DNA of 64,000 nucleotides from Cohnella laeviribosi DSM 21336 (lineage in GTDB: Bacteria > Bacillota > Bacilli > Paenibacillales > Paenibacillaceae). The position numbers and the translations under genes were made by a program. The notes beneath the pieces were generated by a model. The model was not told where the DNA came from. It did not search any database and worked only from the letters and a program-made list of their open reading frames with translations. The DNA lies in assembly GCF_000378425.1 (NCBI RefSeq), contig NZ_KB899826.1, forward strand, positions 1-64,000. The letters are read 5' to 3'. Below, in pieces: positions 1-64,000 of this stretch (position 1 is its first letter; every line of letters begins with the position of its first letter).

Positions 1-196
1 CGAAGAGACTGCTTATCCGGTCTTAGCATCCGTTTCCGAATGTTATCCCGGTCTAAAGGGCAGGTTGCCTACGTGTTACTCACCCGTCCGCCGCTAACCT
101 TCTCGGAAGCAAGCTCCCTCGAAGGTCCGCTCGACTTGCATGTATTAGGCACGCCGCCAGCGTTCGTCCTGAGCCAGGATCAAACTCTCCATAAAA
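1..196 (-). rRNA. 16S ribosomal RNA, 5' end (partial)
   Basis: The reverse strand carries the universal 16S 5' segment (AGAGTTTGATCCTGGCTCAG) followed by the typical GACGAACGCTGGCGGCGTGC region, and it runs off the left edge of the window. The mature 5' end is placed near 196 by analogy with the Bacillus 16S start. Only the first ~195 nt are present. It is the first gene of an rRNA operon read leftwards from the promoters at 376-509. Confidence 0.97.
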
Positions 197-299
197 GGTC
201 CAACGGACCGGTTTATCGAAGAGCCGTTTGGCTCCAAATTCATTCTGGCTTGTCTCGCAAGAAAAACTCTTGCTTGACGGTGTTTCGAATTACGCTCGA

Positions 300-321
300 T
301 GTTCAGTTTTCAAGGAGCAAT
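300..321 (-). promoter_or_regulatory. boxA-type antitermination element in rRNA leader
   Basis: Reverse-strand TGCTCCTTGAAAACTGAACA closely matches the conserved rRNA-leader boxA region of Bacillus-like rrn operons (TGCTCTTTGAAAACT...). It lies between the tandem promoters and the 16S 5' end, where NusB/NusE antitermination complexes load. Confidence 0.8.
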
Positions 322-375
322 CGCTTGGCCCGAAGGCCTTCGCTTTCGCGCCGCCGTCATAACAGCGACTCGATT

Positions 376-405
376 AATATATCACATCTGCTCGCTGATT
401 TGCAA
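376..405 (-). promoter_or_regulatory. rRNA promoter P2 (proximal)
   Basis: On the reverse strand TTGCAA and TATATT are separated by 18 nt. It is about 180 nt upstream of the 16S 5' end and upstream of boxA, the normal position of the proximal rrn promoter. Confidence 0.7.
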
Positions 406-479
406 GGACTTTTTTTATTTCGTCCGCACTTTTTTTTCGACATCGCCTTTCGCGTTGCCATCTCTCAGCGGCGAGAATT

Positions 480-509
480 AATTTATCACAACTCCGGCGC
501 GTTCGTCAA
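480..509 (-). promoter_or_regulatory. rRNA promoter P1 (distal)
   Basis: On the reverse strand TTGACG and TAAATT are separated by 18 nt, about 105 nt upstream of P2. The A/T-rich stretch just upstream (about 520-555) could act as an UP element. Tandem promoters are the rule for Firmicute rrn operons. Confidence 0.7.
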
Positions 510-584
510 CGCCCTTTTTCGCAAAATAAAAGATCTTATTTTTCAGTATTTTCTAACCTCCTTCCCCGGCCGTTTTGGCCCGTC

Positions 585-1388
585 TCAGCGCATGTCGATC
601 GTTTGAACGCCTTCGCTCAGCGTCGCCACATACAAACAGTCGTCCCTTATATCCAGGTCCGTAACCGGGCAACCTATGCATACGGACAGGAGCGCGGGCT
701 GCTTTCTGATCATGTTCAGCCGGTACAGCCCCCGATCGGCGCAAACATAAACGGAACGTTCCCGCATCGCCACATTGAAGATATACATGCCGGGAAACCG
801 GACTTTGTCAAAGTTCCCTTTCTTGTTTCCAAGCACCCATCCGCCGCGGTCGGTAACGCCCAGCAACCTGCCGTCGAATACCGCAAGTCCCGTAATCCTC
901 GAGTTCAACACAAACCGTTCCCAAGTGCAGGTAAGTCGGTCATACATGGCGATGCCCCAATCCATGGCGAGGAAAATATAATGGGGCGTGTACAAAAAAT
1001 CATAAACCGCCGCATGCGGGAAGGCCGTGCTCTTCCAGCCTTTCGCGGTTTTGCACCAAAGCCCGTGCGAGGTGGCGGCGAATGCGGCGTGCCCGGTCTC
1101 CTTGTATTGATAACAGATCATCGGCATGTCCATCGGCTGCCAGACCTCTTCCTCAAGCTTGAACATCCCCTTGTCCGTGCATGCATAGAGGGTGCCGTCC
1201 ATCGATTGAAGCCGGTTCACATGCGTCTTCGGAGGCATTCCTTCCGCCAGCGCAATCCATTCTCCGTTTTGTCCGGTTCGAAATACGCCTCGGCCCGCGG
1301 GGGCGGTGACGATGGTTTGGTCTTCGAGCACCTTGACGGAAGTTTGGTGGAAAAGCAATTCCCCTTTTACCGGTTCGTTTCCGTACAT
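585..1388 (-). CDS. Predicted beta-propeller-like protein, Fur-box promoter
   Basis: I do not recognise a named family. The ~267-residue product has recurring blade-like segments about 40 residues apart (GVFRTGQNGEW, GMFKLEEEVW, GLWCKTAKGW, GIAMYDRLTCTW, GGWVLGNKKG, GLYRLN, GVQTIDMR), which suggests a six- or seven-bladed beta-propeller. There is no signal peptide or membrane helix, so a cytoplasmic location is likely. ATG 1388 is chosen because GGAG lies 11 nt upstream; an in-frame TTG at 1424 has no such site. A consensus promoter with an overlapping Fur box lies directly upstream, so iron (or another Fur-family metal) probably controls it. Its stop is about 75 nt from the rRNA P1 promoter, with no clear terminator between. 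Confidence 0.75.
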   Translation of the reverse strand: MYGNEPVKGELLFHQTSVKVLEDQTIVTAPAGRGVFRTGQNGEWIALAEGMPPKTHVNRLQSMDGTLYACTDKGMFKLEEEVWQPMDMPMICYQYKETGHAAFAATSHGLWCKTAKGWKSTAFPHAAVYDFLYTPHYIFLAMDWGIAMYDRLTCTWERFVLNSRITGLAVFDGRLLGVTDRGGWVLGNKKGNFDKVRFPGMYIFNVAMRERSVYVCADRGLYRLNMIRKQPALLSVCIGCPVTDLDIRDDCLYVATLSEGVQTIDMR

Positions 1389-1428
1389 CTTTCGATCAGC
1401 TCCAAGCGGAGATTGTAAATTCAAAATC

Positions 1429-1447
1429 GATAATGAGAATCGTTATC
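1429..1447. promoter_or_regulatory. Fur box
   Basis: GATAATGAGAATCGTTATC matches the classical Fur consensus GATAATGATAATCATTATC at 17 of 19 positions. It starts 4 nt downstream of the -10 hexamer, covering the expected transcription start, a standard repression site. Fur is favoured over PerR or Zur by the match to the 19-bp Fur consensus; that choice is inference. Confidence 0.8.
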
Positions 1448-1450
1448 GAA

Positions 1451-1479
1451 ATTATAAATTCTCTTTCGGCTTCGTTCAA
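1451..1479 (-). promoter_or_regulatory. Sigma-A promoter of the propeller gene
   Basis: On the reverse strand TTGAAC and a perfect TATAAT are 17 nt apart. The expected start near 1444 falls inside the Fur box. Confidence 0.75.
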
Positions 1480-1488
1480 GAAAAATAA

Positions 1489-1518
1489 CAAAAAACCGCC
1501 AGGACGTTGTCCTGGCGG
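1489..1518 (-). terminator. Intrinsic terminator after ygxA
   Basis: A perfect 10-bp stem (CCGCCAGGAC / GTCCTGGCGG) with a 3-nt loop is followed on the reverse strand by TTTTTTG. It lies 16 nt after the ygxA stop and insulates the propeller promoter. Confidence 0.9.
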
Positions 1519-1533
1519 CATGAGCAAGTATGG

Positions 1534-2424
1534 TCAATTCAAGCGCTCCGCCACATACCTTATTTCGAGCAGACCGCTGACATGGTCCCGAAGCGATCGC
1601 GTCATTTCCCGCACGTACCCCCGCTTAACCAGCTTGAACAGCACCGATTCCAGGTCCAGCGGCAAGCCGGCCAGTTCCGGATGATGGGCCAGCTCGGCCG
1701 AACTCCACCCTTCCGGGCGGCTGCCAAGCAGCCGAAGCAGCAGCGCGCAGGACGTTTTCATTTTCGTAACAAGGGAAAATTCGCAAGCCAGCATCACAAG
1801 CCGAACGCGCTGCTCCAGGGTTTCCTCGTTGGCGGTCAGCTCTTCGTAGAGCTTGTAAATGCCCATATTGACCCGCTTCACCTGTTCCCAGACGTTGCTG
1901 TCGGGACGCATGCCTTCTTCGATCAGCACCAGGTTCCCCCAATGCTGCAGGGACATCAGGACGTAATTGTAGGCATCCATAAAATGTCCGTCGCTTAAGC
2001 TCATCTTGGCCAGCCAATACGATTTGGCAAAATCGGAGTATTCGCACAACAGCCTTCGTTCCTTGGCGGCTTCCGGCCACCTGCTCGCGGATTGCCGCAG
2101 CTTTTCGAGGTAGCCGTTGCGGTCGAGCAGGATGTCGCCGTACGCCAGCCACTGCGCAAGTCCCGTATTGGCCCCGCCGCCCAACTCGTTTTCCAGCCGG
2201 CTCTTCGTTACCCTGCGAACGAGAATTCGCGTTCCTCCCCACATCCAATGCTCCAGGTCCCGTTTGTCGGCCACTTCTTCGCACACCGCAAGAACAAGAC
2301 GATCCATTCCGTCAATCAGAGTGTGGTGGGCGGAAGGGTTCGACACCAGCATCAAGCTGATCAACCCCTTCTCGCGGCTGAATAAATCCGTATAGAACAA
2401 ACCACTTGCATCCAATCGACTCAT
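1534..2424 (-). CDS. ygxA: YgxA-family nucleotidyltransferase-like protein
   Basis: A ~296-residue cytoplasmic protein resembling B. subtilis YgxA, annotated as nucleotidyltransferase-like, of unknown substrate. The N-terminal half carries the conserved stretch around WMWGGTRILV and WLAYGDILLDRNGYL; the C-terminal half is helical. ATG 2424 is preferred over the upstream in-frame start at 2562 because AAAGGCGGTG lies just upstream and the extra 46 residues look like read-through of the intergenic region. ygxA between ygzB/perR and an rRNA operon is the arrangement known from Bacillus, which supports the name. It is divergent from ygzB. Confidence 0.75.
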   Translation of the reverse strand: MSRLDASGLFYTDLFSREKGLISLMLVSNPSAHHTLIDGMDRLVLAVCEEVADKRDLEHWMWGGTRILVRRVTKSRLENELGGGANTGLAQWLAYGDILLDRNGYLEKLRQSASRWPEAAKERRLLCEYSDFAKSYWLAKMSLSDGHFMDAYNYVLMSLQHWGNLVLIEEGMRPDSNVWEQVKRVNMGIYKLYEELTANEETLEQRVRLVMLACEFSLVTKMKTSCALLLRLLGSRPEGWSSAELAHHPELAGLPLDLESVLFKLVKRGYVREMTRSLRDHVSGLLEIRYVAERLN

Positions 2425-2588
2425 GACCGACACCGCCTTTGTACGCGACAAAACCGCCTGCGTTTCGAACAAGTGGCCTGTACGCGAATTGTGGGCTATA
2501 ATGAGAAGTGCGACTGTATTTATCTTTCTACATAGCGTTTCGGTTTCCTGCCGAAGCTTCATTAATTAGACGACGGGAGCAACGCGGT

Positions 2589-2957
2589 ATGAGGTTAAAA
2601 GCAAGCAAAATTTCCACCCTGCGAACGTGGGCGCTGCTGGCGGTGTTCGGGGGAATGGGACTGATGGTGTTCGGCACGAGCGGAATTCTGATGTTCGGAC
2701 AGGTCGGGAAAATTATTGCCGGCATCTTCATGGTTTTCGGACTGATCGCCTGCATGGCGAGCATGATCATTTATTTTTGGGTCGGCATGCTTTCCACCAA
2801 CGCGCCGGTCATCGATTGCCCGGAATGCGGAAAGCGCACCAAAATGCTCGGCCAAACGGACCGCTGCATGTACTGCCATACGATTCTGACATGGGACCCG
2901 TCCCTGGCGACGACCGGGACGGAAACTTCGGAACAGACGGCTCCGCAAGCCAAATAA
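2589..2957 (+). CDS. ygzB: UPF0295 membrane protein YgzB
   Basis: A 122-residue protein with two predicted membrane helices (about residues 12-32 and 38-62) followed by a cytoplasmic zinc-ribbon-like tail with two Cys pairs (CPECGKRTKM and CMYC) that probably bind Zn. This fits the UPF0295/YgzB family, conserved beside perR in Bacillales; the function is unknown. ATG 2589 is used because GGGAG lies 9-10 nt upstream; the upstream in-frame start at 2508 would overlap the divergent ygxA promoter region. It converges on the GH18 gene, with a shared hairpin between. Confidence 0.85.
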   Translation: MRLKASKISTLRTWALLAVFGGMGLMVFGTSGILMFGQVGKIIAGIFMVFGLIACMASMIIYFWVGMLSTNAPVIDCPECGKRTKMLGQTDRCMYCHTILTWDPSLATTGTETSEQTAPQAK

Positions 2958-2969
2958 CGGAATCGATTC

Positions 2970-3018
2970 AAAAAAACAAAAGCGCAGTTCAGGGAACCGG
3001 CTTCCCCGAAGCTGCGCT
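2970..3018. terminator. Terminator between convergent ygzB and GH18 gene
   Basis: An imperfect hairpin (AGCGCAG...CTGCGCT, with an inner GGGAA/TTCCC pairing) spans 2981-3018. Read leftwards it ends in TTTTGTTTTTTT, a strong U-tract for the GH18 transcript. Rightwards the run is only CTTTCGTT, so termination of ygzB would be weaker. Confidence 0.85.
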
Positions 3019-3027
3019 TTCGTTATA

Positions 3028-4746
3028 TTACGGATAGCTTTGCAGCGCCTGATCCAGCGCCTTCCAGATATCGGCGGACTCGAAGCCCCTTCGCCAGGTG
3101 GCCGCTCCGGCCAAACCGTATTTTTTGACCAGCCCGGCGCGCGCTTGAATGGAGGTTGCGTCCTCGATCCAGATTTTTTTCGTGGCGCCGTTTTCCTTGT
3201 ACTCCACATAGTGCTGCCCCGTATCGGAAGATAACCTGGGGGTCAATTTTTTCTCCTTCAGCAGCTCTTTGACCGCGTTCATGCTCATGGTTTTGGACGT
3301 GACTTTGCCGTCCGGCGTTTCCGTCCACAGGCGGGTGTAAAGCGGCATGCCCAGGATCAGCTTGTCCCTCGGCACCGAGTCTTCTTCCAGCAGCCGCTTC
3401 ACGGACGCTTCCGTCCAAGGCAGGGAGGAAACCGATCCGGCTGTCGGGCTGGTCGCCCAGTATTCGTCATAGGCCATCAAAATCAAATAATCGGCCGTTT
3501 CGGCAAGCCGCTTGCGGTCCAGAAACAAGGACCACATCTCGCTGTTCGACTTAGGGGTGACGTCGATGGAAACGACCAGCCCCTGCTCGTGCATAAGCGG
3601 CGTCATCTCGCGCACAAATTGAACGAGATTGTCCTTGTCTTTGGTATATACATTTTCAAAATCGATATTAATGCCCTGCAGCCGGAACGACTTGGCGTAT
3701 GCCAGCAATTGCCGGATCATGTTGGCCCGGCTCTCGTAGGTCGCCAGCGCTTCCGTCGTCCGGTCCGGTTCGAAGCCGTTGCTGAACAGCCCCCATACCT
3801 GAATGCCCTTCGCGCGGGCCCAGGCGGAATAGCCGGCATCCGCCTTGCTCTTGATCGTGCCTTTTCCGTCCTGCAACTCGAACCAGGTCGGGCTGACGAC
3901 GTTGACGCCGGTGAGCTCGCCGATTTGGGACGTATCCGGATTGGCCGAATAGACCGCCTCCCAGGTCATATTGATTCGTTTTCCGGTCTGCTTCCAGGCC
4001 ACAAAAGGCTCCTCGGTTTCTTCGGACGGCGAAGGCACCCGCTCGATATCCGCAAGGACGGCATCTTTCTTGGCCACATAGCCGATATGGCCTTCGGCGG
4101 ATTGGGCCTTGTACCAGCCTTCCTCCTCGCCCCAGAGAATGAGGGAAGCGCCCGCCTGCAAATCCTCCACGATTGGGAATTTGCGGCCCGGACCGCTGCG
4201 CAGTTTGACTCCTTTGCCTTCTCCTTCCTTGCCGGGAACTTTGGCTTTTTGAAGCGAAGAATCCGGCAGGGTCAGCGTTATGATTCCGCTCTTGGCTCCG
4301 GCTTCCGCCCGGATGCCGAACAGCTGCTCGAGCGGCGCGAACGGCAAATACAGAACTCCGTCCACTTTCTGGGCCGCAAACGTTAAGGCGAACGGCTTCC
4401 GGTTCAACGTCGCGTCCAATTCGCCCGTCTTAAAATGCAGCACTTTCGTTGCGGTCGTCAAAATAATCGATTCGCCGGCTTTCTCGTAACGTATTCCGTC
4501 GCCCAGCAATTGCTCGGCCGCTTCCAGCGGAATCAGCAAGCCTTCCCCTTCGCCCCGGGCATAGGTTTTCATCCATTGGCCGTTCAGCATAATCGGATGA
4601 GGCTTTTCCATATATTCCGGCACGATATGATTCCGGTTCGGCTGATTCATCCCCCACCAGACGACGAACGCGCAGGATGCCGCGACCAGCAGCAAAAACA
4701 AAAATACCGGCCCCGATCGCCTGCGCCTCCGGCGGCGGCTGGCCAT
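3028..4746 (-). CDS. Membrane-anchored GH18 family glycosidase with SH3 domain
   Basis: A ~572-residue protein: very basic N-terminus (Arg3-Arg10) and one membrane helix (about 13-32) as an uncleaved anchor, a copper-amine-oxidase-N/stalk-like domain (about 50-160), an SH3b-type wall-binding domain (about 175-235, VKLRSGPG motif), then a GH18 barrel (about 255-565). The catalytic motif reads QGINIDFE with Glu364 conserved; the usual first Asp residues are Gln and Asn, as in the YaaH/SleL-type branch that acts on spore cortex or cell-wall peptidoglycan. ATG 4746 is chosen because it begins right at the Arg-rich anchor; the longer ORF start at 4845 adds an unlikely peptide. Cell-wall or cortex hydrolysis is inference. 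Confidence 0.88.
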   Translation of the reverse strand: MASRRRRRRRSGPVFLFLLLVAASCAFVVWWGMNQPNRNHIVPEYMEKPHPIMLNGQWMKTYARGEGEGLLIPLEAAEQLLGDGIRYEKAGESIILTTATKVLHFKTGELDATLNRKPFALTFAAQKVDGVLYLPFAPLEQLFGIRAEAGAKSGIITLTLPDSSLQKAKVPGKEGEGKGVKLRSGPGRKFPIVEDLQAGASLILWGEEEGWYKAQSAEGHIGYVAKKDAVLADIERVPSPSEETEEPFVAWKQTGKRINMTWEAVYSANPDTSQIGELTGVNVVSPTWFELQDGKGTIKSKADAGYSAWARAKGIQVWGLFSNGFEPDRTTEALATYESRANMIRQLLAYAKSFRLQGINIDFENVYTKDKDNLVQFVREMTPLMHEQGLVVSIDVTPKSNSEMWSLFLDRKRLAETADYLILMAYDEYWATSPTAGSVSSLPWTEASVKRLLEEDSVPRDKLILGMPLYTRLWTETPDGKVTSKTMSMNAVKELLKEKKLTPRLSSDTGQHYVEYKENGATKKIWIEDATSIQARAGLVKKYGLAGAATWRRGFESADIWKALDQALQSYP

Positions 4747-4891
4747 CAACGTCGTTTCCAATCGCTCACTCTCCCCATATCTTGGCTGTCCATGAGAATG
4801 GACGAGCGAAACCGTCGTCCGGTTGCAACGCGGCAGCCCGGCCATCTGATTGAAAGCGTTCTCTTTATCCGTTCGAATGGAAATAGCCCAA

Positions 4892-4922
4892 TGAAAAACG
4901 CGCGCAGGATGTCCTTCGCGCG
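4892..4922 (-). terminator. Terminator after perR
   Basis: Reverse-strand hairpin with outer CGCGC/GCGCG pairing and inner AGGA/TCCT pairing, followed by GTTTTTC, 27 nt after the perR stop. Confidence 0.7.
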
Positions 4923-4948
4923 TCTATATCGTTCGAAAAAAGTCAAGG

Positions 4949-5380
4949 TCAAGCTCGGAGCGCCGCACACGTCGGGCAAAGGCCGTAAACTTCCATGCGA
5001 TGGCCTTGAACGAGAAATCCCGTCCGGGTGGCCGCCGCCTTCTCCACATCCCGAACCGGAGGATGGTCGAAATCGACGATCACTCCGCAATTGGTGCAGA
5101 TGGCATGATAATGGTCGGACAAATCCGCATCGAAGCGGCTGGAATCGTCCCCATACGTCAGTTCTTTCACGAGCCCGGCATCCACGAACAATTTCAAGTT
5201 GTTGTAGACCGTCGCCACGCTCAAGCTCGGGTATTGGGGCGATAACGCCTGAAAAATGTCATCCGCAGTCGGATGATCCCGCGACTCTATCAGAAACTGA
5301 AGAATGGCGTAACGCTGCGGCGTCATCCGGACCCCTCCGGATTTGAGCTGGTCCACGGCCTGATGAACCCTGGAGTCCAT
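4949..5380 (-). CDS. perR: Peroxide-responsive Fur-family repressor PerR
   Basis: A 143-residue Fur-family regulator. It has the PerR pattern: winged helix with VATVYNNLK, regulatory-metal ligands equivalent to B. subtilis His37, Asp85, His91, His93 and Asp104 (here His36, Asp84, His90, His92, Asp103; motif RFD...DHYHAICTNC) and the structural Zn pairs CTNC (95/98) and CPTC (135/138). Metal-catalysed oxidation of the His ligands releases DNA and derepresses peroxide-defence genes. The start is ambiguous: ATG 5380 fits the length of known PerR N-termini; an in-frame GTG at 5389 is also possible. The ygzB/ygxA neighbourhood supports PerR over Fur or Zur. Confidence 0.93.
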   Translation of the reverse strand: MDSRVHQAVDQLKSGGVRMTPQRYAILQFLIESRDHPTADDIFQALSPQYPSLSVATVYNNLKLFVDAGLVKELTYGDDSSRFDADLSDHYHAICTNCGVIVDFDHPPVRDVEKAAATRTGFLVQGHRMEVYGLCPTCAALRA

Positions 5381-5411
5381 GCTCCTCACAGCCTTTCAGT
5401 ATGTTAACCCC

Positions 5412-5441
5412 ATTGTACGTGTAAATTTTCCGGATTGTCAA
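5412..5441 (-). promoter_or_regulatory. perR promoter
   Basis: Reverse-strand TTGACA and TACAAT separated by 18 nt, about 35 nt upstream of the perR start. I see no clear PerR box overlapping it. Confidence 0.65.
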
Positions 5442-5456
5442 TGGAAGAAGCATTCA

Positions 5457-6053
5457 TCACTCGTGGCCGTCCGGGTGCATGCGCCGTTCCTTCATCCACA
5501 TGAAAACGCCTGCGGCGATGAGAACGATCCCGCCTGCGACCGATCCGGTTTCGTGCAGCAGCCGCTGCGGCCACTCAAAGCCGATGACCGTAAGCAGCAC
5601 AAGTCCCCCGGCCGCAAGCAGCACAAGTCCGGTCCCCCCGCCGTTAACGGACGGATGCTGGTACGCCTGGTAAGGCTGGGGCTGCTGGAGCGGCGCGCCT
5701 TCGGGAGACGGAGGCGTATCGTTCCCGTTCCATCCGTTCTGGCCGGGCCAGCCGTATCCCCATTCCACCGCGCGGGAGCGGTCATTGACCAGATCGGCGC
5801 TCTGCAGCGCATCGAAAAGGTTGTAAAAATACAGGATGGGAATCAGCAGGCTGAGCAATACGATCGAGAGCACGTTTCCGTTCAGTTCGACCGCCGTGAA
5901 TACGATGCCGCAAATATTCAGCCCAAGAAGCATCATGATCGCGACGCCTTTGAACATCAGCCCCAGGTACATGTGACCGGTTCCCGGCACGAACATGGCC
6001 AGGAGGCCGGCAATCCATTTACTTTTCCTCCGTATGCGCATAGTGTCGTTCAT
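5457..6053 (-). CDS. TM2-like multi-pass membrane protein
   Basis: A 198-residue membrane protein of unknown function. Two or three N-terminal helices (about 12-32, 36-55, 60-80) contain the motif FVPGTGHMYLG typical of TM2/DUF-type small membrane proteins. A Gly/Pro/Gln-rich linker (about 100-135) follows, then two C-terminal helices and a basic tail. ATG 6053 has GGAGGG 8 nt upstream. It is read in the same direction as the mgtC-like gene 56 nt upstream, so the two may be co-transcribed. Confidence 0.8.
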   Translation of the reverse strand: MNDTMRIRRKSKWIAGLLAMFVPGTGHMYLGLMFKGVAIMMLLGLNICGIVFTAVELNGNVLSIVLLSLLIPILYFYNLFDALQSADLVNDRSRAVEWGYGWPGQNGWNGNDTPPSPEGAPLQQPQPYQAYQHPSVNGGGTGLVLLAAGGLVLLTVIGFEWPQRLLHETGSVAGGIVLIAAGVFMWMKERRMHPDGHE

Positions 6054-6109
6054 GGTTCAACCCTCCAGCAAAAATGGCTTCTTGTGCCTCCGCCCCTGCG
6101 TTTTTCGGT

Positions 6110-6808
6110 TCATTCCACCGCGACGGAACGAACCCCTTCGAGCTTCCGGATTTGCTCCGTGACGGACAGCAGCTGTTCCTCCCTTGAAAGCCGGACGTTC
6201 ATCAGCAGACGAATGCGTGCGGCATCGTCGCCATCCCGCTCCAGTTCGTCCAGGCGGATTTTGAGCAGCTTCGCTTCCTTCTGCCGCAGCAGCTCCTCGA
6301 TCCGTTCCGTCACCGGCATGTTCCCGTCCAGCGTTACGGTAAACAAATGCTCCTTCAAATTGTTCACGTAACGCTTTTCCAGGATATTCAAGCCCCATAA
6401 CACGAACAAAGTCAGTAAGGAGGTCGCCGCCGCAGGCACGTAAAAGCCGGCTCCCACCGCCAGTCCGATCGCCATCACGACCCAGAGCGACGCGGCCGTC
6501 GTGAGCCCGGTAATCGCTTTGCCCGTAAACAGGATCGTTCCCGCTCCGAGGAACCCGATGCCGGTAATCGCTTGCGCGGCAAGCCGCGCCGGATCGCGCT
6601 GGACGCCCGGCTGGCCGACGAATTCCGAGAATCCGTATATCGATAAAATCATAATAAGGCACGAACCCAGACTGACCAGCGTATGCGTGCGCAGACCCGC
6701 GGCATGATTTTTCCGTTCCCGTTCAAAACCGATTACGCCCCCGAGAAGGACGGACAGCAGCAGTCTCATCATCAGATGCCAGTTGTCCAGCACCCATGGA
6801 TTGTTCAT
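6110..6808 (-). CDS. MgtC/SapB family membrane protein
   Basis: A ~232-residue protein with the MgtC/SapB core: conserved GGVIGFERERKNHAAGLRTH near the N-terminus, then the glycine-rich ITGIGFLGAGTI motif, four or five membrane helices in the first ~140 residues, and a C-terminal ACT-like cytoplasmic domain (about 145-232). The family is linked to Mg2+ homeostasis and virulence in other bacteria; in Firmicutes the role is poorly known. ATG 6808 has AAGGCGAGAGGGA just upstream; the longer start at 6865 adds a non-family N-terminus. Confidence 0.9.
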   Translation of the reverse strand: MNNPWVLDNWHLMMRLLLSVLLGGVIGFERERKNHAAGLRTHTLVSLGSCLIMILSIYGFSEFVGQPGVQRDPARLAAQAITGIGFLGAGTILFTGKAITGLTTAASLWVVMAIGLAVGAGFYVPAAATSLLTLFVLWGLNILEKRYVNNLKEHLFTVTLDGNMPVTERIEELLRQKEAKLLKIRLDELERDGDDAARIRLLMNVRLSREEQLLSVTEQIRKLEGVRSVAVE

Positions 6809-6899
6809 TCCCTCTCGCCTTCCTAGCGTTTTCCATATTGTAGCACCCCGATCCAAGCCCGGCAATGGCTTGGCGGCGGGGACAAAACCCGACTAAAGT

Positions 6900-7373
6900 C
6901 TAAGGTTGCGTCCGGACGTCCTTTGCCATTCGAACGAGCGTAATGCCGGGCAGGGGCTCGACGGTGCCGACCGGCGAAAAGCCAAGCTTCCCGTAAAGCG
7001 CGATCGCCGGCGCATTTCGTTTTTCCGCCGTAACTTCAAACCTTCTCGCCTCAGGATATGCGTTCAAGACGCAGTCCAGAAGCCGGCTTCCAATGCCTTG
7101 GCGGAAGAATTCGGGATGAACCATCATGCGGCAAACCGTGACGACGCCGCCTTCTTCTTCCGCGGCAACCGCCCCAATCAGCTCTCCGTCTTCGCTGCGG
7201 CAGCCCCAGAAAGTTTCGGCGCTCCGCTGCAGGGAGGCGACCGTATCCTTCAAAGGCGGAAGCTCCACCGCCTCCCCGATCGCCGCCAGTTCCATGCGGT
7301 ACGCAGCCTGCTGCAGACTCCACAGCTCCTCCGCGGTATCGTAGTCCTGCAAATGCAATCGCTCGATCACCAC
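6900..7373 (-). CDS. GNAT family N-acetyltransferase
   Basis: A ~157-residue GNAT protein. Motif A, the acetyl-CoA pyrophosphate loop, reads RQGIGSRLLD, preceded by the beta4 strand VCRMMVHPEF and followed by NAPAIALYGKLGF, the usual GNAT C-terminal signature. The substrate is unknown. A GTG start at 7373 is chosen because AAGGAGGG lies exactly 8 nt upstream; the longer TTG-started ORF has no such site. The gene follows the gatCAB terminator, so it is probably a separate unit. Confidence 0.85.
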   Translation of the reverse strand: MVIERLHLQDYDTAEELWSLQQAAYRMELAAIGEAVELPPLKDTVASLQRSAETFWGCRSEDGELIGAVAAEEEGGVVTVCRMMVHPEFFRQGIGSRLLDCVLNAYPEARRFEVTAEKRNAPAIALYGKLGFSPVGTVEPLPGITLVRMAKDVRTQP

Positions 7374-7395
7374 GACGATATCCCTCCTTATTTGC

Positions 7396-7440
7396 AAAAA
7401 AACGGCAACCTCGGACCGAAATCCGGGTTTGCCGTTTTTT
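7396..7440. terminator. Bidirectional terminator after gatB
   Basis: Stem AACGGCAA...TTGCCGTT with a partly paired interior, flanked by AAAAAAA on the left and TTTTTT on the right. It ends leftward gatCAB transcription 11 nt after the gatB stop. Confidence 0.9.
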
Positions 7441-7450
7441 ATGCCGCCGT

Positions 7451-8893
7451 TTAGGCTTTAAGACGTTTCAAAAGAAGCTTGTTCACAAGCCCCGGGTTCG
7501 CCTTGCCTTTCGTTTCCTTCATGATCTGTCCGACGAGGAAGCCGAGCGCCTTCTCCTTGCCGCCGCGGTAATCCTCGACGGATTGGGGATTCCGGGCGAT
7601 GACCTCGTCGACGATCGCAATGATTGCGCCTTCGTCGCTGATTTGCACAAGCCCTTGCTCTTCGACGATCTGCTGCGGCGAGCCGCCCTTTTCAAGCATC
7701 GTTTTGAACACCGTTTTGGCGATTTTGTTGCTGATCGTGCCTTTTTCGATCAGGCCGATCATCTCGCCAAGCCCTTGGCCAGTGATTTTGACGTCGTCCA
7801 GCTCCAGGTTGTTCGCGTTCAAATAGCCGAGCAGATCGCCCATAATCCAGTTGGCGGAAGCCTTCGCATCGCTCGTATACTTCAAGCTTTCCTCGAACAA
7901 ATCGGCGAGCTTCTTCGAGGACGTCAGCACGCCCGCATCGTAGGAAGACAGGCCGTATTCCTGCGTGTAGCGGGCTTTGCGCGCATCGGGAAGCTCCGGA
8001 ATGGACGCCCGCACGCGAGCCTTCCACTCCTCGTCGATATGCAGCCGGACGAGGTCCGGGTCGGGGAAATAACGGTAGTCGTGCGCGTCTTCCTTGCCTC
8101 GCATGCTGAACGTTTTGCCTTGGGCTTCGTCCCAACGGCGCGTCTCCTGCACGATGACGCCGCCGCTTTCGAGCACTTCGGCCTGCCGCATTTGCTCATA
8201 CTCCAGCCCGCGCTGAACGCCGCGGAAGGAGTTCATGTTTTTGAGTTCGGTTTTCACGCCGAATTCCTTCTGGCCGCGCGGACGAAGGCTGATATTGGCG
8301 TCGCAGCGAAGCGAGCCCTCTTCCATCTTGACGTCGGAAACTTCGCAATACTGCATGATGGCCTTGAGCTTTTCCAAATAAGCTCTCGCTTCCTCCGGAG
8401 ACCGGATATCCGGCTCGGAGACGATCTCGACAAGCGGCGTGCCGACGCGGTTGAAATCGGCGAGCGAGCCGTAGCCGCCCTCGATGTGCGTCAGCTTGCC
8501 CGCATCCTCTTCAAGGTGCAGACGGGTAATGCCGATCCGCTTCGTCTTGCCGTCGACTTCGATGTCGATCCAGCCGTTTCGGCCGATCGGCTGGTCGTAC
8601 TGCGAAATCTGGTACGCTTTCGGCGAATCCGGGTAAAAATAATTTTTGCGGTCGAATTTGCACCATTCGGCAATTTCGCAGTTGATCGCCATCGCCGCCT
8701 TCATGGCGAATTCCACCGCCTGGCGGTTCAGCACCGGAAGCACGCCGGGATGGCCGAGGCAGATGGGGCATGTATGCGTGTTCGGCGGGGCGCCGAAGGA
8801 CGTCGAGCAGCCGCAAAAAATTTTCGACTTCGTATGCAGCTCGACGTGGACCTCCAGCCCGATAACCGTTTCGTATGGGGAAAGGATGGACAT
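7451..8893 (-). CDS. gatB: Aspartyl/glutamyl-tRNA amidotransferase subunit B
   Basis: A 480-residue GatB subunit of the GatCAB complex that converts misacylated Glu-tRNA(Gln) and Asp-tRNA(Asn) to Gln- and Asn-tRNA. The N-terminus ([12 protein letters not shown]), the Cys ligands around FCGCSTSFG and TCPICLG, and the [11 protein letters not shown] region are diagnostic. The C-terminal YqeY-like tail ends [11 protein letters not shown] 8893 has AAGGAGGAG about 7 nt upstream; the ORF extension to 9097 lies inside gatA. It is last in gatC-gatA-gatB, 23 nt after gatA. Confidence 0.98.
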
Positions 8894-8916
8894 TCGTTGC
8901 TCCTCCTTGGGTTCGA

Positions 8917-10368
8917 TTACAGCGCAGGGCGCAGCTTGTGATGGTCCGTATGGCTTTCGAACGCGTGCGCTGCGCGCAGCACGGAAGCCTCGTCGAACGG
9001 CTTGCCGATAATTTGCAGACCGACGGGCAAACCATCCGCCAGGCCGCACGGAATGCTGATTGCCGGCACGCCGGCCAGGCTGACCGGGATCGTGCAAATA
9101 TCGTTCAAATACATCGTGAGCGGATCGTTCACTTGCTCGCCGATGCGGAACGCGGTCGTCGGCGCCGTGGGACCGATGATCAAATCGTATTTTTCGAAGG
9201 CCTGGTCGAAATCGCGCTTGATCAGCGTCCGTACCTGCTGGGCTTTTTTGTAATAAGCGTCATAGTAGCCGGAGCTGAGCGCATACGTGCCGAGCATGAT
9301 GCGGCGTTTCACTTCGTTTCCGAAGCCCTCGCTGCGGGACCGCCGGTACAAATCGAGCAAATTCTCCGGGTTGTCGGCCCTTACGCCGTAGCGGACGCCG
9401 TCGAACCGGGCCAGGTTGGAGGATGCTTCCGAGGAAGCGAGCAAATAATAAGTGGCAACGGCATATTCCGTATGAGGGAGCGATATTTCTTCCCAGACGG
9501 CGCCAAGCGATTCGAAAGTCTTGAGCGCTTCCAGAACCCGCTCCTTAACCTTGGGATCGATGCCTTTGCCGAGATATTCCTTCGGCACGCCGATGCGCAT
9601 ACCCTTTACTTCGCCCGTCAGCGCGGCCGCGTAATCCGGAATTTCCACGTTGGCGGAAGTGGAGTCGCGCTCGTCGTGACCGGCGATCGCCTGCAACGCG
9701 AAGGCGGCGTCCTCGACGTTTTTCGTAATCGGGCCGATCTGGTCGAGCGAGGATGCAAACGCCACCAAGCCAAAACGGGAAACAAGCCCGTACGTCGGCT
9801 TCAGGCCGACGACGCCGCAGTAAGCGGCCGGCTGGCGGATCGAGCCTCCGGTGTCGGAACCGAGCGCGAAATAAACTTGTCCGGCCGCGACCGCTGCGGC
9901 GGAACCGCCGCTGGAGCCGCCGGGCACGCGGTCCGTGTCCCACGGATTGCGGGTCGTATGAAAGGCGGAATTTTCATTGGAGCCGCCCATGGCGAACTCG
10001 TCCATGTTCAGCTTGCCGACGGTGACCGTCCGGGCTTCTTTCAGCTTGGTCACGACGGTCGCATCGTAAATCGGGTTGTAATTGGCCAGAAACTTGCTCG
10101 CGCAAGTCGTTCTCAGCCCTTCGGTGACGATGTTGTCCTTGATGCCGACCGGCAAGCCGTAAAGCAGACCGGCGCCTTCGGCGGAGCCTTCGTCCAGCTG
10201 CCGGGCCGTATTCCGCGCGCCTTCCTCGTCGAGCGTCAAGAAAGCGCCGATCCGCTCCTCGGTTTCGGCAATGCGTTTGAACGAAGCGTCGACAAGCTCC
10301 GTTACCGACAGCTCCTTGCGGCTGAGCAGATGATGAACTTCGCGCAATCGCTGATTCAACAACGACAA
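8917..10368 (-). CDS. gatA: Glutamyl-tRNA(Gln) amidotransferase subunit A
   Basis: A 483-residue amidase-signature enzyme providing ammonia to GatB. The catalytic Lys is in GIKDNIVT, the cis-Ser and nucleophile Ser in [14 protein letters not shown] and [12 protein letters not shown]. The N-terminus ([11 protein letters not shown]...) aligns with B. subtilis GatA. Translation starts at TTG 10368, with AAGGAGG 8 nt upstream. gatC lies 57 nt upstream and gatB 23 nt downstream. Confidence 0.98.
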
Positions 10369-10425
10369 GATAAGTTCCTCCTTATGTTTTTGCGAGGCAA
10401 AAACGAATCGTAAGCTGGCTTTACC

Positions 10426-10713
10426 CTATTCCAACACGGACGGCACCTTGAACTGTCCGTCCTCTTCTTCCGGCGCGTTGGCCATTACCTTCGCATGCGG
10501 GAGCGAAGGCTTTACCTCGTCTTCGCGCATCACGTTGTACAGCGGGAGCACGTGGCTGGTCGGTTCGATTCCGTCCGTGTTCAATTCGTTCAGCTTCTCC
10601 GCGTATTTCAAAATCGCGCTGAGCTGGCCGGCGAACTGCTCCTTTTCGGCCTCGGTCAGCGCCAGCCGGGCCAAATTGGCGACATGTTCGACGTCCTTGA
10701 CGCTAATGCTCAT
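10426..10713 (-). CDS. gatC: Glutamyl-tRNA(Gln) amidotransferase subunit C
   Basis: A 95-residue GatC, the small subunit that wraps around and stabilises GatA. It shows the family N-terminus VEHVANLARLALTEAE and the DGIEPTSHVLPL and MREDEV motifs. ATG 10713 is preceded by GAGGAGGAATACCGAAG. First gene of the operon; a good promoter lies 45 nt upstream. Confidence 0.97.
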   Translation of the reverse strand: MSISVKDVEHVANLARLALTEAEKEQFAGQLSAILKYAEKLNELNTDGIEPTSHVLPLYNVMREDEVKPSLPHAKVMANAPEEEDGQFKVPSVLE

Positions 10714-10757
10714 CTTCGGTATTCCTCCTCACGTTCGGCTGTCCGATCATTTTCATT

Positions 10758-10786
10758 ATTATATCGGACAACGGTTTTGAACTCAA
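10758..10786 (-). promoter_or_regulatory. gatCAB promoter
   Basis: Reverse-strand TTGAGT and a perfect TATAAT with a 17-nt spacer, ending 45 nt before gatC. Confidence 0.7.
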
Positions 10787-10889
10787 TGAATCGTTCTTCG
10801 GCCGCCCGCGTTTCCTTCTCCGGATTTGCGATTCGCAAACGCGGAATTTGGGCAATAATAGAATGACAATGCCGTACGGAGGTGGAAAT

Positions 10890-11993
10890 ATGCGCCAGCA
10901 TCACATCTGCAACCGCCGGCTTCCGCTCAGGGATGCCGGATTGCTCGAATTCGCTTCGGACGATCCCAAGGTGTGCGACATCCTGGACGAGTTGGCCCTG
11001 CAAAGAGACCGCGAAAAAGGCGGCAGGGTATGGTCCGCAACCTACGAGGAGCCCGCTCCGCTGCTCCAGCTTGTCACCGCGCTGCAGCGCCGGCTCGCGC
11101 CCGAGCAATATCGCAGCTTGCGCTGCCGAATAACGTATGACGACGCAAATGATTCCGGATCGGACAACGGCCCGGCGGCCTGTCCCGAAACCGATTCATC
11201 CGCCTACGGGAAGGAGGACGGATGGGAGTCGGTCGAATTCCTCTTTTCCCGCGTCGGAAACGACCGGATCTCCGATTTGATTTTGCACCGCCGGTTTACC
11301 AGTTACCTGCAGCCGATCGTCCGCGCGGACGGCGCCCTTTTCGGCTACGAGTTTCTGCTCAGACCGCTGCCGGAGCACCCTCCGTTTCGGCCTGCGGAGC
11401 TGTTTTCGATCGCGCGGGAATCGGGTCTTCATTCCTTCCTCGACCGGGAAGCGCGCAATTCCGCCATCCGGGTCGCCGCCCGCCACGTGCCCAACGGAAT
11501 CAAAAAATTCGTCAATTTTCTCCCGTCATCCCTGTACCGTCCGACCTCTTTCCTGCAGGAAACGGTCAGCGCCATCCGCTCGAGCGGCATGGATCCGGCC
11601 GACTTCGTCTTCGAGGTTGTGGAAACGGAAGAACTTCACGACATCCGCCATCTCTCCGATATTTTCAAGGCGTACAGAGGACAGGGCATTCGCCTGGCGA
11701 TGGACGACCTGGGCGAAGGACATGCCACGCTGGAAACGATGGAACGGCTTCAGCCGGATTACATCAAGCTCGAACGCGACATGGTCCAGGGGTGCCACGC
11801 GAGCCTGCTGAAACAAAGCCTTATCGAAAAAGCGCTGGAACGCGCTTCCCGCTTTGGCGGAACCGTGCTTGCCGAGGGCGTGGACGACGAGAAGGATTGG
11901 CGCTATTTGCGCAAGGCGGGCGTCCCGCTGCTGCAAGGCTATCTGTTCGGGCGGCCGTCTCCCGTGCCGGTTCCCGCGTTTGTCGGCGCCTAA
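10890..11993 (+). CDS. EAL domain protein, probable c-di-GMP phosphodiesterase
   Basis: A ~367-residue cytoplasmic protein. The N-terminal ~135 residues match no domain I recognise; residues ~140-367 form an EAL domain. The first motif reads EFLLR instead of EALxR but keeps the metal-binding Glu and the Arg. Other catalytic landmarks are present: Asn in FVNFLPSS, Glu in FEVVETEE, the DD pair in MDDLGEG, Lys in IKLERD, Glu in AEGVDD and QGYLFGRP. Hydrolysis of c-di-GMP is therefore plausible. ATG 10890 has a strong GGAGGTGG just upstream. Monocistronic and divergent from gatCAB. Confidence 0.88.
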   Translation: MRQHHICNRRLPLRDAGLLEFASDDPKVCDILDELALQRDREKGGRVWSATYEEPAPLLQLVTALQRRLAPEQYRSLRCRITYDDANDSGSDNGPAACPETDSSAYGKEDGWESVEFLFSRVGNDRISDLILHRRFTSYLQPIVRADGALFGYEFLLRPLPEHPPFRPAELFSIARESGLHSFLDREARNSAIRVAARHVPNGIKKFVNFLPSSLYRPTSFLQETVSAIRSSGMDPADFVFEVVETEELHDIRHLSDIFKAYRGQGIRLAMDDLGEGHATLETMERLQPDYIKLERDMVQGCHASLLKQSLIEKALERASRFGGTVLAEGVDDEKDWRYLRKAGVPLLQGYLFGRPSPVPVPAFVGA

Positions 11994-12052
11994 GAGCCAA
12001 GCCGGCCGGCCTCGCCGTCCTAGCGGATGGCACGCCCGATTACCGGAGAACG

Positions 12053-12094
12053 AAAAAAAAGCAAGCCGGCCGATATGGTATCGGTCAGCTTGCC
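12053..12094 (-). terminator. Terminator of the 12.1-12.5 kb gene
   Basis: Reverse-strand stem GCAAGC/GCTTGC with an inner ACCGAT/ATCGG pairing, followed by TTTTTTTT, 17 nt after the stop. Confidence 0.9.
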
Positions 12095-12111
12095 CCTGTT
12101 CCGGATTTCGT

Positions 12112-12492
12112 TCAAATCCACGCTTTCAGGTTCACTTGGCGGATGAATTCGTCGCGGCTCATCACTTCTTTATCTTCCCCGCCGTCTTTGAACGCCGTCG
12201 ATTCGCCGTTCATGATGCGCTTGAACAGCTCCTCGTTGCGGGTCGCAAGCGCAAAGTCGATCAGCGCTTCCCGTTCGATCCGTTCGGCCTCAAGCGCCAG
12301 CAGCTTTTCTTCGCGTTCGATGTCGCGGGCCGACACATAGAATTGGCGGTTCGCCTTCGGCACCCGGATAATATAATCAAAGACGCTGTCGTTGTTGCGG
12401 TCGTATGCAATGATGTATCCGTAATCTCCCACCGGAAGATTCTGTTCGAAGCTGTCGCCGACGATGATGATTTTCTCCCCCAGTTTCAACAT
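12112..12492 (-). CDS. Conserved hypothetical protein, SH3-like N-terminus
   Basis: 126 residues, no signal peptide or membrane helix. The first ~55 residues (KIIIVGDSFEQNLPVGDYGYIIAYDRNNDSVFDYII) look like a small beta-barrel; residues 58-100 are a charged helix rich in Glu/Arg, possibly coiled coil. I do not recognise the family. ATG 12492 has GGGGGAGGGG just upstream. The strongest promoter is about 250 nt upstream, leaving a long leader with self-complementary repeats, which suggests post-transcriptional control. Confidence 0.8.
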   Translation of the reverse strand: MLKLGEKIIIVGDSFEQNLPVGDYGYIIAYDRNNDSVFDYIIRVPKANRQFYVSARDIEREEKLLALEAERIEREALIDFALATRNEELFKRIMNGESTAFKDGGEDKEVMSRDEFIRQVNLKAWI

Positions 12493-12634
12493 ACCGTTCC
12501 CCTCCCCCTGATGAAAACGATGTTATCTATAGCCTACTAAATTTCGACGTCCTTTTGCAAATATCGTATCGGGACGCATGAACGGTTCATTGACGGCTTT
12601 TCGACTATTATATTCGTTTCCCTTGCCCGGAGTA

Positions 12635-12722
12635 CCGTTGAATTCCCTGAGCTTCCCTAGCCAAACTTCCCAAAGGAACGCATACTTCTCACTACCTTCA
12701 ACGGCCGGCCTGAGTTCAACGG
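12635..12722 (-). promoter_or_regulatory. Candidate structured 5' leader with alternative pairing
   Basis: In the leftward transcript CCGTTGAA occurs twice (12722-12715 and 12704-12697) and its complement TTCAACGG once, downstream (12642-12635). The single complement can pair with either copy, giving two mutually exclusive stems, typical of a switching leader. I match it to no known riboswitch class. It lies between promoter 12745-12773 and the gene starting at 12492. No credible ORF is seen in 12493-12951. Confidence 0.4.
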
Positions 12723-12744
12723 ATCACTAACTTTTAGTAAGCAA

Positions 12745-12773
12745 AATATATACTTAAAGGCTGCGAATGTCAA
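12745..12773 (-). promoter_or_regulatory. Strong sigma-A promoter with long leader
   Basis: Reverse-strand TTGACA and TATATT with a 17-nt spacer, the best-scoring promoter in the 12.5-12.9 kb gap. The transcript start (~12738) is ~245 nt upstream of the 12492 ATG. Confidence 0.7.
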
Positions 12774-12882
12774 GTGCGCCTCCCCGCTTTGGGTGCCGTT
12801 CCCGTATGCGGATGGCGATATCCCCCATAGGCAATACGCAGCCGTTTTTACGTCAATCATGTCGCGCGCAGCCCGGCGGACA

Positions 12883-12910
12883 ACAAAAAATCCGGCCGAT
12901 TTCGGCCGGA
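12883..12910 (-). terminator. Terminator of the pilus operon
   Basis: Nine-bp inverted repeat TCCGGCCGA / TCGGCCGGA followed leftwards by TTTTTTG, about 40 nt after the last pilus gene. Confidence 0.85.
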
Positions 12911-12951
12911 CCGAAAATTTCGTGACGCACGGCAACGCCCCCGTTCGGATG

Positions 12952-13434
12952 CTAGAAAACGAGCTCGGCCGCCCCTTTCAATTCCCATTCGATCGGAGGC
13001 AGCGCGCGGAACAGCCTGGGATACGCCATGTGCGCGATCAGCACGACGCCGGGGCGGTCCAACGTCACTTGAAAATCGTACTCCGTGTTGATATAGGTGT
13101 ACGGAAATTGAACATCTTCATTAATGATCCGGAATACCCGAATTTCGACCGGATCGCGGAGCAGGCTGCCCGGCTGCGGCGCAAGATCTTCTTGCAGCCG
13201 CAGGTTGGCCTGCAAATACGAAAGGGCGGCTGCCGAAGCCTTCGCCTCGTCGATCGAGACGATCCCCTGTTCCAGCTTATTCCGGTCCAATTGCTGGGCT
13301 GCCGCGTGGGCGGCCCGGTTAATCGCGCGTTTTCCTTCGTACAGCGTGCCGATGGCGATTTCTTCGTCGATCTGCATCGCATGCAGCATCCACCAGATCA
13401 CGATCATCAGCACGCCGAAGACCAGCTTGTGCAT
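12952..13434 (-). CDS. Pseudopilin-like membrane-anchored protein of Tad operon
   Basis: About 160 residues: one N-terminal membrane helix (about 3-20: LVFGVLMIVIWWML) and an extracytoplasmic domain with a helical start (ALNRAAHAAAQQLD-like) and a beta-rich C-terminus. This is the layout of TadE/TadF-type or DUF4320-like pseudopilins. ATG 13434 has GGAGGAG about 6 nt upstream; the alternative TTG 13449 lacks spacing. It is the last gene of the operon, before a terminator. Pilus assembly is inferred from context. Confidence 0.72.
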   Translation of the reverse strand: MHKLVFGVLMIVIWWMLHAMQIDEEIAIGTLYEGKRAINRAAHAAAQQLDRNKLEQGIVSIDEAKASAAALSYLQANLRLQEDLAPQPGSLLRDPVEIRVFRIINEDVQFPYTYINTEYDFQVTLDRPGVVLIAHMAYPRLFRALPPIEWELKGAAELVF

Positions 13435-13503
13435 ACGGCTCCTCCGCAACCGGCTTGCGCAAAGCGATCCGCCGCGGCGAGGCGGCTGCCGCGCAGCCCA
13501 TGT

Positions 13504-13929
13504 CTACGGCACGTACTCGCTCATTTTCATTCCCGATGCCGCCATCCGGGAATGGGCATCCGGGGGCTCGACGCCGATCAGCCGGTCGATGTTCAGCAGC
13601 TGCTCGTACGGATACCGGATCGTAAGCTTCAGCCCGACGCCCCTGGGCAACGGCATGGAAGCGTCGGTTCCCCCCGTTCCCTCGGTGGAAGAAATGTCGT
13701 ATTCCAGCTTTCCCGGCTGAAAGCCGTAACCGGACAGACGCTCCCGGGATTCGGCCACCATCGCCTCGCCGATATAGCCGTAACGGCCGCTTGCGCCCAC
13801 TTCCAGCAAATAGTCGACCTCCTGCTGCAGCAGCGCCTGGCGAATGACCAGCACGTGCTTGTATACGGGAGAAAACATGAGCCAGCAGAACATGGCCGCA
13901 AACAATATGAATACGAGCAGCTGCTTCAC
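13504..13929 (-). CDS. TadE/DUF4320-like pseudopilin
   Basis: 141 residues with an N-terminal membrane helix (about 3-22: LLVFILFAAMFCWLMFSP) and an extracytoplasmic domain beginning with the helix RQALLQQEVDYLLEVGASGRYG. The EVDYLLE segment resembles the region after the Glu-containing cleavage site of pseudopilins. Translation starts at GTG 13929, which overlaps the stop of the preceding mini-pilin gene (GTGA), implying translational coupling. Confidence 0.72.
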   Translation of the reverse strand: MKQLLVFILFAAMFCWLMFSPVYKHVLVIRQALLQQEVDYLLEVGASGRYGYIGEAMVAESRERLSGYGFQPGKLEYDISSTEGTGGTDASMPLPRGVGLKLTIRYPYEQLLNIDRLIGVEPPDAHSRMAASGMKMSEYVP

Positions 13930-14072
13930 GGGCTGATCCGGGAGATTCCATCGGCCATCGTATCCCCGGAAGATCGGATCCGTTCTCCCGTTCCTTCGCT
14001 ACCGTCAACGACCCCCATGTAGATGGCAACCACGGTCAAAATCAGCAGCGTCGTCATCAAGATTTGCCTCAA
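13926..14072 (-). CDS. Small pilin-like peptide 2 (48 aa)
   Basis: Translating the reverse strand from TTG 14072 gives a 48-residue peptide: MRQILMTTLLILTVVAIYMG, then VVDGSEGTGERIRSSGDTMA and DGISRISP. A single hydrophobic helix followed by a short polar tail, and AAAGGAGAG 9 nt upstream of the TTG, make it a real gene. It is clearly paralogous to the neighbour at 14115-14264 (shared MR-IL-T, -VVA-, GTG-R, I-rich end). The size and topology resemble a Flp-type pilin subunit. Its stop overlaps the next gene's GTG. Confidence 0.75.
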   Translation of the reverse strand: MRQILMTTLLILTVVAIYMGVVDGSEGTGERIRSSGDTMADGISRISP

Positions 14073-14114
14073 CGTCCGACTCTCCTTTCCCAAATAGCCG
14101 TTACGGGACGCGCC

Positions 14115-14264
14115 TTAAGGCGCCAACGAACCGATCGCCGTATTGGTCGTATTGCCTTGCGTTTCAATCCGGTCTCTCGTTCCCGTCCCGTCCTTCGCGA
14201 TGATTTCCGTAAACATCAAAGCGACCACAATTAACATCATCACCGTAATCAGGATGTTCCTCAC
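14115..14264 (-). CDS. Small pilin-like peptide 1 (49 aa)
   Basis: The reverse strand from GTG 14264 encodes 49 residues: MRNILITVMMLIVVALMFTE, then IIAKDGTGTRDRIETQGNTT and NTAIGSLAP. AAAGGGGGTGGGC lies just upstream. One membrane helix with a Glu at position 20 (a possible pilin +5 Glu analogue), then a polar tail with the GTGxR motif shared with its paralogue. It lies 48 nt after tadC, the expected place of the major pilin in some Tad clusters. Confidence 0.75.
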   Translation of the reverse strand: MRNILITVMMLIVVALMFTEIIAKDGTGTRDRIETQGNTTNTAIGSLAP

Positions 14265-14312
14265 GCGCCCACCCCCTTTCCGTGAACTGCAGGCCGGATG
14301 CCGGCCATTGCG

Positions 14313-15203
14313 CTACGAACTGAGCGCGTCGAACAGCTTCTGGGCTTCCTGCACCCACGGGTACAAAAAAATCTGAAACGTGTACAGGATCGGGATGCCG
14401 GCCAGCACAAACAAGCCGTAGGAGGCGGTCTCCTTGCGCCCCGCCCTGGCCATCTCGATTTTCGCCTTGTACTCCCTTACCATCTCCCGGAGTAAATGAT
14501 AGATTTCCTCGCTTTCCCCGAGCCGCAGCGACCGGATCGTCTCCGCAAACCCGTAGGCTTCGCTCGTGCCGAGGCGGTCCTTGAAGCGGACCAGCGCGGC
14601 GTCGGCATCGTGGTACCATTCGTTGAGCAGCATATGCAGTTCGCCGCGGATGAGACGGGCGTAGGGCATGCACCGCATCAGCTTCCCGTGAAGATGAAGC
14701 CGGGAGCCCGCATAATAGAGCAACTGGCTGCTAATGGCAACAAGCTCGCTCCGGATGCGGTCGGTGCGGTAACGCTTCGCGGCGGCCAGCAACGGACGGT
14801 CGTATGCCGCAAGCAGAAACAGCAGGCCGACCGCGACGAGCGCGTTCCACCCGATCCGCCCGGGAATCGGCGCCAGGTCCCCCAGCATCCGGATGCCGGC
14901 GCCCGCGGCCGGCAAAACCGTCAGCAGGCTTCGTCTAGCCGCCAAATAAACGGCCGGATCGAAGCGGATGCCGCACCCCGCCAGCAGCACCCTTCTCTCC
15001 TGAAGCGCCGGGCTTTCCCTGTCGCATCCCGTCAGCTTGAGCCACCAGAGCGGCGGGCTCCAGCGCTTCCACGTCCGCCACGATACGCGCCACCGCGGCC
15101 GCCGCCAAAACAAAACCCGGAGCAAAGCCGAAAAGCCGATCGCGGCAAGCGCAAATTGGACCACCCATACGACAACGCCGAACAACCCCGTTCCGAAATC
15201 CAG
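14313..15203 (-). CDS. tadC: TadC-like type II secretion F-family membrane protein
   Basis: About 290-297 residues. N-terminal helix (FGVVVWVVQFALAAIGFSAL), a basic cytoplasmic stretch, two central helices (around GWNALVAVGLLFLLAA), a T2SF-like cytoplasmic helical domain (SQLLYYAGSRLHLHGKLM ... LGTSEAYGFAETIRSL) and a final helix (YGLFVLAGIPILYTFQIFLY). The start is uncertain: the only codon well placed after GGGGAGAGG is a CTG at 15203; the next candidates are TTG 15185 and GTG 15164. With TadB it should form the inner-membrane platform that recycles pilin under CpaF. Confidence 0.8.
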   Translation of the reverse strand: MDFGTGLFGVVVWVVQFALAAIGFSALLRVLFWRRPRWRVSWRTWKRWSPPLWWLKLTGCDRESPALQERRVLLAGCGIRFDPAVYLAARRSLLTVLPAAGAGIRMLGDLAPIPGRIGWNALVAVGLLFLLAAYDRPLLAAAKRYRTDRIRSELVAISSQLLYYAGSRLHLHGKLMRCMPYARLIRGELHMLLNEWYHDADAALVRFKDRLGTSEAYGFAETIRSLRLGESEEIYHLLREMVREYKAKIEMARAGRKETASYGLFVLAGIPILYTFQIFLYPWVQEAQKLFDALSS

Positions 15204-15271
15204 TCGGCCTCTCCCCTTTCGTTCGATGGATTCTCCAGGGATTCCGAACGCGGCCTTCCGTCCGGACCCCG

Positions 15272-16213
15272 CTACAGCCGGCGGCGCGACAGATACAAGC
15301 CCATCAGAAACGAGCCGAACATCATCGCGACCGCCTGCAGCAGCATGCTTCTGCCGGCGGGATCCGCCACATAATACAAATAGCTGCTCTCCGGATTCAT
15401 GCGGAAATTGATGCCGAGAAACAGCAGGAGAAACAGCGCCGGCGTAAAATTCGCGATCCGGATTTCCAGCAGCTTGTTTCGCTCCGCCTGGTCTTCGAGA
15501 CGCGTCTTGCGCATGTCGTCGACCAGTTCCCGCAAGTTGTCCGACACGTCGTTCCCCTCGGTCAGCGCCACCTTGACGATGCTGCAAAAATAATCCGCCC
15601 AAACATTGCCGACCGACAGCGCGAACCGCCGCAGGCTTTCTTCGTCGTCGCCGCCCACGCACAAATGCCGGTACAACTGCTCGAACACCGCCTGCACTTC
15701 GCCCGGGAGCCTCCGCTCTTCCACCGTCTTTTGCAGGGCGGTCCGGATATGGCGCCTTCCCGTGACGAGATAGCATTGGTAAAACAGTTCCATCGCAGGC
15801 AAAAATTCAAGCCGCGTCGCCATCTGCCGGTTCACCAGGCGAATCCGGAGCCAGCAGTAAGGGATAAGCCCGAGCATGAGGGCGAGCAATAAAACGGAAC
15901 GGAACGACGGAAAAAGCAGCGCCCCGAGCGCCGCGCCGGCCGCTCCCAGGAGCAGCGAAACGACGGCGAACGCCTCCGGCGTCATCCGCACACCGACCGC
16001 GGCGATCACGTCCGCTATATGCCCGTATGGCTTCCAGTCGCGGAGCTTCCGCAACGCCTCAACCCGAATGAAAGCCGGCTCCCGCCGTTCCCGCCCGATA
16101 CGCAGCCTGCGCCTGCGCGCGCTCCGGTCGATTCCCCATTCCAGCCCCGTGCGAATGGCCACGAAGAAAAGCGCGAACAAAACGGCTACCAGAATCGCGA
16201 GAATCGCCTTCAT
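15272..16213 (-). CDS. tadB: TadB-like type II secretion F-family membrane protein
   Basis: 313 residues. Membrane helices at about 2-20, 88-105 and 110-130, a T2SF cytoplasmic domain (about 140-250, with EFLPAMELFYQCYLVTGRRH and NDVSDNLRELVDDMRKTRLEDQ), then two C-terminal helices. ATG 16213 overlaps the cpaF stop (ATGA). The TadA-TadB-TadC order is diagnostic of Tad/Flp systems. Confidence 0.85.
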   Translation of the reverse strand: MKAILAILVAVLFALFFVAIRTGLEWGIDRSARRRRLRIGRERREPAFIRVEALRKLRDWKPYGHIADVIAAVGVRMTPEAFAVVSLLLGAAGAALGALLFPSFRSVLLLALMLGLIPYCWLRIRLVNRQMATRLEFLPAMELFYQCYLVTGRRHIRTALQKTVEERRLPGEVQAVFEQLYRHLCVGGDDEESLRRFALSVGNVWADYFCSIVKVALTEGNDVSDNLRELVDDMRKTRLEDQAERNKLLEIRIANFTPALFLLLFLGINFRMNPESSYLYYVADPAGRSMLLQAVAMMFGSFLMGLYLSRRRL

Positions 16214-17622
16214 CCTCCGCTCCCCCCTTGCACCTCGCGCAGCCAGGCGCAGCCGGACGCATCCGCCCGGCGAATCCGCTCCCACGCCTTCGGGGAGAAA
16301 TTCAGCGGGTACCGCCAGCGGCGGGCGTCCTCGTCGTAGACGACCAAATCCCGCACCACGACTTCCCCGGCTTCGGTGCCGAACTCCCCGATCCGGACGA
16401 GTTTGCGCTTGCCGTGAACCATGCGCATCTCGAATCCGATCTGCGTCACGTATTCGGCGATCCGCTTCGTCAGCCGAACCGGATTCATCCCTCTCCCGTC
16501 CAGCATGCACATGTCGGTAATCGCCTCCGGCACATCCTCCAGGCTGTTCGCGTGGACGGAGGTAATGCTGCCTTCGTGTCCCCGGGTGCAGGCGCGAACG
16601 TAGATGTTGGCATCCTCGTCGCGAATCTCGGCATGGCATATCCGCTGCGGCGACTGCCTCAGCGCCAGCTTGAACGCTTGGCGCGGGCCGTGCGCGGGAT
16701 CATCCTCCTCCGCCTCGTACTCGATGACGTTCTTGTCGGGAAAATCCCGCTGCAGTCTCAGCTCGAAGCGCCCCTCGATCGTCACGATCCGCTCCTCGTC
16801 CGGCATGGCCGCGATGAGCGCCTTGATGAAATGCGTTTTGCCGGTATTGGTCGCGCCGATGACGACCATGTTGAAGCGCGCAGCGATCAACACGCGCAGC
16901 AATCTGCAAATGGTGTCGTCGATGGTGCCGTACTCGGGCCGGCTCAGCGTCTCCAGGTCGAACCTCCGCACGTTGTAGAAGCGGATGGTCAGCGTCGGCT
17001 GCGCCGTAAAGCCGAACCCGGTCATCGTCACGCGCGAACCGTCGAGCAGCAGCACTTCGGCCCATCGTTTGCGCGGGCTGATGCGGTCGTTGTTGAACAG
17101 CACGAGGTTTTGCTGGATGCGCTCCACCTGGCTTACGTGATCGAACCGGTAAGGCGAAGCGACCGCCTTGCCGTCGCGCACCTCGAAAATGCGGGTGCCG
17201 ACCACCTGCACCTCCTCCAGCCCCTCGCGATTGCGAAGCACAAGCTCCAGCACATTGAGCCCGATGACCTCCGCGAACAGCGCTTCCGCAAGCGTCCCGT
17301 AGGGCCGCTTGGCTACCGGCGCATGCTGCAGCCGCTTCTTGATGATCCAGTCGGATATGATCGCCAGCAGCTCCGACCGCTCCTGGGGAAAACCGATGAC
17401 GGCGCGGTTGAGCTTCTCCGCATACTGCTTGCGCTCCTCCTCGCTCCAGCCTCTCGGCAGCGCCAGCATATGGCGCACCTCCTCCGTCAGCGCGAGAAGA
17501 TCGTTCGGACCGCCGGCGGCCGGCGCCGCGGCAAGTCCCCGGCCTTCGTCCGTCCCCGCCTTCAGCTCCGCTGCGTACGCCGAAGCGGAGAACCGCGTCT
17601 CCCCTTGAACCGCCTGACTCAT
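16210..17622 (-). CDS. cpaF: CpaF/TadA-type secretion ATPase
   Basis: About 470 residues, cytoplasmic. An N-terminal domain (about 60-230) precedes a type II/IV secretion ATPase core: Walker A GATNTGKT (about 256-263), Asp-box/Walker B region around IVTIEGRFEL, His box SPQRICHAEIRDEDANIYVRA and the TRGHEGSITSVHANS stretch. It powers pilin polymerisation. ATG 17622 overlaps the stop of the upstream CpaE-like gene (ATGA). All hexamer landmarks are intact, in contrast to the CpaE-like neighbour. Confidence 0.93.
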   Translation of the reverse strand: MSQAVQGETRFSASAYAAELKAGTDEGRGLAAAPAAGGPNDLLALTEEVRHMLALPRGWSEEERKQYAEKLNRAVIGFPQERSELLAIISDWIIKKRLQHAPVAKRPYGTLAEALFAEVIGLNVLELVLRNREGLEEVQVVGTRIFEVRDGKAVASPYRFDHVSQVERIQQNLVLFNNDRISPRKRWAEVLLLDGSRVTMTGFGFTAQPTLTIRFYNVRRFDLETLSRPEYGTIDDTICRLLRVLIAARFNMVVIGATNTGKTHFIKALIAAMPDEERIVTIEGRFELRLQRDFPDKNVIEYEAEEDDPAHGPRQAFKLALRQSPQRICHAEIRDEDANIYVRACTRGHEGSITSVHANSLEDVPEAITDMCMLDGRGMNPVRLTKRIAEYVTQIGFEMRMVHGKRKLVRIGEFGTEAGEVVVRDLVVYDEDARRWRYPLNFSPKAWERIRRADASGCAWLREVQGGSGG

Positions 17623-18461
17623 CGGCTTTTGCTCCTGTGCATGAGCAGCCGGCGCACCCAGGGGCGCTCCGTCCGCTTCAGCCGCTCCGCCCAATTGAGC
17701 TGCTTCAGCAGCGGCTCCGCCACGGCGTCAAAAGCGGCCGCGTTCCTCTCTTCCGCCGCCAGCCATTCGTCCAGCCGTCCGCTGTCCAACTGCAAATGGA
17801 CGCTCTCCTTCAAACGAAGCTCCGAAAACTCGACAGCTCCCGTTTCTTTGCGGATTTCTTTCATCCCGTAACCTCCCGAATTCGGTTGTCCTCCCAATAC
17901 AACCAATCTGTACCCCTCCTTCGAAATGCCGAATTGAGTGCCCACCTGGCCGGCCCACCGCCGCACATCCTCCTGAAAATGCGTCAGATTCGGCGTCGTC
18001 ACCAGCATGCGCAAATCCGCTTCCCGCATCGCGCAGACGGTGGCGGCGTTGTCCCAATAGGCGCTCACGTCCGCGACCGTCAAGTCGAACGCCTCCCTGG
18101 CCGCCGCGAGAAGCCGGCCGATCTGCTGCGGATCGTAATACTCCGCCTGATCCCTGGCCATATTGCCGAACAGCACGTGCAGGCCGTTCAGCCGCGAGGG
18201 GGAAAACGCGTACTGGCGCAGCTTCGTCCCGGTCAAGGTGCCGGCGCGAAGCTCCGGCCGGAGTCCGTCCAGCGTCATTTCGGGCCGGTCTATGCCCAAG
18301 TACAGGTGCGTCTTGGCGCTCTTCAAATTCAGGCACAGAAATCCGACGCGCTTGCCGGTTACCGTCGCGATGCGGTAAGCCGTGCCAAAGGCGGTGAGCG
18401 TCGTCCCGATGTTGGGCGTCGAGCCCGCGAACGCCACGAGCCGCCCCGGTTTCTCCGTCAT
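17619..18461 (-). CDS. CpaE/TadZ-like ParA-family protein with degenerate P-loop
   Basis: 280 residues, cytoplasmic MinD/ParA-type fold. The expected deviant Walker A (KGGxGKT) reads GSTPNIGTTLT: both the signature Lys and the catalytic Lys are gone, so ATP hydrolysis is unlikely. Remaining ParA-like strands include FLCLNLKSAKTHLYLG and DLTVADVSAYWDNAAT. TadZ/CpaE proteins localise Tad pili and some are known to have atypical P-loops. ATG 18461 overlaps the cpaB stop. Confidence 0.78.
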   Translation of the reverse strand: MTEKPGRLVAFAGSTPNIGTTLTAFGTAYRIATVTGKRVGFLCLNLKSAKTHLYLGIDRPEMTLDGLRPELRAGTLTGTKLRQYAFSPSRLNGLHVLFGNMARDQAEYYDPQQIGRLLAAAREAFDLTVADVSAYWDNAATVCAMREADLRMLVTTPNLTHFQEDVRRWAGQVGTQFGISKEGYRLVVLGGQPNSGGYGMKEIRKETGAVEFSELRLKESVHLQLDSGRLDEWLAAEERNAAAFDAVAEPLLKQLNWAERLKRTERPWVRRLLMHRSKSR

Positions 18462-19177
18462 GGCCGATCCTCCTTCCCGAGTTCTCCGAACGTCGAAGCG
18501 TCAAACGCGATGATCAGCTTGGCGCTTCCGTCCTTGCACGACTCGTCCAACGCGAGCCATTGCGCTTCGGTCAGATTCAAGTTCACCGAATCGATGCTGC
18601 CGTTTGCATCCCGTCTCGACGCGTACATCCGCTCCTTGTCGCCTTCCGCGAGCGACATCAGGTTCGAATTTTTCGGGTCGTCGATTTCCGCGTTGCTCGA
18701 CGTCTTGACCGACGCGACGACGACGGGCGAGCCGAACAATTTCCGGGAGGTCCCCTCCGAAGACGAAACGTAGACGAGAACCCGGTCTCCCGCCCGGATG
18801 CCGTTCGAGACCGACTTGACGTATTCGCGCGGAATCTGAAACGTCGCCTCTCCCGGACGCGGCAGCAGCGGGTAGCGGTCGACCTTCCAATCCAGAATCG
18901 GCTCCAGCGTGCCGAGCGGCGCATGCGTCTGCATGCCGACGACGTCCGCCGCCCGCGTAACCATGTTTTTCGTTACGGCGCTTCTGGGCAAGGAAACTTC
19001 GGTCAGCATGCCTCTCTCGAGCGTCGATCCGGCCGGAACGAACTGCTTCGGAGCGACCACCTGCACCGTCTCCTCCAGCCGGATCTGCCTCAATTGAAGC
19101 AGATAAACGCCGTACACAACGACTCCCGACAACAACGCGGCTGACAAACTGATGGCGATTTGCCGTTTGCGGTTCAC
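18458..19177 (-). CDS. cpaB: SAF-domain protein, CpaB/RcpC-like
   Basis: 239 residues: N-terminal membrane helix (about 6-26), then a SAF/AFP-like domain (about 38-100, VVAPKQFVPAGSTLERGMLTEVSLP) and a second beta domain (about 105-175, typical of Flp pilus CpaB/RcpC). CpaB is thought to link the pilus machine to the wall or outer layers. GTG 19177 has AAGGAGGT just upstream. First gene of the operon; the ~127-nt leader contains a terminator-like hairpin. Confidence 0.82.
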   Translation of the reverse strand: MNRKRQIAISLSAALLSGVVVYGVYLLQLRQIRLEETVQVVAPKQFVPAGSTLERGMLTEVSLPRSAVTKNMVTRAADVVGMQTHAPLGTLEPILDWKVDRYPLLPRPGEATFQIPREYVKSVSNGIRAGDRVLVYVSSSEGTSRKLFGSPVVVASVKTSSNAEIDDPKNSNLMSLAEGDKERMYASRRDANGSIDSVNLNLTEAQWLALDESCKDGSAKLIIAFDASTFGELGKEDRP

Positions 19178-19220
19178 GCGAGACCTCCTTATTCAACGAA
19201 TTCAGCGAAACCTGCGAAAA

Positions 19221-19274
19221 CGAAAAAAGAACGCGGACGAAGAGAGCCTTAAGCTCTCGTACGTCTGCGTTCTT
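19221..19274 (-). terminator. Terminator hairpin inside the pilus-operon leader (candidate attenuator)
   Basis: Read leftwards: AAGAACGC pairs with GCGTTCTT, GACG with CGTC and GAGAGC with GCTCTC around a TTAAG loop, followed by TTTTTTCGTTTT. The promoter at 19311-19339 lies upstream of it and the cpaB start downstream, so it sits in the 5' UTR. CCTGCGAA just 5' of the hairpin is complementary to TTCGCAGG just 3' of the U-tract, offering an alternative pairing. It can also end the upstream MBL/thioredoxin transcript. Confidence 0.8.
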
Positions 19275-19310
19275 CGCAGGCCATCGCTTATGAGATTGCT
19301 TGTTAAGGTC

Positions 19311-19339
19311 AATATAACAGATGAATGATTGTAAGTAAA
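19311..19339 (-). promoter_or_regulatory. Probable pilus-operon promoter
   Basis: Reverse-strand TTTACT and TATATT with a 17-nt spacer, beginning 4 nt after the MBL-gene stop. The expected start is near 19304. No better promoter is visible between the hairpin and cpaB. Confidence 0.6.
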
Positions 19340-19342
19340 GGA

Positions 19343-19978
19343 TTATTTTTCTAGCCGGACATATGGATTGCCGGTCCGCTCTTCCCCGATCGTCGTCTCC
19401 GGGCCGTGCCCCGGGAGGACGATCAGCGAATCCGGCAAGGCGTACAGCTTGTCGCGTATCGAGCGCACGAGCGTCTCGGAATCGCCGAAAGGCAAGTCCG
19501 TGCGGCCGACAGAGCGGCGGAACAGCGCGTCCCCCGCGAACAGGAACTCCCCGCAGCGCAGGCTGACGCTTCCGGGGGAATGGCCCGGCGTATGATAGAC
19601 CTCGAACGTCTCGCCGAGCAGCTCCAGCTTGTCGCCGTCCTTTAAGAAGCGGTCGGGCGGGTCCGTTCGCACCGGAGCGGTAACTTCGCTCCAGCGGAGG
19701 GAGCCGTTAAGCGCGGGGTCCGTCAGCCAGTCCCGCTCGGCTTCGTGCAGGTAAACCGGACAGCCGAAGCGTTTGCGCACCTCGTCCACGCCGCCGATAT
19801 GATCGAAATGGGCGTGCGTCAGCAGGACGGCTTCCACCGTCAGCCCTTCCAGACGGCGAAGCAGAGCGGGGTCCGGCATGCCCGGGTCGATGACGGCGGC
19901 TCTTGTGCGGCCTGCGTCGATGAGAACGTAAGCGTTCGTCTGCAGCGGACCGAGCGTAAATCGTTGAAACGTAAGCAT
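19343..19978 (-). CDS. MBL-fold hydrolase, glyoxalase II-like
   Basis: A 211-residue metallo-beta-lactamase-fold enzyme. Metal ligands are clear: THAHFDHIGG, His in HTPGHSPGS, Asp in FAGDALF and His in VLPGHGPETT. Length and motifs fit the short hydroxyacylglutathione-hydrolase-like proteins of Firmicutes (YqgX type), which lack the glutathione-binding domain; the thiol-ester substrate is unknown, possibly bacillithiol-related. ATG 19978 lies 9 nt after the thioredoxin-like gene, so the two are co-transcribed. Confidence 0.9.
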   Translation of the reverse strand: MLTFQRFTLGPLQTNAYVLIDAGRTRAAVIDPGMPDPALLRRLEGLTVEAVLLTHAHFDHIGGVDEVRKRFGCPVYLHEAERDWLTDPALNGSLRWSEVTAPVRTDPPDRFLKDGDKLELLGETFEVYHTPGHSPGSVSLRCGEFLFAGDALFRRSVGRTDLPFGDSETLVRSIRDKLYALPDSLIVLPGHGPETTIGEERTGNPYVRLEK

Positions 19979-19987
19979 ATGCGCTCC

Positions 19988-20554
19988 TTATACCCGGGAA
20001 AGAATGTCTTGCAGTTCCCGCAAGATGACCGGGGTGTATTCGGTTCTTTCGCCGTAGCGCTTGACCATTTCTTGGCGGACGGCGGCAAGCTTCTCCTGGT
20101 AATCCGGCGCTTCCCGGTCCGGGTTCTCCTGCTTGAACGCGATCATCGCTTCCTGCACGTGCTTCGGACGCGGTCCCCATTTGCCGAGAAGGTGGCCGCC
20201 GGTGTCCGTGAACAGCACGATCGGAATGGAACGGCCGCCAAGCGTCAAATGCTGGTCGATCAAGTCAAGGTGCTGCTCGATGATAAACACTTCGGTCGGA
20301 ATGCCGCCCGCTTCCGTCGCCCTGAATACGACGGGAACGCTGCGCAGCGCGTCTCCGCACCAATCGGCGGAAATGATCAGGCAGCGCAAATCGTCCCGGT
20401 GGTTCAGCGATTCGAAAAACTCGCGCAGCTCCGCGTCCGGCCATTCGAATTTCTCGTAGTTTTCGAGGAAGGCTTCCTTGTTCTTCGTCATGCCGTCCAT
20501 GAACTGGCGCGGCGAAATGCCTTTGTTCAGCTTTTCAGCCAGCAAAGCGCTCAT
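19988..20554 (-). CDS. Thioredoxin-fold protein, single-Cys active site
   Basis: About 188 residues. The thioredoxin fold is recognised by CLIISADWCGDALRSVPVV and the cis-Pro loop RSIPIVLFTD. The active site reads CGDA instead of CxxC, so there is no resolving Cys; this WCGD form is typical of an uncharacterised Firmicute thioredoxin-like family. ATG 20554 has GGGGGA 7 nt upstream; the longer start at 20596 is not supported. First gene of a two-gene unit with the MBL hydrolase. Confidence 0.85.
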   Translation of the reverse strand: MSALLAEKLNKGISPRQFMDGMTKNKEAFLENYEKFEWPDAELREFFESLNHRDDLRCLIISADWCGDALRSVPVVFRATEAGGIPTEVFIIEQHLDLIDQHLTLGGRSIPIVLFTDTGGHLLGKWGPRPKHVQEAMIAFKQENPDREAPDYQEKLAAVRQEMVKRYGERTEYTPVILRELQDILSRV

Positions 20555-20602
20555 CCACAATCCCCCGTTTCCAGCCGTAATCGAATACGACTTCATTGTA
20601 GC

Positions 20603-20642
20603 AAAAGCCCGGGGAGCCCCACAACCGCGGAACGCCCCGGGC
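20603..20642 (-). terminator. Terminator after dedA
   Basis: Perfect 8-bp stem GCCCGGGG / CCCCGGGC with a 20-nt loop, followed leftwards by TTTTGC, a few nt after the dedA stop. Confidence 0.75.
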
Positions 20643-20647
20643 TTCCG

Positions 20648-21259
20648 TCAGACGGATTTGCCCTTTTTGCGCAAATAATGATAGAGAAAATAGACGATCA
20701 GCAGCGCGATCGCGATCAGAATCGCCGGTTGAACGTAAGGAGCCGCCTTCTCGTCGATGTTCTCCCATTGGTCGCCCAGCTTCCAGCCGAGCCAGACGAA
20801 CAGCAGCGACCACGGGATCGAGGCGAGAAGCGTCAAAAACGTAAACGTACCCAGCTTCATCCGCGCCATTCCCGCCGGAATCGAAACGACCTGCCGCATC
20901 ACCGGCACGAACCGGCCCGTGAACACGATCATCGGCCCGTATTTCTCGAACCATTTTTCGGCCAGATCGATATGTTTGGATTTCAAGTGCAAATACTTCC
21001 CGAACTTTTCCAGAAAAGGCCGGCCGCCGTACCTGCCGATGGCATACAGCAGCCATTGCTGCAAAACCGCGCCGATCGTGCCGCAAATGACCGCAACCGC
21101 AAAGCTGATGTCTCCCTTGGACACCAGATAGCCGCCGTAAGCCAGCACGATTTCGCTCGGAATGACTTCGATGGCAAGACCGATGATAATGCCGAAATAA
21201 CCGAGGCTCTCGATCCACTGAAGCAGTTGGGACAGCCACTGGTGAATCGTATCCATCAT
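20648..21259 (-). CDS. DedA family (SNARE-associated/VTT) membrane protein
   Basis: About 203 residues with four or five membrane segments. Signature DedA motifs are present: EVIPSEIVLAYGGYL, the GxxxGxxxxYxxGR-like GTIGAVLQQWLLYAIGRYGG, and FTGRFVPVMRQVVSIPAGMA, containing the conserved Arg pair. DedA proteins take part in membrane-lipid (undecaprenyl-phosphate or phosphatidylethanolamine) translocation and proton-dependent homeostasis. An ATG at 21259 (or 21256) is chosen; a TTG at 21265 is closer to the AGG than expected. Confidence 0.92.
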   Translation of the reverse strand: MMDTIHQWLSQLLQWIESLGYFGIIIGLAIEVIPSEIVLAYGGYLVSKGDISFAVAVICGTIGAVLQQWLLYAIGRYGGRPFLEKFGKYLHLKSKHIDLAEKWFEKYGPMIVFTGRFVPVMRQVVSIPAGMARMKLGTFTFLTLLASIPWSLLFVWLGWKLGDQWENIDEKAAPYVQPAILIAIALLIVYFLYHYLRKKGKSV

Positions 21260-21482
21260 GAACAAACAACCTGCTTTCTATTCCAGATTTGCGGCCAGCG
21301 TTCAACGGTTCCTATTCTAGCACACGGCCGGTTTTCTTCCAAATCCCGCGAGCCCGGCTGCCCGCCGCGCCCGGCGCGATCGGCTTGTCATGCCCGGACG
21401 GGCAGGCGCATAGACTTTCGATAGGACGAGTAGCCCAAGGATCCACATCCGAAGGACCAACATGTAGAGGAGAGAGCGGAAA

Positions 21483-21932
21483 ATGAGCAAAGTCGTATTC
21501 ATCAGCAAAAAAAGAATTCAGTGGTACATCCTGCTGGCGGCGGCGGTGATTGTGGCGGGCGCTTACGTGGGCTGGCATCAAACGAAAGCCGCATCTGCCC
21601 CAGTCTCCCAGGAACCCCAGGTCCGAAATATCGTTACGGGGGAATTCAGATCGACGTCCTCAAGCGGCAAAGAGATCGAATCGTATGTTTTCAGTCCGGG
21701 CACCGTCGTCGTCAAGAAAGGCATTCCCGTCGAGCTGCGCATTACCGGCGTAAACGGGCAATCGCATCCCTTCGTCATCGAAGGGCTGAATCTCAGCGGC
21801 GAGGTGCAAAAGGGCAAGACGACCGTCATCCGGTTTACGCCGGAAGCGGCCGGCATTTATCCGATCGTTTGCACGACGCACAACGATCCGGCTAACGGCG
21901 TGCCGATGGTCGGCTACATCGTCGTGCAGTAA
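21483..21932 (+). CDS. Membrane-anchored cupredoxin-domain protein
   Basis: 149 residues: N-terminal membrane helix (about 14-30) that anchors a cupredoxin domain (about 50-149) outside the cell. Type-1 copper ligands are visible: His95 (SHPF), Cys130 and His133 (VCTTH) and Met142 (VPMVGY). It is probably an electron carrier or copper-binding protein. ATG 21483 has GGAGAGAGCGG just upstream. It may be co-transcribed with the small gene at 21980. Confidence 0.88.
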   Translation: MSKVVFISKKRIQWYILLAAAVIVAGAYVGWHQTKAASAPVSQEPQVRNIVTGEFRSTSSSGKEIESYVFSPGTVVVKKGIPVELRITGVNGQSHPFVIEGLNLSGEVQKGKTTVIRFTPEAAGIYPIVCTTHNDPANGVPMVGYIVVQ

Positions 21933-21979
21933 CACTCCCGCCTTCTCCCGCATAGCCTGTAGGCAGGAGAGGATGCCGT

Positions 21980-22291
21980 TTGAAAACCGGTCATGAAAAG
22001 CACGCCGCCTCGCTGCCGACCCCGCGCAGCATCCGCCGGGCCTGCTCCAAGGAATTGTATCGCACGGCCAAAAGGCTGAAGCTTTACGTCCCTCCCGAGC
22101 TTGTAAAACGGGCCGAAGAGGTGTATTCGCGCCGGGTCATCGAGCATTTGCTATGGGTGCACGAAAACCGCAACGACCGCAAAAAGCTGGCGGATTGGTG
22201 GGAAAAGGAACTGAGCGGGGAAATCGCCGCCCTCTGGAACGTCGACCGCGCCAGGCTGGCTGCGGCGTTCCGCGACGCGTTCGGCGGGTAA
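21980..22291 (+). CDS. Conserved hypothetical protein, basic helical
   Basis: 103 residues, strongly basic and helical (SIRRACSKELYRTAKRLKLYVPPELVKRAEE ...), ending WNVDRARLAAAFRDAFGG, no membrane helix. I do not recognise the family; the basic helices could bind nucleic acid or membranes. TTG 21980 is chosen for the GGAGAGGA 5-6 nt upstream. It follows the cupredoxin gene by 47 nt and ends at a terminator. Confidence 0.7.
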   Translation: MKTGHEKHAASLPTPRSIRRACSKELYRTAKRLKLYVPPELVKRAEEVYSRRVIEHLLWVHENRNDRKKLADWWEKELSGEIAALWNVDRARLAAAFRDAFGG

Positions 22292-22300
22292 AATCCGAAG

Positions 22301-22347
22301 CCGTCGGGCGGGAGAAGACGGGTCCCCCGCCTGACGGTGCGTTTTTT
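22301..22347 (+). terminator. Terminator after cupredoxin unit
   Basis: Stem CCGTCGGGCGGG / CCCGCCTGACGG with GTTTTTTCG after it on the plus strand, 10 nt after the small basic gene. Confidence 0.88.
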
Positions 22348-22370
22348 CGTGCAAGCCGGTTACATGCCGG

Positions 22371-22838
22371 TCAGAGGATGCCTTTATAAATGCCCGGAGT
22401 GGAGTCCGGAATTTCGATCGCGCCGGCCGCGTTCGCGTAAAATTCCTTCGGCCCTACGCCCCCGATGACCGCGTAACCGTAACCTTCCGCATGCATCGCG
22501 TGCAGACAGGCAAGCAGCAGCCCTTTGCCGACCCCTTTGCCTCTGGCCGCCTCCGATACGCCGGTCGGTCCGAAAAATCCCCGGCAAGTGGAGTCGTAGC
22601 AGGCGAAGCCGATCAACTCGCCCTTCTCCACGGCGATCCAGCAGCCAACGGGGATGTGGGCGAATGCGACCTCGCATTCGTCGGCCCACCGTTCGTTAAA
22701 ATGTTCGCGAACCCAACCGGCCACTTTGTGTTTTTCGGGCGCGATCGCCCGTCGAACGTCGATGCCTCCTTCGGACAGCTTTTGCAATAAAGACCGATGT
22801 TCGGGCAATTTGTACAGCGGCACCAGCATATCGCTCAT
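22371..22838 (-). CDS. GNAT family N-acetyltransferase
   Basis: About 155 residues. Acetyl-CoA-binding motif A reads EAARGKGVGKGLLLA, preceded by GFFGPTGV in place of the usual beta4-turn, and ends YGYAVIGGVGPKEFYANAAGA. The substrate is unknown. ATG 22838 has GGGAG about 8 nt upstream. It is transcribed alone, convergent with the cupredoxin unit. Confidence 0.85.
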   Translation of the reverse strand: MSDMLVPLYKLPEHRSLLQKLSEGGIDVRRAIAPEKHKVAGWVREHFNERWADECEVAFAHIPVGCWIAVEKGELIGFACYDSTCRGFFGPTGVSEAARGKGVGKGLLLACLHAMHAEGYGYAVIGGVGPKEFYANAAGAIEIPDSTPGIYKGIL

Positions 22839-22907
22839 TCTGATCTCTCCCATCTCGGCTTATGTACACGACCTACGCCCTAAGTATACGCGAACGGACA
22901 CGCGTTG

Positions 22908-22946
22908 AAAAAGGCCTTTCCGCTTTTGTTTACGGGAAAGGCCTTT
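22908..22946 (-). terminator. Terminator after the 23.0-23.4 kb gene
   Basis: Stem AAAGGCCTTTCC / GGGAAAGGCCTTT with a short loop; read leftwards it ends in CCTTTTTC. About 60 nt after the stop. Confidence 0.75.
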
Positions 22947-23009
22947 AAGCGTTCCATAAAACGGTCCGGTCGGCGAAAAGACCGGCAAAATGACCGGAGG
23001 AAAGATCAA

Positions 23010-23366
23010 TCAGCCGATAATGGTGTACGTCTCGACGCCGGCCGGAATCGTGCGGGTCCGGAACAGGACGCCGTTGCTGTCAAATACGCGCAGCGTATAG
23101 CTTACGTTCGTAAGCGTTCTGATCTTGCTGAAGCGGGCTACCCCGAAGCTGTCGAAGGAGGCGGTGCTGACGGATGCGTCGTTGCGGAAAAGGCGGGCCC
23201 TAAAACCGGTCGTATTGAGCGGAAGCCCGCTCGGCTGAACCCATACGACGGTTAAACGGCCGAGTATCGGATCGTTCGTCTGCCGCTTGGGGCTTTGCGC
23301 GCCGCGTTTCGACACTTTCGAACGCTTGGGATCGGCTTTTGGGGGAGAGGGTTGCTTGGCGGCCAT
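23010..23366 (-). CDS. Hypothetical protein, basic N-terminus and beta-sandwich-like domain
   Basis: 118 residues. The first ~30 are Lys/Pro-rich and disordered (MAAKQPSPPKADPKRSKVSK); the rest is beta-rich (GRLTVVWVQPSGLP, ASFDSFGVARFSKI, YTLRVFDSNGVLFRTRTIP), suggesting a fibronectin- or spore-coat-like sandwich. No signal peptide. Family unknown. ATG 23366 has AAAGGAGTG upstream and the gene has its own terminator. Confidence 0.7.
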   Translation of the reverse strand: MAAKQPSPPKADPKRSKVSKRGAQSPKRQTNDPILGRLTVVWVQPSGLPLNTTGFRARLFRNDASVSTASFDSFGVARFSKIRTLTNVSYTLRVFDSNGVLFRTRTIPAGVETYTIIG

Positions 23367-23470
23367 TGGATCTCACTCCTTTCGGGTTTTCTGATCCAAT
23401 GTATGCCAAAACCGGCGGACATGCTCCCGTCAAAGACCAGCCCCCTTGGCCTTTTAACGCTTATTGCCGC

Positions 23471-25693
23471 TTAGCCGCCCGGGCGGTTCGCTTCGTCCAG
23501 CCGGCGGAGCAGCTCCCTCGCTTCTTCCCTCCAGTCCCCGTTTTCCTCCTCCGCGACTTCGCGCAGCACGTCCTGCGCCTCTTGGGTCCGGCCAATCCGC
23601 AGCATCGCCTTGGCGGCGTTGCCCTTGGCGCCCGAGAACAGGTTGTCGCGCTTGGCGTCCCATGGATTGTTCCCGCCTGCGTACACGCGCCGGTACAGCT
23701 CCCGGTACCGCTCGAAAAATTCCACCGCGGCCTCGGCGGCTTCGCGGGCCGCGGACTCCGCCCCGGCGTCCGACAGCCGTTCGGCAAGCCGGGCCATGCG
23801 GGCGATCGCGGCGTTCTGGGCGTCGCGGTCGAAGCGGTTCAGTCGCAGCCCCTCGCGCAGATAGCCGCGCGCGCGGGCTGCGTCCCCAAGCTCGGCATAG
23901 GCCATGCCGAGCGCCAGGGCCAGCGGCGGCGAGTGCGGTTCGTACCGCAACCCCGCCGCCAGCAGCTCCACCCTCTCCTGCGGAGGCAGGAGAGGGGCAA
24001 GCTCCAGGCGAATCCGGGTGTACGCCGGATTCGCCTGGAGCGCCGCGCGCAGCTTCGCTTCGCGCGCGGGACCGGCCGCGGCCGGCGCGTCGGCGTACGC
24101 GCGAGCCGCGGCCAGGCTGTGCCAGGCGACGGGCAAAGCCGCCGCGGCGCAGCCGAGCAGCATAGCGGCGGGCAGCAGCCCCGCTATGCGGTGCAGCGCC
24201 CCGCGGCGCCGGACGGCGCGCCGCGGGGCGCCTTCCGCGTTCGCGTCCGCTGCCGCGAACGCCCCGACTGACGCGGAGGCCCGATCCGCCTCCGCCGCCG
24301 CCAGATGCAGCGCCAGCCAGGCGATGAGCATCAGCCACATAAAGCCGTACGACCAGTCGAAATCGATCGCCGAATGGGCCAGCAGCACCGCCGCCGGACC
24401 CCACGCTTGGTCCGCCCTTTTCCGAAGCCTGAGCGCGCACCACAGAAGCATGCCGAGCAGCAGCAGAAGTCCGATCAGTCCCACGTCGAGCAATATGTCC
24501 AAATACCCGCTGTGCACCTCATTGCCGATATAAGGCTTTTGCCGGTACAAGCCCACCAGCATCCGCCAGCTTTTTCCGCCCGCGCCGAGCAGCGGGTGAT
24601 CGGCGAACATGCGGAGCGCGTCCGTATAAAACGCGATTCTGGACACGGCCGTTTCGAATTGCCCGCCGACGCGGGCATCGGCCGAGCCGCCGCCGACCAG
24701 CGCGGCATACGCGGCCGCAAGGCCCGCCGCCAGCGCCGCGGCGCCTCCGGGCACCGTCGTCAGCGCCGCCGCGATCCGTCCGGCCCGACCTGCCCGCACC
24801 GCCGGAAAGCGGCCGCGCAGCGCCAGCAGCGCCAACGCTCCCGCCAAGGTCGCGGCCGCAAGCGGCCATACGGCCGTCCCCGGATGGCCGTCCAGCATCG
24901 CGGCAAATGCCGCCCTCGCAACCCATGCGGACAAGCCAATCGCCGCCCCCGCGGCGGCAAGGCCCATGCCGAGGCGTTCGCGCCGCTGCAGCATGAGGGC
25001 CAGCGCAAATCCGAAAGCCAGCGCCAGCAACGCGCCCCGCGATTCGGTCAAAAGCAGCGCGGTCGTATACGGCACCAGCGTCAGCGCCGCGAATACGATC
25101 TCCGCCCGCCTTCCGTGCAGCAGAAGCTGCCATTGCGCCAGCACCCAGGCCGCCGCAGCCGCGCCGAACGCGTTCGGATATTCCAAATATCCGGCCAGCC
25201 TCGCTCCCGTCGCCGCAAGCGCTAAATCTCCTGATCTGAACACCAGCCGGGGATCGCCGACGAAGCCGAGCCAGCCGGCCAAGCCTCCGCCCACGACAAA
25301 TAGACCGACGGCGTGCCATGCACGCCAGCCGGCCTTTCTGTTATCTTCGTTCGGTATCAAAAAAAAGGCCAGAAGCACCATCCAGGACGCATAGGTTGTC
25401 CAACGGATAAGCAGGTCCGTCGTTCCTTTGACCGTAGCCGGACCGAGCGCGAGTTCCAGAGCGAACAGGGCGGCCATCCCCGCCGGCGCAAACGACCACG
25501 CCGGCGTCCGGATCTGCCCCGGCCGCAGCCTTCCGGCAATCGCAGCGAGCGCCGCGCAGACCATAAGCACGATTTCCAGACCGTAAAAATCCGCATCGAA
25601 AAACATCCCGCTTCGCCAAGCGGACAACCCCAGAACGGCGGCAATCGCGCATCCGCCCGCCAACGTCCGGATTCTTCTTCCTTGTTTCATCAT
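23471..25693 (-). CDS. O-antigen ligase/polymerase-like membrane protein with TPR-like tail
   Basis: About 740 residues. The first ~460 carry 12 or so membrane helices; the Wzy/WaaL-like signature includes the large external loop with HPLLGAGGKSWRMLVGLYRQ and EVHSGYLDILLDVGLIG, with the conserved NxxxH-like region. Residues ~500-740 are soluble, Ala-rich helical repeats (TPR-like), a fusion common in Firmicutes. Probably polymerises or ligates an exopolysaccharide or wall glycan. ATG 25693 follows the PilZ stop by 1 nt. The coding region is unusually Ala/Arg- and GC-rich. Confidence 0.82.
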   Translation of the reverse strand: MMKQGRRIRTLAGGCAIAAVLGLSAWRSGMFFDADFYGLEIVLMVCAALAAIAGRLRPGQIRTPAWSFAPAGMAALFALELALGPATVKGTTDLLIRWTTYASWMVLLAFFLIPNEDNRKAGWRAWHAVGLFVVGGGLAGWLGFVGDPRLVFRSGDLALAATGARLAGYLEYPNAFGAAAAAWVLAQWQLLLHGRRAEIVFAALTLVPYTTALLLTESRGALLALAFGFALALMLQRRERLGMGLAAAGAAIGLSAWVARAAFAAMLDGHPGTAVWPLAAATLAGALALLALRGRFPAVRAGRAGRIAAALTTVPGGAAALAAGLAAAYAALVGGGSADARVGGQFETAVSRIAFYTDALRMFADHPLLGAGGKSWRMLVGLYRQKPYIGNEVHSGYLDILLDVGLIGLLLLLGMLLWCALRLRKRADQAWGPAAVLLAHSAIDFDWSYGFMWLMLIAWLALHLAAAEADRASASVGAFAAADANAEGAPRRAVRRRGALHRIAGLLPAAMLLGCAAAALPVAWHSLAAARAYADAPAAAGPAREAKLRAALQANPAYTRIRLELAPLLPPQERVELLAAGLRYEPHSPPLALALGMAYAELGDAARARGYLREGLRLNRFDRDAQNAAIARMARLAERLSDAGAESAAREAAEAAVEFFERYRELYRRVYAGGNNPWDAKRDNLFSGAKGNAAKAMLRIGRTQEAQDVLREVAEEENGDWREEARELLRRLDEANRPGG

Positions 25694-25694
25694 A

Positions 25695-26405
25695 TCATTT
25701 GCTAAAGCTCCGTTTGCCGCTGTCCATGGAACGGCTCTGCACGTGCTTTTCCACCTGCTGGCGCAGCACGTACGCCCGCAGCGGCCGCAGCTTGTCGTGA
25801 TCCAGCACCTTCATCTTCAGCCCGAAAAACAGCCCTTCGTCCTCCCGTACGCATCGCATGATTTCCAAATCGCAGGCGAACGTGAACCCCAGGTCGATAA
25901 TGGCGCCCAGACGCTTCGCCTTAGCCAGCTCCGGAGATTCGGGCATCGTCATGCCGACGCCGCCCAGGCTGATGTCCCGCAGCGAAGCTTCCAAAGGCCG
26001 AGGCAGCAGCTTGACCGTGCCGTCCGCTTGCACCACGCGCAGGATCCGCGCCATACCGCTGGCTTCCACGCGATAAAATTCGCGCCTTTCCTGAAACCGC
26101 AAATGCAGATCCGGGGGCTGAATCACCGCGATCGCTCCCTCGTATTTGGCGAAAACAATAGACGTAAAGGAATGAATGCCGGCCGGCGAATAGACGGTCA
26201 GCTTGACCGTTTCGCCGAGCTCGAACAGATCGAACTCATGCAGCTCGATCTCGAACAATTCGCCTTCGACCTGCGTCATCACGCCGGTGGTTAAGAAATT
26301 CTCTTTCTCCACGGCGGTCCGACAATGAAGCAACACCTTCAGGGGAAGCAGTTCCCTTTCTTGATTCGCCGACTCCGATCTCGCTGTCCGGCCGTCCTGA
26401 AGCAT
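25695..26405 (-). CDS. PilZ domain protein, YpfA/YcgR-like c-di-GMP effector
   Basis: 236 residues with an N-terminal YcgR-like domain (about 25-110) and a PilZ domain (about 110-215). The c-di-GMP-binding motifs RREFYR (RxxxR) and DISLGGVG (D/NxSxxG) are intact. B. subtilis YpfA is a flagellar clutch/brake; here the gene is immediately upstream of the polysaccharide polymerase, so control of exopolysaccharide output is also plausible. ATG 26405 has AAAGGTGG upstream; promoter at 26463-26490. Confidence 0.9.
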   Translation of the reverse strand: MLQDGRTARSESANQERELLPLKVLLHCRTAVEKENFLTTGVMTQVEGELFEIELHEFDLFELGETVKLTVYSPAGIHSFTSIVFAKYEGAIAVIQPPDLHLRFQERREFYRVEASGMARILRVVQADGTVKLLPRPLEASLRDISLGGVGMTMPESPELAKAKRLGAIIDLGFTFACDLEIMRCVREDEGLFFGLKMKVLDHDKLRPLRAYVLRQQVEKHVQSRSMDSGKRSFSK

Positions 26406-26462
26406 AACGAAGCTGCCACCTTTCAGTCCACAAGTTGCGGATGCCGACTGCCCGCTGCCCCA

Positions 26463-26490
26463 ACTATATCATATTTTCCGAACATGTGAA
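26463..26490 (-). promoter_or_regulatory. Promoter of pilZ-polymerase unit
   Basis: Reverse-strand TTCACA and TATAGT with a 16-nt spacer, between the GGDEF gene stop and the PilZ start. Confidence 0.5.
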
Positions 26491-26503
26491 AATAATGGAA
26501 ACG

Positions 26504-28159
26504 CTATATGGACTGGCTGGCGACGACCCGGTTGCGTCCTTCGTGCTTGGCCTGGTACAAAGCGGAATCGGCGCGGTGGAAGAGGTCGCGCAAATATTCC
26601 TTCACGTCTTCCTTGCTCTCCGCCGGATCTTCGGAAACGATGCCCATGCTGATCGTGATCTTGACCTGCATGTTCCCCGTTTCGATGACGTTGTTTTCAA
26701 CCGCCTGCATGATCCGCGACGCCAGCGCCTCCGCCTGCTCGGCATTCGTATGCGGCAAATAAATCGTAAACTCTTCTCCCCCGTAACGGGCCAAAATATC
26801 GGACCGGCGAAGCACCGATCGGACCGCGTCGGCCGTCCTGCAAATCACCTCGTCTCCGACCAGATGGCCGAACCGGTCGTTGATCTGCTTGAAATGGTCG
26901 ATATCGAACAGAAAAATGGAAAACGGGATTCTGTGCCTCATGTTCCGCAGAACCTCATGCTCCAGCTGCTGCATCAGGAACCGCCGGTTGTAACAGCCGG
27001 TGAGGCTGTCGGTTATGGCCATCTGCTCCAGCTTCTGGTTGAGGCGGAACAACTCCTCCTGGACCGTGATCAACTCCAGATTGCGCTCGTGCAGCGCTTC
27101 GTTTTTGCGGTTCATCTCATCGACCAGCTTCCGCAGCTCCGTCACCTCGTGAAACGTGATCACGCGGCCGAGCACGCTGTTCATGGAACCGATGACCGGC
27201 GACATTTGAATCGATATGTACCTTCCCGTATCGTCCGGGAACGACAGCTCGGTTTGCGCTTTTTCGGCGGGATGGTAGCGGTAGCGGTACAGGAATTCTT
27301 TCGCTTCGCTTTGGGGCTGCAGGGGAGCAAGGAATTGTTCGATCGAGAACGTATCGCCCTGCCTGACCTGAACGAACAGGCCCGCGGCCTTGTTGGCGGC
27401 CAGGACCTTGCCGTGCTCGTCCACTACAACGATGCCCATCGGCATATGCTCGATGATATCCCGCTGGGCCATGCTGAGCGTATCGGACAAGCCGTAGCGG
27501 TAAATTGCCAAAACAAAGCAGCCGCAAGAAAAAAGAATGCCCGCCGAGGTAATACCGGGGATGACGGCAAGCCATTTGTTCAGCAGCACGTTGACGAGCA
27601 GATCGACGACCGTAAAACCCGACATGATAAACATTCCGAGCAGGGCGATACCGAGCTGCTTGCGCTGGTGGATGGAACGGGTATGGCGGAAAGAGTGAAA
27701 CATGACGACCAGGGTCACCGACAGATAGCATAGCTGGACGAAGACGAACAGCCAGAACAAAAACCCGTACTCTCTTCCCCCCTGCTCGTCTGCCAGATTC
27801 AGGAAAGCGTTGCCGGGATTCCAGATCATGACGGCGATGCTGGCCAGAGCCGGCGTCATATAAAGCGCTGCCCGAAGAGCGTTAAGCCGGGAGGCGAGCT
27901 GGGTCAAAATCAGCACGAAGAAGAGCCATCCCGGCCCCAGCATTCCAATGCCGACGAAGGACAGCTTGCAGTAAAACATCTTGTATTCCAGCAAATCGGT
28001 CATTCTGGCGCTGAACTGTCCGAACGGCCAGAGCATCAGCACAAAATGGAACGCCAAATACGCCTTATGCGTTCGCGTAATGCGGCTAAACGCAATTACG
28101 CCGACAAGCATGGCAAACAAACAGACAAAAAGAACAAAGTCAGGCCGTAGGAGTCCCAA
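26504..28159 (-). CDS. Membrane sensor diguanylate cyclase (7TM-PAS-GGDEF)
   Basis: 551 residues. Seven or so membrane helices in the first ~225 residues (histidine-kinase-type N-terminal sensor), a PAS domain (about 235-345), a coiled-coil linker (LRKLVDEMNRKNEALHERNL) and a GGDEF domain (about 385-550). The active site is GGEEF, and an inhibitory I-site RRSD lies five residues before it, so it should make c-di-GMP and be product-inhibited. TTG 28159 has AAAAGGTGAG upstream. It precedes pilZ, pairing a synthase with a receptor. Confidence 0.92.
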   Translation of the reverse strand: MGLLRPDFVLFVCLFAMLVGVIAFSRITRTHKAYLAFHFVLMLWPFGQFSARMTDLLEYKMFYCKLSFVGIGMLGPGWLFFVLILTQLASRLNALRAALYMTPALASIAVMIWNPGNAFLNLADEQGGREYGFLFWLFVFVQLCYLSVTLVVMFHSFRHTRSIHQRKQLGIALLGMFIMSGFTVVDLLVNVLLNKWLAVIPGITSAGILFSCGCFVLAIYRYGLSDTLSMAQRDIIEHMPMGIVVVDEHGKVLAANKAAGLFVQVRQGDTFSIEQFLAPLQPQSEAKEFLYRYRYHPAEKAQTELSFPDDTGRYISIQMSPVIGSMNSVLGRVITFHEVTELRKLVDEMNRKNEALHERNLELITVQEELFRLNQKLEQMAITDSLTGCYNRRFLMQQLEHEVLRNMRHRIPFSIFLFDIDHFKQINDRFGHLVGDEVICRTADAVRSVLRRSDILARYGGEEFTIYLPHTNAEQAEALASRIMQAVENNVIETGNMQVKITISMGIVSEDPAESKEDVKEYLRDLFHRADSALYQAKHEGRNRVVASQSI

Positions 28160-28213
28160 TTCGGCTCACCTTTTCATGTTTCTGCTCCCAAAATAATGGG
28201 ACTTTATTCCTCT

Positions 28214-28240
28214 ATTCTACCATAGTCTGGATTTTTTCAA
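28214..28240 (-). promoter_or_regulatory. Possible promoter of the GGDEF gene
   Basis: Reverse-strand TAGAAT preceded by TTGAAA at 15 nt, or by TTGTTG at 18 nt. Located about 60 nt upstream of the TTG start. Confidence 0.4.
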
Positions 28241-28279
28241 CAATAACTCCAAATTGATTTCCAAAAATTATTATTCTTC

Positions 28280-29536
28280 TTATTTCTCCGCCAGCCGGTC
28301 TGCCAGCCTTCCTTCGGCCATCTTTTCCATGTAAGGCGATAGATGAAGAAAATCACGAAACGCTGCGTACTCCCGCAGCAGCTCCCGCTCCCTCGCCGCA
28401 TCCCGCCCGGGCGCATTCTCGAGCCTTACGGCCCGGATCAGCAGGTTTTTGGGCGTATGCTCCAAATCGATGAATTCCAGCAGCTGCGTCCGATACCCGG
28501 CAAGCTCCAGCAGTTGCGCCCGCACGGCGTCGGTTACCAAGGAGGCGAACCGCTCCTTGAGAATGCCGTGCTTGAGAAGCGGCTTCAGCAGCGGCTGCGA
28601 CAGTTGCCCGAACAATTCGTGCTGGCAGCAGGGCACCGACAGGATAACCTGCGCGTTCCAGCCAATCGCTTTCAGCAGCGCGGCGTCGGTCGCGGTGTCG
28701 CAGGCATGCAGCGTGACGACCATATCGACTTGGTTTTCTCCTTCGTACCGGGCGATATCGCCGACCGCAAACGAGAGGCGGTCCCAGCCGAGACGCTCCG
28801 CAAGGCGGGAGCAGGCTTCGATGACCTCCGCTTTCAGGTCCAGGCCGACGATGCGGACGTTGCGCTTTTCTTTGACGGCAAGCAAATGGTAGAGCGCAAA
28901 GGTCAAGTACGATTTGCCGCAGCCGAAATCGACAATGCGGATCTCCCTGTCCTTCGGCAGATGGACGGACACATCCGCGACCATCTCCAGGAACCGGTTG
29001 ATCTGGCGGAATTTATCGTACTTGGCCTTGACGACGCGCCCTTCGGGCGTCATGACGCCCAGCTCGACGAGAAAGGGAACGGGGTCTCCTTCCGGCAGCA
29101 AATACGATTTCGTCCGATTGTGCCCGGGCGGGGTCAGACGGTCCCCTTTGGCGCTCGGAGGCTGGCGGAGAAGCGTCGTCTTTCCTTTTTTGCTTACCAA
29201 TATCTGCAGATCGGCCTGCGGTGTCTTGATCAGCCCCTGCCGGTAGTCCTCGGCAAGCAGCCGCAACATCTCCGTTACCGCCTCCTCCGGAGGCCGGTTC
29301 TCGTGCAAGGCTTTGTTTCCGACTTGCCGCTCGAACTGGTAGCGCAGCCCGCTTTTCAGCAGCATCGGCCGCACGGTCACCTTGCGCGATTGCGCGTCGT
29401 CCTTGCGTCTCGGCTGGCTGAACGTGGCATGGAGCAGCGATTGTTCCGCCACCGCCTCCCGAAGCAAAAAGTCCAACTGCCGCTGCGGGTCCGCGGAATC
29501 GCTCCGCCGGTTTTCCTTTACCGTATCGTCTTTCAT
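28280..29536 (-). CDS. Class I SAM-dependent methyltransferase
   Basis: About 418 residues. An N-terminal ~170-residue region precedes a Rossmann methyltransferase: motif I IVDFGCGKSYLTFALYHLL, acidic motif II VGLDLKAEVIEAC, and a conserved CDTATDAALL and VPCCQHELF stretch typical of the GSTCD/TRMT-like branch with a Cys-Cys-Gln-His. The substrate (possibly RNA) is unknown. ATG 29536 overlaps the upstream gene's stop (ATGA), with AAAGGGAAAAGG as SD. Confidence 0.85.
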   Translation of the reverse strand: MKDDTVKENRRSDSADPQRQLDFLLREAVAEQSLLHATFSQPRRKDDAQSRKVTVRPMLLKSGLRYQFERQVGNKALHENRPPEEAVTEMLRLLAEDYRQGLIKTPQADLQILVSKKGKTTLLRQPPSAKGDRLTPPGHNRTKSYLLPEGDPVPFLVELGVMTPEGRVVKAKYDKFRQINRFLEMVADVSVHLPKDREIRIVDFGCGKSYLTFALYHLLAVKEKRNVRIVGLDLKAEVIEACSRLAERLGWDRLSFAVGDIARYEGENQVDMVVTLHACDTATDAALLKAIGWNAQVILSVPCCQHELFGQLSQPLLKPLLKHGILKERFASLVTDAVRAQLLELAGYRTQLLEFIDLEHTPKNLLIRAVRLENAPGRDAARERELLREYAAFRDFLHLSPYMEKMAEGRLADRLAEK

Positions 29537-30246
29537 TCTGCCTTTTCCCTTTCTCTTTCCTCTTCCTCGCCTGACAATTCCTCGCCTGGCAATGCCTCGC
29601 CGGCCAGCTTGCTCCATTGTCGTTTGCCGTCCCTCAGCTCCGCCCGGGGCAGCCCGCCCTTTTCCAGCAACGCGTCATCCAACGCCTCAAGCCGGTCGTA
29701 GAAGGCGCCGCCTTCTTCCGGAGTCACGGCGTTTATCTCGTACAGCTCATAAAGCATATTTTCTGCGTCCGCATACTTTCCGGCGCGCTCCGACCACTCC
29801 CACGCCGCTTTTCTCGTGGCGGGAGCGACTTCGTAAGGAGCAAGCTTCGCCGCCAGCTCGTCCGCGCGCTCCTCAAGCCTGAGCCCGTCGATCGGCCCGT
29901 TCTCGCGCAGGACGTGCATCATAAGCCGCAACGCTTTCTCATATCGCATCAGACTTTCGTCCAAACGCCCCGTTTCGAACAGCAAATATCCCTCTTCCTG
30001 CAAAAAGACCGCTACCGTCCCGATCATCTCCGGATTCGGCACGCCGCCTACGGACAGCATGGCGAGCAAATCCGAATCGGACAGCCCGAGCGCAAGCCTG
30101 GAGCGCATCCGCAGCTCTTTGCTTAAAAACTCGTCGATCGCCTCAAGCGCCTCGTCCGGCTTCTTCTGCTCCTTCAGCCCCAGAAGACGGGCGAGCACGG
30201 CCGACGTCTGGTTGATGAGCCGCATCAGGTAATCCCGATCATACAT
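29533..30246 (-). CDS. DUF6483-like protein
   Basis: About 237 residues, all-helical; the N-terminus MYDRDYLMRLINQTSAVLAR matches my memory of the DUF6483 family, unknown function. TPR-like central helices (LLFETGRLDESLMRYEKALR) and a Glu-rich tail. ATG 30246 overlaps the hydrolase stop by 8 nt, with GGAGGAG upstream, so it is translationally coupled in an operon: hydrolase - DUF6483 - methyltransferase. Confidence 0.72.
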   Translation of the reverse strand: MYDRDYLMRLINQTSAVLARLLGLKEQKKPDEALEAIDEFLSKELRMRSRLALGLSDSDLLAMLSVGGVPNPEMIGTVAVFLQEEGYLLFETGRLDESLMRYEKALRLMMHVLRENGPIDGLRLEERADELAAKLAPYEVAPATRKAAWEWSERAGKYADAENMLYELYEINAVTPEEGGAFYDRLEALDDALLEKGGLPRAELRDGKRQWSKLAGEALPGEELSGEEEEREREKAE

Positions 30247-31075
30247 TTCCGCCGGTCTCCTCCCGGCCGGACGCACGCGCTTTTTCCGCTTCCCGGACAA
30301 AAGAGACGACCGCCTGCGCGAACGCTTCCGGCGCTTCCATCATGCTCATATGCCCCGCCGCTTTCAATTCGTGACGGACCACGTTCGGCCGATCCACGGG
30401 GAACCTTTTCTCCGGCGGCACGACGGCATCCGCTTCCCCGGCCAGAAGCAGGGCGGGCACGCGGACCTGCTCCAGCACATGGCGCCGGTCGGGCCGCTCC
30501 CGCATGCCGAGCGCGCATCCGATCGCCCCCTGCGCGGAAGTGCCGTAACCGATCCGCTTGGCGGCCTCAAGCTCGTCCGGCATCGCGTTTCTGTGCTCCG
30601 GAGCGAACAGCTTCGGAACCAGCTCGTCGATAAACGGCCGCACGCCTTCCTTCTCTACGCGCTCCGCCACTTTAAGCCGCCCGGCTTTGCCGGCTTCGTC
30701 ATCCGGATAGGCCGTCGAATGCACGAGGCCTACGCCAAGCAGACGGTCCGGGTGCTTCTCGGCGAAGGCCAGCGCCGTATAGCCCCCCATCGAATGGCCC
30801 AGCACATACGCCTTGGGCAGCTGCAGGGCGTCGAGCAGCCTTTCGACGTCGTCCGCGAGCAGTTCCATCGAATACACGCCTTCGGTCGCGCCGGAATCGC
30901 CATGGCCTCTCGCATCGGGCGCGATAATCCGCATTTCCTTCGCCAGCAGCGGCAGAGCCTTGTCCCAATAGCGGCTGCTACCGCAGTAACCGTGCAGCAA
31001 TACGACGGGGGCTCCTTGCCCTTCGTCTTTGTACGCGACCGTCAGCCCGTCGGCAAGCTTCATTTTTTTCATCAC
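30239..31075 (-). CDS. Alpha/beta-fold hydrolase
   Basis: 278 residues. Oxyanion motif LLHGYCGSS, nucleophile elbow GHSMGG (Ser about 95), catalytic Asp in LLAGEADAVVP and catalytic His in LKAAGHMSMME. The substrate is unknown; it resembles haloperoxidase/esterase-type hydrolases. The start is GTG 31075 or ATG 31072, after GAGAGG. First gene of the operon with DUF6483 and methyltransferase. Confidence 0.9.
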   Translation of the reverse strand: MMKKMKLADGLTVAYKDEGQGAPVVLLHGYCGSSRYWDKALPLLAKEMRIIAPDARGHGDSGATEGVYSMELLADDVERLLDALQLPKAYVLGHSMGGYTALAFAEKHPDRLLGVGLVHSTAYPDDEAGKAGRLKVAERVEKEGVRPFIDELVPKLFAPEHRNAMPDELEAAKRIGYGTSAQGAIGCALGMRERPDRRHVLEQVRVPALLLAGEADAVVPPEKRFPVDRPNVVRHELKAAGHMSMMEAPEAFAQAVVSFVREAEKARASGREETGGNV

Positions 31076-31125
31076 GATAACACATCCTCTCTACGTAATT
31101 GCGCAATCACAGCGTAATCGCATCA

Positions 31126-31638
31126 TCACAGCCAATTTCGCGCCGCCGCTTCCGCAATGTCCCGCGCCATCCCGATAACCCTGCGCAGCGACGTCGATTG
31201 CAGCGTCCAGTAGGGCTTGGGACCGGCTTCATTCACGACGGCCGCTACGCTGTATAAGCCTACAGGCGGCAACGCCTTTCCGACCGAACGCGCCGGCTGC
31301 AGCGGACCGTCCGCGACCCGAAAGCGCCCGACATGAGCCGGTTTTCCAAGGCAGGCGTCGATGGCGATCACAACCAGCTCCGGTGGGATGGAACCCGTCA
31401 TCTCCGCGAACCGGTCGGCGTCGCAGGGAGCTTCAAGCGAACCGACGACATTCGGGAACCCTTTCTCGCGCAGCATCGTGCCCGTCAACGGCCCCAGGCT
31501 GTCTCCTGTCGAACAATCGGTGCCGATGCATAGAAAAACGACATCCTCCTTGGCATGCCGCGCGGCAATCCGGGCAAAAAAACGGTTTAGTCCGCCGGCG
31601 TCCGCCATTTCGGTCCAAACATTTGCAAACTCAGACAT
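31126..31638 (-). CDS. yyaC: Spore protease YyaC
   Basis: About 170 residues resembling the YyaC family (distant relatives of Gpr/HybD-type proteases). The conserved core CIGTDCSTGDSLGPLTGTML, with Asp/Thr/Asp, and VIAIDACLGKPAHVG are present, followed by GLYSVAAVVNE. YyaC is found only in endospore formers, which supports a sporulating host. ATG 31638 is used; AAGGAG is 13 nt upstream, slightly long. Divergent from the DUF1128 gene. Confidence 0.88.
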   Translation of the reverse strand: MSEFANVWTEMADAGGLNRFFARIAARHAKEDVVFLCIGTDCSTGDSLGPLTGTMLREKGFPNVVGSLEAPCDADRFAEMTGSIPPELVVIAIDACLGKPAHVGRFRVADGPLQPARSVGKALPPVGLYSVAAVVNEAGPKPYWTLQSTSLRRVIGMARDIAEAAARNWL

Positions 31639-31803
31639 TCGGTCAGGGCGACTCCTTGAAAAATGCGTTCTGTATACCTGTAACAAGGTTATCACGATAG
31701 GGGGGACAATGCCACTTTTCGATGCGTCTGGCCCCGCTCGGGCGGTAATGGTACAATGTCCGTATCCGATAATCGGCCAGAACGAAGGAGAGGAAGAGGT
31801 AAT

Positions 31804-32025
31804 ATGGATTTGTCCCAACCCACCAAAGAAAACATCGCGTATATGATCGAGGCGATCAAAACCAAGCTGCGCATGGCCTCGGGCGCGGCGATGCAGGCTT
31901 CCCATTTCGGCGTCGACCGTTACGAAGACATCAAAGACATTTACGATATGGTCGAGTCCAAAGACCGCTTCAGCATTCGCGAAGTCGAAGCTTTAGTATC
32001 GGAGCTCGGGAAGCTTCGGGGCTAG
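31804..32025 (+). CDS. DUF1128 family protein
   Basis: 73 residues, helical, matching the small DUF1128 family of Bacillales (MDLSQPTKENIAYMIEAIK ... NGASxxHF-like MQASHFGVDRYEDI ... FSIREVEALVSELG). Function unknown. ATG 31804 has GGAAGAGGT upstream. A -10-like TACAAT at about 31753 is the likely promoter. Immediately downstream begins the repeat island. Confidence 0.88.
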   Translation: MDLSQPTKENIAYMIEAIKTKLRMASGAAMQASHFGVDRYEDIKDIYDMVESKDRFSIREVEALVSELGKLRG

Positions 32026-32028
32026 AAC

Positions 32029-32144
32029 GGCCGCCTCTTTGCTTTTCCCTTAGGGATGGCCGCCTCTTCGCTCTTCCCGTAAGGACTGCCGCCTCATTGC
32101 TCTTTCCGTAAAGATTGCCGTCTCTTTGCTCTTTCCGCAGGAAC
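32029..32144. repeat. 29-nt tandem repeat, four copies
   Basis: Four contiguous 29-nt units start with GGCCGCCTCTTTGC, GGCCGCCTCTTCGC, TGCCGCCTCATTGC and TGCCGTCTCTTTGC. Each ends with a small self-complementary segment (for example TCTTTCCGTAAAGA) whose arms vary together between units. Noncoding; begins 4 nt after the DUF1128 stop. Confidence 0.88.
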
Positions 32145-32229
32145 GGCCGCGCGGACGGTTTGTTTGATCGGCAGACCGTCCGTTTCTTTTGGTCGGCAAG
32201 CCGTCCGTTTCCGATTTTTCGGATATTTA

Positions 32230-32250
32230 TTCGATATCCCGTCGCCTCAG
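32230..32250 (+). repeat. Dispersed 21-bp motif, copy 1
   Basis: TTCGATATCCC followed by GTCGCCTCAG, related to the 21-bp motif at 32565, 32514 and (inverted) 34246. The bases just outside (TTTAT) resemble those outside copy 4. Confidence 0.7.
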
Positions 32251-32380
32251 AAAATCCCCCTTCCTTCCGGTTCGGCCTCGGCCTTTGGTTGTCCCGTCCG
32301 CTCAGAACCCTCCGTCCTCTTTGCCCTCGACATGCCGTCAAACACAAGCCAACAAGACATGCTTGCCGTCTAATATAACG

Positions 32381-32496
32381 TCTATGACATCTATGACATT
32401 TATGACGTTATGACATTTATGACGTTTATGAGGTTTATGAGGTTTATGACGCCTATAACGCCTATAACGCCTATGACGCCTATGACGCCTATGACG
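32381..32496. repeat. 9-nt tandem repeat, about 13 copies
   Basis: Units of the form YYTATGACR, drifting from TCTATGACA through TTTATGACG and TTTATGAGG to CCTATAACG and CCTATGACG. One unit is 8 nt long, so no reading frame is conserved. Noncoding. Confidence 0.92.
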
Positions 32497-32513
32497 CCGT
32501 GTTCGTCCTTTTC

Positions 32514-32534
32514 GCCGATATCCCCTCGATTCAG
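32514..32534 (+). repeat. Dispersed 21-bp motif, copy 2 (diverged)
   Basis: GCCGATATCCCCTCGATTCAG; shares CGATATCCC and the final TCAG with the other copies. Confidence 0.5.
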
Positions 32535-32564
32535 AATGCCGGTCGCCCTTCCCCTTTCCCTTGC

Positions 32565-32585
32565 TTCGATATCCCGTTCGCTCAG
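32565..32585 (+). repeat. Dispersed 21-bp motif, copy 3
   Basis: TTCGATATCCC followed by GTTCGCTCAG (then G). It matches the inverted copy at 34246-34266 at 20 of 21 positions. Together they bracket the SOS promoter, the transposase-like gene and the 18-nt array. Confidence 0.8.
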
Positions 32586-32643
32586 GTAATTTTCGATCTG
32601 TTTCTTTTTTCTGGCAATTTTACAATCAAAGAAGGAAAACCCC

Positions 32644-32672
32644 TTGAAATGCGAACATACGTTTGGTATACT
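32644..32672 (+). promoter_or_regulatory. Sigma-A promoter of IS1595-like gene
   Basis: TTGAAA and TATACT with an exact 17-nt spacer, about 45 nt upstream of the ATG at 32718. The spacer is occupied by a LexA box. Confidence 0.82.
32652..32665. promoter_or_regulatory. LexA/SOS box
   Basis: CGAACATACGTTTG fits the Gram-positive SOS box (CGAACRNRYGTTY plus a palindromic last base). It lies wholly between -35 and -10, so LexA binding would block polymerase. This predicts DNA-damage induction of the downstream gene. Confidence 0.75.
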
Positions 32673-32717
32673 TGTTATGGAAAATGATTCCGTTCGGAAT
32701 AGCGGGAGGGCAAAACG

Positions 32718-33629
32718 ATGGAAATCCTGGTTGCTTTTGCGGATTTCTGCCGCATGTTCGGCAGGGAAGAAGACTGCATCGACGCTTTGTTCGCCGCCAA
32801 ATGGCCGGATGGGTTTCGCTGCGCGCGCTGCGGACATCCTCATGCATATGTCATTTCCTCGCGCCGTCTCCCGCTGTATGAATGCCGCGCTTGCCGAAAG
32901 CAGACTTCGTTAATTGCCGGAACGGTCATGGAAGGCAGCCGCACCCCGCTCCGCATTTGGTTTCAGGCGATTTATCTTCATTCCCGTCCGGAGGGCGTCA
33001 ACGCGCGCCAACTCTCCAAGATTTTAAAAGTTACGTACAAAACGGCATGGCTGATCTGCCACAAGCTCCGATACGCGATGAGCCGCGCTGAGGCAAAGCA
33101 GCTTCTGACCGGAATCGTACACGTCAAAAACGCCATCTATCATCGGAAAATCAGCGCTTCGCCCAAATGGCATAAACAGGAGCATCCCCTTCTCGCCGGA
33201 GCATCGATCGATAGGGAAAACCGTTTTACCCGGCTAAAAATTAAAGTTCAACCTATTCCGGACGGCGCCTCAAAGTATAGAGTTCCCAAGACGGATTCGT
33301 TCCTGGCTCAGCATGTGGACCGCACAGCGCAGGTGGTTATGCTGCCCGCATACAAAGGAAGCGAGCTCAAGATGCTGCTGGGCAAACTTGTCTGGGAATC
33401 CGAGTCCTGGATGGCCAAACGGTTCCGCGGCATTGGGGGTAAACATCTGCAAGTTTATCTTGACCATTTCTGCTATATGTGGAACCGTCGAGCCCGACCG
33501 ATGTTCGAAGAACTCCTTCGAGATTGCGCGATCACGCCGGCCATTACCTACCCGAGGTTGACAGGCTCCAAAACAAGCCGACGCAGACTTTCGCGAATCG
33601 CCGCAGTTCTTGTTAAAGCAGCCAACTAA
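32718..33629 (+). CDS. IS1595-family transposase-like protein, probably catalytically dead
   Basis: 303 residues. The N-terminus is a clear IS1595 zinc ribbon: PDGFRCARCGHPHAY, then YECRACRKQTSLIAGTVMEG, followed by the typical PLRIWFQAIYL and VTYKTAWLICHKLRYAM helices. In the following ISXO2-like domain the usual VEVDETY motif with the first catalytic Asp reads VHVKNAIY, and the late YLDEF motif reads YLDHF, so the catalytic acidic residues appear lost although the frame is open. The C-terminus (HLQVYLDHFCYMWNRR) is otherwise family-like. ATG 32718 has GGGAGG upstream. Whether it is a decaying IS or a domesticated DNA-binding protein is open. Confidence 0.85.
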   Translation: MEILVAFADFCRMFGREEDCIDALFAAKWPDGFRCARCGHPHAYVISSRRLPLYECRACRKQTSLIAGTVMEGSRTPLRIWFQAIYLHSRPEGVNARQLSKILKVTYKTAWLICHKLRYAMSRAEAKQLLTGIVHVKNAIYHRKISASPKWHKQEHPLLAGASIDRENRFTRLKIKVQPIPDGASKYRVPKTDSFLAQHVDRTAQVVMLPAYKGSELKMLLGKLVWESESWMAKRFRGIGGKHLQVYLDHFCYMWNRRARPMFEELLRDCAITPAITYPRLTGSKTSRRRLSRIAAVLVKAAN

Positions 33630-33769
33630 AATACCCGTTGCACGCCATCTGCGTACCGTTCGCTACCGATCCTACCGTCATATCGATCTTGCGTTCCCTT
33701 GCATTTCCAAGGCGCAGCTTCGGATTGCACTCCGCATCGCTTCGGAAGTGACCTGGTTCTCAAGCGTAG

Positions 33770-34212
33770 TTTTGCGCATCCATTGGAGGTCTGGGCATCC
33801 TGTTGAGGTTTGCGTTTCCTTCGAGGTCTTTGCATTCTTTGATGTTTGCGCATCCATTGGAGTCTGCACATCCTTTGATGTTTGCGGTATCCCTCGAGAT
33901 CTGCGAATCCTTGATATTTACGTATCCTTCGAGGTTTGCATATCCTTTTGAGGTTTTGCTCAGCTATTTGAGGTTTGTGCAACCTTTTGATATTTAGGTA
34001 TCTTTTGAGGATTTGCATCCTTGAGATTTACGTATCTTTTGAAAATTTGCATCCTTTGGAGGGTTTACATCCTTTGGAGGGTTTACATCCATTGGAGGAT
34101 TTGCATCCGTTGGAGGATTTGCATCCGTTGGAGGATTTGCATCCATTGGAGGATTTGCATCCGTTGGAGGTTTTGCATCCGTGGGGAAGTTCGTGCATCT
34201 TTTTGAGATTTT
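33770..34212. repeat. Degenerate 18-nt repeat array (clean core 34046-34189)
   Basis: Eight contiguous 18-nt units in the core follow TTTGCATCCNTTGGAGGA, for example at 34100-34117 and, identically, 34118-34135. To the left, ~15 more diverged units (such as GCGCATCCATTGGAG near 33777) reach back to about 33770, with conservation falling away from the core. No spacers of unique sequence, so not CRISPR. Both strands stay open by chance (18 is a multiple of 3), but no start/SD supports a gene. 33630-33769 shows nothing recognisable. Confidence 0.88.
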
Positions 34213-34245
34213 GCATGTAGAAATCCGATCCGGTATCTCCTTTTC

Positions 34246-34266
34246 CTGAGCGAAGGGGATATCGAA
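34246..34266 (-). repeat. Dispersed 21-bp motif, copy 4 (inverted)
   Basis: The reverse complement reads TTCGATATCCC then CTTCGCTCAG, 20/21 identical to copy 3 in the opposite orientation. Confidence 0.8.
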
Positions 34267-34293
34267 TAAAAGAGCGGGAACGAGAGATACGAC

Positions 34294-34336
34294 GAGCCCC
34301 CGCGCCTCCGAACAAACCCGGAACACGCAGGGGCTC
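34294..34336 (-). terminator. Possible weak hairpin after galT
   Basis: GAGCCCC...GGGGCTC inverted repeat with a long loop, 17 nt after the galT stop. There is no U-tract, so intrinsic termination is doubtful. Confidence 0.35.
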
Positions 34337-34352
34337 CTTGAAAAGCCGGCCT

Positions 34353-35936
34353 TTACGCAAAGCCTACGCCGCGAAGGAACTTGGCGAACGCCAAGCGGCC
34401 GTTCTCATCGTCTTTGAATACGCCGGAGTCGCGCAGCACGTCGCGGAATTTGTCTCCGACAGCCGAGCGCAGTACAGCATCGGCAGCTTCGGAGGACAGG
34501 GACGTGCCGTGGACCCGGACGAGGTCGGCGATCCAGCCGGCATGCTTGGCGAGCGGATGGCCGGAATCGGCCAGCGCCGTTTCATCGTATGCCGCTCTGC
34601 CGGCAAGGATGTCGGCAATCTGGGCCAGTTCCTGCTGCAGACGTCCCGGAAGTACAGCAAGGCCCATGACTTCGATCAGGCCGATGTTTTCTTTTTTGAT
34701 GTGATGCAGCTCTTGATGCGGATGAAAAATGCCGGACGGATGCTCTTCGCTCGTACGGTTGTTCCGCAGCACGAGATCCAGTTCGTATGCTCCGTCCTTC
34801 AGGCGCGCGATCGGAGTGATGGTATTATGCGGCGTGTCGCCCGTATAGGCCACGATTTCGGCCTCCGGATCGCTGTATTCGCGCCACTGCGCCAGCACTT
34901 GGTCGGCGACGCGAAGAAGGGCCTCCCGATCCTTGGAGCGAAGCCTCAACACCGACATCGGCCATTTGACGATACCGCCCTGCACTTCGGGCTCGCGGTT
35001 ATGCTCGCCCCATTCGTCGACGGGGGCTTTTTCCATCGGAAACGTGTGGCGGCCGGCCTGAAAATGGTCGTGATTTAAAATCGAGCCGCCCACGATCGGC
35101 AGGTCGGCGTTAGATCCGATAAAATAGTGCGGCATCCGGTCGATAAAGTCCAAAAGCCGCCTGAACGTTGCCGGGGTGATCCGCATCGGAACGTGCTCGC
35201 CGCTGAACACGATGCTGTGCTCGTTGTAGTATACATACGGCGAATATTGGAAATACCAGGTCTGCCCTTGCAGCTCCAGCGGCAAAATCCGCAAATTCTG
35301 ACGCGCCGGATGGTCGAGGCGTCCCGCGTAGCCGACGTTTTCCTTGCAAAGCAGGCATTTCGGATAATGGGACTGCGGCAGCGTCTTCAGCAGCGCAATT
35401 TCTTTCGGATCTTTTTCCGGCTTGGAAAGATTGATGGTGATTTCCAACTCCCCATACTCGGTGGCGTGCAGCCAATAGCCGTTCTTGCGAATGCGATCCA
35501 TCCGAATATAGTTGGAGTCGATATTCAGCTTGTAGAACCAGGCGGTTGCGGCTTCAATGCCGCGCTCCCGCACCAGCGACCGGAACCTGGCTGCCGTCTC
35601 GGAAGGCCTGGGCAACAGCAGGCCCATAATGCGCGCGTCGAACAAGTCGCGGGATGTGACCGTATCATCCGGAATGAGTCCCATCTCCGCAGCCGCATCC
35701 AGCAACGGTTCCAACAGGGAAACGAGGCTGTCGGCCGAGAAATCGCCAGGGGCGTTGGCGGAACCGGTGAGATCGGGCGGTTCGGAAAGGCCGAACAGAT
35801 CGAGCAGCGCGTTTCTCGCGGCATCGGCATCGAGCGGCTCGATGAGACCGTTGCGCAGCGCATAAGCGACAAGACGTTCGATATGCAATCCGACCGTTTG
35901 TTGGGTGCTGGTCGGCGCCGTCGTTCTTGCGTTCAT
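34353..35936 (-). CDS. galT: UDP-glucose--hexose-1-phosphate uridylyltransferase (class II)
   Basis: About 527 residues, the length of the Firmicute class II GalT. The active-site motif reads GGSILNHDHFQAGRH, with the nucleophilic His in HDH, and NEHSIVFSGEHVPMRI and NRTSEEHPSGIFHPHQELHHIKKENIGLIEVMGLAVLP are family-typical. It converts galactose-1-phosphate plus UDP-glucose to glucose-1-phosphate plus UDP-galactose (Leloir pathway). ATG 35936 is favoured because GGGAGGCG is 5-9 nt upstream; ATG 35942 is too close. Last gene of galK-galE-galT. Confidence 0.96.
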   Translation of the reverse strand: MNARTTAPTSTQQTVGLHIERLVAYALRNGLIEPLDADAARNALLDLFGLSEPPDLTGSANAPGDFSADSLVSLLEPLLDAAAEMGLIPDDTVTSRDLFDARIMGLLLPRPSETAARFRSLVRERGIEAATAWFYKLNIDSNYIRMDRIRKNGYWLHATEYGELEITINLSKPEKDPKEIALLKTLPQSHYPKCLLCKENVGYAGRLDHPARQNLRILPLELQGQTWYFQYSPYVYYNEHSIVFSGEHVPMRITPATFRRLLDFIDRMPHYFIGSNADLPIVGGSILNHDHFQAGRHTFPMEKAPVDEWGEHNREPEVQGGIVKWPMSVLRLRSKDREALLRVADQVLAQWREYSDPEAEIVAYTGDTPHNTITPIARLKDGAYELDLVLRNNRTSEEHPSGIFHPHQELHHIKKENIGLIEVMGLAVLPGRLQQELAQIADILAGRAAYDETALADSGHPLAKHAGWIADLVRVHGTSLSSEAADAVLRSAVGDKFRDVLRDSGVFKDDENGRLAFAKFLRGVGFA

Positions 35937-35951
35937 CGGCATCGCCTCCCG

Positions 35952-36938
35952 TTACTTTCCGTAACCGTTCGGATGGTTGCGATGCCATTCCCAGGCGCTG
36001 GCCACGATGTCTTCCAGGCGGTTGCGGCGAGGCTGCCATCCGAGCTCCGTACGGGCGCGCGCCGAGGAAGCGATCAGCACAGCCGGATCCCCGGCCCTCC
36101 GGGCTTTCACTTCGGCGGGAATCGGATGGCCGGTCACCCGGCGAACCGTCTCGACAACCTGCTTGACGGAAAATCCGGTTCCGTTGCCCAAGTTGTAAAT
36201 TGCGCTTTCCCCGCCTTGCCGCAATTTTTCGAGCGCGAGAATGTGCGCGTCGGCCAAATCGCTGACATGAATATAATCGCGGATACAGGTTCCGTCCTCC
36301 GTCGGGTAATCCTCGCCGAAGATGGAAATCGTTTCGCGTTGGCCGAGCGCGACCTGCAGAATGAGCGGAATGAGATGGGACTCCGGCTTGTGGTCCTCCC
36401 CGATTTGGCCGCTCTCGTGGGCGCCCGCCGCATTGAAATACCGCAGCGATACTGATTTGACGCCGTGCGCCGTGTCGAACCAACGAATCATCTTTTCCAT
36501 GGCCAGCTTCGTTTCGCCGTAAGCGTTGGTAGGCAGCGTCCGATCATACTCGTCGATCGGCACCCGTTCCGGTTCGCCATAGGTCGCGGCCGTCGACGAA
36601 AACACGATGTTGCGAACGCCCGCTTTCTTCATGGCTTCGAGCAGGCACAACGTGCCGTACACATTGTTATGGTAATATTTCCCCGGGTCCTGCATGCTTT
36701 CGCCGACCAGCGAATGGGCGGCGAAGTGGATGACGCCGTCGATGTCGTTTTCCGCGAACACGCCGGCCAGAAACGCTTCGTCCCGAATATCCCCTACATA
36801 CAGCTTGCCGCCCAATACCGCTTCGCGGTGGCCCTGATAGAGGTTGTCGACGACGACGACGTCTTCGCCTTTTTCGAGCAGCGCCGCAACCGCATGCGAA
36901 CCGATATACCCGGCTCCGCCGGTAACAAGAACAGCCAT
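35952..36938 (-). CDS. galE: UDP-glucose 4-epimerase
   Basis: 328 residues. NAD-binding GxxGxxG in [10 protein letters not shown], catalytic Tyr-Lys in YGETKLAME, substrate-binding [17 protein letters not shown] and the [13 protein letters not shown] motif are intact. It interconverts UDP-galactose and UDP-glucose. ATG 36938 has AAGGAGAGG upstream. It is 1 nt from the galK stop and 15 nt from galT. Confidence 0.97.
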
Positions 36939-36939
36939 T

Positions 36940-38121
36940 TTACGCCTCTCCTTCCCATTCGCGAACGCCGTCGCCGATATCGCATACATAGAAATCCGGT
37001 TTCAGGCCGGTTGCCGTTTCGTACTTCCGGCCAACTTCTTCGATGAACCGGTCTACGGATTGCCCGTGAACGAGCGAAATCGTGCAGCCGCCGAAGCCTG
37101 CGCCCGTCATGCGGGAACCCAGCACCCCGGGAACGGCTCGCGCGGCGTCGACCATCGCATCGAGTTCGGGGCCGGTGACTTCGTACAGATCGCGAAGCGA
37201 ATCGTGCGAGGCGTTCATCAGGGAACCGAAGGCGGCCAAATCGCCCCGCTTCAGTACGTCGATCGATTGCTTGACGCGATCGATCTCTTCCACGACGTGT
37301 CTGGCTCGGCGGCGAACCGTTTCATCTCCGATGAGGGACTTGTTTGCCTCGAATTCGGCCAGTGTCAGTTGACCGAGCAGCTTCAATTCCGGAAACGCGG
37401 CCCTAAGCTCGCGCACGGCTTGTTCGCACTGCGAGCGGCGTTCGTTATATTTGGAGTCGACAAGCCCCCGCCGCTTGTTCGTGTTGCCGATGACCAGCCG
37501 GTAATCGCCGGAGCGGAACGGGACGAGCTCATATTCCAGCGTATCGCAGTTCAGATGGATGGCATGATCCTTCTTGCCGTTGGCGACGGCAAACTGATCC
37601 ATAATGCCGCATTTGACGCCGACGAATTCATTTTCCGCATGCTGCGACCAGACGGCGATTTCCACCGGGTCCGTCTTTTTTCCTTCCATCCGCAGCAGCG
37701 CATAAGCGGTAACGACCTCGATCGAAGCGGAGGAGGAAAGTCCCGCCCCGTTCGGAATCTCGCCATGGTACAGCAAGTCGTAGCCGACGCTCAGATCGAT
37801 GCCGCGACGGGCCAATTCCCATACGACCGCCTTGGGATAATTCAACCAGTCGTCTTCTTCCTTAAACGTAAGTCCGCGGGCCGAAATCGTGCTTGAGACC
37901 GGAAAATTCGTCGACGCAAGGCCAAGCTGCAAATCGCCGCGGGGACGGATCAACAGCGTCGTGCCGAACGTAAGCGCAGCCGGAAAAACGGCGCCGCCGT
38001 TGTAATCGGTATGCTCCCCGATGAGATTGACGCGGCCGGGCGCGTGAAACACGCGAATTCCGTCTTCGCTTCCGCCAAAGCGCTTCGTGAATTCCTTTTT
38101 TAGTTCCGTGATTTGCGGCAT
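36940..38121 (-). CDS. galK: Galactokinase
   Basis: 393 residues, GHMP kinase. N-terminal galactokinase signature [21 protein letters not shown] motif [10 protein letters not shown] (motif 2, [10 protein letters not shown]) and C-terminal [12 protein letters not shown]. Phosphorylates galactose. ATG 38121 has AAGGAGAGGT upstream; the longer ORF start reaches into the divergent araC gene. First gene of the gal operon. A TATACT -10-like element lies near 38159-38164. Confidence 0.97.
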
Positions 38122-38288
38122 CTCGTTACCTCTCCTTATGGAAAGCGGATTTGCTACCAGTATACTGAACGCAAGGCCGCGGCAAAATGGCGGGAAGTGC
38201 GCTTCATATGGATAAATGTGACTTCCGGCAGCCCGTAAAGGCTGCAACGTGTTAAAATATGAAGAAGAAAACAAGGAGGTTGCCGTTA

Positions 38289-39152
38289 ATGCCTAAAGCG
38301 CCAACGTACCGGGTCGCGTCCAACCCCGTCCGGCCGGAGACGGACCATAAGCAAGGGCTCTCCGTGCTGTTCGCCGGCGAAAGCCAGACGCGTCCGGAAC
38401 ACCGGGTCGGGCCCAAAATCGTCGACTACTATTTGCTCCATCATGTGATTTCGGGGCGAGGGACGTTCGTTGCGGGAGATGCGGCGATGGCGTTGAGAGC
38501 GGGACACAGCTTCCTCATTCATCCCGGCCAGCTCGTCAGTTATGTATCCGATTCGGAGGAACCGTGGCGCTACCGGTGGGTAGCGTTTTCGGGCGAACGG
38601 GCCGCCGCTCTTGTCGAAGAAGCCGGGCTCGATCCCGAGTCCCCGACCGTAGACAGCGGAAGCGACCGGCGTCCGGGAGAAAGATGCAAAAAAATTTACG
38701 AAGCCTTCCGGTCGAGGCGGCGTTCCTCCTCGCTGGAGGCGACGGGGCATTTATATTTGCTGCTGGCGGAATTGCAGGAAGCAAGGCGGGAGGAGCGGCC
38801 CGCCAAGCTCAGGCCCGACTCGCATGCCGAAGAGCTGGTTCGCCAGGCGGCCAGCTATCTGTCCACGCAATATGCCGAGCCGATCACCATCGAATCGATG
38901 GCCGAGGCGCTCGGCTACAACCGGGCTTATCTGTCCCGGTTGTTCCGCCGCCATACGGGCCTGACGCCGATCGCCTTTCTGACGCGGACGCGAGTCGACC
39001 ACGGCCGCCGATTGCTTCGCGAGCGCCCGGAGCTGACGATCGAACAAATCGCCTCTTCCGTCGGATTTGTCGACGCGCTTTACTTCTCCAAGCAATTTCG
39101 CCGGTATTACGGTCAATCGCCGAGCGAATACCGCGCTTCGGTGAACGCTTAA
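38289..39152 (+). CDS. AraC family transcriptional regulator (MsmR-like), gal operon neighbour
   Basis: 287 residues. N-terminal cupin-like AraC_binding domain (about 15-150: YYLLHHVISGRGTFVAG, GHSFLIHPGQLVSYV) and C-terminal double HTH (about 190-285: ESMAEALGYNRAYLSRLFRRHTG, IEQIASSVGFVDALYFSKQFRR). Divergent from galK, so it is the likely galactose-responsive activator. ATG 38289 has AAGGAGG. The 38122-38288 interval contains a GCAGCC...GGCTGC inverted repeat (38229-38246) that could be an operator. Confidence 0.9.
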   Translation: MPKAPTYRVASNPVRPETDHKQGLSVLFAGESQTRPEHRVGPKIVDYYLLHHVISGRGTFVAGDAAMALRAGHSFLIHPGQLVSYVSDSEEPWRYRWVAFSGERAAALVEEAGLDPESPTVDSGSDRRPGERCKKIYEAFRSRRRSSSLEATGHLYLLLAELQEARREERPAKLRPDSHAEELVRQAASYLSTQYAEPITIESMAEALGYNRAYLSRLFRRHTGLTPIAFLTRTRVDHGRRLLRERPELTIEQIASSVGFVDALYFSKQFRRYYGQSPSEYRASVNA

Positions 39153-40183
39153 AACACCGCTTCCCGGGTTCCCGCCACCGCGCCCGCATCGTTGACGAAC
39201 GCGCGGGGAAAACGGTCGCGAAGCGAAGCCATCGTCGTTTCCGACACGCCCCCGAGCCGTTCGAGCAAGGAAATGACGACCGGGCCCCAGGAAGCTTCCG
39301 AGCCGTCCGACAGATGAATGGCGACGCCGATCCGTTCCTTGCGCAAGCCAAATGTAAACAGGCCTTGCGCCCCGCTTTTGGCGACGACGTTCGGGTCGGC
39401 CAGCAGCAAGCTGGCCAGCCTGCCCGGCCCTTCCACAAGCTCCGGATGGCGGTTCATCGCCGCGGTTACTCGGGCGGCCGCCGCAGCCGCCTTGCGGTCC
39501 GGAGCGGCATCCGGGCACGCAAGCCGCCCGTATCCGAGCGCCGCGCGCCACAGCGGAACCGCCGCAACGGGCACGCCGCAGCCGTCGCGGCCGACGACCG
39601 TCTCCGCCTCGCTTGCGCCCAGCCACTCGCGGACGCGGCGGACAATGCGCTGCTGCGCCGGATGCTCCGGCCGCTCGTACCCTTCCAGCGGCCATCCCAT
39701 AAGCTTGCACCAGGCCAGCATGCCAAGATGCTTGCCCGCGCACGTATGATAAATCTTGCGCGGAACGCCGCCGCCGCGCGCCCACTCATCGCGCGCCCGC
39801 GCATTAATCGGCTCCGACGCCCGGAAGGCATAGGCGTCCTCCGGCACGCCCGACTTCGCCAGCATGTCCTCAAGCGCGGCGATCTGCTCCGGATGGCCTC
39901 GGTGCGAGGCCGCCAGCATCGCCAAATGCCGGTCCTCCCAGCCGAACGCTTCGGCCGCGCCGCCAAGCAAGGGCTCGATCGCCTGCATCGGCTTGCCCGT
40001 CGAGCGGATAAAAACAGGCGCCTTCGTATCTCCGTACGCCTCCAGCTCCTCCCCGCGGTCCACCGAGACGATGCTAATTCTTCCCCGGTGCTGGTTTTCC
40101 GGCAAGCCTCCTCTTGTCGTCACGACCAGCGGCACGTCCGCGGGAAACGCGTCCGGATGCTCCCGATTGCACATTTCACACAT
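39149..40183 (-). CDS. L-asparaginase II family protein
   Basis: 344 residues of the asparaginase_II family (Rhizobium-type, PF06089-like), distinct from AnsA. Conserved motifs: RSTGKPMQAIEPL, AASHRGHPEQI, HTCAGKHLGMLAWC, RDGCGVPVAAVPL and AKSGAQGLFTFGL. It probably hydrolyses asparagine or a related amide. Its stop overlaps the araC stop by 3 nt (convergent TTAA). ATG 40183 has GAGGAGGT; it starts 5 nt after the GT2 stop, so it is co-transcribed with it. Confidence 0.88.
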   Translation of the reverse strand: MCEMCNREHPDAFPADVPLVVTTRGGLPENQHRGRISIVSVDRGEELEAYGDTKAPVFIRSTGKPMQAIEPLLGGAAEAFGWEDRHLAMLAASHRGHPEQIAALEDMLAKSGVPEDAYAFRASEPINARARDEWARGGGVPRKIYHTCAGKHLGMLAWCKLMGWPLEGYERPEHPAQQRIVRRVREWLGASEAETVVGRDGCGVPVAAVPLWRAALGYGRLACPDAAPDRKAAAAAARVTAAMNRHPELVEGPGRLASLLLADPNVVAKSGAQGLFTFGLRKERIGVAIHLSDGSEASWGPVVISLLERLGGVSETTMASLRDRFPRAFVNDAGAVAGTREAVF

Positions 40184-40188
40184 CCAGC

Positions 40189-41175
40189 TTACCTCCTCAA
40201 ATCAAGCTGCCGCTCACGAAGCTCCGCTTCTTCTTCCCGCTCCACATTGAGCGTTTCCGCCACCACATAAAGCGGCCTTCCTTTCGTTTCCTCGTAAATG
40301 CGGCCGATATATTCGCCGAACACGCCGAGCAGCGAAAGCGTAATGCCGTGAAACAGAAGGCTGATGACGACCATGGAGGTCCAGCCCTGCAAGGTCGTAT
40401 CCGTAAAAAATTTCTGGTACAGGACGACCAGCAAGTAGATGAACCCGGCCGCCGACATCATGAAGCCGAGAATGCCGGCGAATTTCAGCGGCTTGGTCGA
40501 AAAGGAGGTGAGCGCGTCGAGCGACAGGCGAATCATTTTGCGCAGCGGGTACTTGGTCTCGCCGGCAAAGCGTTCCTCGCGGACGTACTCGAGCGCCGTT
40601 TGACGGAAGCCCGCCCAGCTGACCATGCCGCGGATAAAGCGGCTGCGCTCGCGCATTTGCCGGATCGCGTCGCACACCTTGCGGTCCATCAGCCGGAAAT
40701 CCCCCGTGTCCAGCGGGATATCGACCGACGTCATGGCCTGAAGAATGCGGTAAAAAGCCGATGCGGTCGCTTTTTTGAACCAGGACTCTCCTTTTCGGGC
40801 GATGCGCTTTCCGTAAACGACGTCGTAGCCTTCCCGCCAGCGGGCGATCATGTCCGGAATCAGCTCCGGGGGGTCCTGCAAATCGGCGTCGATCAACACG
40901 ACGACCCGCCCCGAAGCGTAATCCATGCCCGCCGTCACGGCGATCTGGTGCCCGAAATTGCGGGAGAAATCAATGAGCTTCACCCTTTTGTCGCTTGCGC
41001 CCAGCTCCCGCACGATCGGGGCCGTCCGATCCCGGCTTCCGTCGTTGACGAACACGATCTCGTACGTCTCGCCCAGCGCCTCCAGCACTTGCGTGATTCG
41101 CCGGTACGTCGTTTCGATCACTTCTTCTTCGTTATACATCGGAACGACGACCGACAGAAAAACGGCACGGCTCAT
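40189..41175 (-). CDS. GT2 family glycosyltransferase (DPM1/GtrB-like)
   Basis: 328 residues. GT-A domain with VVVPMYNEEEVI, the UDP-binding VNDGSRDRT and the metal motif DADLQDPPE; two C-terminal membrane helices (about 230-250, 265-290). This is the polyprenyl-phosphate hexose synthase type (YkcC, GtrB). It would charge a lipid carrier used by the downstream PMT-like enzyme's operon partner. ATG 41175 has AAAGGGG. Co-directional with the PMT gene 19 nt upstream. Confidence 0.93.
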   Translation of the reverse strand: MSRAVFLSVVVPMYNEEEVIETTYRRITQVLEALGETYEIVFVNDGSRDRTAPIVRELGASDKRVKLIDFSRNFGHQIAVTAGMDYASGRVVVLIDADLQDPPELIPDMIARWREGYDVVYGKRIARKGESWFKKATASAFYRILQAMTSVDIPLDTGDFRLMDRKVCDAIRQMRERSRFIRGMVSWAGFRQTALEYVREERFAGETKYPLRKMIRLSLDALTSFSTKPLKFAGILGFMMSAAGFIYLLVVLYQKFFTDTTLQGWTSMVVISLLFHGITLSLLGVFGEYIGRIYEETKGRPLYVVAETLNVEREEEAELRERQLDLRR

Positions 41176-41194
41176 AGGTTCACCCCTTTCATTA

Positions 41195-43000
41195 CTAGAA
41201 TCCCCAGCTCGGCAGCCAGCGAAGCGCCACGTTCATCCATTCCCTGCTAATCATCATTCCCGTGAACACCGGATAAAACCAGACAAACAAAAAGGCAGCT
41301 CCGCAGACCGTCAGCGCCGTCGCTCTCCGGCCGAACCGGAAATTCTCCTCCATCCAGCGGAGCATCCAGACGATGGACAGAATGAGCAGCGGAACCATCG
41401 GAAAATAATGATACAGGAACGTAATGCTGCGCGGCGCGACGATCCACGGAACGTAGAAGGACAGGTACATGACCGCGATCGTCAGCACCACCCGGTCCCG
41501 GCGCAGCCAGCCGAGGAACCACGACGCGAGCAGCGCGGCGAGCCCTCCCCACCAAATCAGCGGATTGCCGATGGCCGCGATGCTCTGGGCCTGTCCGGCA
41601 GGCAAATCCTTGCCGCCGTAATACCAGACCGGTCTCAGCATTTCCGGCCACGTATACCATTTCGAAGAATACGGATGCTTTTCCTTAACGCCTTTATGGT
41701 AATTGTACATATTTTCCTGGTATTTCCACAAATCCTGGACGTTGATGCCGTCGTCGGCTTTGGTCGCTTTCACGAACGGAATATACGACAGGCTGTAAAC
41801 GCCGACAGGCACAACGACAAAAAACAGCACGGCCGCCGTGAGTACGGCGATCAGCCGTTTGAAATAGCCCCTCTCCCGGCGCAGCCTGTGCTCCCGCAGG
41901 CGTCTGTACAAGGCGAGGAAAAACAGGATCGCAAGTCCCGCCCCGCCGTAAAGATAGTTCCATTTGACCGCCGCGGCGCAGCCGAAGAAAAAGCCGGACA
42001 AAGCCAGCCAGCCGAGCGGACGGCCGAGCCGGCCTGCGCGCCATTCCGATTCTCCGAAACGGTACATCGCATAATACATGACGATGGTGAAGGTGACGCC
42101 GAAAATATCGACGTTGGCCATGCGGGAATGGACGATATGGAAGCCTTCCAGCACGAGCAGAAGCGTTGCCAAAAAGGCGTATCGGGTGCGGCCGAACATG
42201 CCTTTGGCCGCGGCGTAAAAGACGGGCACCATCGCCGTGCCGCAAACGGCGGCCATAAACCGCCAGCCGTACGGCGTCATCCCGAACAGCTCGATGCCCC
42301 ACGAAAGCAGCCATTTGCCGAGCGGAGGATGCGTGTTCTCATACGGTTCCATCCGCTCGATAAACTCGTAGGCCGTCCGGCCGTGGTAAATTTCGTCGAA
42401 ATACATGCTGTTGCGGTAATCGGGACGATAGGGAACCTCGGATTGCTCGTCGAAAACGTGCCGGACGTCCCCTTCGGCGTTCGAATCGGGACGGCCGACC
42501 GGCGCAACGTCGGCAACGGCGATCGGCGTCCAGTTATCCTTCGTGAAAAATCCCGCCTCGTACAGGCGAAACCCGGTGCGCACGGCCGTAAAGCGCATAT
42601 AGCGGGCCTCGACCGGTTTGTCCTCGTATTTCCACGTAAAAACCCGGTTCGTCTTGTGCTCGACTGTCAGATAAGGCTCCCATCGAACCCCGTCGACCGA
42701 ATATTCGATTCTGCTTTCTCCCGTCGCGCCCGGTCCTTCGTAAAGGGTGGTCCGGTCGACCTGCCGCACTTCCCCGAAATCCGCGATGAAGCCTTCGCCC
42801 GGCGCGCCGGGTTTCCAATAGGTCTGCGCGGCGGAACGGTCGCCGAGATCGCTGAATGAGGTCAATGCCGCGAAAAGCGTCAGTATCGCGACCAGCAGCC
42901 AATCAAGCCCGATCCAGCGGCGATCGCGCCGCTTGCGGGAATCCGTTTCGTCCCCCCAGCCGAACGGGGACGACCGGTCCCCGTACATTGTCCCGTCCAT
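41195..43000 (-). CDS. PMT/GT39-type glycosyltransferase with discoidin-like external domain
   Basis: 601 residues. One N-terminal helix (about 32-50), then a ~130-residue extracytoplasmic beta domain (about 55-190) resembling a discoidin/F5-8C fold (FIADFGEVRQVDRTTLYEG, ARYMRFTAVRTGFRLYEAGFF), then a GT39/PMT core with the motif FDEIYHGRTAYEF (Asp-Glu pair) and HPPLGKW, and about ten helices. It probably transfers a sugar from polyprenyl-phosphate, made by the GT2 neighbour, onto a surface acceptor. ATG 43000 is used; weak AGAGGCGAG upstream. Confidence 0.88.
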   Translation of the reverse strand: MDGTMYGDRSSPFGWGDETDSRKRRDRRWIGLDWLLVAILTLFAALTSFSDLGDRSAAQTYWKPGAPGEGFIADFGEVRQVDRTTLYEGPGATGESRIEYSVDGVRWEPYLTVEHKTNRVFTWKYEDKPVEARYMRFTAVRTGFRLYEAGFFTKDNWTPIAVADVAPVGRPDSNAEGDVRHVFDEQSEVPYRPDYRNSMYFDEIYHGRTAYEFIERMEPYENTHPPLGKWLLSWGIELFGMTPYGWRFMAAVCGTAMVPVFYAAAKGMFGRTRYAFLATLLLVLEGFHIVHSRMANVDIFGVTFTIVMYYAMYRFGESEWRAGRLGRPLGWLALSGFFFGCAAAVKWNYLYGGAGLAILFFLALYRRLREHRLRRERGYFKRLIAVLTAAVLFFVVVPVGVYSLSYIPFVKATKADDGINVQDLWKYQENMYNYHKGVKEKHPYSSKWYTWPEMLRPVWYYGGKDLPAGQAQSIAAIGNPLIWWGGLAALLASWFLGWLRRDRVVLTIAVMYLSFYVPWIVAPRSITFLYHYFPMVPLLILSIVWMLRWMEENFRFGRRATALTVCGAAFLFVWFYPVFTGMMISREWMNVALRWLPSWGF

Positions 43001-43208
43001 GTCTACTCTCGCCTCTCCTTCGGTCTGTCCGATCTCTCTCGTTCGTTTTGTCCGATCTCTCTTGTTCGCCTTGTTCGTTCTCCTCGCCGGACGGCTTTTC
43101 TTTTTTTGTCAATCTGTCCTTTATTGTAGTCGAAAGCCGGAGCGGGCGAAAGCCCGGCGCGGTTTTTGCGCATACTTTGAACATCCGTACATCGATGGAG
43201 GGACTGAA

Positions 43209-44435
43209 TTGACGCTGCATTACGGCTCGCTGTATTGGCCGTCGACCCGGCCGAATCCCCCGGCTTATCCTTCGCTCGAAGGCACCGCCCGATGTCGGGC
43301 GCTTATCGTCGGAGGCGGAATGGCCGGCATCATGTGCGGCCACGTGCTGGCGCGCAGCGGCATTTCGGCTGCGGTGATCGAGCGGGACAGAATCGCCTCC
43401 GGAAGCACTTCCGCCAACACCGGTCTGCTGCAGTATTCCAACGATATGATGCTGTCCGAGCTCGCCGCGCAGATCGGTGAAGCGGATGCCGCCGCCTTTT
43501 ACCGCGAATGCAAAGCCGCTGTCCAACAGCTCGGGCTCACCGCCGGCCTGCTTGCCCGGGATGTCGGCTACAAACCCAGGACCAGCCTGTACCTGGCCAG
43601 TTCGGAAGCGGACGTGCCGAAACTGCGACGCGAATACGAGATGCTGGACAAGCACGGTTTCGGGGTCGAGTGGTGGGATGCCGAACGCATCCAGAGCGAG
43701 TTCCCGTTCCGCAAGCCCGCCGGCATCGTCACGCGCGGCGACGGCGAGATCAATCCCTATCTGTTCGTCGTTTCCCTCGCCGAAGACGCCGCCGCTCACG
43801 GACTGGCGATTTACGAACGCACGCCTCTGCTGTCTATTTCCGGACAAAAAGGCCGCTTTATCGCGAAGACCCCATCAGGCACCATCGAGTCGGAGTTTGT
43901 CGTCCGCGCGATCGGCTACACCCCTGAAGCCGCCAGCCATCCGTGGATCAACGCCAGGCTGAACCGGTCCTACGTTATCGTGACCAAGCCGCTTCCATCG
44001 CTTGCCGATTGGCGCGATCGCTGGCTGCTGTGGGAGACGGCTAGACCTTATCTGTATTTGCGAACGACAAACGACGGAAGAATCATGGCAGGCGGATTGG
44101 ATGAGCCTCACAGCCAACCGGTGACGACTGGCGAAGAGCTGAATCGGCGTTCCCAACGCTTGCTGTCCGAGGTGCGAAAGCTGTTCCCCGCCTGGGGGCA
44201 GGAGCTGCAGCTCGCCTACGGGTGGTGCGGCACTTTCGGCGAATCCGCCGACGGCCTCCCCTGGCTGGGCGAAGACCCGCTGCGGCCGGGCTGCTATTAC
44301 GCGCTGGGTTACGGGGGCAACGGCACCGTGTACAGCGCCATCGCCTCCCGCCTCATCCGCGATTTGATTCTCGGCGAGGAGCATCCGGCTGCCCGAATCG
44401 TTCGCTTGGACCGAAGAAGCCAAAACCGGACCTGA
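43209..44435 (+). CDS. FAD-dependent oxidoreductase (DAO family)
   Basis: About 408 residues. N-terminal FAD dinucleotide-binding motif ALIVGGGMAGIMCGHVLA and a substrate domain, ending in FAD-contact motif WLGEDPLRPGCYYALGYGGNG. This fits glycine-oxidase/DadA-like amine oxidases; the substrate is not clear. Unlike some relatives it has no Rieske domain. TTG 43209 is preferred, with GGAGGG 6 nt upstream; the ORF extension to 42933 is read-through. Divergent from the PMT gene. Confidence 0.88.
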   Translation: MTLHYGSLYWPSTRPNPPAYPSLEGTARCRALIVGGGMAGIMCGHVLARSGISAAVIERDRIASGSTSANTGLLQYSNDMMLSELAAQIGEADAAAFYRECKAAVQQLGLTAGLLARDVGYKPRTSLYLASSEADVPKLRREYEMLDKHGFGVEWWDAERIQSEFPFRKPAGIVTRGDGEINPYLFVVSLAEDAAAHGLAIYERTPLLSISGQKGRFIAKTPSGTIESEFVVRAIGYTPEAASHPWINARLNRSYVIVTKPLPSLADWRDRWLLWETARPYLYLRTTNDGRIMAGGLDEPHSQPVTTGEELNRRSQRLLSEVRKLFPAWGQELQLAYGWCGTFGESADGLPWLGEDPLRPGCYYALGYGGNGTVYSAIASRLIRDLILGEEHPAARIVRLDRRSQNRT

Positions 44436-44461
44436 CCGGTAGTGGCCGGCGGTAGCCCGGC

Positions 44462-44517
44462 GAAGGCTCGGCGGAGGACCAACGGAGGCTCGGCGGAGGA
44501 CCAGCGGAGGCTCGGCG
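44462..44517. repeat. 22-nt tandem repeat, 2.5 copies
   Basis: Units start GAAGGCTCGGCGGAGGACC, GGAGGCTCGGCGGAGGACC and a partial GGAGGCTCGGCG. They lie between the oxidoreductase and araB ends, before the terminator. Confidence 0.85.
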
Positions 44518-44522
44518 CGCAG

Positions 44523-44572
44523 AAAAAAAACGGGACGAAGCAGACATCGCGCAGATGTCTGCTTCGCCCCGT
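44523..44572 (-). terminator. Terminator of araDB
   Basis: Very long hairpin: ACGGGACGAAGCAGACATC pairs with GATGTCTGCTTCGCCCCGT (one bulge), followed leftwards by TTTTTTTT, ~28 nt after the araB stop. Confidence 0.93.
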
Positions 44573-44600
44573 CGCATGGAACAAACCGCCGTCTTCCCGC

Positions 44601-46283
44601 TTAATGCGCGGAAGCCGACACTTCGTCCTTGAGCGCTTTCAGCCGCTTCATCACGTCGTTCTCGCCGCGGCCGAAGTAATCGTGCAGCTTGCGGTATTCC
44701 TGGTACAACCGTTCGTACACGGCCACGTTTTCGGGAATCGGCTTAAACGTTTCCTCCCGCACGCGCGCCATCGCTTTCGCTGCGTCCACGATGCTGTCGT
44801 AGCCGCCTTTGGCCGAGCCGGCCGCGACCGCCCCGAACATCGCCGCGCCGACCGCCGGCGTCTGCTTCGAATCCGCAATCTTGATTTCGCGGTTCGTCAC
44901 GTCCGCATAAATCTGCATCAGCAGCCGGTTTTTCTGCGGCAGGCCGCCGCAGGCGTACACTTCGTTCACCTCCACGCCGTGGCTGTGGAACGCGTCGATG
45001 ATCGTCCGCGTGCCGTACGCCGTCGCTTCCAGAAGCGCCCGGTACACTTCCTCCGGCTTCGTCAGCAGCGTGTATCCGACCATCACGCCCGTCAGGTTCG
45101 TATCCACCAGCACCGACCGGTTGCCGTTCCACCAGTCCAGCGCCACCAGTCCCGACTGCCCCGGCTTGTAGGCGGCCGCCCGCTCCGTCAGCCATTCGTG
45201 AACGCTGACGCCTTCCTTGTCCGCCGCTTCCTTCACATATGCCGGAACCGCTTCCTCGACAAACCATTCGAAGATGTCGCCGACGGCGGACTGGCCCGCT
45301 TCATAACCCATATAACCCGGAATAATGCCGTCCTCGACGACGCCGCACATGCCTTCGACGGCGACTTCCTTCTTGCCGAGCAGCATGTGGCAAATCGAGG
45401 TGCCCATCGCCATGACCAGCTTGCCTTCGTCGACCACGCCGACCGCCGGCACGGCCGCATGCGCGTCGACGTTGCCGACCGCTACGGCGGTGCCGGCCGC
45501 AAGCCCCGTCAGCTCCGCCATCGCCGGCGTGATTTCGCCCGCTTTCGTGCCGAGCGGCACGATGTCTCCCCGTAGCTTCGTGTCGATCAAGTTTTCCAGG
45601 CGCGGGTCCAGCGCCTTGAAGAACTCGCGGCTCGGATAACCGTCGCGCTTGTGCCAGATCGATTTATACCCGGCCGTGCAGCTGTTGCGGACAAAGTTGC
45701 CGGTCAGCTGCGATACGACCCAGTCGGTCGCTTCGGTGAACCGGTCGGTCGCCTCGTACACGTTCGGGGCCTCGTTCAAAATTTGCCAAATCTTCGCGAT
45801 CATCCATTCCGACGAAATTTTTCCGCCGTACCGTGGCAGAAATTTCTCCCCGCGCTCCGCCGCGATCGCATTGAGACGGTCCGCCTCGTCCTGCGCCGCG
45901 TGATGCTTCCACAGCTTGACCCAGCTGTGCGGATTGTCCTTCCATTCCGGCTTGAAGCAGAGCGGAACGCCCTCCTTGTCCACCGGCAGCATCGTGCATG
46001 CCGTGAAGTCGATGCCAAGGCCGATGACGTCGTCCTTGGAGACGCCCGATTCCTTCAGCACGGCGGGAATCGAGCGGCGAAGCACCTCGAGGTAGTCGTC
46101 CGGGTGCTGAAGCGCCCAATCGTGTTCCAGCGGCTTGCCCGAACCCGGCAGCTTCTCGTCGATGACGCCGTGCGGGTACGGCGTAACGTGGTCGGCCACC
46201 TCGCGGCCGTTCGACAGATCCACCAACACCGCGCGTCCGGACTGCGTGCCGTAGTCGACACCGATCGCATACTTTTTGCTCAT
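44601..46283 (-). CDS. araB: L-ribulokinase
   Basis: 560 residues, FGGY carbohydrate kinase. N-terminal [16 protein letters not shown], substrate region [13 protein letters not shown] and ATP-binding [12 protein letters not shown] are present, and C-terminal [18 protein letters not shown]. Phosphorylates L-ribulose in arabinose catabolism. ATG 46283 has GGAGGAGG upstream. Second gene after araD (63-nt gap). Confidence 0.97.
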
Positions 46284-46346
46284 CGTAAGCCTCCTCCGAT
46301 TTCAAGAAAAATGGCAGCGCCTCGCGCATCATGCGAAAATGCCGCT

Positions 46347-47060
46347 TCAAGCCGACGCTTCATGCTCCTTGCCCGGCTGGCCGTAGTAGGCGGAAGCGCC
46401 GTGCTTGCGTAGATAATGCTTGTCGAGCAACTCCTGCTGCATCGAAGGAATGCCGGCATTCAACTGTCGGGTGTGGTAGGCCATCTTCGCGACCTCCTCC
46501 AGCACGACGGCGTTGTGCAGCGCTTCCATCGGATTTTTGCCCCATGCGAACGGAGCGTGGCTGTATACGAGCACGCCGGGCACGGCTTTGGGGTCGATGC
46601 CGCGGAACGTTTCCACGATGACGTTGCCCGTCTCGAGCTCGTAATCCCCCCGGATCTCCTCCGGCGTCATCGGGCGGGTGCACGGTATCGTTCCGTAGAA
46701 ATAATCGCCGTGCGTCGTCCCGAGCGCGGGGATCCCTTGACCCGCCTGCGACCAGATCGTCGCCCAGGTCGAATGGGTATGCACGATGCCGCCGATGCCG
46801 GAAAAATTCCGGTACAGCACAAGATGCGTCGGCGTGTCCGAGGACGGACGAAGACCGCCCTCGACGACGTTGCCGTCCAGATCGACGACAACCATATGCT
46901 CCGGCGTCAGCTCTTCGTACGCCACTCCGCTCGGTTTGATGACCATCAGTCCGCTGCCCGGATCGAAGCCGCTGACGTTGCCCCATGTGAAGGTGACAAG
47001 CCCGTATTCCGGCAATGCCTTATTGGCGCGGCAAACGCTTTCTTTTAACGCTTCCAGCAA
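46347..47060 (-). CDS. araD: L-ribulose-5-phosphate 4-epimerase
   Basis: 237 residues, class II aldolase fold. Zn ligands HTHS and H (SHAPFAWG), phosphate-binding TWGNVSG and IKPSG, and the C-terminal [14 protein letters not shown] are typical. Gives D-xylulose-5-phosphate. TTG 47060 (AAAGGGTGAG upstream). First gene of araDB; its promoter carries an AraR box. No araA (isomerase) is in the window. Confidence 0.96.
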
Positions 47061-47104
47061 AGCAGGCTCACCCTTTCCGGCCGTATCTTATGAATATTCA
47101 AAAA

Positions 47105-47118
47105 TGTATGCGGCTTCA
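47105..47118. promoter_or_regulatory. Weak cre-like sequence downstream of araD -10
   Basis: Reverse-strand TGAAGCCGCATACA matches the cre pattern TGWNANCGNTNWCA at 12 of 14 positions, and its position just downstream of the -10 would fit CcpA roadblocking. Two mismatches at conserved positions keep this speculative. Confidence 0.3.
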
Positions 47119-47147
47119 TTATACACTTGTACGTACATGTATGTCGA
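47118..47147 (-). promoter_or_regulatory. araD promoter with AraR operator in spacer
   Basis: Reverse-strand TCGACA (-35-like) and perfect TATAAT with an 18-nt spacer. The AraR box occupies the spacer (47125-47140), so AraR would block polymerase directly. Confidence 0.7.
47125..47140. promoter_or_regulatory. AraR operator at araD
   Basis: ACTTGTACGTACATGT shares the core TTGTACGTACA with the B. subtilis AraR consensus (ATTTGTACGTACAAAT), 13 of 16 positions. An identical core is found at the araR promoter. Confidence 0.85.
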
Positions 47148-47194
47148 GAGGAGAGTGTCTTGCCTAAGCTTGTTCCGACATCATATGTCCGGCA

Positions 47195-47325
47195 CAGGTT
47201 TCGGAACCGGTTTCAGAACGGGAACCATTTTCGGAACGCAGACGAGTTTCGGAATGAGAACAGATTCGGATCAGGAACAGACTCGGAATGAGAACAAACT
47301 CGAACGGGAACGGGTTCGGCTTGGC
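47195..47325. repeat. Degenerate ~17-nt tandem repeat in araR-araD gap
   Basis: Recurrent TCGGAATGAGAAC / TCGGATCAGGAAC / TCGGAATGAGAAC / TCGAACGGGAAC units spaced 16-18 nt. Noncoding; same style as the array at 33.8-34.2 kb but a different unit. Confidence 0.7.
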
Positions 47326-47344
47326 CGTCCCCGTTCCGCTTCCG

Positions 47345-48454
47345 TCAGGATGGAGCCTGGCTTTGCGCAGGCGCCGTCGACTGCCGGACGATCAGCTTCG
47401 GCGCGTAGACTTTCGCCGTCTCTTCCGGCGGCTGCCCGCTCTCCAGCATGGTGACGAGCATGTCCGCCGCCGCCTCGCCCATTTCCGCCTTCGGATGCGC
47501 CACGGTCGTCAGCTTGATCTCGGTCGCCGTCGCGAGAAACGAATCGTCGAAGCCGACGACCGACAAGTCCTCGGGCACGCGCAAGCCGGCTTCCCGCACC
47601 ACGTCGAGCAGCGCCACCGCCAATTGGTCGTTGTAGCAGACGATCGCGGTCGGCCGGTCCGGCCGGGCCAGCATCTCGCGCAGCGCCGCCTGCGGCCGCT
47701 CCTCCTTCTGCTCGGTGGCGTACCGGATCAGCAGCGCGGGATCGACCGGCAGCTTCCGCTCGCGGTGCGCCTGCAGAAATCCTTTCAGCCGGCGGCTGCC
47801 TTGCAGGTCGTCGGTTTTGAAAAAGCCGGCGACGCGCCGGTGGCCCAATTTGAGCAAATGATCGGCGGCGAGCTTCCCGCCCGCTTCGTCGTCGAGCTTG
47901 ACGCAGGGGCAGTCCAGGTCCGGGTAGCTTTCGTTGATCATCAGCAGCGGAATGCCGTGGTACTCAAGCGCCATGTAGGCGTCGAAGTTCGGGTTCCCCT
48001 CGGCGCTGCGGGTCGGCTCCACGATCAGCCCGCATACCCCCTGACCGAGCATCATTTCCAGGCTTTCGCGCTCGCGGTCCTTGCGGTTGTCCGTGCTGGA
48101 GAGAAGCAGCCGGTAGCCCCGGTCCTTGAGCGCCGCCTCCACCCCCCGGACGATCGACGGAAAAATATAATCGGATATATAAGTCGTAATCAAGCCGACC
48201 GTCCGGTTCATCCCCGTGTTCCTCCGCTCTCCGGACAGGCGGGAGACGAACGTTCCCTTTCCCTGCTCGCGGGACAGCCAGCCTTCCTGCACAAGTTCCC
48301 CGATCGATTGGCGAACCGTTTGGCGGCTTAAGCCGAACTGCTCGGACAGCTCGTTCTCCGAAGGTAGTTTGTCTCCGGGCCGGTAGCGTCCGCCGGCGAT
48401 CCAGGAGACGATCTCTTCTTTCAGCCGCAAGTATTTCGGGGAATGCGAATTCAA
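47345..48454 (-). CDS. araR: Arabinose repressor AraR (GntR-LacI hybrid)
   Basis: About 369 residues. N-terminal GntR winged helix (about 5-70: LPSENELSEQFGLSRQTVRQSI), then a LacI/PBP-like effector domain (about 80-365: GLITTYISDYIFPSIVRGVE, GFDDSFLATATEIKLTTVAHP). Arabinose binding releases it from the TTGTACGTACA operators at araD and its own promoter. TTG 48454 has GAGGTG 6 nt upstream; the ORF start at 48493 lies within the -10 region. Confidence 0.93.
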   Translation of the reverse strand: MNSHSPKYLRLKEEIVSWIAGGRYRPGDKLPSENELSEQFGLSRQTVRQSIGELVQEGWLSREQGKGTFVSRLSGERRNTGMNRTVGLITTYISDYIFPSIVRGVEAALKDRGYRLLLSSTDNRKDRERESLEMMLGQGVCGLIVEPTRSAEGNPNFDAYMALEYHGIPLLMINESYPDLDCPCVKLDDEAGGKLAADHLLKLGHRRVAGFFKTDDLQGSRRLKGFLQAHRERKLPVDPALLIRYATEQKEERPQAALREMLARPDRPTAIVCYNDQLAVALLDVVREAGLRVPEDLSVVGFDDSFLATATEIKLTTVAHPKAEMGEAAADMLVTMLESGQPPEETAKVYAPKLIVRQSTAPAQSQAPS

Positions 48455-48481
48455 ACCGTTCACCTCAAGACGTTTTTTTTC

Positions 48482-48515
48482 ATTATACCACACGATCCAA
48501 CTTGTACGTACAGGG
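48482..48515 (-). promoter_or_regulatory. araR promoter with AraR operator
   Basis: Reverse-strand TATAAT at 48487-48482; the AraR box (ACTTGTACGTACAGGG on the plus strand, 48500-48515) covers the -35 position, giving autorepression. It matches the operator at araD in its TTGTACGTACA core. Confidence 0.8.
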
Positions 48516-48533
48516 TTGCCGTTTAATACGCAA

Positions 48534-48555
48534 ACAGGCGCCCGCGGGCGCCTGT
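48534..48555 (-). terminator. Terminator-like palindrome after binding-protein gene
   Basis: Perfect 22-bp palindrome (ACAGGCGCCCG / CGGGCGCCTGT), followed leftwards by only TTTGCGT, so weak. It lies between the binding-protein gene and the araR promoter. Confidence 0.65.
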
Positions 48556-48570
48556 CGCTTCCTTCATTTT

Positions 48571-49863
48571 TTATTTCTGCACGATATCCTTGACCGCCTG
48601 ATCCAGCTTCCCGAACAGCTCATCCTTGCCGATCTGTCCGCCTTGATACTCCTGCATCGCCGCGCCCCAGCCCTGAATGACGCCGTCCGGGTAGCGGCCC
48701 CAATGCCAGCCGCCCGCATCCTTCGCCTGCGCCGACACCGCGGCGCCGAGCTGTCCGATGTCCTCGGACGCGGCCGGAATCGTGACGAGCGCCGGAATGA
48801 ACTTGAATTCCTTAACCAGGTAGTTTTTGCCCGTTTCGGAAGAGACAAGCCAGTTCAGAAACGCTTTCGCTTCCTCCGGATGCTTGGACTTGCTGTTGAC
48901 GATCCAGAAGTTGGCCGGACCCGTGTAGATGCGTCCCTTGCCGCTGTCGTCGATCGGGATCGGCATCATGCCGAGATTCAACTGCGCCACTTTGTCGATA
49001 TCGCCTTGAATCCAGTTGCCCTGCTGAATCATGGCCGCCTTGCCCGTGGCGAAGTTGGCCACCTGCGTCGCATAGTCGGTCGTCAGCTTATCCTTCTGGC
49101 TGTATTTGAATACGAGGTCGACGTAGTTGATCCACTTTTCGAACACTTCGTTGCCCTTGAACGACGCCGTGCCGTCCTTCGTTCCTTCGACGAACTTGAC
49201 CGGATCGGACTGTTCGGCGAGGCCGACGTTAATCGTATGATGCCCGATCGACCACCATTCGTTCGTCGTCGAGAACGGCGTAATGCCTTTCTCCTGAAGC
49301 TTCTTCGCCGCATCCTCAAGCTGGGTCAGCGTCGTCGGAAGCTCGGCAATGCCCGCCTGGGCGAACAGGTCCTTGTTGTAAATGATCCCGTAGCCCTCGA
49401 TATTCATCGGCATGCCAAGCAGCTTGCCGTCCACTCTCGCCGGCGCCGCCGCGGACGGAACGACGTCTTTCGCCCAAGGCTCGTTCGACAGATCGGTCGC
49501 GCGGTCGTAGTACGGCTCAAGCGCCGCGTAGCCTTCGGCGTTGAAAATTTCCGGCTCGGACCCGGAGGCGATTTCCGCTTTCAACAGCGCGTTGTAATCT
49601 TCGCCTCCTCCGTGCGTCTCGATCTCGACCTTGACCCCCGTCTCCTGCTCGTATGCCTCCGCCAGTTGGTTGAAGGCGTCCGCGATTTCCACCTTGAAGT
49701 TGAAAATCTTGATCGTCACGTCTTTCTTCTCCGCCGAGGGCGAAGCGTTCGAGCCGGACGGGCCGGACGCATCTCCCGAGTTAGCACCGTTCCCCCCGCT
49801 CGAACCGCAGCCGGCGACCGCGAGCATCACCGCAATCAGCATCCATACGGACCAACGTTTCAT
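48571..49863 (-). CDS. Sugar ABC transporter substrate-binding lipoprotein
   Basis: 430 residues. Signal peptide with lipobox AVAGC (Cys19), a Ser/Gly-rich linker, then a family 1 (MalE-like) solute-binding fold (about 50-425). Conserved landmarks include WIQGDIDKVAQ and GMMPIPID. It lies downstream of two permease genes. ATG 49863 has GGGGAGGATG upstream. A cre-like site overlaps its own promoter. The ligand is unknown; near araDB, an arabinose-containing oligosaccharide is a guess. Confidence 0.92.
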   Translation of the reverse strand: MKRWSVWMLIAVMLAVAGCGSSGGNGANSGDASGPSGSNASPSAEKKDVTIKIFNFKVEIADAFNQLAEAYEQETGVKVEIETHGGGEDYNALLKAEIASGSEPEIFNAEGYAALEPYYDRATDLSNEPWAKDVVPSAAAPARVDGKLLGMPMNIEGYGIIYNKDLFAQAGIAELPTTLTQLEDAAKKLQEKGITPFSTTNEWWSIGHHTINVGLAEQSDPVKFVEGTKDGTASFKGNEVFEKWINYVDLVFKYSQKDKLTTDYATQVANFATGKAAMIQQGNWIQGDIDKVAQLNLGMMPIPIDDSGKGRIYTGPANFWIVNSKSKHPEEAKAFLNWLVSSETGKNYLVKEFKFIPALVTIPAASEDIGQLGAAVSAQAKDAGGWHWGRYPDGVIQGWGAAMQEYQGGQIGKDELFGKLDQAVKDIVQK

Positions 49864-49910
49864 TCTGACATCCTCCCCTTTTGGGCTGTGTTCTGCCTGC
49901 TACGACCCCC

Positions 49911-49939
49911 ATTATAGAAAACGCTGTCATGCCGAACTA
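49911..49939 (-). promoter_or_regulatory. Promoter of the binding-protein gene
   Basis: Reverse-strand perfect TATAAT (49916-49911) with a poor -35 (TAGTTC) 17 nt upstream. It suggests the binding protein can be expressed above the permeases. Confidence 0.5.
49916..49929. promoter_or_regulatory. CcpA cre-like site
   Basis: Reverse-strand TGACAGCGTTTTCT matches TGWNANCGNTNWCA at 13 of 14 positions and touches the -10. It would place the binding protein under carbon catabolite repression. Confidence 0.65.
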
Positions 49940-49978
49940 CCGACGGTATTGTTCAATTTAGTGTAACCTATTGATTTT

Positions 49979-50818
49979 TTATCCTTTTATGGAACCGGAT
50001 GTGATCCCTTCGACGATATATTTCTGCAGCAGCAGAAACATCGCCACGATCGGCGCCACGCTCATCGCCAGCCCCGCCAGCGCCAAATCCCATTGCTTCG
50101 TATATTGGCCGAAAAACCGCGTCACCGCAAGCGGTATGGTGGTCAAATCCTTGTTCGAGCCGATGATCAGCACCGGCAGCAAGTAATCGTTCCAAATCCA
50201 CAGCGCATTCAAAATCACGACCGTCACCGCAATCGGCAGCAGCAGCGGGAACACGATTTTCCAGAAAACGCCGTAGGGCGTGCAGCCGTCCGCGACCGCC
50301 GCTTCCTCGATTTCCGTCGGCACGCCTTTGATAAAACCGTGAAACAGGACGACCGACAGCGCCAGTCCGAAGCCGAGGTAACAAACGACGATGCCGGGCA
50401 GGTTGCCGCGCAATTCGAGCAGGCTCGTCACCCGGACAAGCTGCAGCATGATCGATTGGAACGGAATCGTCATCGAGGCGATGAAGCAGCCGAACAGCAT
50501 TTTGTTAAACAAGGAAGGCCGGCGCACGAGCCGGTACGCCGTCATCGAGCCGATGATGACGATGCAGGCCACGCTCGCGGCGGTGATCGCAAACGAGTTC
50601 AACAGCACCTTCGGAAACCGGATGACGTCCCACACTTTCGCGTAATTGGAGAACAGGTACGTTTTCGGCAAGGAAGCCGCGTCGACCAGAATCTCCCCCA
50701 GCGACTTGACCGAATTGACCAGCACGAAATAAAAGGGAGACAAAAACAACAGCGCAAGCACAATGCCCCCCGACTCCAGACCCAAAAGACGCAGCTTCGC
50801 GGCGCGTTCCCTGCTCAT
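49979..50818 (-). CDS. Sugar ABC transporter permease, MalG-like
   Basis: About 279 residues with six helices. The EAA loop reads EIEEAAVADGCTPYGVFWKIVFPLLLP, the ATPase-docking site. ATG 50818 overlaps the malF-like stop (TAATG). No ATP-binding gene is nearby, so a shared MsmX/MsmK-type ATPase is expected elsewhere. Confidence 0.93.
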   Translation of the reverse strand: MSRERAAKLRLLGLESGGIVLALLFLSPFYFVLVNSVKSLGEILVDAASLPKTYLFSNYAKVWDVIRFPKVLLNSFAITAASVACIVIIGSMTAYRLVRRPSLFNKMLFGCFIASMTIPFQSIMLQLVRVTSLLELRGNLPGIVVCYLGFGLALSVVLFHGFIKGVPTEIEEAAVADGCTPYGVFWKIVFPLLLPIAVTVVILNALWIWNDYLLPVLIIGSNKDLTTIPLAVTRFFGQYTKQWDLALAGLAMSVAPIVAMFLLLQKYIVEGITSGSIKG

Positions 50819-51702
50819 TAGGCCTCCACCTCCTTGCGCTTCGTCAGCCATACCTGCGTAACGGCGATGACCGACACGAACAGGAAAAACAGCATCGCCT
50901 TCGCCGTTCCGAGCCCGTAACGGTTGTTGACGAGCGCCTCCGCGTAAATGTTGTAGGCGAGCGACTGCGTCGACGTGCCCGGGCCGCCCTTGGTCAGCGA
51001 CAGGTTCAGATCGAACATCTTGAACGCGTTCGACGTGGTCAGGAACAGGCAGACGGTAATCGCCGGCATGACGAGCGGCAGCGTGACGCGGCGCACGGTT
51101 TGCCAGTAGCCCGCTCCGTCGATTTTGGCCGCTTCCTGAAGATCCTTGGGCACGCCGACCATGGCCGCAATGTAAATGATCATCATGTAGCCGGCCGTCT
51201 GCCAGACGAAGACGATGACCAACCCCCAGAACCCGGTGCCCGGCGTGCCCAGCCACGGCAGCTCGAACAGCGGCCAGCCGGTCCGTTCTCCGATCGTCTT
51301 GAAGCCCTTGGTGAAAATGAACTGCCATATAAAGCCGAGCAGGATCCCGCCGATCACGTTCGGCAAAAAGAAAATCGTGCGCAGCGCGTTCCGCGTTTTG
51401 AGCGGGCGGGTCAGAAGCAGCGCGAGCCCGAAGGCGAGCGCGTTCGCCGCCGCGACGGTCACAGCCGTGAACCGGATCGTAAACCAGAACGACTTCCAGA
51501 ATTTCTCGTCGTTCATGATCCGCTCGACATTGTCAAAACCGATCCACACGGCTTTGTCCATGTCAAGCCCGTTCCATTCCGTAAACGAATAGTAAAAGCC
51601 GAGCAGAAACGGAACGAGCACGATGAGTCCGAAGGCCGCAAGCCCCGGTCCGACGAAGATCCACTGCTGCGCCCACTCGCTTGCCCTTTTGCGCCAAGAC
51701 AT
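50818..51702 (-). CDS. Sugar ABC transporter permease, MalF-like
   Basis: 294 residues, six helices. EAA loop: LQEAAKIDGAGYWQTVRRVTLPLVMP. The first gene of the transporter unit; ATG 51702 has AAAAGGGGGC upstream. The 51703-51821 gap holds the divergent promoters for it and the sensor kinase. Confidence 0.93.
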   Translation of the reverse strand: MSWRKRASEWAQQWIFVGPGLAAFGLIVLVPFLLGFYYSFTEWNGLDMDKAVWIGFDNVERIMNDEKFWKSFWFTIRFTAVTVAAANALAFGLALLLTRPLKTRNALRTIFFLPNVIGGILLGFIWQFIFTKGFKTIGERTGWPLFELPWLGTPGTGFWGLVIVFVWQTAGYMMIIYIAAMVGVPKDLQEAAKIDGAGYWQTVRRVTLPLVMPAITVCLFLTTSNAFKMFDLNLSLTKGGPGTSTQSLAYNIYAEALVNNRYGLGTAKAMLFFLFVSVIAVTQVWLTKRKEVEA

Positions 51703-51821
51703 GCCCTAGCCCCCTTTTCATCCTTGCGATTTACCTAAAATATAAAGACATATTGTTTTTTGAACCACCGATAGATATGATGGGTTTGGTGTAATATATT
51801 GACCTGAGGGGAGACGCCGAC

Positions 51822-53663
51822 ATGCCGGGAACGAGCATCCGCAAGAAGCTGATGGGGCTGCTGCTGGCGGCCACGATCATTCCGATTGCCCTTTCCATGT
51901 TTCTTTCGGACTATTACATCAAGGATGCCGTCACACGCAAGTCCATCCGGGACAATCGGACACTGTTGGCATTGGGCAAAACCAACATTTTGAACTACAC
52001 GGACAATATCAACCGCATTTCGCTCGCCGCATACCATTCCGTCAATTCGCCCGCCTCCTTGTTCGCGATGATCGAGAAAGGGGCAAGCCCCCACATCGAT
52101 CCGCAAGCGTTCGATCTGGCCAACCGGACGACGATCTACGCCCACCTGCTGAACATGTACCAGTCGCTCAAGGAAATTCACCAGATTCACCTGCAAATCG
52201 CCGGCGGCCATCGCCTTTCGTATTTGCTCGCCCGCGGTTTTTTCCGGGGAGGAACGGAGAGCGGGATCAACTGGCCCGCAGAGCGCCTGTCCGATCCGAA
52301 GCCGTTCATGGAAGCGTCGCACGCAAGCGGCCATTACGAGCTGGATTGGAACCGCAAAATTCCCCAGGCGGATGTCGTCACGCTGCGCAGGCCGATCATC
52401 CGCACGCCCAGCGACGAAATCATCGGCTACTTGTCCATCGACGTCAAGACGAACGAGCTGGCCGCCATCTGCCGCAAGCTCGCGCTGTCCGGGCAGGAGA
52501 CGCTATACCTGATCGACCGCGGCGGCCGTATCGTCTGCGCCGAGAACGCCGATCCCGAAAGCGCCGTGCTCGAGGCTCCGTGGGCGGCCAGCCTGCTCGC
52601 CTCGTCCGGCGAAAGCGGGACCCTCAAATGGAAGGACAAAGCCTTTTCCGGCATCGTCGTCTACGACACGCTCCGCACGCCCTATATGGACTGGATCGTC
52701 GTCAAGCAGCTTCCCTATTCCTACCTCTACCAGAATGCGCAAGGAATCCGTGCGATCAACACGGGCATTCTCGCGTTTTTTCTCGTCGTCGTCGTCATCG
52801 CCACCTTGTTCATCTCGTTCCGGTTCACGAAGCCGATCCGGCGGCTCATCCAGCATATCAGCCAAGTGCAGACAGGCAATCTGAACGTCTCCGTTCCGGT
52901 CCGAAGCAACGACGAAATCGGCATTCTCGCACGGCGGTTCAATGCGATGATTGCGACGATCAACGACCTGATCAACCGGGAATACAAGCTGGAACTCGCC
53001 AACAAAACGAATCAGCTCAAAGCGATGCAAGCGCAGATCAATCCCCACTTCCTCTACAACGCGCTGCAATCGATCGGAACGCTGGCGCTTCAGTCGGGCG
53101 CGCCGAAGGTGTATTCGCTCATCAATGCCGTGGCGAAAATGATGCGCTACAACATGAGCGCAAGCGAGACGGTCGTGCCGCTCGGCGCCGAGCTGAAGCA
53201 CGCCAAAGCGTTTCTGGAGCTGCAGCAGCAGCGGTTCGGGGAGAAGCTTGACGTGCTTTACGAGCTCGATCCGGCATCCCTTGACGCGCTCGTCCCCAAG
53301 ATGCTGCTGCAGCCGATCTTGGAAAACGTGTTCAAGCACGGCTGCGAGCCGCAGGGAGGCCGCATGGAAATCAGGCTGCGCACGCGGATCGAGGCGGACG
53401 GAAGGCTCTCCGTCACGGTGAAGGACAACGGCGCCGGCATGGAGCCGGCGAAGCTCGACGAGCTGCGGCAGCGCCTGTTCCGCACGGCCCATTCCGGCAT
53501 CTGGCTGGACGGGAGGGAACATATCGGGCTGAGCAACGTATGGATGCGGCTGAAGCTGTACTTTGGCGAGGCCGCGGAGATGGCGATCGAGTCCCCGCCG
53601 TCCGGGGGATTTGCCGTCTCGCTCGCGATTCCGGTTACGCATTCGGGGGAGGTGAAGCCATGA
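51822..53663 (+). CDS. YesM-type sensor histidine kinase
   Basis: 613 residues. TM1 (about 10-30), an extracytoplasmic dCache-like sensor (about 31-295), TM2 (about 300-325), HAMP (about 325-378), a His_kinase domain with QINPHFLYN (His409) and HATPase_c (about 500-605, PILENVFKHG, DNGAGM). This class senses sugars with a partner binding protein. ATG 51822 has GAGGGGAG. It is divergent from malF and overlaps the response-regulator start (ATGA). Confidence 0.93.
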   Translation: MPGTSIRKKLMGLLLAATIIPIALSMFLSDYYIKDAVTRKSIRDNRTLLALGKTNILNYTDNINRISLAAYHSVNSPASLFAMIEKGASPHIDPQAFDLANRTTIYAHLLNMYQSLKEIHQIHLQIAGGHRLSYLLARGFFRGGTESGINWPAERLSDPKPFMEASHASGHYELDWNRKIPQADVVTLRRPIIRTPSDEIIGYLSIDVKTNELAAICRKLALSGQETLYLIDRGGRIVCAENADPESAVLEAPWAASLLASSGESGTLKWKDKAFSGIVVYDTLRTPYMDWIVVKQLPYSYLYQNAQGIRAINTGILAFFLVVVVIATLFISFRFTKPIRRLIQHISQVQTGNLNVSVPVRSNDEIGILARRFNAMIATINDLINREYKLELANKTNQLKAMQAQINPHFLYNALQSIGTLALQSGAPKVYSLINAVAKMMRYNMSASETVVPLGAELKHAKAFLELQQQRFGEKLDVLYELDPASLDALVPKMLLQPILENVFKHGCEPQGGRMEIRLRTRIEADGRLSVTVKDNGAGMEPAKLDELRQRLFRTAHSGIWLDGREHIGLSNVWMRLKLYFGEAAEMAIESPPSGGFAVSLAIPVTHSGEVKP

Positions 53664-55312
53664 AGGTGTTGATTGTGGACGACGAGCGGCACGTTCGCGA
53701 AGCGGTGAAAATGCTGGTCGACTGGCCGGCGTTCGGCATCGGCGAAATCGTCGAGGCGGACAACGGCGACGAGGCGATCCGGCTGATCGGGGAGAAGCGG
53801 CCGGACATCGTCATTACGGACATGAAAATGCCGGTCCGGGACGGCTGCGACCTGCTTCGCTGGATTCAGGAAAGCGGGCATCCCGTCCGCCGGATCGTCA
53901 TCAGCGGGCACGACGATTTCGATCTCGTGCGCAGTACGATGAAATACGGCGGGCAGGATTATTTGCTCAAGCCGATCGACCAGGAGGAGCTTGCCGAAGC
54001 GCTGCGCAAGGCGGTCGACGAGCTGCGCCGGGAAGAGCGGGACCGGCTGCTCAGCTGCAAGCGCAGCATGGAGATGAACCGGTTCAAGCCGGCGTACTGG
54101 GATCGGATGTTTTCCAGCCTCGTGTCGGAGCCGGGCGCTTACGCGGCGGCGAGCGACATGCTGAAGGAGGAATTCGGGCTCAAAGCCGGCGACCGCTGCC
54201 AAGTCGTCGTCATGAGCGCGCTGTCGGCGGCCCCGGCCGTTCTGGAGAAATACGAGCGGAACCGCGATCTGCTGTTTTTCTCGCTGGCCAACGTGTGCAA
54301 CGAGTTTTTGCGGCCGGACAATCTCGGGTTCGCCTGCCGGCATTGGAGCAGCGAAGACGAACTGCTGATCTTTTATTGGAACCGGTTCGCGGAGCTGCAG
54401 AGCCTGCTTGTCCGGATCAACGACGGGCTTGAGCTGGCGCTGGGCAGCCGCTTCGACTTCGGGATCGGCCCGGCGGCCGACTTTCCGCAAGGCGCCGGCG
54501 ATTCCTACGCCGCGGCGCGTGCGGCGCTTCGGCAGCGGAACCTGCTCGAGCGGCGGACGCGGTATTTCGGGCCCGGCGAGCCGCCGAAGCCGGCTGTGGC
54601 CGCGCCGCAGGCGACGGATTACGAGGAGCGCTTCCGAATTGCGCTGCTGAGCCGCAGCGAGGCCGAAATCCGGGCTGCCGTCGCGGACTGGATGCGGGCG
54701 GTGGCGGGCCTTCCTGTCATTACGCCGGAGCAGCTGGACCTGTGGCGAATGCAGTTTCAGGCGATGCAATCGCGCTGGGCGCGCGATCTGCCCGGAGGCG
54801 GCCGGGAAGGCGGAACCCTTGGCCGGGAGCCGGAAGAGACCGCATCTTCGGGGCCGTATCGGGATCCGGCGCATGGAGCCGCGCCGTTTACGTTCCCGCT
54901 GGACGCGGAAGGACGGCTGTCCTTGTCTTTGTGGGAACAGGAGCTGAACGCGCGGCTCGCCGCTCTCGCCGCGGCATGGGGCGGCGAGCGGCAGAAGGAC
55001 AACAACATGATGCGCGAAATCGCCAGGTACATCGAGCAAAACTACAACCGGGAATTGACGCTGCAGGAGATCGCCGGACAGTTCCATCTCAGCCGGGAAT
55101 ACATCTCGCGGAGGTTCAAGCAGGAATTCGGGGAGAACCTGTCCGACTTCCTCGAACGCATCCGGATCGGGAAAGCGAAGCGGCTGCTGCGCAATCCCGC
55201 GTTGCGGATCGCCGAGGTGGCGAACATGGTCGGCTATGCGGACGAAAAATACTTCAGCAAAGTGTTCAAGAAGCTGGAGGGGCAATCGCCCAACCGGTAC
55301 CGCAAAGGCTGA
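53660..55312 (+). CDS. YesN-type response regulator with AraC output domain
   Basis: 550 residues. Receiver (about 1-120: VLIVDDE, phospho-acceptor Asp54 in DIVITDMKMP, YLLKPID), a long central region and a C-terminal AraC double HTH (about 450-548: TLQEIAGQFHLSREYISRRFKQE, RIAEVANMVGYADEKYFSKVFKK). It is the probable activator of the adjacent ABC transporter. ATG 53660 overlaps the kinase stop. Confidence 0.93.
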   Translation: MKVLIVDDERHVREAVKMLVDWPAFGIGEIVEADNGDEAIRLIGEKRPDIVITDMKMPVRDGCDLLRWIQESGHPVRRIVISGHDDFDLVRSTMKYGGQDYLLKPIDQEELAEALRKAVDELRREERDRLLSCKRSMEMNRFKPAYWDRMFSSLVSEPGAYAAASDMLKEEFGLKAGDRCQVVVMSALSAAPAVLEKYERNRDLLFFSLANVCNEFLRPDNLGFACRHWSSEDELLIFYWNRFAELQSLLVRINDGLELALGSRFDFGIGPAADFPQGAGDSYAAARAALRQRNLLERRTRYFGPGEPPKPAVAAPQATDYEERFRIALLSRSEAEIRAAVADWMRAVAGLPVITPEQLDLWRMQFQAMQSRWARDLPGGGREGGTLGREPEETASSGPYRDPAHGAAPFTFPLDAEGRLSLSLWEQELNARLAALAAAWGGERQKDNNMMREIARYIEQNYNRELTLQEIAGQFHLSREYISRRFKQEFGENLSDFLERIRIGKAKRLLRNPALRIAEVANMVGYADEKYFSKVFKKLEGQSPNRYRKG

Positions 55313-55361
55313 GCGGCATGCCCGGATGGGCCGGCTTGTCCGCAAAAGCGTGCGGAAGCGG

Positions 55362-55401
55362 CCGGAGGAGGGGCCTTCATCGTGAAGGCACCCTCCTCCG
55401 G
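55362..55401. terminator. Long hairpin between convergent genes
   Basis: CCGGAGGAGGGGCCTTCA pairs with TGAAGGCACCCTCCTCCGG around a TCG loop, about 18 bp with a small bulge. No U-tract on either side, so function as a terminator is uncertain. Confidence 0.5.
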
Positions 55402-55413
55402 TTGCGCCGGGCT

Positions 55414-56097
55414 TCAGCCGGCCGCTTCGTTCCCGCTTTCCGGCGGGCCGAGACGGTCGATCCAGCTGCCGAGCGGCTGCTCGGCAAGCGAAGAAATGAC
55501 GAGATCGGCCTCGGAGAAATCCATGCCCGCCGTCAGCGGATTCGGCACGGCGACGCCGTACAGGCCGGCGGCTTTGGCGGCGCGAAGCCCGTTGAACGAG
55601 TCCTCGATCGCGACCGCCTCGCGGCCTTGGACGCCGAGCGACGCGAGCGCAAGAAGGTACAGCGCCGGATCGGGCTTCACCTTCCGCACCTCGTCGGCGG
55701 TATGGATCGCGTCGAAATAAGGCAGCAGCCCGAACGCCTTCAGATGCGGCTCCACCGAGCGGCGATACGAGCTTGTGGCCAGGCCGATGCGCAAGCCGCG
55801 GCGCTTGGCCTCTTCCAGCGCCGCCGCCACGCCCGGCCGCAGCTCGACCTTCTTCACCCGCTCGGCGAAGATTTCGTTGTACCGCTGTTCCAACGCGCGG
55901 CGGTCGATCGGCTGTCCGGTCAGCGACTCCAGATCGTCATAGGGATCGTACGCCCCCCAGGTGCCGATGCCGAGCGCCCATTTTTCCAGCTTCAGCTCCG
56001 CCCCGTATTCCGAGAAAATGTCGCGAAAAACATCGTAAGCAACGGACTCGGTGTCCAGAATCGTCCCGTCAAAGTCAAACACGACAGCTTTGATCAA
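55414..56097 (-). CDS. HAD-superfamily hydrolase, beta-phosphoglucomutase/phosphatase-like
   Basis: About 227 residues, HAD subfamily IA. Motif I VFDFDGTILDTE, motif II ATSSYRR, Lys and motif III VRKVKPDPALYLLAL, motif IV AIEDSFNGLRAA. The substrate is unknown; similar proteins act on phosphosugars. TTG 56097 is preferred (GGGAGAGGGAACC upstream) over the longer starts at 56127 and 56142. Convergent with the response-regulator gene. Confidence 0.9.
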   Translation of the reverse strand: MIKAVVFDFDGTILDTESVAYDVFRDIFSEYGAELKLEKWALGIGTWGAYDPYDDLESLTGQPIDRRALEQRYNEIFAERVKKVELRPGVAAALEEAKRRGLRIGLATSSYRRSVEPHLKAFGLLPYFDAIHTADEVRKVKPDPALYLLALASLGVQGREAVAIEDSFNGLRAAKAAGLYGVAVPNPLTAGMDFSEADLVISSLAEQPLGSWIDRLGPPESGNEAAG

Positions 56098-56157
56098 TGG
56101 TTCCCTCTCCCTCTCTCTGATCGGCATGGCAACGGCTTCCAACCTCGAACGGGGCGT

Positions 56158-56523
56158 TCAGCGCAGCTCGTCTGCCGGCTTCCCGCGGATGCCCCAATGG
56201 CCTCGCGGCACTTCGAAGAGCATGATTTCCAGGTCGTTCTCCGTCAACCCGCACGCTCCCGCTTCTTCGTAAAGCAGCCGGATCAGGTTTTTTTTCGTTT
56301 CCGCCGAACGGCCTTCAAGCAGCATAATCTCCACGATCGTGTAATGCTCGGACCGGTCCGCGGGGAAGACGAACTCCGCCTTGTCCAGACCGATAAAACG
56401 TTGGAACCGTTTCTCCTCGGGGATGCCCAACGCCTTGGTCAGACAGGAATGAATAATGTCCGACAACGTCTCCCGCACCGCTCCGAGCCGCTCGCGAATG
56501 CCGTAAATTTTTACCTGAACCAT
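56158..56523 (-). CDS. Tautomerase-family protein lacking Pro1
   Basis: 121 residues, MIF/4-OT-like. The family core SEHYTIVEIMLLEGRSAETKKNLIRLLY and the C-terminal WGIRGKPADEL are as in Firmicute tautomerase family proteins. The usual N-terminal MP- is MVQVKIYG here, so the catalytic Pro1 is missing; it may have another role. ATG 56523 has AGAGGTGG upstream. It lies 60 nt upstream of the HAD gene start. Confidence 0.82.
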   Translation of the reverse strand: MVQVKIYGIRERLGAVRETLSDIIHSCLTKALGIPEEKRFQRFIGLDKAEFVFPADRSEHYTIVEIMLLEGRSAETKKNLIRLLYEEAGACGLTENDLEIMLFEVPRGHWGIRGKPADELR

Positions 56524-56777
56524 ATGGCTGCCACCTCTCTCTCTTTGTCCTATCCAATATCCGCTTCTATCGTATCATGATTTGCACGGAAATTCATTTT
56601 TCCTCGGGCAGGCAAAGCTTTCCGCTTCAAAGCATTTTCATGCCAATTAGCAGCGTACAGGTTTTTTTCCAAAATGGAACATATGTTTTGTAGGAATTGG
56701 TCGCTTTTTGGCGAACCCATTATGTATTGGGTATAAAGAATGGTCTCTTAGTCCTTTCGACTGGTACGATCAAACCG

Positions 56778-56862
56778 AAAATCGCAAACCTTTTGAAAAA
56801 AAGGGACGCAAAACCTATGGGCCTAAGGACTTAGTCTATGGCAGCCGGGTTACCGAAATTGA
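56778..56862 (+). ncRNA. c-di-GMP-I (GEMM) riboswitch
   Basis: The aptamer landmarks occur in order: GCAAACC, then GGGACGCAAAACC, GGGCCTAAGG, ATGGCAGCCGGGTTACCGA. They match the c-di-GMP-I consensus, with the tetraloop-receptor and ligand-binding G/C positions. It ends about 20 nt before the EAL gene's SD, so translational control is likely; I see no terminator. A possible promoter (TTGGCG / TATAAA, 18-nt spacer) lies at about 56714-56743. The 56524-56705 part of the gap has only an AACATATGTT palindrome at 56679-56688. Confidence 0.9.
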
Positions 56863-56884
56863 CGATCATAAGAAAGGAAAACTC

Positions 56885-57634
56885 ATGGCTACAATGGAAA
56901 AAATCATTGCGCAGCAGGATGTTTATCACGTGTTCCAGCCGGTGATGCGCCTTGCCGACCGGTCCGTGCTCGGGTATGAGGCGCTCATCCGATCCGACGC
57001 CGTAAGCACACCCGACTTGCTGTTCAAAGCCGCGGCGGAGCAGAACCGGCTGTTCGAACTGGATGTCCTGTCCATCACCAGCGCCATTGCCGCCTATTTC
57101 GCCAGCCCAAAAAGGAGGGAATCCGGCGAATATCTGTTTCTCAACGTCTTTCCGTCATCCCTGGCAAACGAAGCGTTCCCGCGTTTTGTCGAAAAGACCT
57201 TGCGGGAACACAAGGCGTGTGCCCGTCGAATCGTATTTGAAATCAACGAGTCGAAGTCGCAGGCGGACAGCTGGGACGACGCGAGCTTTGCCCGCAACCT
57301 CCGATGGCTTCGCGAGCTCGATTGCCTGGTGGCGTTCGACGATGTGGGAGAAGGCGCGATTACGTTAAGGAAAATTGTCGAGATATCGCCGGATTTCATC
57401 AAACTGGACCGATTTTTCGGCCAAAATTTGTTCGCCAGCGAGAAGAAGCAGAAGATGCTGAAATTTTTCGCGGATTATTGCAAGGACGAAGCTATGCTGA
57501 TACTGGAGGGAATTGAAGAATTAGACGACCTGCTCAAGGCGCAGCATCTGGGAGTCACGCTGGGACAGGGCTTTCTGTTGTCCAGGCCGCGGCATCTGGC
57601 GGAACTGTTCGAGGAAAACGAAGTCGCCACTTGA
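56885..57634 (+). CDS. EAL-domain c-di-GMP phosphodiesterase under riboswitch
   Basis: 249 residues, a stand-alone EAL domain. Catalytic motifs look complete: YEALIR (EAL), LNVFPSS, FEINES, FDDVGEG, FIKLDR, LEGIEE and LGQGFLLSRP. ATG 56885 has AAAGGAAAAC upstream; the ORF upstream is the riboswitch read through. Control of a c-di-GMP hydrolase by a c-di-GMP riboswitch predicts a feedback loop. Confidence 0.9.
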   Translation: MATMEKIIAQQDVYHVFQPVMRLADRSVLGYEALIRSDAVSTPDLLFKAAAEQNRLFELDVLSITSAIAAYFASPKRRESGEYLFLNVFPSSLANEAFPRFVEKTLREHKACARRIVFEINESKSQADSWDDASFARNLRWLRELDCLVAFDDVGEGAITLRKIVEISPDFIKLDRFFGQNLFASEKKQKMLKFFADYCKDEAMLILEGIEELDDLLKAQHLGVTLGQGFLLSRPRHLAELFEENEVAT

Positions 57635-57761
57635 CTTCCGGATTCGAAGGGCCGTCATGGTCTTCATCCGGGATTTTGCCGGCTGGGCATGCGCTTGCCT
57701 TCCGTTTACAATAGAAGGATAACGCAGGCAATGATGCGATGATAAACGGGAGGTTATGCGA

Positions 57762-58715
57762 GTGCGCACGCTGATCGGCATGTTCGGTTTTACGCCGGAG
57801 CAGGAGAAGCAAATCCGAAGCGCCGTTCCCGGCTGGAACGTCGTCTTCGGCAAGCCCAAAGAGCTCGATCCCGCTCTGTTCCGGGAAGCGGAGGTGATTT
57901 GCGGTTGGGCGAAGGAAGCGGAAGCGGAGGCGCTCAGGCCGGATGCCAAGCTGCGCTGGGTGCAGGCCGGATCGGCGGGGATCGACTATTTGCCGCTGGG
58001 GAAGCTGGAGGAAAAGGGCGTTGTCGTGACCGACGCGAGCGGTGTTCATCCGGTGCCGATGGCCGAAACGGTGTTCGCGATGCTGCTCGCGTTCGGGCGC
58101 AAGCTGCATCGGGCGATCCGGCTGCAGGCGGAGCGCCGGTGGGATCACTCGGACGCGTACGGGGAGCTGCGCGGCAAGACGATCGGCATCGTCGGGGCGG
58201 GCGAGATCGGCGCGGAGGTGGCGCGGCTCGCGCAGGCATTCGGCATGCGCGTGCTCGGCGTGCGGAGGTCGGGCCGTCCCGCTCCCCACGTGGACCGAAT
58301 GTTTGCGCCGGAAGGGCTCGACGAGGTCGTGTCGGCGAGCGATGTGATCGTCAATATCCTGCCGCATACGAAAGAGACGGTTCGCCTGTTCGACGCCGGG
58401 CGGTTCGCCCGCATGAAGCCGACCGCCTTCTTCATCAACGTCGGGCGCGGATCGGCGGTCGACACGGCCGCGTTGACGGAAGCGCTGCGTCAGGGACGGA
58501 TCGCGGGCGCCGGCCTGGACGTGTTCGAAGAGGAGCCGCTGCCCGAAGACCATCCGCTATGGGGGATAGACAACGTCATCATCACCCCCCATATCGGCGG
58601 CGCGACGGAACGGTACAAGGAGCGGTTGGCGGAGCTGTTTGCCGCCAATCTGCGGGCATACGTCGCAACCGGGCGGCCCGCCCGGAACGTCGTCGACTAC
58701 CGTCTGAACTATTGA
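57762..58715 (+). CDS. D-2-hydroxyacid dehydrogenase family protein
   Basis: About 317 residues. Rossmann motif GIVGAGEIGAEVARL, catalytic Arg in NVGRGSAVD, Glu in GLDVFEEEPL and His in ITPHIGG. Family substrates are 2-keto acids such as glyoxylate or hydroxypyruvate; specificity is not evident. GTG 57762 is favoured (GGGAGG 8 nt upstream); ATG 57756 is only 2 nt from that site. Convergent with the DUF2264 gene. Confidence 0.9.
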   Translation: MRTLIGMFGFTPEQEKQIRSAVPGWNVVFGKPKELDPALFREAEVICGWAKEAEAEALRPDAKLRWVQAGSAGIDYLPLGKLEEKGVVVTDASGVHPVPMAETVFAMLLAFGRKLHRAIRLQAERRWDHSDAYGELRGKTIGIVGAGEIGAEVARLAQAFGMRVLGVRRSGRPAPHVDRMFAPEGLDEVVSASDVIVNILPHTKETVRLFDAGRFARMKPTAFFINVGRGSAVDTAALTEALRQGRIAGAGLDVFEEEPLPEDHPLWGIDNVIITPHIGGATERYKERLAELFAANLRAYVATGRPARNVVDYRLNY

Positions 58716-58720
58716 GCCTC

Positions 58721-60646
58721 TTATTCCATTGCTAGAACGAACCGCCGGCCTTCGCCGCTCTCGATCCGGATTTCCCCGGCGCCGATTTGGACGCCTAACC
58801 GGGCGGCCGCCGATTCGCTCGCGAACAAGACATCGTCAGCCTGCGGGCGGCCGCCGTCCGGCAAGTTCCCGGCATCCCGCCGGTTGCGGAACGGTTCGCC
58901 CCAAACGGCGCACGCGAGCCAATGAACGCCCGGCTCGAGATCCGCCAGCAAGGTCGGGATGACCGTGCGCGGGTGGAGCAGATTGGTGTTCGCGTTCGGA
59001 ACCACCAGCTCCGCCCGGTCATAGCCGCGCAGCCCGCGGATGCCGCTTGCGCCGAAGAAGCAGCGGGCGGCCGCGACCGGCCCGCCCTTGTCCGCGCCTG
59101 CCGCTCCGGCCGGGGGCTCCGTACGCAAGTCCCCCTCGTCGGGCAGCGCGAAGCCGCCTTCGGCGGCGGTCAGCGCCCGCCGCGTATCCACGCGGTGAAT
59201 CCGCACATGCCAGGGCAAACCGGCCACAAGCCACGTCCGCACCTCCACGTCGTTCCACGGCTTCCAGCGGCTGTACAGCACGTTGCCGTCGATGCGCAGC
59301 TCCTCGCTGCGGCGGCGCACCCGGAACAACTCGTCCCGTTCGCTGAGCGCAAGCGCCGAATCGAACGCGCCCTGGGCGAGCCCCCATTCGGCTCTCGGGA
59401 CGCTGAAGGCGAAGGCGTTCGAGTAGGCGAACTTTTCGTATTTGGCCGCCGTGTGCGTATGTCCGTTGGTGCCGCCGTGTCCCGTGTTGAACGCGACGAC
59501 GTGGTCCGTCTCCGGCCGGCGGCATACGGCCAGATGCGCGGGGCGCTGAACCGAGAGCGGAGGCAGGTCGGGCAGCGGCTCCTCCTCTGCCAGCCAGAAC
59601 GGATCATCGTCCGGCAGCGCCAGGAGCAGAAACGTCTTGAGCGCCCAATAGGGCGAGCAAGGCGAGTTGTAATTTTCCGCCATGACCAAATTCGGATACG
59701 CGTAGCCGACGCTGAGCGTCCCGTCGGCATGGAAAATCGGCTGCCGGAACCACCACCTCAGATTGCGCAGGACGATGCCTTTGACGACGCCCGGCGGGAC
59801 CGCGTCCACGCCCGCGTAAGCGAGCGCGCTCCAAAACGCCGACTGCGCGAACCGGTACGTGAGGCTGCGGCCGTAGGGCAGCGCGGAGCCGTCCGCCGCA
59901 AACCAGCAAATAAAGTCTCCCGCGAACGCCGCCGCCCGCTCCTTGAACCGCCGGCAGCGCTCCGGGTCTTCGTCCTCCATCAGCTTCGCGTACAGAAGAC
60001 CGAAAAATTGAAGCGCGAACGGCGCGTAATAGTCGCTGTGGCCGCCGACGCCGTCGGCGTACCAGCCTCCTTCCAGCGCAAACGCTTCGATGCGGTCCAG
60101 GTTCCGCGCCATTCCTTCCGCGTCGAACGGAAGGCCGACCTTGCGGAAGCCCATGTTCACGAGGACGTGGAAAAAAAGCCAGTTGCAATCGTAGAGCGAA
60201 CGTTCATTGATCTGCCTGAGCCAGTTGAACAAATTCCGCTTTTCCGGCTCGCCGAGCGGCTCCCAAAAATGCCGCGGCGCCAGCGCCAGCGCGTAGCCGA
60301 ACGCCGCCATTTCGACCAGCCGCTGATCGTAATCGGCCGCCTCGCCCCAGTACTCCTCGCGGGCGGGATCGGTGCCGCTCGCGATCCCCTTCAAGACGAT
60401 TTCCAGCAGCGGATCATCGCCGCCTCCGGCCAGCAGAGGAACCATTCCCCACAGCGCCCGGGAAAATCCCTCCAGTTCCGCCACGGCGGCGGGAAAGCCC
60501 GCTCCGGCCGCGCCGAGCCGAAGACGCGCGCCGCCTTCGCTGTAGCGGGACGCCAGCGGCTGAAGCAATTGGCGAAGGGCAAGGCGCATGTCCTCGCGCG
60601 TCTTTAACGGATTGCGGCGAATCGGAAGCTCGTTCGAAACCGCCAT
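58721..60646 (-). CDS. DUF2264 family protein
   Basis: 641 residues, soluble. The N-terminal ~380 residues form an (alpha/alpha)-barrel region with DUF2264 motifs (NERSLYDCNWLFFHVLVNMGFRKVG, DGVGGHSDYYAPFALQFFGLLYA, HADGTLSVGYAYPNL) and a beta-rich C-terminus follows. Found in polysaccharide loci, perhaps a glycan lyase or glycosidase; unproven. ATG 60646 has GGGAGGG upstream. Third gene of the unit heparinase - GH88 - DUF2264. Confidence 0.85.
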   Translation of the reverse strand: MAVSNELPIRRNPLKTREDMRLALRQLLQPLASRYSEGGARLRLGAAGAGFPAAVAELEGFSRALWGMVPLLAGGGDDPLLEIVLKGIASGTDPAREEYWGEAADYDQRLVEMAAFGYALALAPRHFWEPLGEPEKRNLFNWLRQINERSLYDCNWLFFHVLVNMGFRKVGLPFDAEGMARNLDRIEAFALEGGWYADGVGGHSDYYAPFALQFFGLLYAKLMEDEDPERCRRFKERAAAFAGDFICWFAADGSALPYGRSLTYRFAQSAFWSALAYAGVDAVPPGVVKGIVLRNLRWWFRQPIFHADGTLSVGYAYPNLVMAENYNSPCSPYWALKTFLLLALPDDDPFWLAEEEPLPDLPPLSVQRPAHLAVCRRPETDHVVAFNTGHGGTNGHTHTAAKYEKFAYSNAFAFSVPRAEWGLAQGAFDSALALSERDELFRVRRRSEELRIDGNVLYSRWKPWNDVEVRTWLVAGLPWHVRIHRVDTRRALTAAEGGFALPDEGDLRTEPPAGAAGADKGGPVAAARCFFGASGIRGLRGYDRAELVVPNANTNLLHPRTVIPTLLADLEPGVHWLACAVWGEPFRNRRDAGNLPDGGRPQADDVLFASESAAARLGVQIGAGEIRIESGEGRRFVLAME

Positions 60647-60675
60647 GCCTCATCCCTCCCGACTCATTTCCCGAC

Positions 60676-61812
60676 TTATTCCCAAAAGATGGTTTTCGCG
60701 CCTCGCAGCCGGGCCAGGCCTTCGACGAAGAAGTAGTCGCCGTAAATAAGCGGAACGCCGATGTTTTTGCCTTCCGGATAGTGGCTGGTGCCTTCGCGGA
60801 TCAACCCTTCCTCCTCCGGATCGTCCCATGCGCCGTACCGCGAATCCAGCGATTCCAGCATGCGGACGGCCGGTTCCCGGTACACATGCGCCTCCAGCGG
60901 ATTCGCTTTGCGGGAGAGCAGCAGCAGGCCGCTGGCCGCGATGGCGGCGGCGGACGAATCCCGGTGTTTCGGCACGTCCGGCGGCAGCCGGAAATCCCAC
61001 GGCGGAACGAGGTCGTCCGGCAGATTGGACAGGAAGAAATGCGCGACCCGCTTGGCGGCGTCCAGATAAGCCTGCTTGCCGGTATGATGGTAGGACAGCG
61101 TCAGGCCGTAAAGCGCCCACGCCGTTCCGCGCGACCAGGCCGATTCCGGCGCATGCCCCTGTCCGCCCAGGCTGCCGGTATGCGCCCCCGTCTGCGGGTC
61201 GAACGTGACGATATGGTGGACCGAGCCGTCGGGGCGGACGAACCGATCCAGCACGGTGTCCATATGCGCCTCGGCGATGTGGCGGTAGCGCGGATCGCCG
61301 GTTGTTCGCGACGCCCAGTACAGCAGCGGGGTATTCATCGCGCAGTCGATGATCGCCCAGCCCGCGTTGTCCTCGCCTTCGCGCCACGGGTTCCACGCGC
61401 GGATATAGCGCCCCTGCGCGTTAAACCGCGCGGCCAAATAATTGGCCGCCTTCAGCGCCCGCAGCTTGGACGCTTCGCCGCCAAGCAGCTTGTAGGAAGC
61501 GACGCTGGTCAGCGTCCACATGAAGCCGAGGTCGTGATCCAGCCGCACGAATCCGTCCAGCACCGCGTCCAGCCTCGCCTCGCATTGCTCCGCCGGAAGG
61601 CGGAAGCGTTCGTCGCCGCTTTCGTCGTACAGCAGCCACAGCATGCCCGGCCAAAATCCCGCCGTCCACCAATGAGGCTCCTCCAATTGATAGACTCCGT
61701 TTACGCTGGCATGGGGAAAGCCGGCCCCGATCCGCTGCACATTGCGCAGCGTTTTGTCCTTCACCCGTTTCCATGCCGTCTCCAGCCATTCCGGCCGTTC
61801 GGTCTGGCTCAT
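60676..61812 (-). CDS. Glycoside hydrolase family 88 (unsaturated glucuronyl hydrolase)
   Basis: 378 residues, (alpha/alpha)6 barrel. GH88 signatures WWTAGFWPGMLWLLYDES, DHDLGFMWTLTS with catalytic Asp, DNAGWAIIDCAMNTPLLYWAS with the second Asp, and SAWSRGTAWALYGL. It removes the unsaturated uronic acid left by polysaccharide lyases, and the adjacent lyase-like gene fits. ATG 61812. Lies 29 nt upstream of DUF2264 and 18 nt downstream of the heparinase gene. Confidence 0.93.
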   Translation of the reverse strand: MSQTERPEWLETAWKRVKDKTLRNVQRIGAGFPHASVNGVYQLEEPHWWTAGFWPGMLWLLYDESGDERFRLPAEQCEARLDAVLDGFVRLDHDLGFMWTLTSVASYKLLGGEASKLRALKAANYLAARFNAQGRYIRAWNPWREGEDNAGWAIIDCAMNTPLLYWASRTTGDPRYRHIAEAHMDTVLDRFVRPDGSVHHIVTFDPQTGAHTGSLGGQGHAPESAWSRGTAWALYGLTLSYHHTGKQAYLDAAKRVAHFFLSNLPDDLVPPWDFRLPPDVPKHRDSSAAAIAASGLLLLSRKANPLEAHVYREPAVRMLESLDSRYGAWDDPEEEGLIREGTSHYPEGKNIGVPLIYGDYFFVEGLARLRGAKTIFWE

Positions 61813-61830
61813 GCGCCACCTCTCCTCTCT

Positions 61831-63828
61831 TCATCCAAACGAAATTTCGACGGTCAGCTCGATCCGGTTGACCCGTCCCGGCGTCCGCAGCGCGAAATCG
61901 ACCGCGTACCATGCCGTCTCCTTCCCGAAGTGATCCCGGTAGGAGCGGCGTTCGAACGACGGCTCAAGCGCAGCGCCGTCGTACCGGATCCGCGCGCAAG
62001 GTCCTCCGGCCCCGGCGCGCAACCGAACGCAGCCGTCCGCCTCCAGCTCCGGCGGGAAAAACGTGACGATCCGCTCCACGATGCTGCCGGGCGGCGAATC
62101 GAACACGAATTCGTCCCGCAGCGCCAGGACGGGAGTTTCCGTCTTTCGCCAGACAAGCTCCCGAACGAGCGACCGCAGATGCGGAACGTCGTAAACCCGC
62201 GCCATCTCCAGGCGAAGCCGGTCCTCCGCCGCTCCCGCGGACGCTTCGAGCACGACGGCGGCGCGGTCCGCTCCCGCCTCCTGACCGCGCCCGTCCACAA
62301 TCGGCACCGAATGTCCCTGCGAGCCGTTGCAATCGTACGTATAACGGGCCTCCCCGAAATACGCCTCCGTATATTCGCCGGCCCCGAGATCGGCCGCAAG
62401 CGCCGCGCTGTCCGCCATCACGATAAAATGGCCGACGTCGTTATGGTTGTGCGGCTCGCCGTTGTGGCCGCCCTTGGCCGCGAAGCCGTAGCGTCTTCCG
62501 TTCTTGTCCGCGTGCCGGGAGACGAGCCAGGCGGCATCCGGCAAGTAGGCGGACGCGTCCCCCCATTCCGAGCCGGTCCGTCCCGGCTCTCTCCAGATGA
62601 AGTCCCGCAGCGCCGGAGCGAAACGGCTGCAATGATCATCCGTATACGCCGCGCGATAGCGGATATGCGGCGCCTCCGCTTCCGGATACAGCCCCGCCAA
62701 ATAATGGGAAAGGCCGATCCGGACCGGAACGCGCGCAGGCGAATCGGAGAAATTCGCGACCCGGTCCCCGCATAGATACGCCTTCTGCTGAAACAGCGCA
62801 ATGCTGCGGACTTTGGGATTGCGGAACAGATCGATCGCGCCCTCGGTCCGCTTCTTGAGCAGATCCGCGAAGTAGACGAAATAGCCGAAGCCGTAATTCC
62901 AGTAGCCGAGCCCTTCGGGGCAGGCGCCGTCGTCTCCGAAGCCTTCCAGGTAGCAGTTCATGCTACCGAGCGCTTTGGCCAGCACAATCGCAAGCCGCTC
63001 CTTGTCCTCCATCGTCAGCAGCGCGGCCGCGCCGACCGACCCCGCGCAAACCGCCGACCAGTTGTGCCGCGCCGTTTCCCACTCGAAGGGGCCGCCTTGC
63101 AGATACGGCTCGAACAGCCGCGCCGACACCTCTTCTCCGATCCACGCCCGCAAGAGCGGCGGAAGCCGATCGCCCAGCAGACAGCGGATTTCGCTTAGCG
63201 CAAAGCCGGTTTCGGCGGCGAACAGATCGATCGTCTTCCGCGCATCCCGCCCCTTCACATGGGCCGGCAAGCACCACGTATACTCGTTCAGCACCGCCCA
63301 GATCGACTCGTACAGCGCCTCCCGCACCTTCCCGTTGTCCGGCTCGAGCAAGGACAAAAACACGAACGTATTCAGCCGTCTCCGCCGCTCGAAGTAGGCC
63401 CGCTCGTATTCGAGCCGCGATCCGGTACGCTCGAACACCGCAAACAGTCCGTACGTCAATTCGGGAACGGGCGAAGCCAGAAGACGCTCCCCTTCCGCCC
63501 GAATCTCCCGCACGCAGTCCGCAAAATCCGACGATTCGCCGATCCTTCGCCAGTACGCTTTCAGTTCGTCCTCCCAGCCCGCCTGCGCTTCGTCAGCCCG
63601 GGACGGTTCCGCCTCTTCGTTCCGATCGGGCAACCCCCGTGCTCCGTCCGGAATATAAAGCCTGGCCGAAACCGGCGCCATCCGGTTCACGATGGCCCGA
63701 AGCGTTTCCTTATCCGGCAATGGCCGATGCGCCGCCTTGTCAGGCATCTTCCGCTGTGCCGCCTTGTCAGGCATCTTCCGCTGTGCCGCCTTGTCAGGCA
63801 TCTTCCGCTGTGCCGCCTTGTCCGCCAT
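61831..63828 (-). CDS. Heparinase II/III-like protein with N-terminal 9-residue repeats
   Basis: 665 residues. An unusual N-terminus with three MPDKAAQRK-type repeats (residues ~1-38, DNA repeat at 63731-63822), then an alpha-helical toroid (about 50-420) and a beta-sandwich heparinase II/III domain (about 420-660), with GHNGEPHNHNDVGHFIVM containing the metal/substrate His residues. Predicted glycosaminoglycan-like lyase; no signal peptide, so intracellular. ATG 63828 has AAGGCGGGG upstream. Begins 12 nt after the AraC-type gene's stop. Confidence 0.9.
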   Translation of the reverse strand: MADKAAQRKMPDKAAQRKMPDKAAQRKMPDKAAHRPLPDKETLRAIVNRMAPVSARLYIPDGARGLPDRNEEAEPSRADEAQAGWEDELKAYWRRIGESSDFADCVREIRAEGERLLASPVPELTYGLFAVFERTGSRLEYERAYFERRRRLNTFVFLSLLEPDNGKVREALYESIWAVLNEYTWCLPAHVKGRDARKTIDLFAAETGFALSEIRCLLGDRLPPLLRAWIGEEVSARLFEPYLQGGPFEWETARHNWSAVCAGSVGAAALLTMEDKERLAIVLAKALGSMNCYLEGFGDDGACPEGLGYWNYGFGYFVYFADLLKKRTEGAIDLFRNPKVRSIALFQQKAYLCGDRVANFSDSPARVPVRIGLSHYLAGLYPEAEAPHIRYRAAYTDDHCSRFAPALRDFIWREPGRTGSEWGDASAYLPDAAWLVSRHADKNGRRYGFAAKGGHNGEPHNHNDVGHFIVMADSAALAADLGAGEYTEAYFGEARYTYDCNGSQGHSVPIVDGRGQEAGADRAAVVLEASAGAAEDRLRLEMARVYDVPHLRSLVRELVWRKTETPVLALRDEFVFDSPPGSIVERIVTFFPPELEADGCVRLRAGAGGPCARIRYDGAALEPSFERRSYRDHFGKETAWYAVDFALRTPGRVNRIELTVEISFG
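63731..63822. repeat. 27-nt coding tandem repeat, three copies plus partial
   Basis: Three perfect 27-nt units (GCCGCCTTGTCAGGCATC...) at 63731-63757, 63758-63784 and 63785-63811, then a partial. In the reverse frame they encode nine residues per unit of the heparinase-like protein. The perfect identity points to recent expansion. Confidence 0.93.
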
Positions 63829-63840
63829 GCCATCCCCGCC

Positions 63841-64000
63841 TTATCCGCGATATTCCATCGGGGTCAAACCCGTATGGGCCTTGAACGTCTTGATAAAATA
63901 GCTTTGATTGTCGTAGCCGAGCAGCTCGCAAATTTCCCCCACCGTATGCTGCGTCTGGTCGAGCAGCTCTTTGGCGCGCTCCATCTTCATCCGGGTGACG
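63841..64000 (-). CDS. AraC-type regulator, C-terminal fragment at window edge
   Basis: The reverse strand encodes ...MKMERAKELLDQTQHTVGEI, CELLGYDNQSYFIKTFKAHT and GLTPMEYRG then stop TAA (63841-63843). This is the second HTH of an AraC DNA-binding domain, as in YesN-type response regulators. The gene continues beyond 64000. It is the likely regulator of the polysaccharide-degradation genes immediately downstream. Confidence 0.88.
   Translation of the reverse strand, partial: VTRMKMERAKELLDQTQHTVGEICELLGYDNQSYFIKTFKAHTGLTPMEYRG

Follow-up and report, generated by a model that had tools for sequence, protein, structure and literature searches.

Transposases of the IS1595 family (NF033547) combine a zinc ribbon, a helical DNA-binding region and a C-terminal KHLQxYLDEF block, and their elements end in inverted repeats. 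The gene described here, from a 64,000-nucleotide stretch of the genome of Cohnella laeviribosi DSM 21336 (the window), shares these traits, and catalytic-type IS1595 relatives also carry LexA operators like its own; unlike them, it belongs to a family in which the catalytic set is broken, the ends appear multiplied into arrays and many loci are syntenic between species. CENP-B and SETMAR are eukaryotic domesticated transposases that bind dispersed transposon-end sequences. The present protein is likewise transposase-derived and is predicted to bind arrays, but it is bacterial, stems from IS1595 and lies under a LexA operator.

Two further bacterial systems invite comparison. REPINs are described as inverted doublets of short repeats (PMC3116915), and in the REPIN-RAYT pairing a transposase-like gene is accompanied by short extragenic repeats, which are dispersed and also form inverted pairs (PMC3116915, PMC8266576). 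RAYTs are tyrosine transposases, whereas the present family shows DDE descent, has no catalytic set and carries a LexA operator; it shares the gene-linked dispersed repeats in inverted pairs and lacks a tyrosine (HUH) transposase. In the case of ISCR, presumed to transpose by a rolling-circle mechanism, a LexA operator overlaps the transposase promoter, as here, and induction by DNA damage has been shown in tests in E. coli; ISCR is not a dead, array-flanked family (PMC13393415). Searches of an open-access library turned up neither LexA-controlled IS1595 elements nor the dead family or its repeats, and the papers there that name both LexA and IS1595 look unrelated.

The window gene and its LexA operator

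The promoter, LexA box and intact zinc-ribbon IS1595-like frame claimed by a first-pass annotation of the window were all recovered at their positions. Read from the sequence, the promoter is of sigma-70 type (TTGAAA-17-TATACT, 32644..32672, + strand), with its -35 element TTGAAA at 32644-32649, a 17-bp spacer and its -10 element TATACT at 32667-32672. Within the spacer lies the LexA operator CGAACATACGTTTG (32652..32665, unstranded), of which the 4.48-Mb assembly holds two exact copies and none besides, one at the window gene and the other in the promoter of lexA (TIGR00498, 262 bits); the YneA-like gene on the other side of the lexA promoter scores 56.8 bits, slightly below the model cut-off of 60. 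A possible decayed second operator, GAAAATGATTC, is located 27 bp downstream of the first (32680..32690, unstranded), where the sequence does not match the core, and the window gene keeps one operator.

The ORF itself encodes 303 aa (32718..33629, + strand), starting with ATG preceded by GGGAGG. It matches Pfam Zn_ribbon_IS1595 (E 5e-11) and, with 80.6 bits, lies above the curated cut-off (75) of the IS1595 transposase model NF033547; only IS1595 profiles reach their cut-offs with this protein. Its layout comprises a zinc ribbon (C35, C38, C56, C59), the helical region, a core without the catalytic set and a conserved C-terminal block, GIGxKHLQxYLDxFCY. The helical region is probably helix-turn-helix-like and the core RNase H-like: in an AlphaFold model of mean pLDDT 93 the predicted order of strands and helices suits a degenerate RNase H core, while a Foldseek search against the PDB gave no match at E <= 0.001 and only weak matches, many of them RNase H-like. 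A known defence protein was excluded, there being no PADLOC match.

Among the matches listed, relatives of the window protein occur in 64 of 100 related genomes. Every one of the 37 Cohnella genomes belongs to these, with between 2 and 23 matches, although some of the matches in this survey are catalytic-type or decayed relatives and not members of the dead family. When 398 genomes were drawn evenly across the phylum, five, including the window's own, matched at E <= 1e-30. The member sample analyzed below consists of 101 genes from 34 genomes, 31 of them Cohnella (98 retrieved loci, the window gene, its paralogue and two further loci); it was drawn from strong matches among those listed, leans to intact copies and lies outside six Cohnella genomes (G005, G012, G013, G027, G034 and G036). 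L068, decayed and devoid of the zinc ribbon, and L094, with a broken frame, were dropped before counting. The former lies in the window's own genome (contig C9:44493-45158) and is followed after 34 bp by a single array-like repeat (3 mismatches).

The exact LexA core, GAAC-N4-GTT, is found upstream of 99 of the 101 members as against 4 of 791 control windows, so that the box is indeed conserved in relatives. At least two exact cores precede 51 members, with 45 of 53 spacings falling at 26-28 bp, and a box within one mismatch of CGAACNNNNGTTYG is present in 84 of 101 members but in only 1/99 and 3/100 control windows. In 13 members inspected individually the first operator lies within the promoter spacer, similar to the arrangement in the window. 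Thus, the window gene has the conserved operator over its promoter that is typical of the LexA regulon; a box arising by chance was ruled out by its identity to that of lexA and by the conservation of the core.

Catalytic loss, selection and synteny

Catalytic residues were assigned by applying the IS1595 DDE/DDN motif to an alignment with catalytic-type relatives. The VHVKN of the window copy, read earlier as a substitution for VEVDE, indeed faces their VELDD; the segment with the second acid (SDAY) is missing, and around the third position, the N of 'ISNAKAF' in catalytic-type relatives, the window copy reads LVWESESW. Hence, measured against the DDE/DDN motif, its first acid is replaced, its second-acid segment absent and its third residue lost, which bears out the dead active site of the first-pass annotation. 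Its second catalytic change, from YLDEF to YLDHF, does not survive the alignment, which places the third catalytic residue at the N of 'ISNAKAF' and not in YLDEF. The loss is also not particular to the window copy: when 20 members were aligned with catalytic-type relatives, all 20 lacked the SDAY segment and the ISN residue, and 16 lacked the first acid, with four C. silvisoli copies retaining Asp there. Throughout residues 126-235 no column is acidic in more than 70% of the 101 members, the acidic columns lying outside this range (D/E125 in 89/101 and D249 in 78/101). This family-wide loss excludes a single insertion sequence that died recently. The DNA-binding module, in contrast, is intact as proposed, with 14 residues of the zinc ribbon and helical region invariant in 101/101 members (C35, C38, C56, C59, Q62, T69, W81, T106-T109, W111, K116 and R118).

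Between species dN/dS is mostly saturated, and the values given here come from within four paralogue groups, in which the medians are 0.23 for the 15 C. silvisoli copies, 0.21 and 0.13 for two groups in G054 and 0.28 for G009. These medians of 0.13-0.28 point to purifying selection. In each of the four groups residues 1-122 show a lower dN/dS than the core, and single pairs reach 0.46 across the whole protein.

Of 99 loci, 41 fall into ten syntenic sets, defined by common neighbors on both sides between species. The largest of these spans 11 genomes; an rRNA operon beside this largest set was sought and not found in L107, L117 and L125 at Rfam gathering thresholds. Purifying selection coupled with synteny across species, the combination expected of a domesticated transposase, is therefore seen in the family, while the window's own copy has no syntenic relative among the loci compared. 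The window unit sits between galT and a small conserved gene, without an NCBIfam match, that is probably DUF1128-like. In a survey of 30 of the 37 Cohnella loci of this small gene, window included, the 29 others have no member or repeat within 1.5 kb, and galT adjoins the gene in 18 of these 29. As these loci are empty, arrival of the window unit within its own lineage is the most likely course; the expectation of syntenic sites thus holds for much of the family and fails for the window copy, which is not at a site common to the Cohnella loci examined.

Copies have also multiplied within genomes. In the tree the nearest kin of some members lie at different sites of the same genome (L107/L108 and L112/L113), and the 15 C. 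silvisoli copies examined form a single clade. What near-identical copies have in common varies. In L165/L166 and L163/L164 it is the gene without its flanking arrays, along with the promoter in L165/L166, and therefore not a product of whole-unit transposition; in L095/L096 it is the gene and the upstream array and nothing more; in L142/L143, L077/L078, L104/L105 and the C. silvisoli copies the flanks are alike on both sides. The gene-only pairs would be accounted for by gene conversion, and those with shared flanks by movement of a unit. Two side observations concern these copies: in L165/L166 and L163/L164 homology ends directly past the stop codon, and several recent C. silvisoli copies (L079-L093) seem, by eye, to lie just past poly-T, terminator-like stretches.

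Inward-facing repeats and the ends of catalytic-type elements

The first-pass annotation overlooked a prominent feature of the locus, namely the inverted repeat arrays around the gene. An 18-bp core, GATATCCCNTTCGCTCAG, flanks both the window gene and its paralogue on contig C1, facing inward on both sides. In the window, terminal-repeat-like copies pointing towards the gene lie upstream at 32233..32250 (+, 3 mismatches) and 32568..32585 (+, 0 mismatches), with a divergent copy, GATATCCCCTCGATTCAG, at 32517..32534 (+), which has the looser form ATCCC-N6-TCAG and fails the stricter scan described below; an inverted copy lies downstream at 34246..34263 (-, 0 mismatches). Much of the intergenic sequence around the gene is further taken up by tandem repeats, with units of 9 to 30 bp upstream of the promoter (32029..32498, unstranded) and an 18-bp unit in 7.7 copies downstream of the ORF (34045..34182, unstranded).

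Across the family such inward repeats of about 20 bp stand in arrays; the window's site is empty in the relatives examined. A strict scan (at most 2 mismatches, within 750 bp of the gene) recovered repeats at 64 of 101 genes, with 106 upstream copies in + and 1 in - orientation, 80 downstream copies in - and 0 in +, and no copy in 350 kb of outer flanks; this strict orientation and absence from the outer flanks exclude unrelated interspersed elements. With a looser pattern, WTCCC-N4-8-TCAG, picked after the C. silvisoli variant had been seen, each of the 101 genes is accompanied by one or more inward copies and 94 are flanked on both sides, the inward copies exceeding outward ones by 295 to 5 upstream and 180 to 0 downstream, as against 38 copies in 351 kb of outer flanks. 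The match between upstream and downstream repeats is 0.55 within the same element, 0.475 between elements of the same genome and 0.39 between genomes. The repeat (at most 2 mismatches) is present in 35 of 37 Cohnella genomes, whereas a reversed control pattern gave one match overall. It also occurs away from the genes: 23 gene-free loci, chosen from five genomes, show no member-like match at E <= 1e-4, with one doubtful match at 0.008 (L073). Twelve of them hold opposite-facing neighbors, all inward, in 13 pairs within 1 kb, and the other 11 do not.

The repeats resemble the ends of catalytic-type IS1595 elements. When the array consensus was compared with 16 catalytic-type relatives, its best match fell 86-97 bp upstream of the start in 14 of them, with 11 to 14 of 20 bases agreeing; in the exceptions, L182 and L255, it lies elsewhere. 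Shuffled sequence equals the match in 0 to 440 of 1000 trials across the 16 relatives, and since single-locus matches are accordingly weak, it is their constant position that carries the weight of the resemblance. An inverted copy of the end is also found downstream in L175 and L179. For the catalytic-type element of the window's own genome, no more than 13 of 20 bases of the end repeat agree with the array consensus, which makes cross-binding to those ends uncertain.

LexA operators, too, are common to these relatives. Eight of them retain the first acid and have the start region covered (L175, L177-L182 and L195), and an exact core lies upstream of seven, at -100 in L181 and only at -26 in L195; none was found upstream of L182, nor of L194, whose first acid is Gly. 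Six more relatives from the 398-genome draw, all with LDD or LDE motifs, have the core in 6/6; several of the catalytic-type relatives scored for it have stops in frame. L252-L257, L175, L177-L181 and L195, with their LexA cores, make up an SOS-type IS1595 subgroup from several families of the phylum, and L074 (contig C38 of the window's genome) is a split catalytic-type copy with LexA boxes on either side of a -10-like TATACT. Since catalytic-type elements also have LexA operators, the SOS control predicted for the window gene and its family was probably inherited from the transposon. In a tree rooted on four catalytic-type rows these split with full support from the 101 members, and LexA control and repeats probably predate the loss of catalysis, a direction of change that depends on this choice of root.

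A predicted SOS-induced DNA-binding protein and its rivals

From sequence comparison we favor, as somewhat better than an even prospect, the reading of the window gene as coding for a domesticated, SOS-induced protein predicted to bind arrays derived from transposon ends. The ORF would belong to an old IS1595-derived family that lost the catalytic set and kept the DNA-binding part; LexA would repress the gene via one or two operators over its promoter, such that DNA damage induces it; and the zinc ribbon with the adjacent helical region would most likely bind the flanking arrays. These arrays, which are found elsewhere in the genome as well, would descend from the parent transposon's terminal inverted repeats. 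In that case the protein, induced in the SOS response, may bind DNA in an architectural or regulatory capacity, possibly covering transposon ends during the induction of related IS1595 elements that are likewise under SOS control. The domesticated SOS factor of the first-pass annotation is in keeping with the catalytic loss, kept binding residues, LexA core, selection and synteny. It is less easily squared with ongoing spread and recent copies in some genomes, as a purely domesticated factor need not spread, and with a window copy that looks newly arrived. A bolder version, which we put forward tentatively, is that of an equivalent of CENP-B or SETMAR in bacteria: a dead transposase, induced in the SOS response, whose end targets have been multiplied into genome-wide arrays, and which may hold down transposon ends or organize the chromosome when damage activates live elements, and whose copies would be kept alike by gene conversion.

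A serious rival, though on balance an unlikely one, is a non-autonomous unit moved in trans, in which the dead protein marks the ends, another transposase cuts, and the binding half is selected for mobility and not for the host. The presence of the window unit at a site that is unoccupied in all 29 other Cohnella loci examined, the recent copies with shared flanks and arrays (the 15 of C. silvisoli, L142/L143, L077/L078 and L104/L105) and the inverted, transposon-end-like repeats around the genes all speak for it. Yet 41 of 99 loci are in sets syntenic between species, the arrays are not shared in L165/L166 and L163/L164, which are among the most alike pairs, and in C. silvisoli a catalytic-type query at E <= 1e-40 retrieved only members without the full catalytic set. 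Improbable to our minds is a selfish pair after the manner of REPINs and RAYTs, whose protein would process the repeats by an unrecognized chemistry and so spread inverted pairs: gene-free repeats do exist, with inward-facing pairs at 12 of 23 such loci, much like the inverted doublets described for REPINs (PMC3116915), but residues 126-235 hold no conserved acidic set in the 101 members, the second-acid segment is missing in the 20 aligned ones, and the only profiles to reach cut-offs are those of IS1595. Least credible by far is a decaying insertion sequence with a frame intact by chance; while the decayed L068 in the same genome and the broken copy L094, outside the count, show that relatives do decay, the DNA-binding residues are invariant in 101 members, dN/dS is well below 1, and LexA core and arrays are kept, such that selection and conservation contradict it.

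The reading as a domesticated, SOS-induced array-binding protein has implications for genes which, matching an 'IS1595 family transposase' profile, are easily dismissed as mobile debris, and for which we propose, from sequence comparison, a cellular role. If it is true, a whole genus has several copies of an unrecognized SOS-regulon DNA-binding family together with its own dispersed arrays, a system that derives from a transposon and took over its damage control. Such a system would provide a case of the regulation and end sequences of a selfish element turning into a host system, and would bear on whether dead transposase relatives restrain transposition in bacteria during DNA damage.
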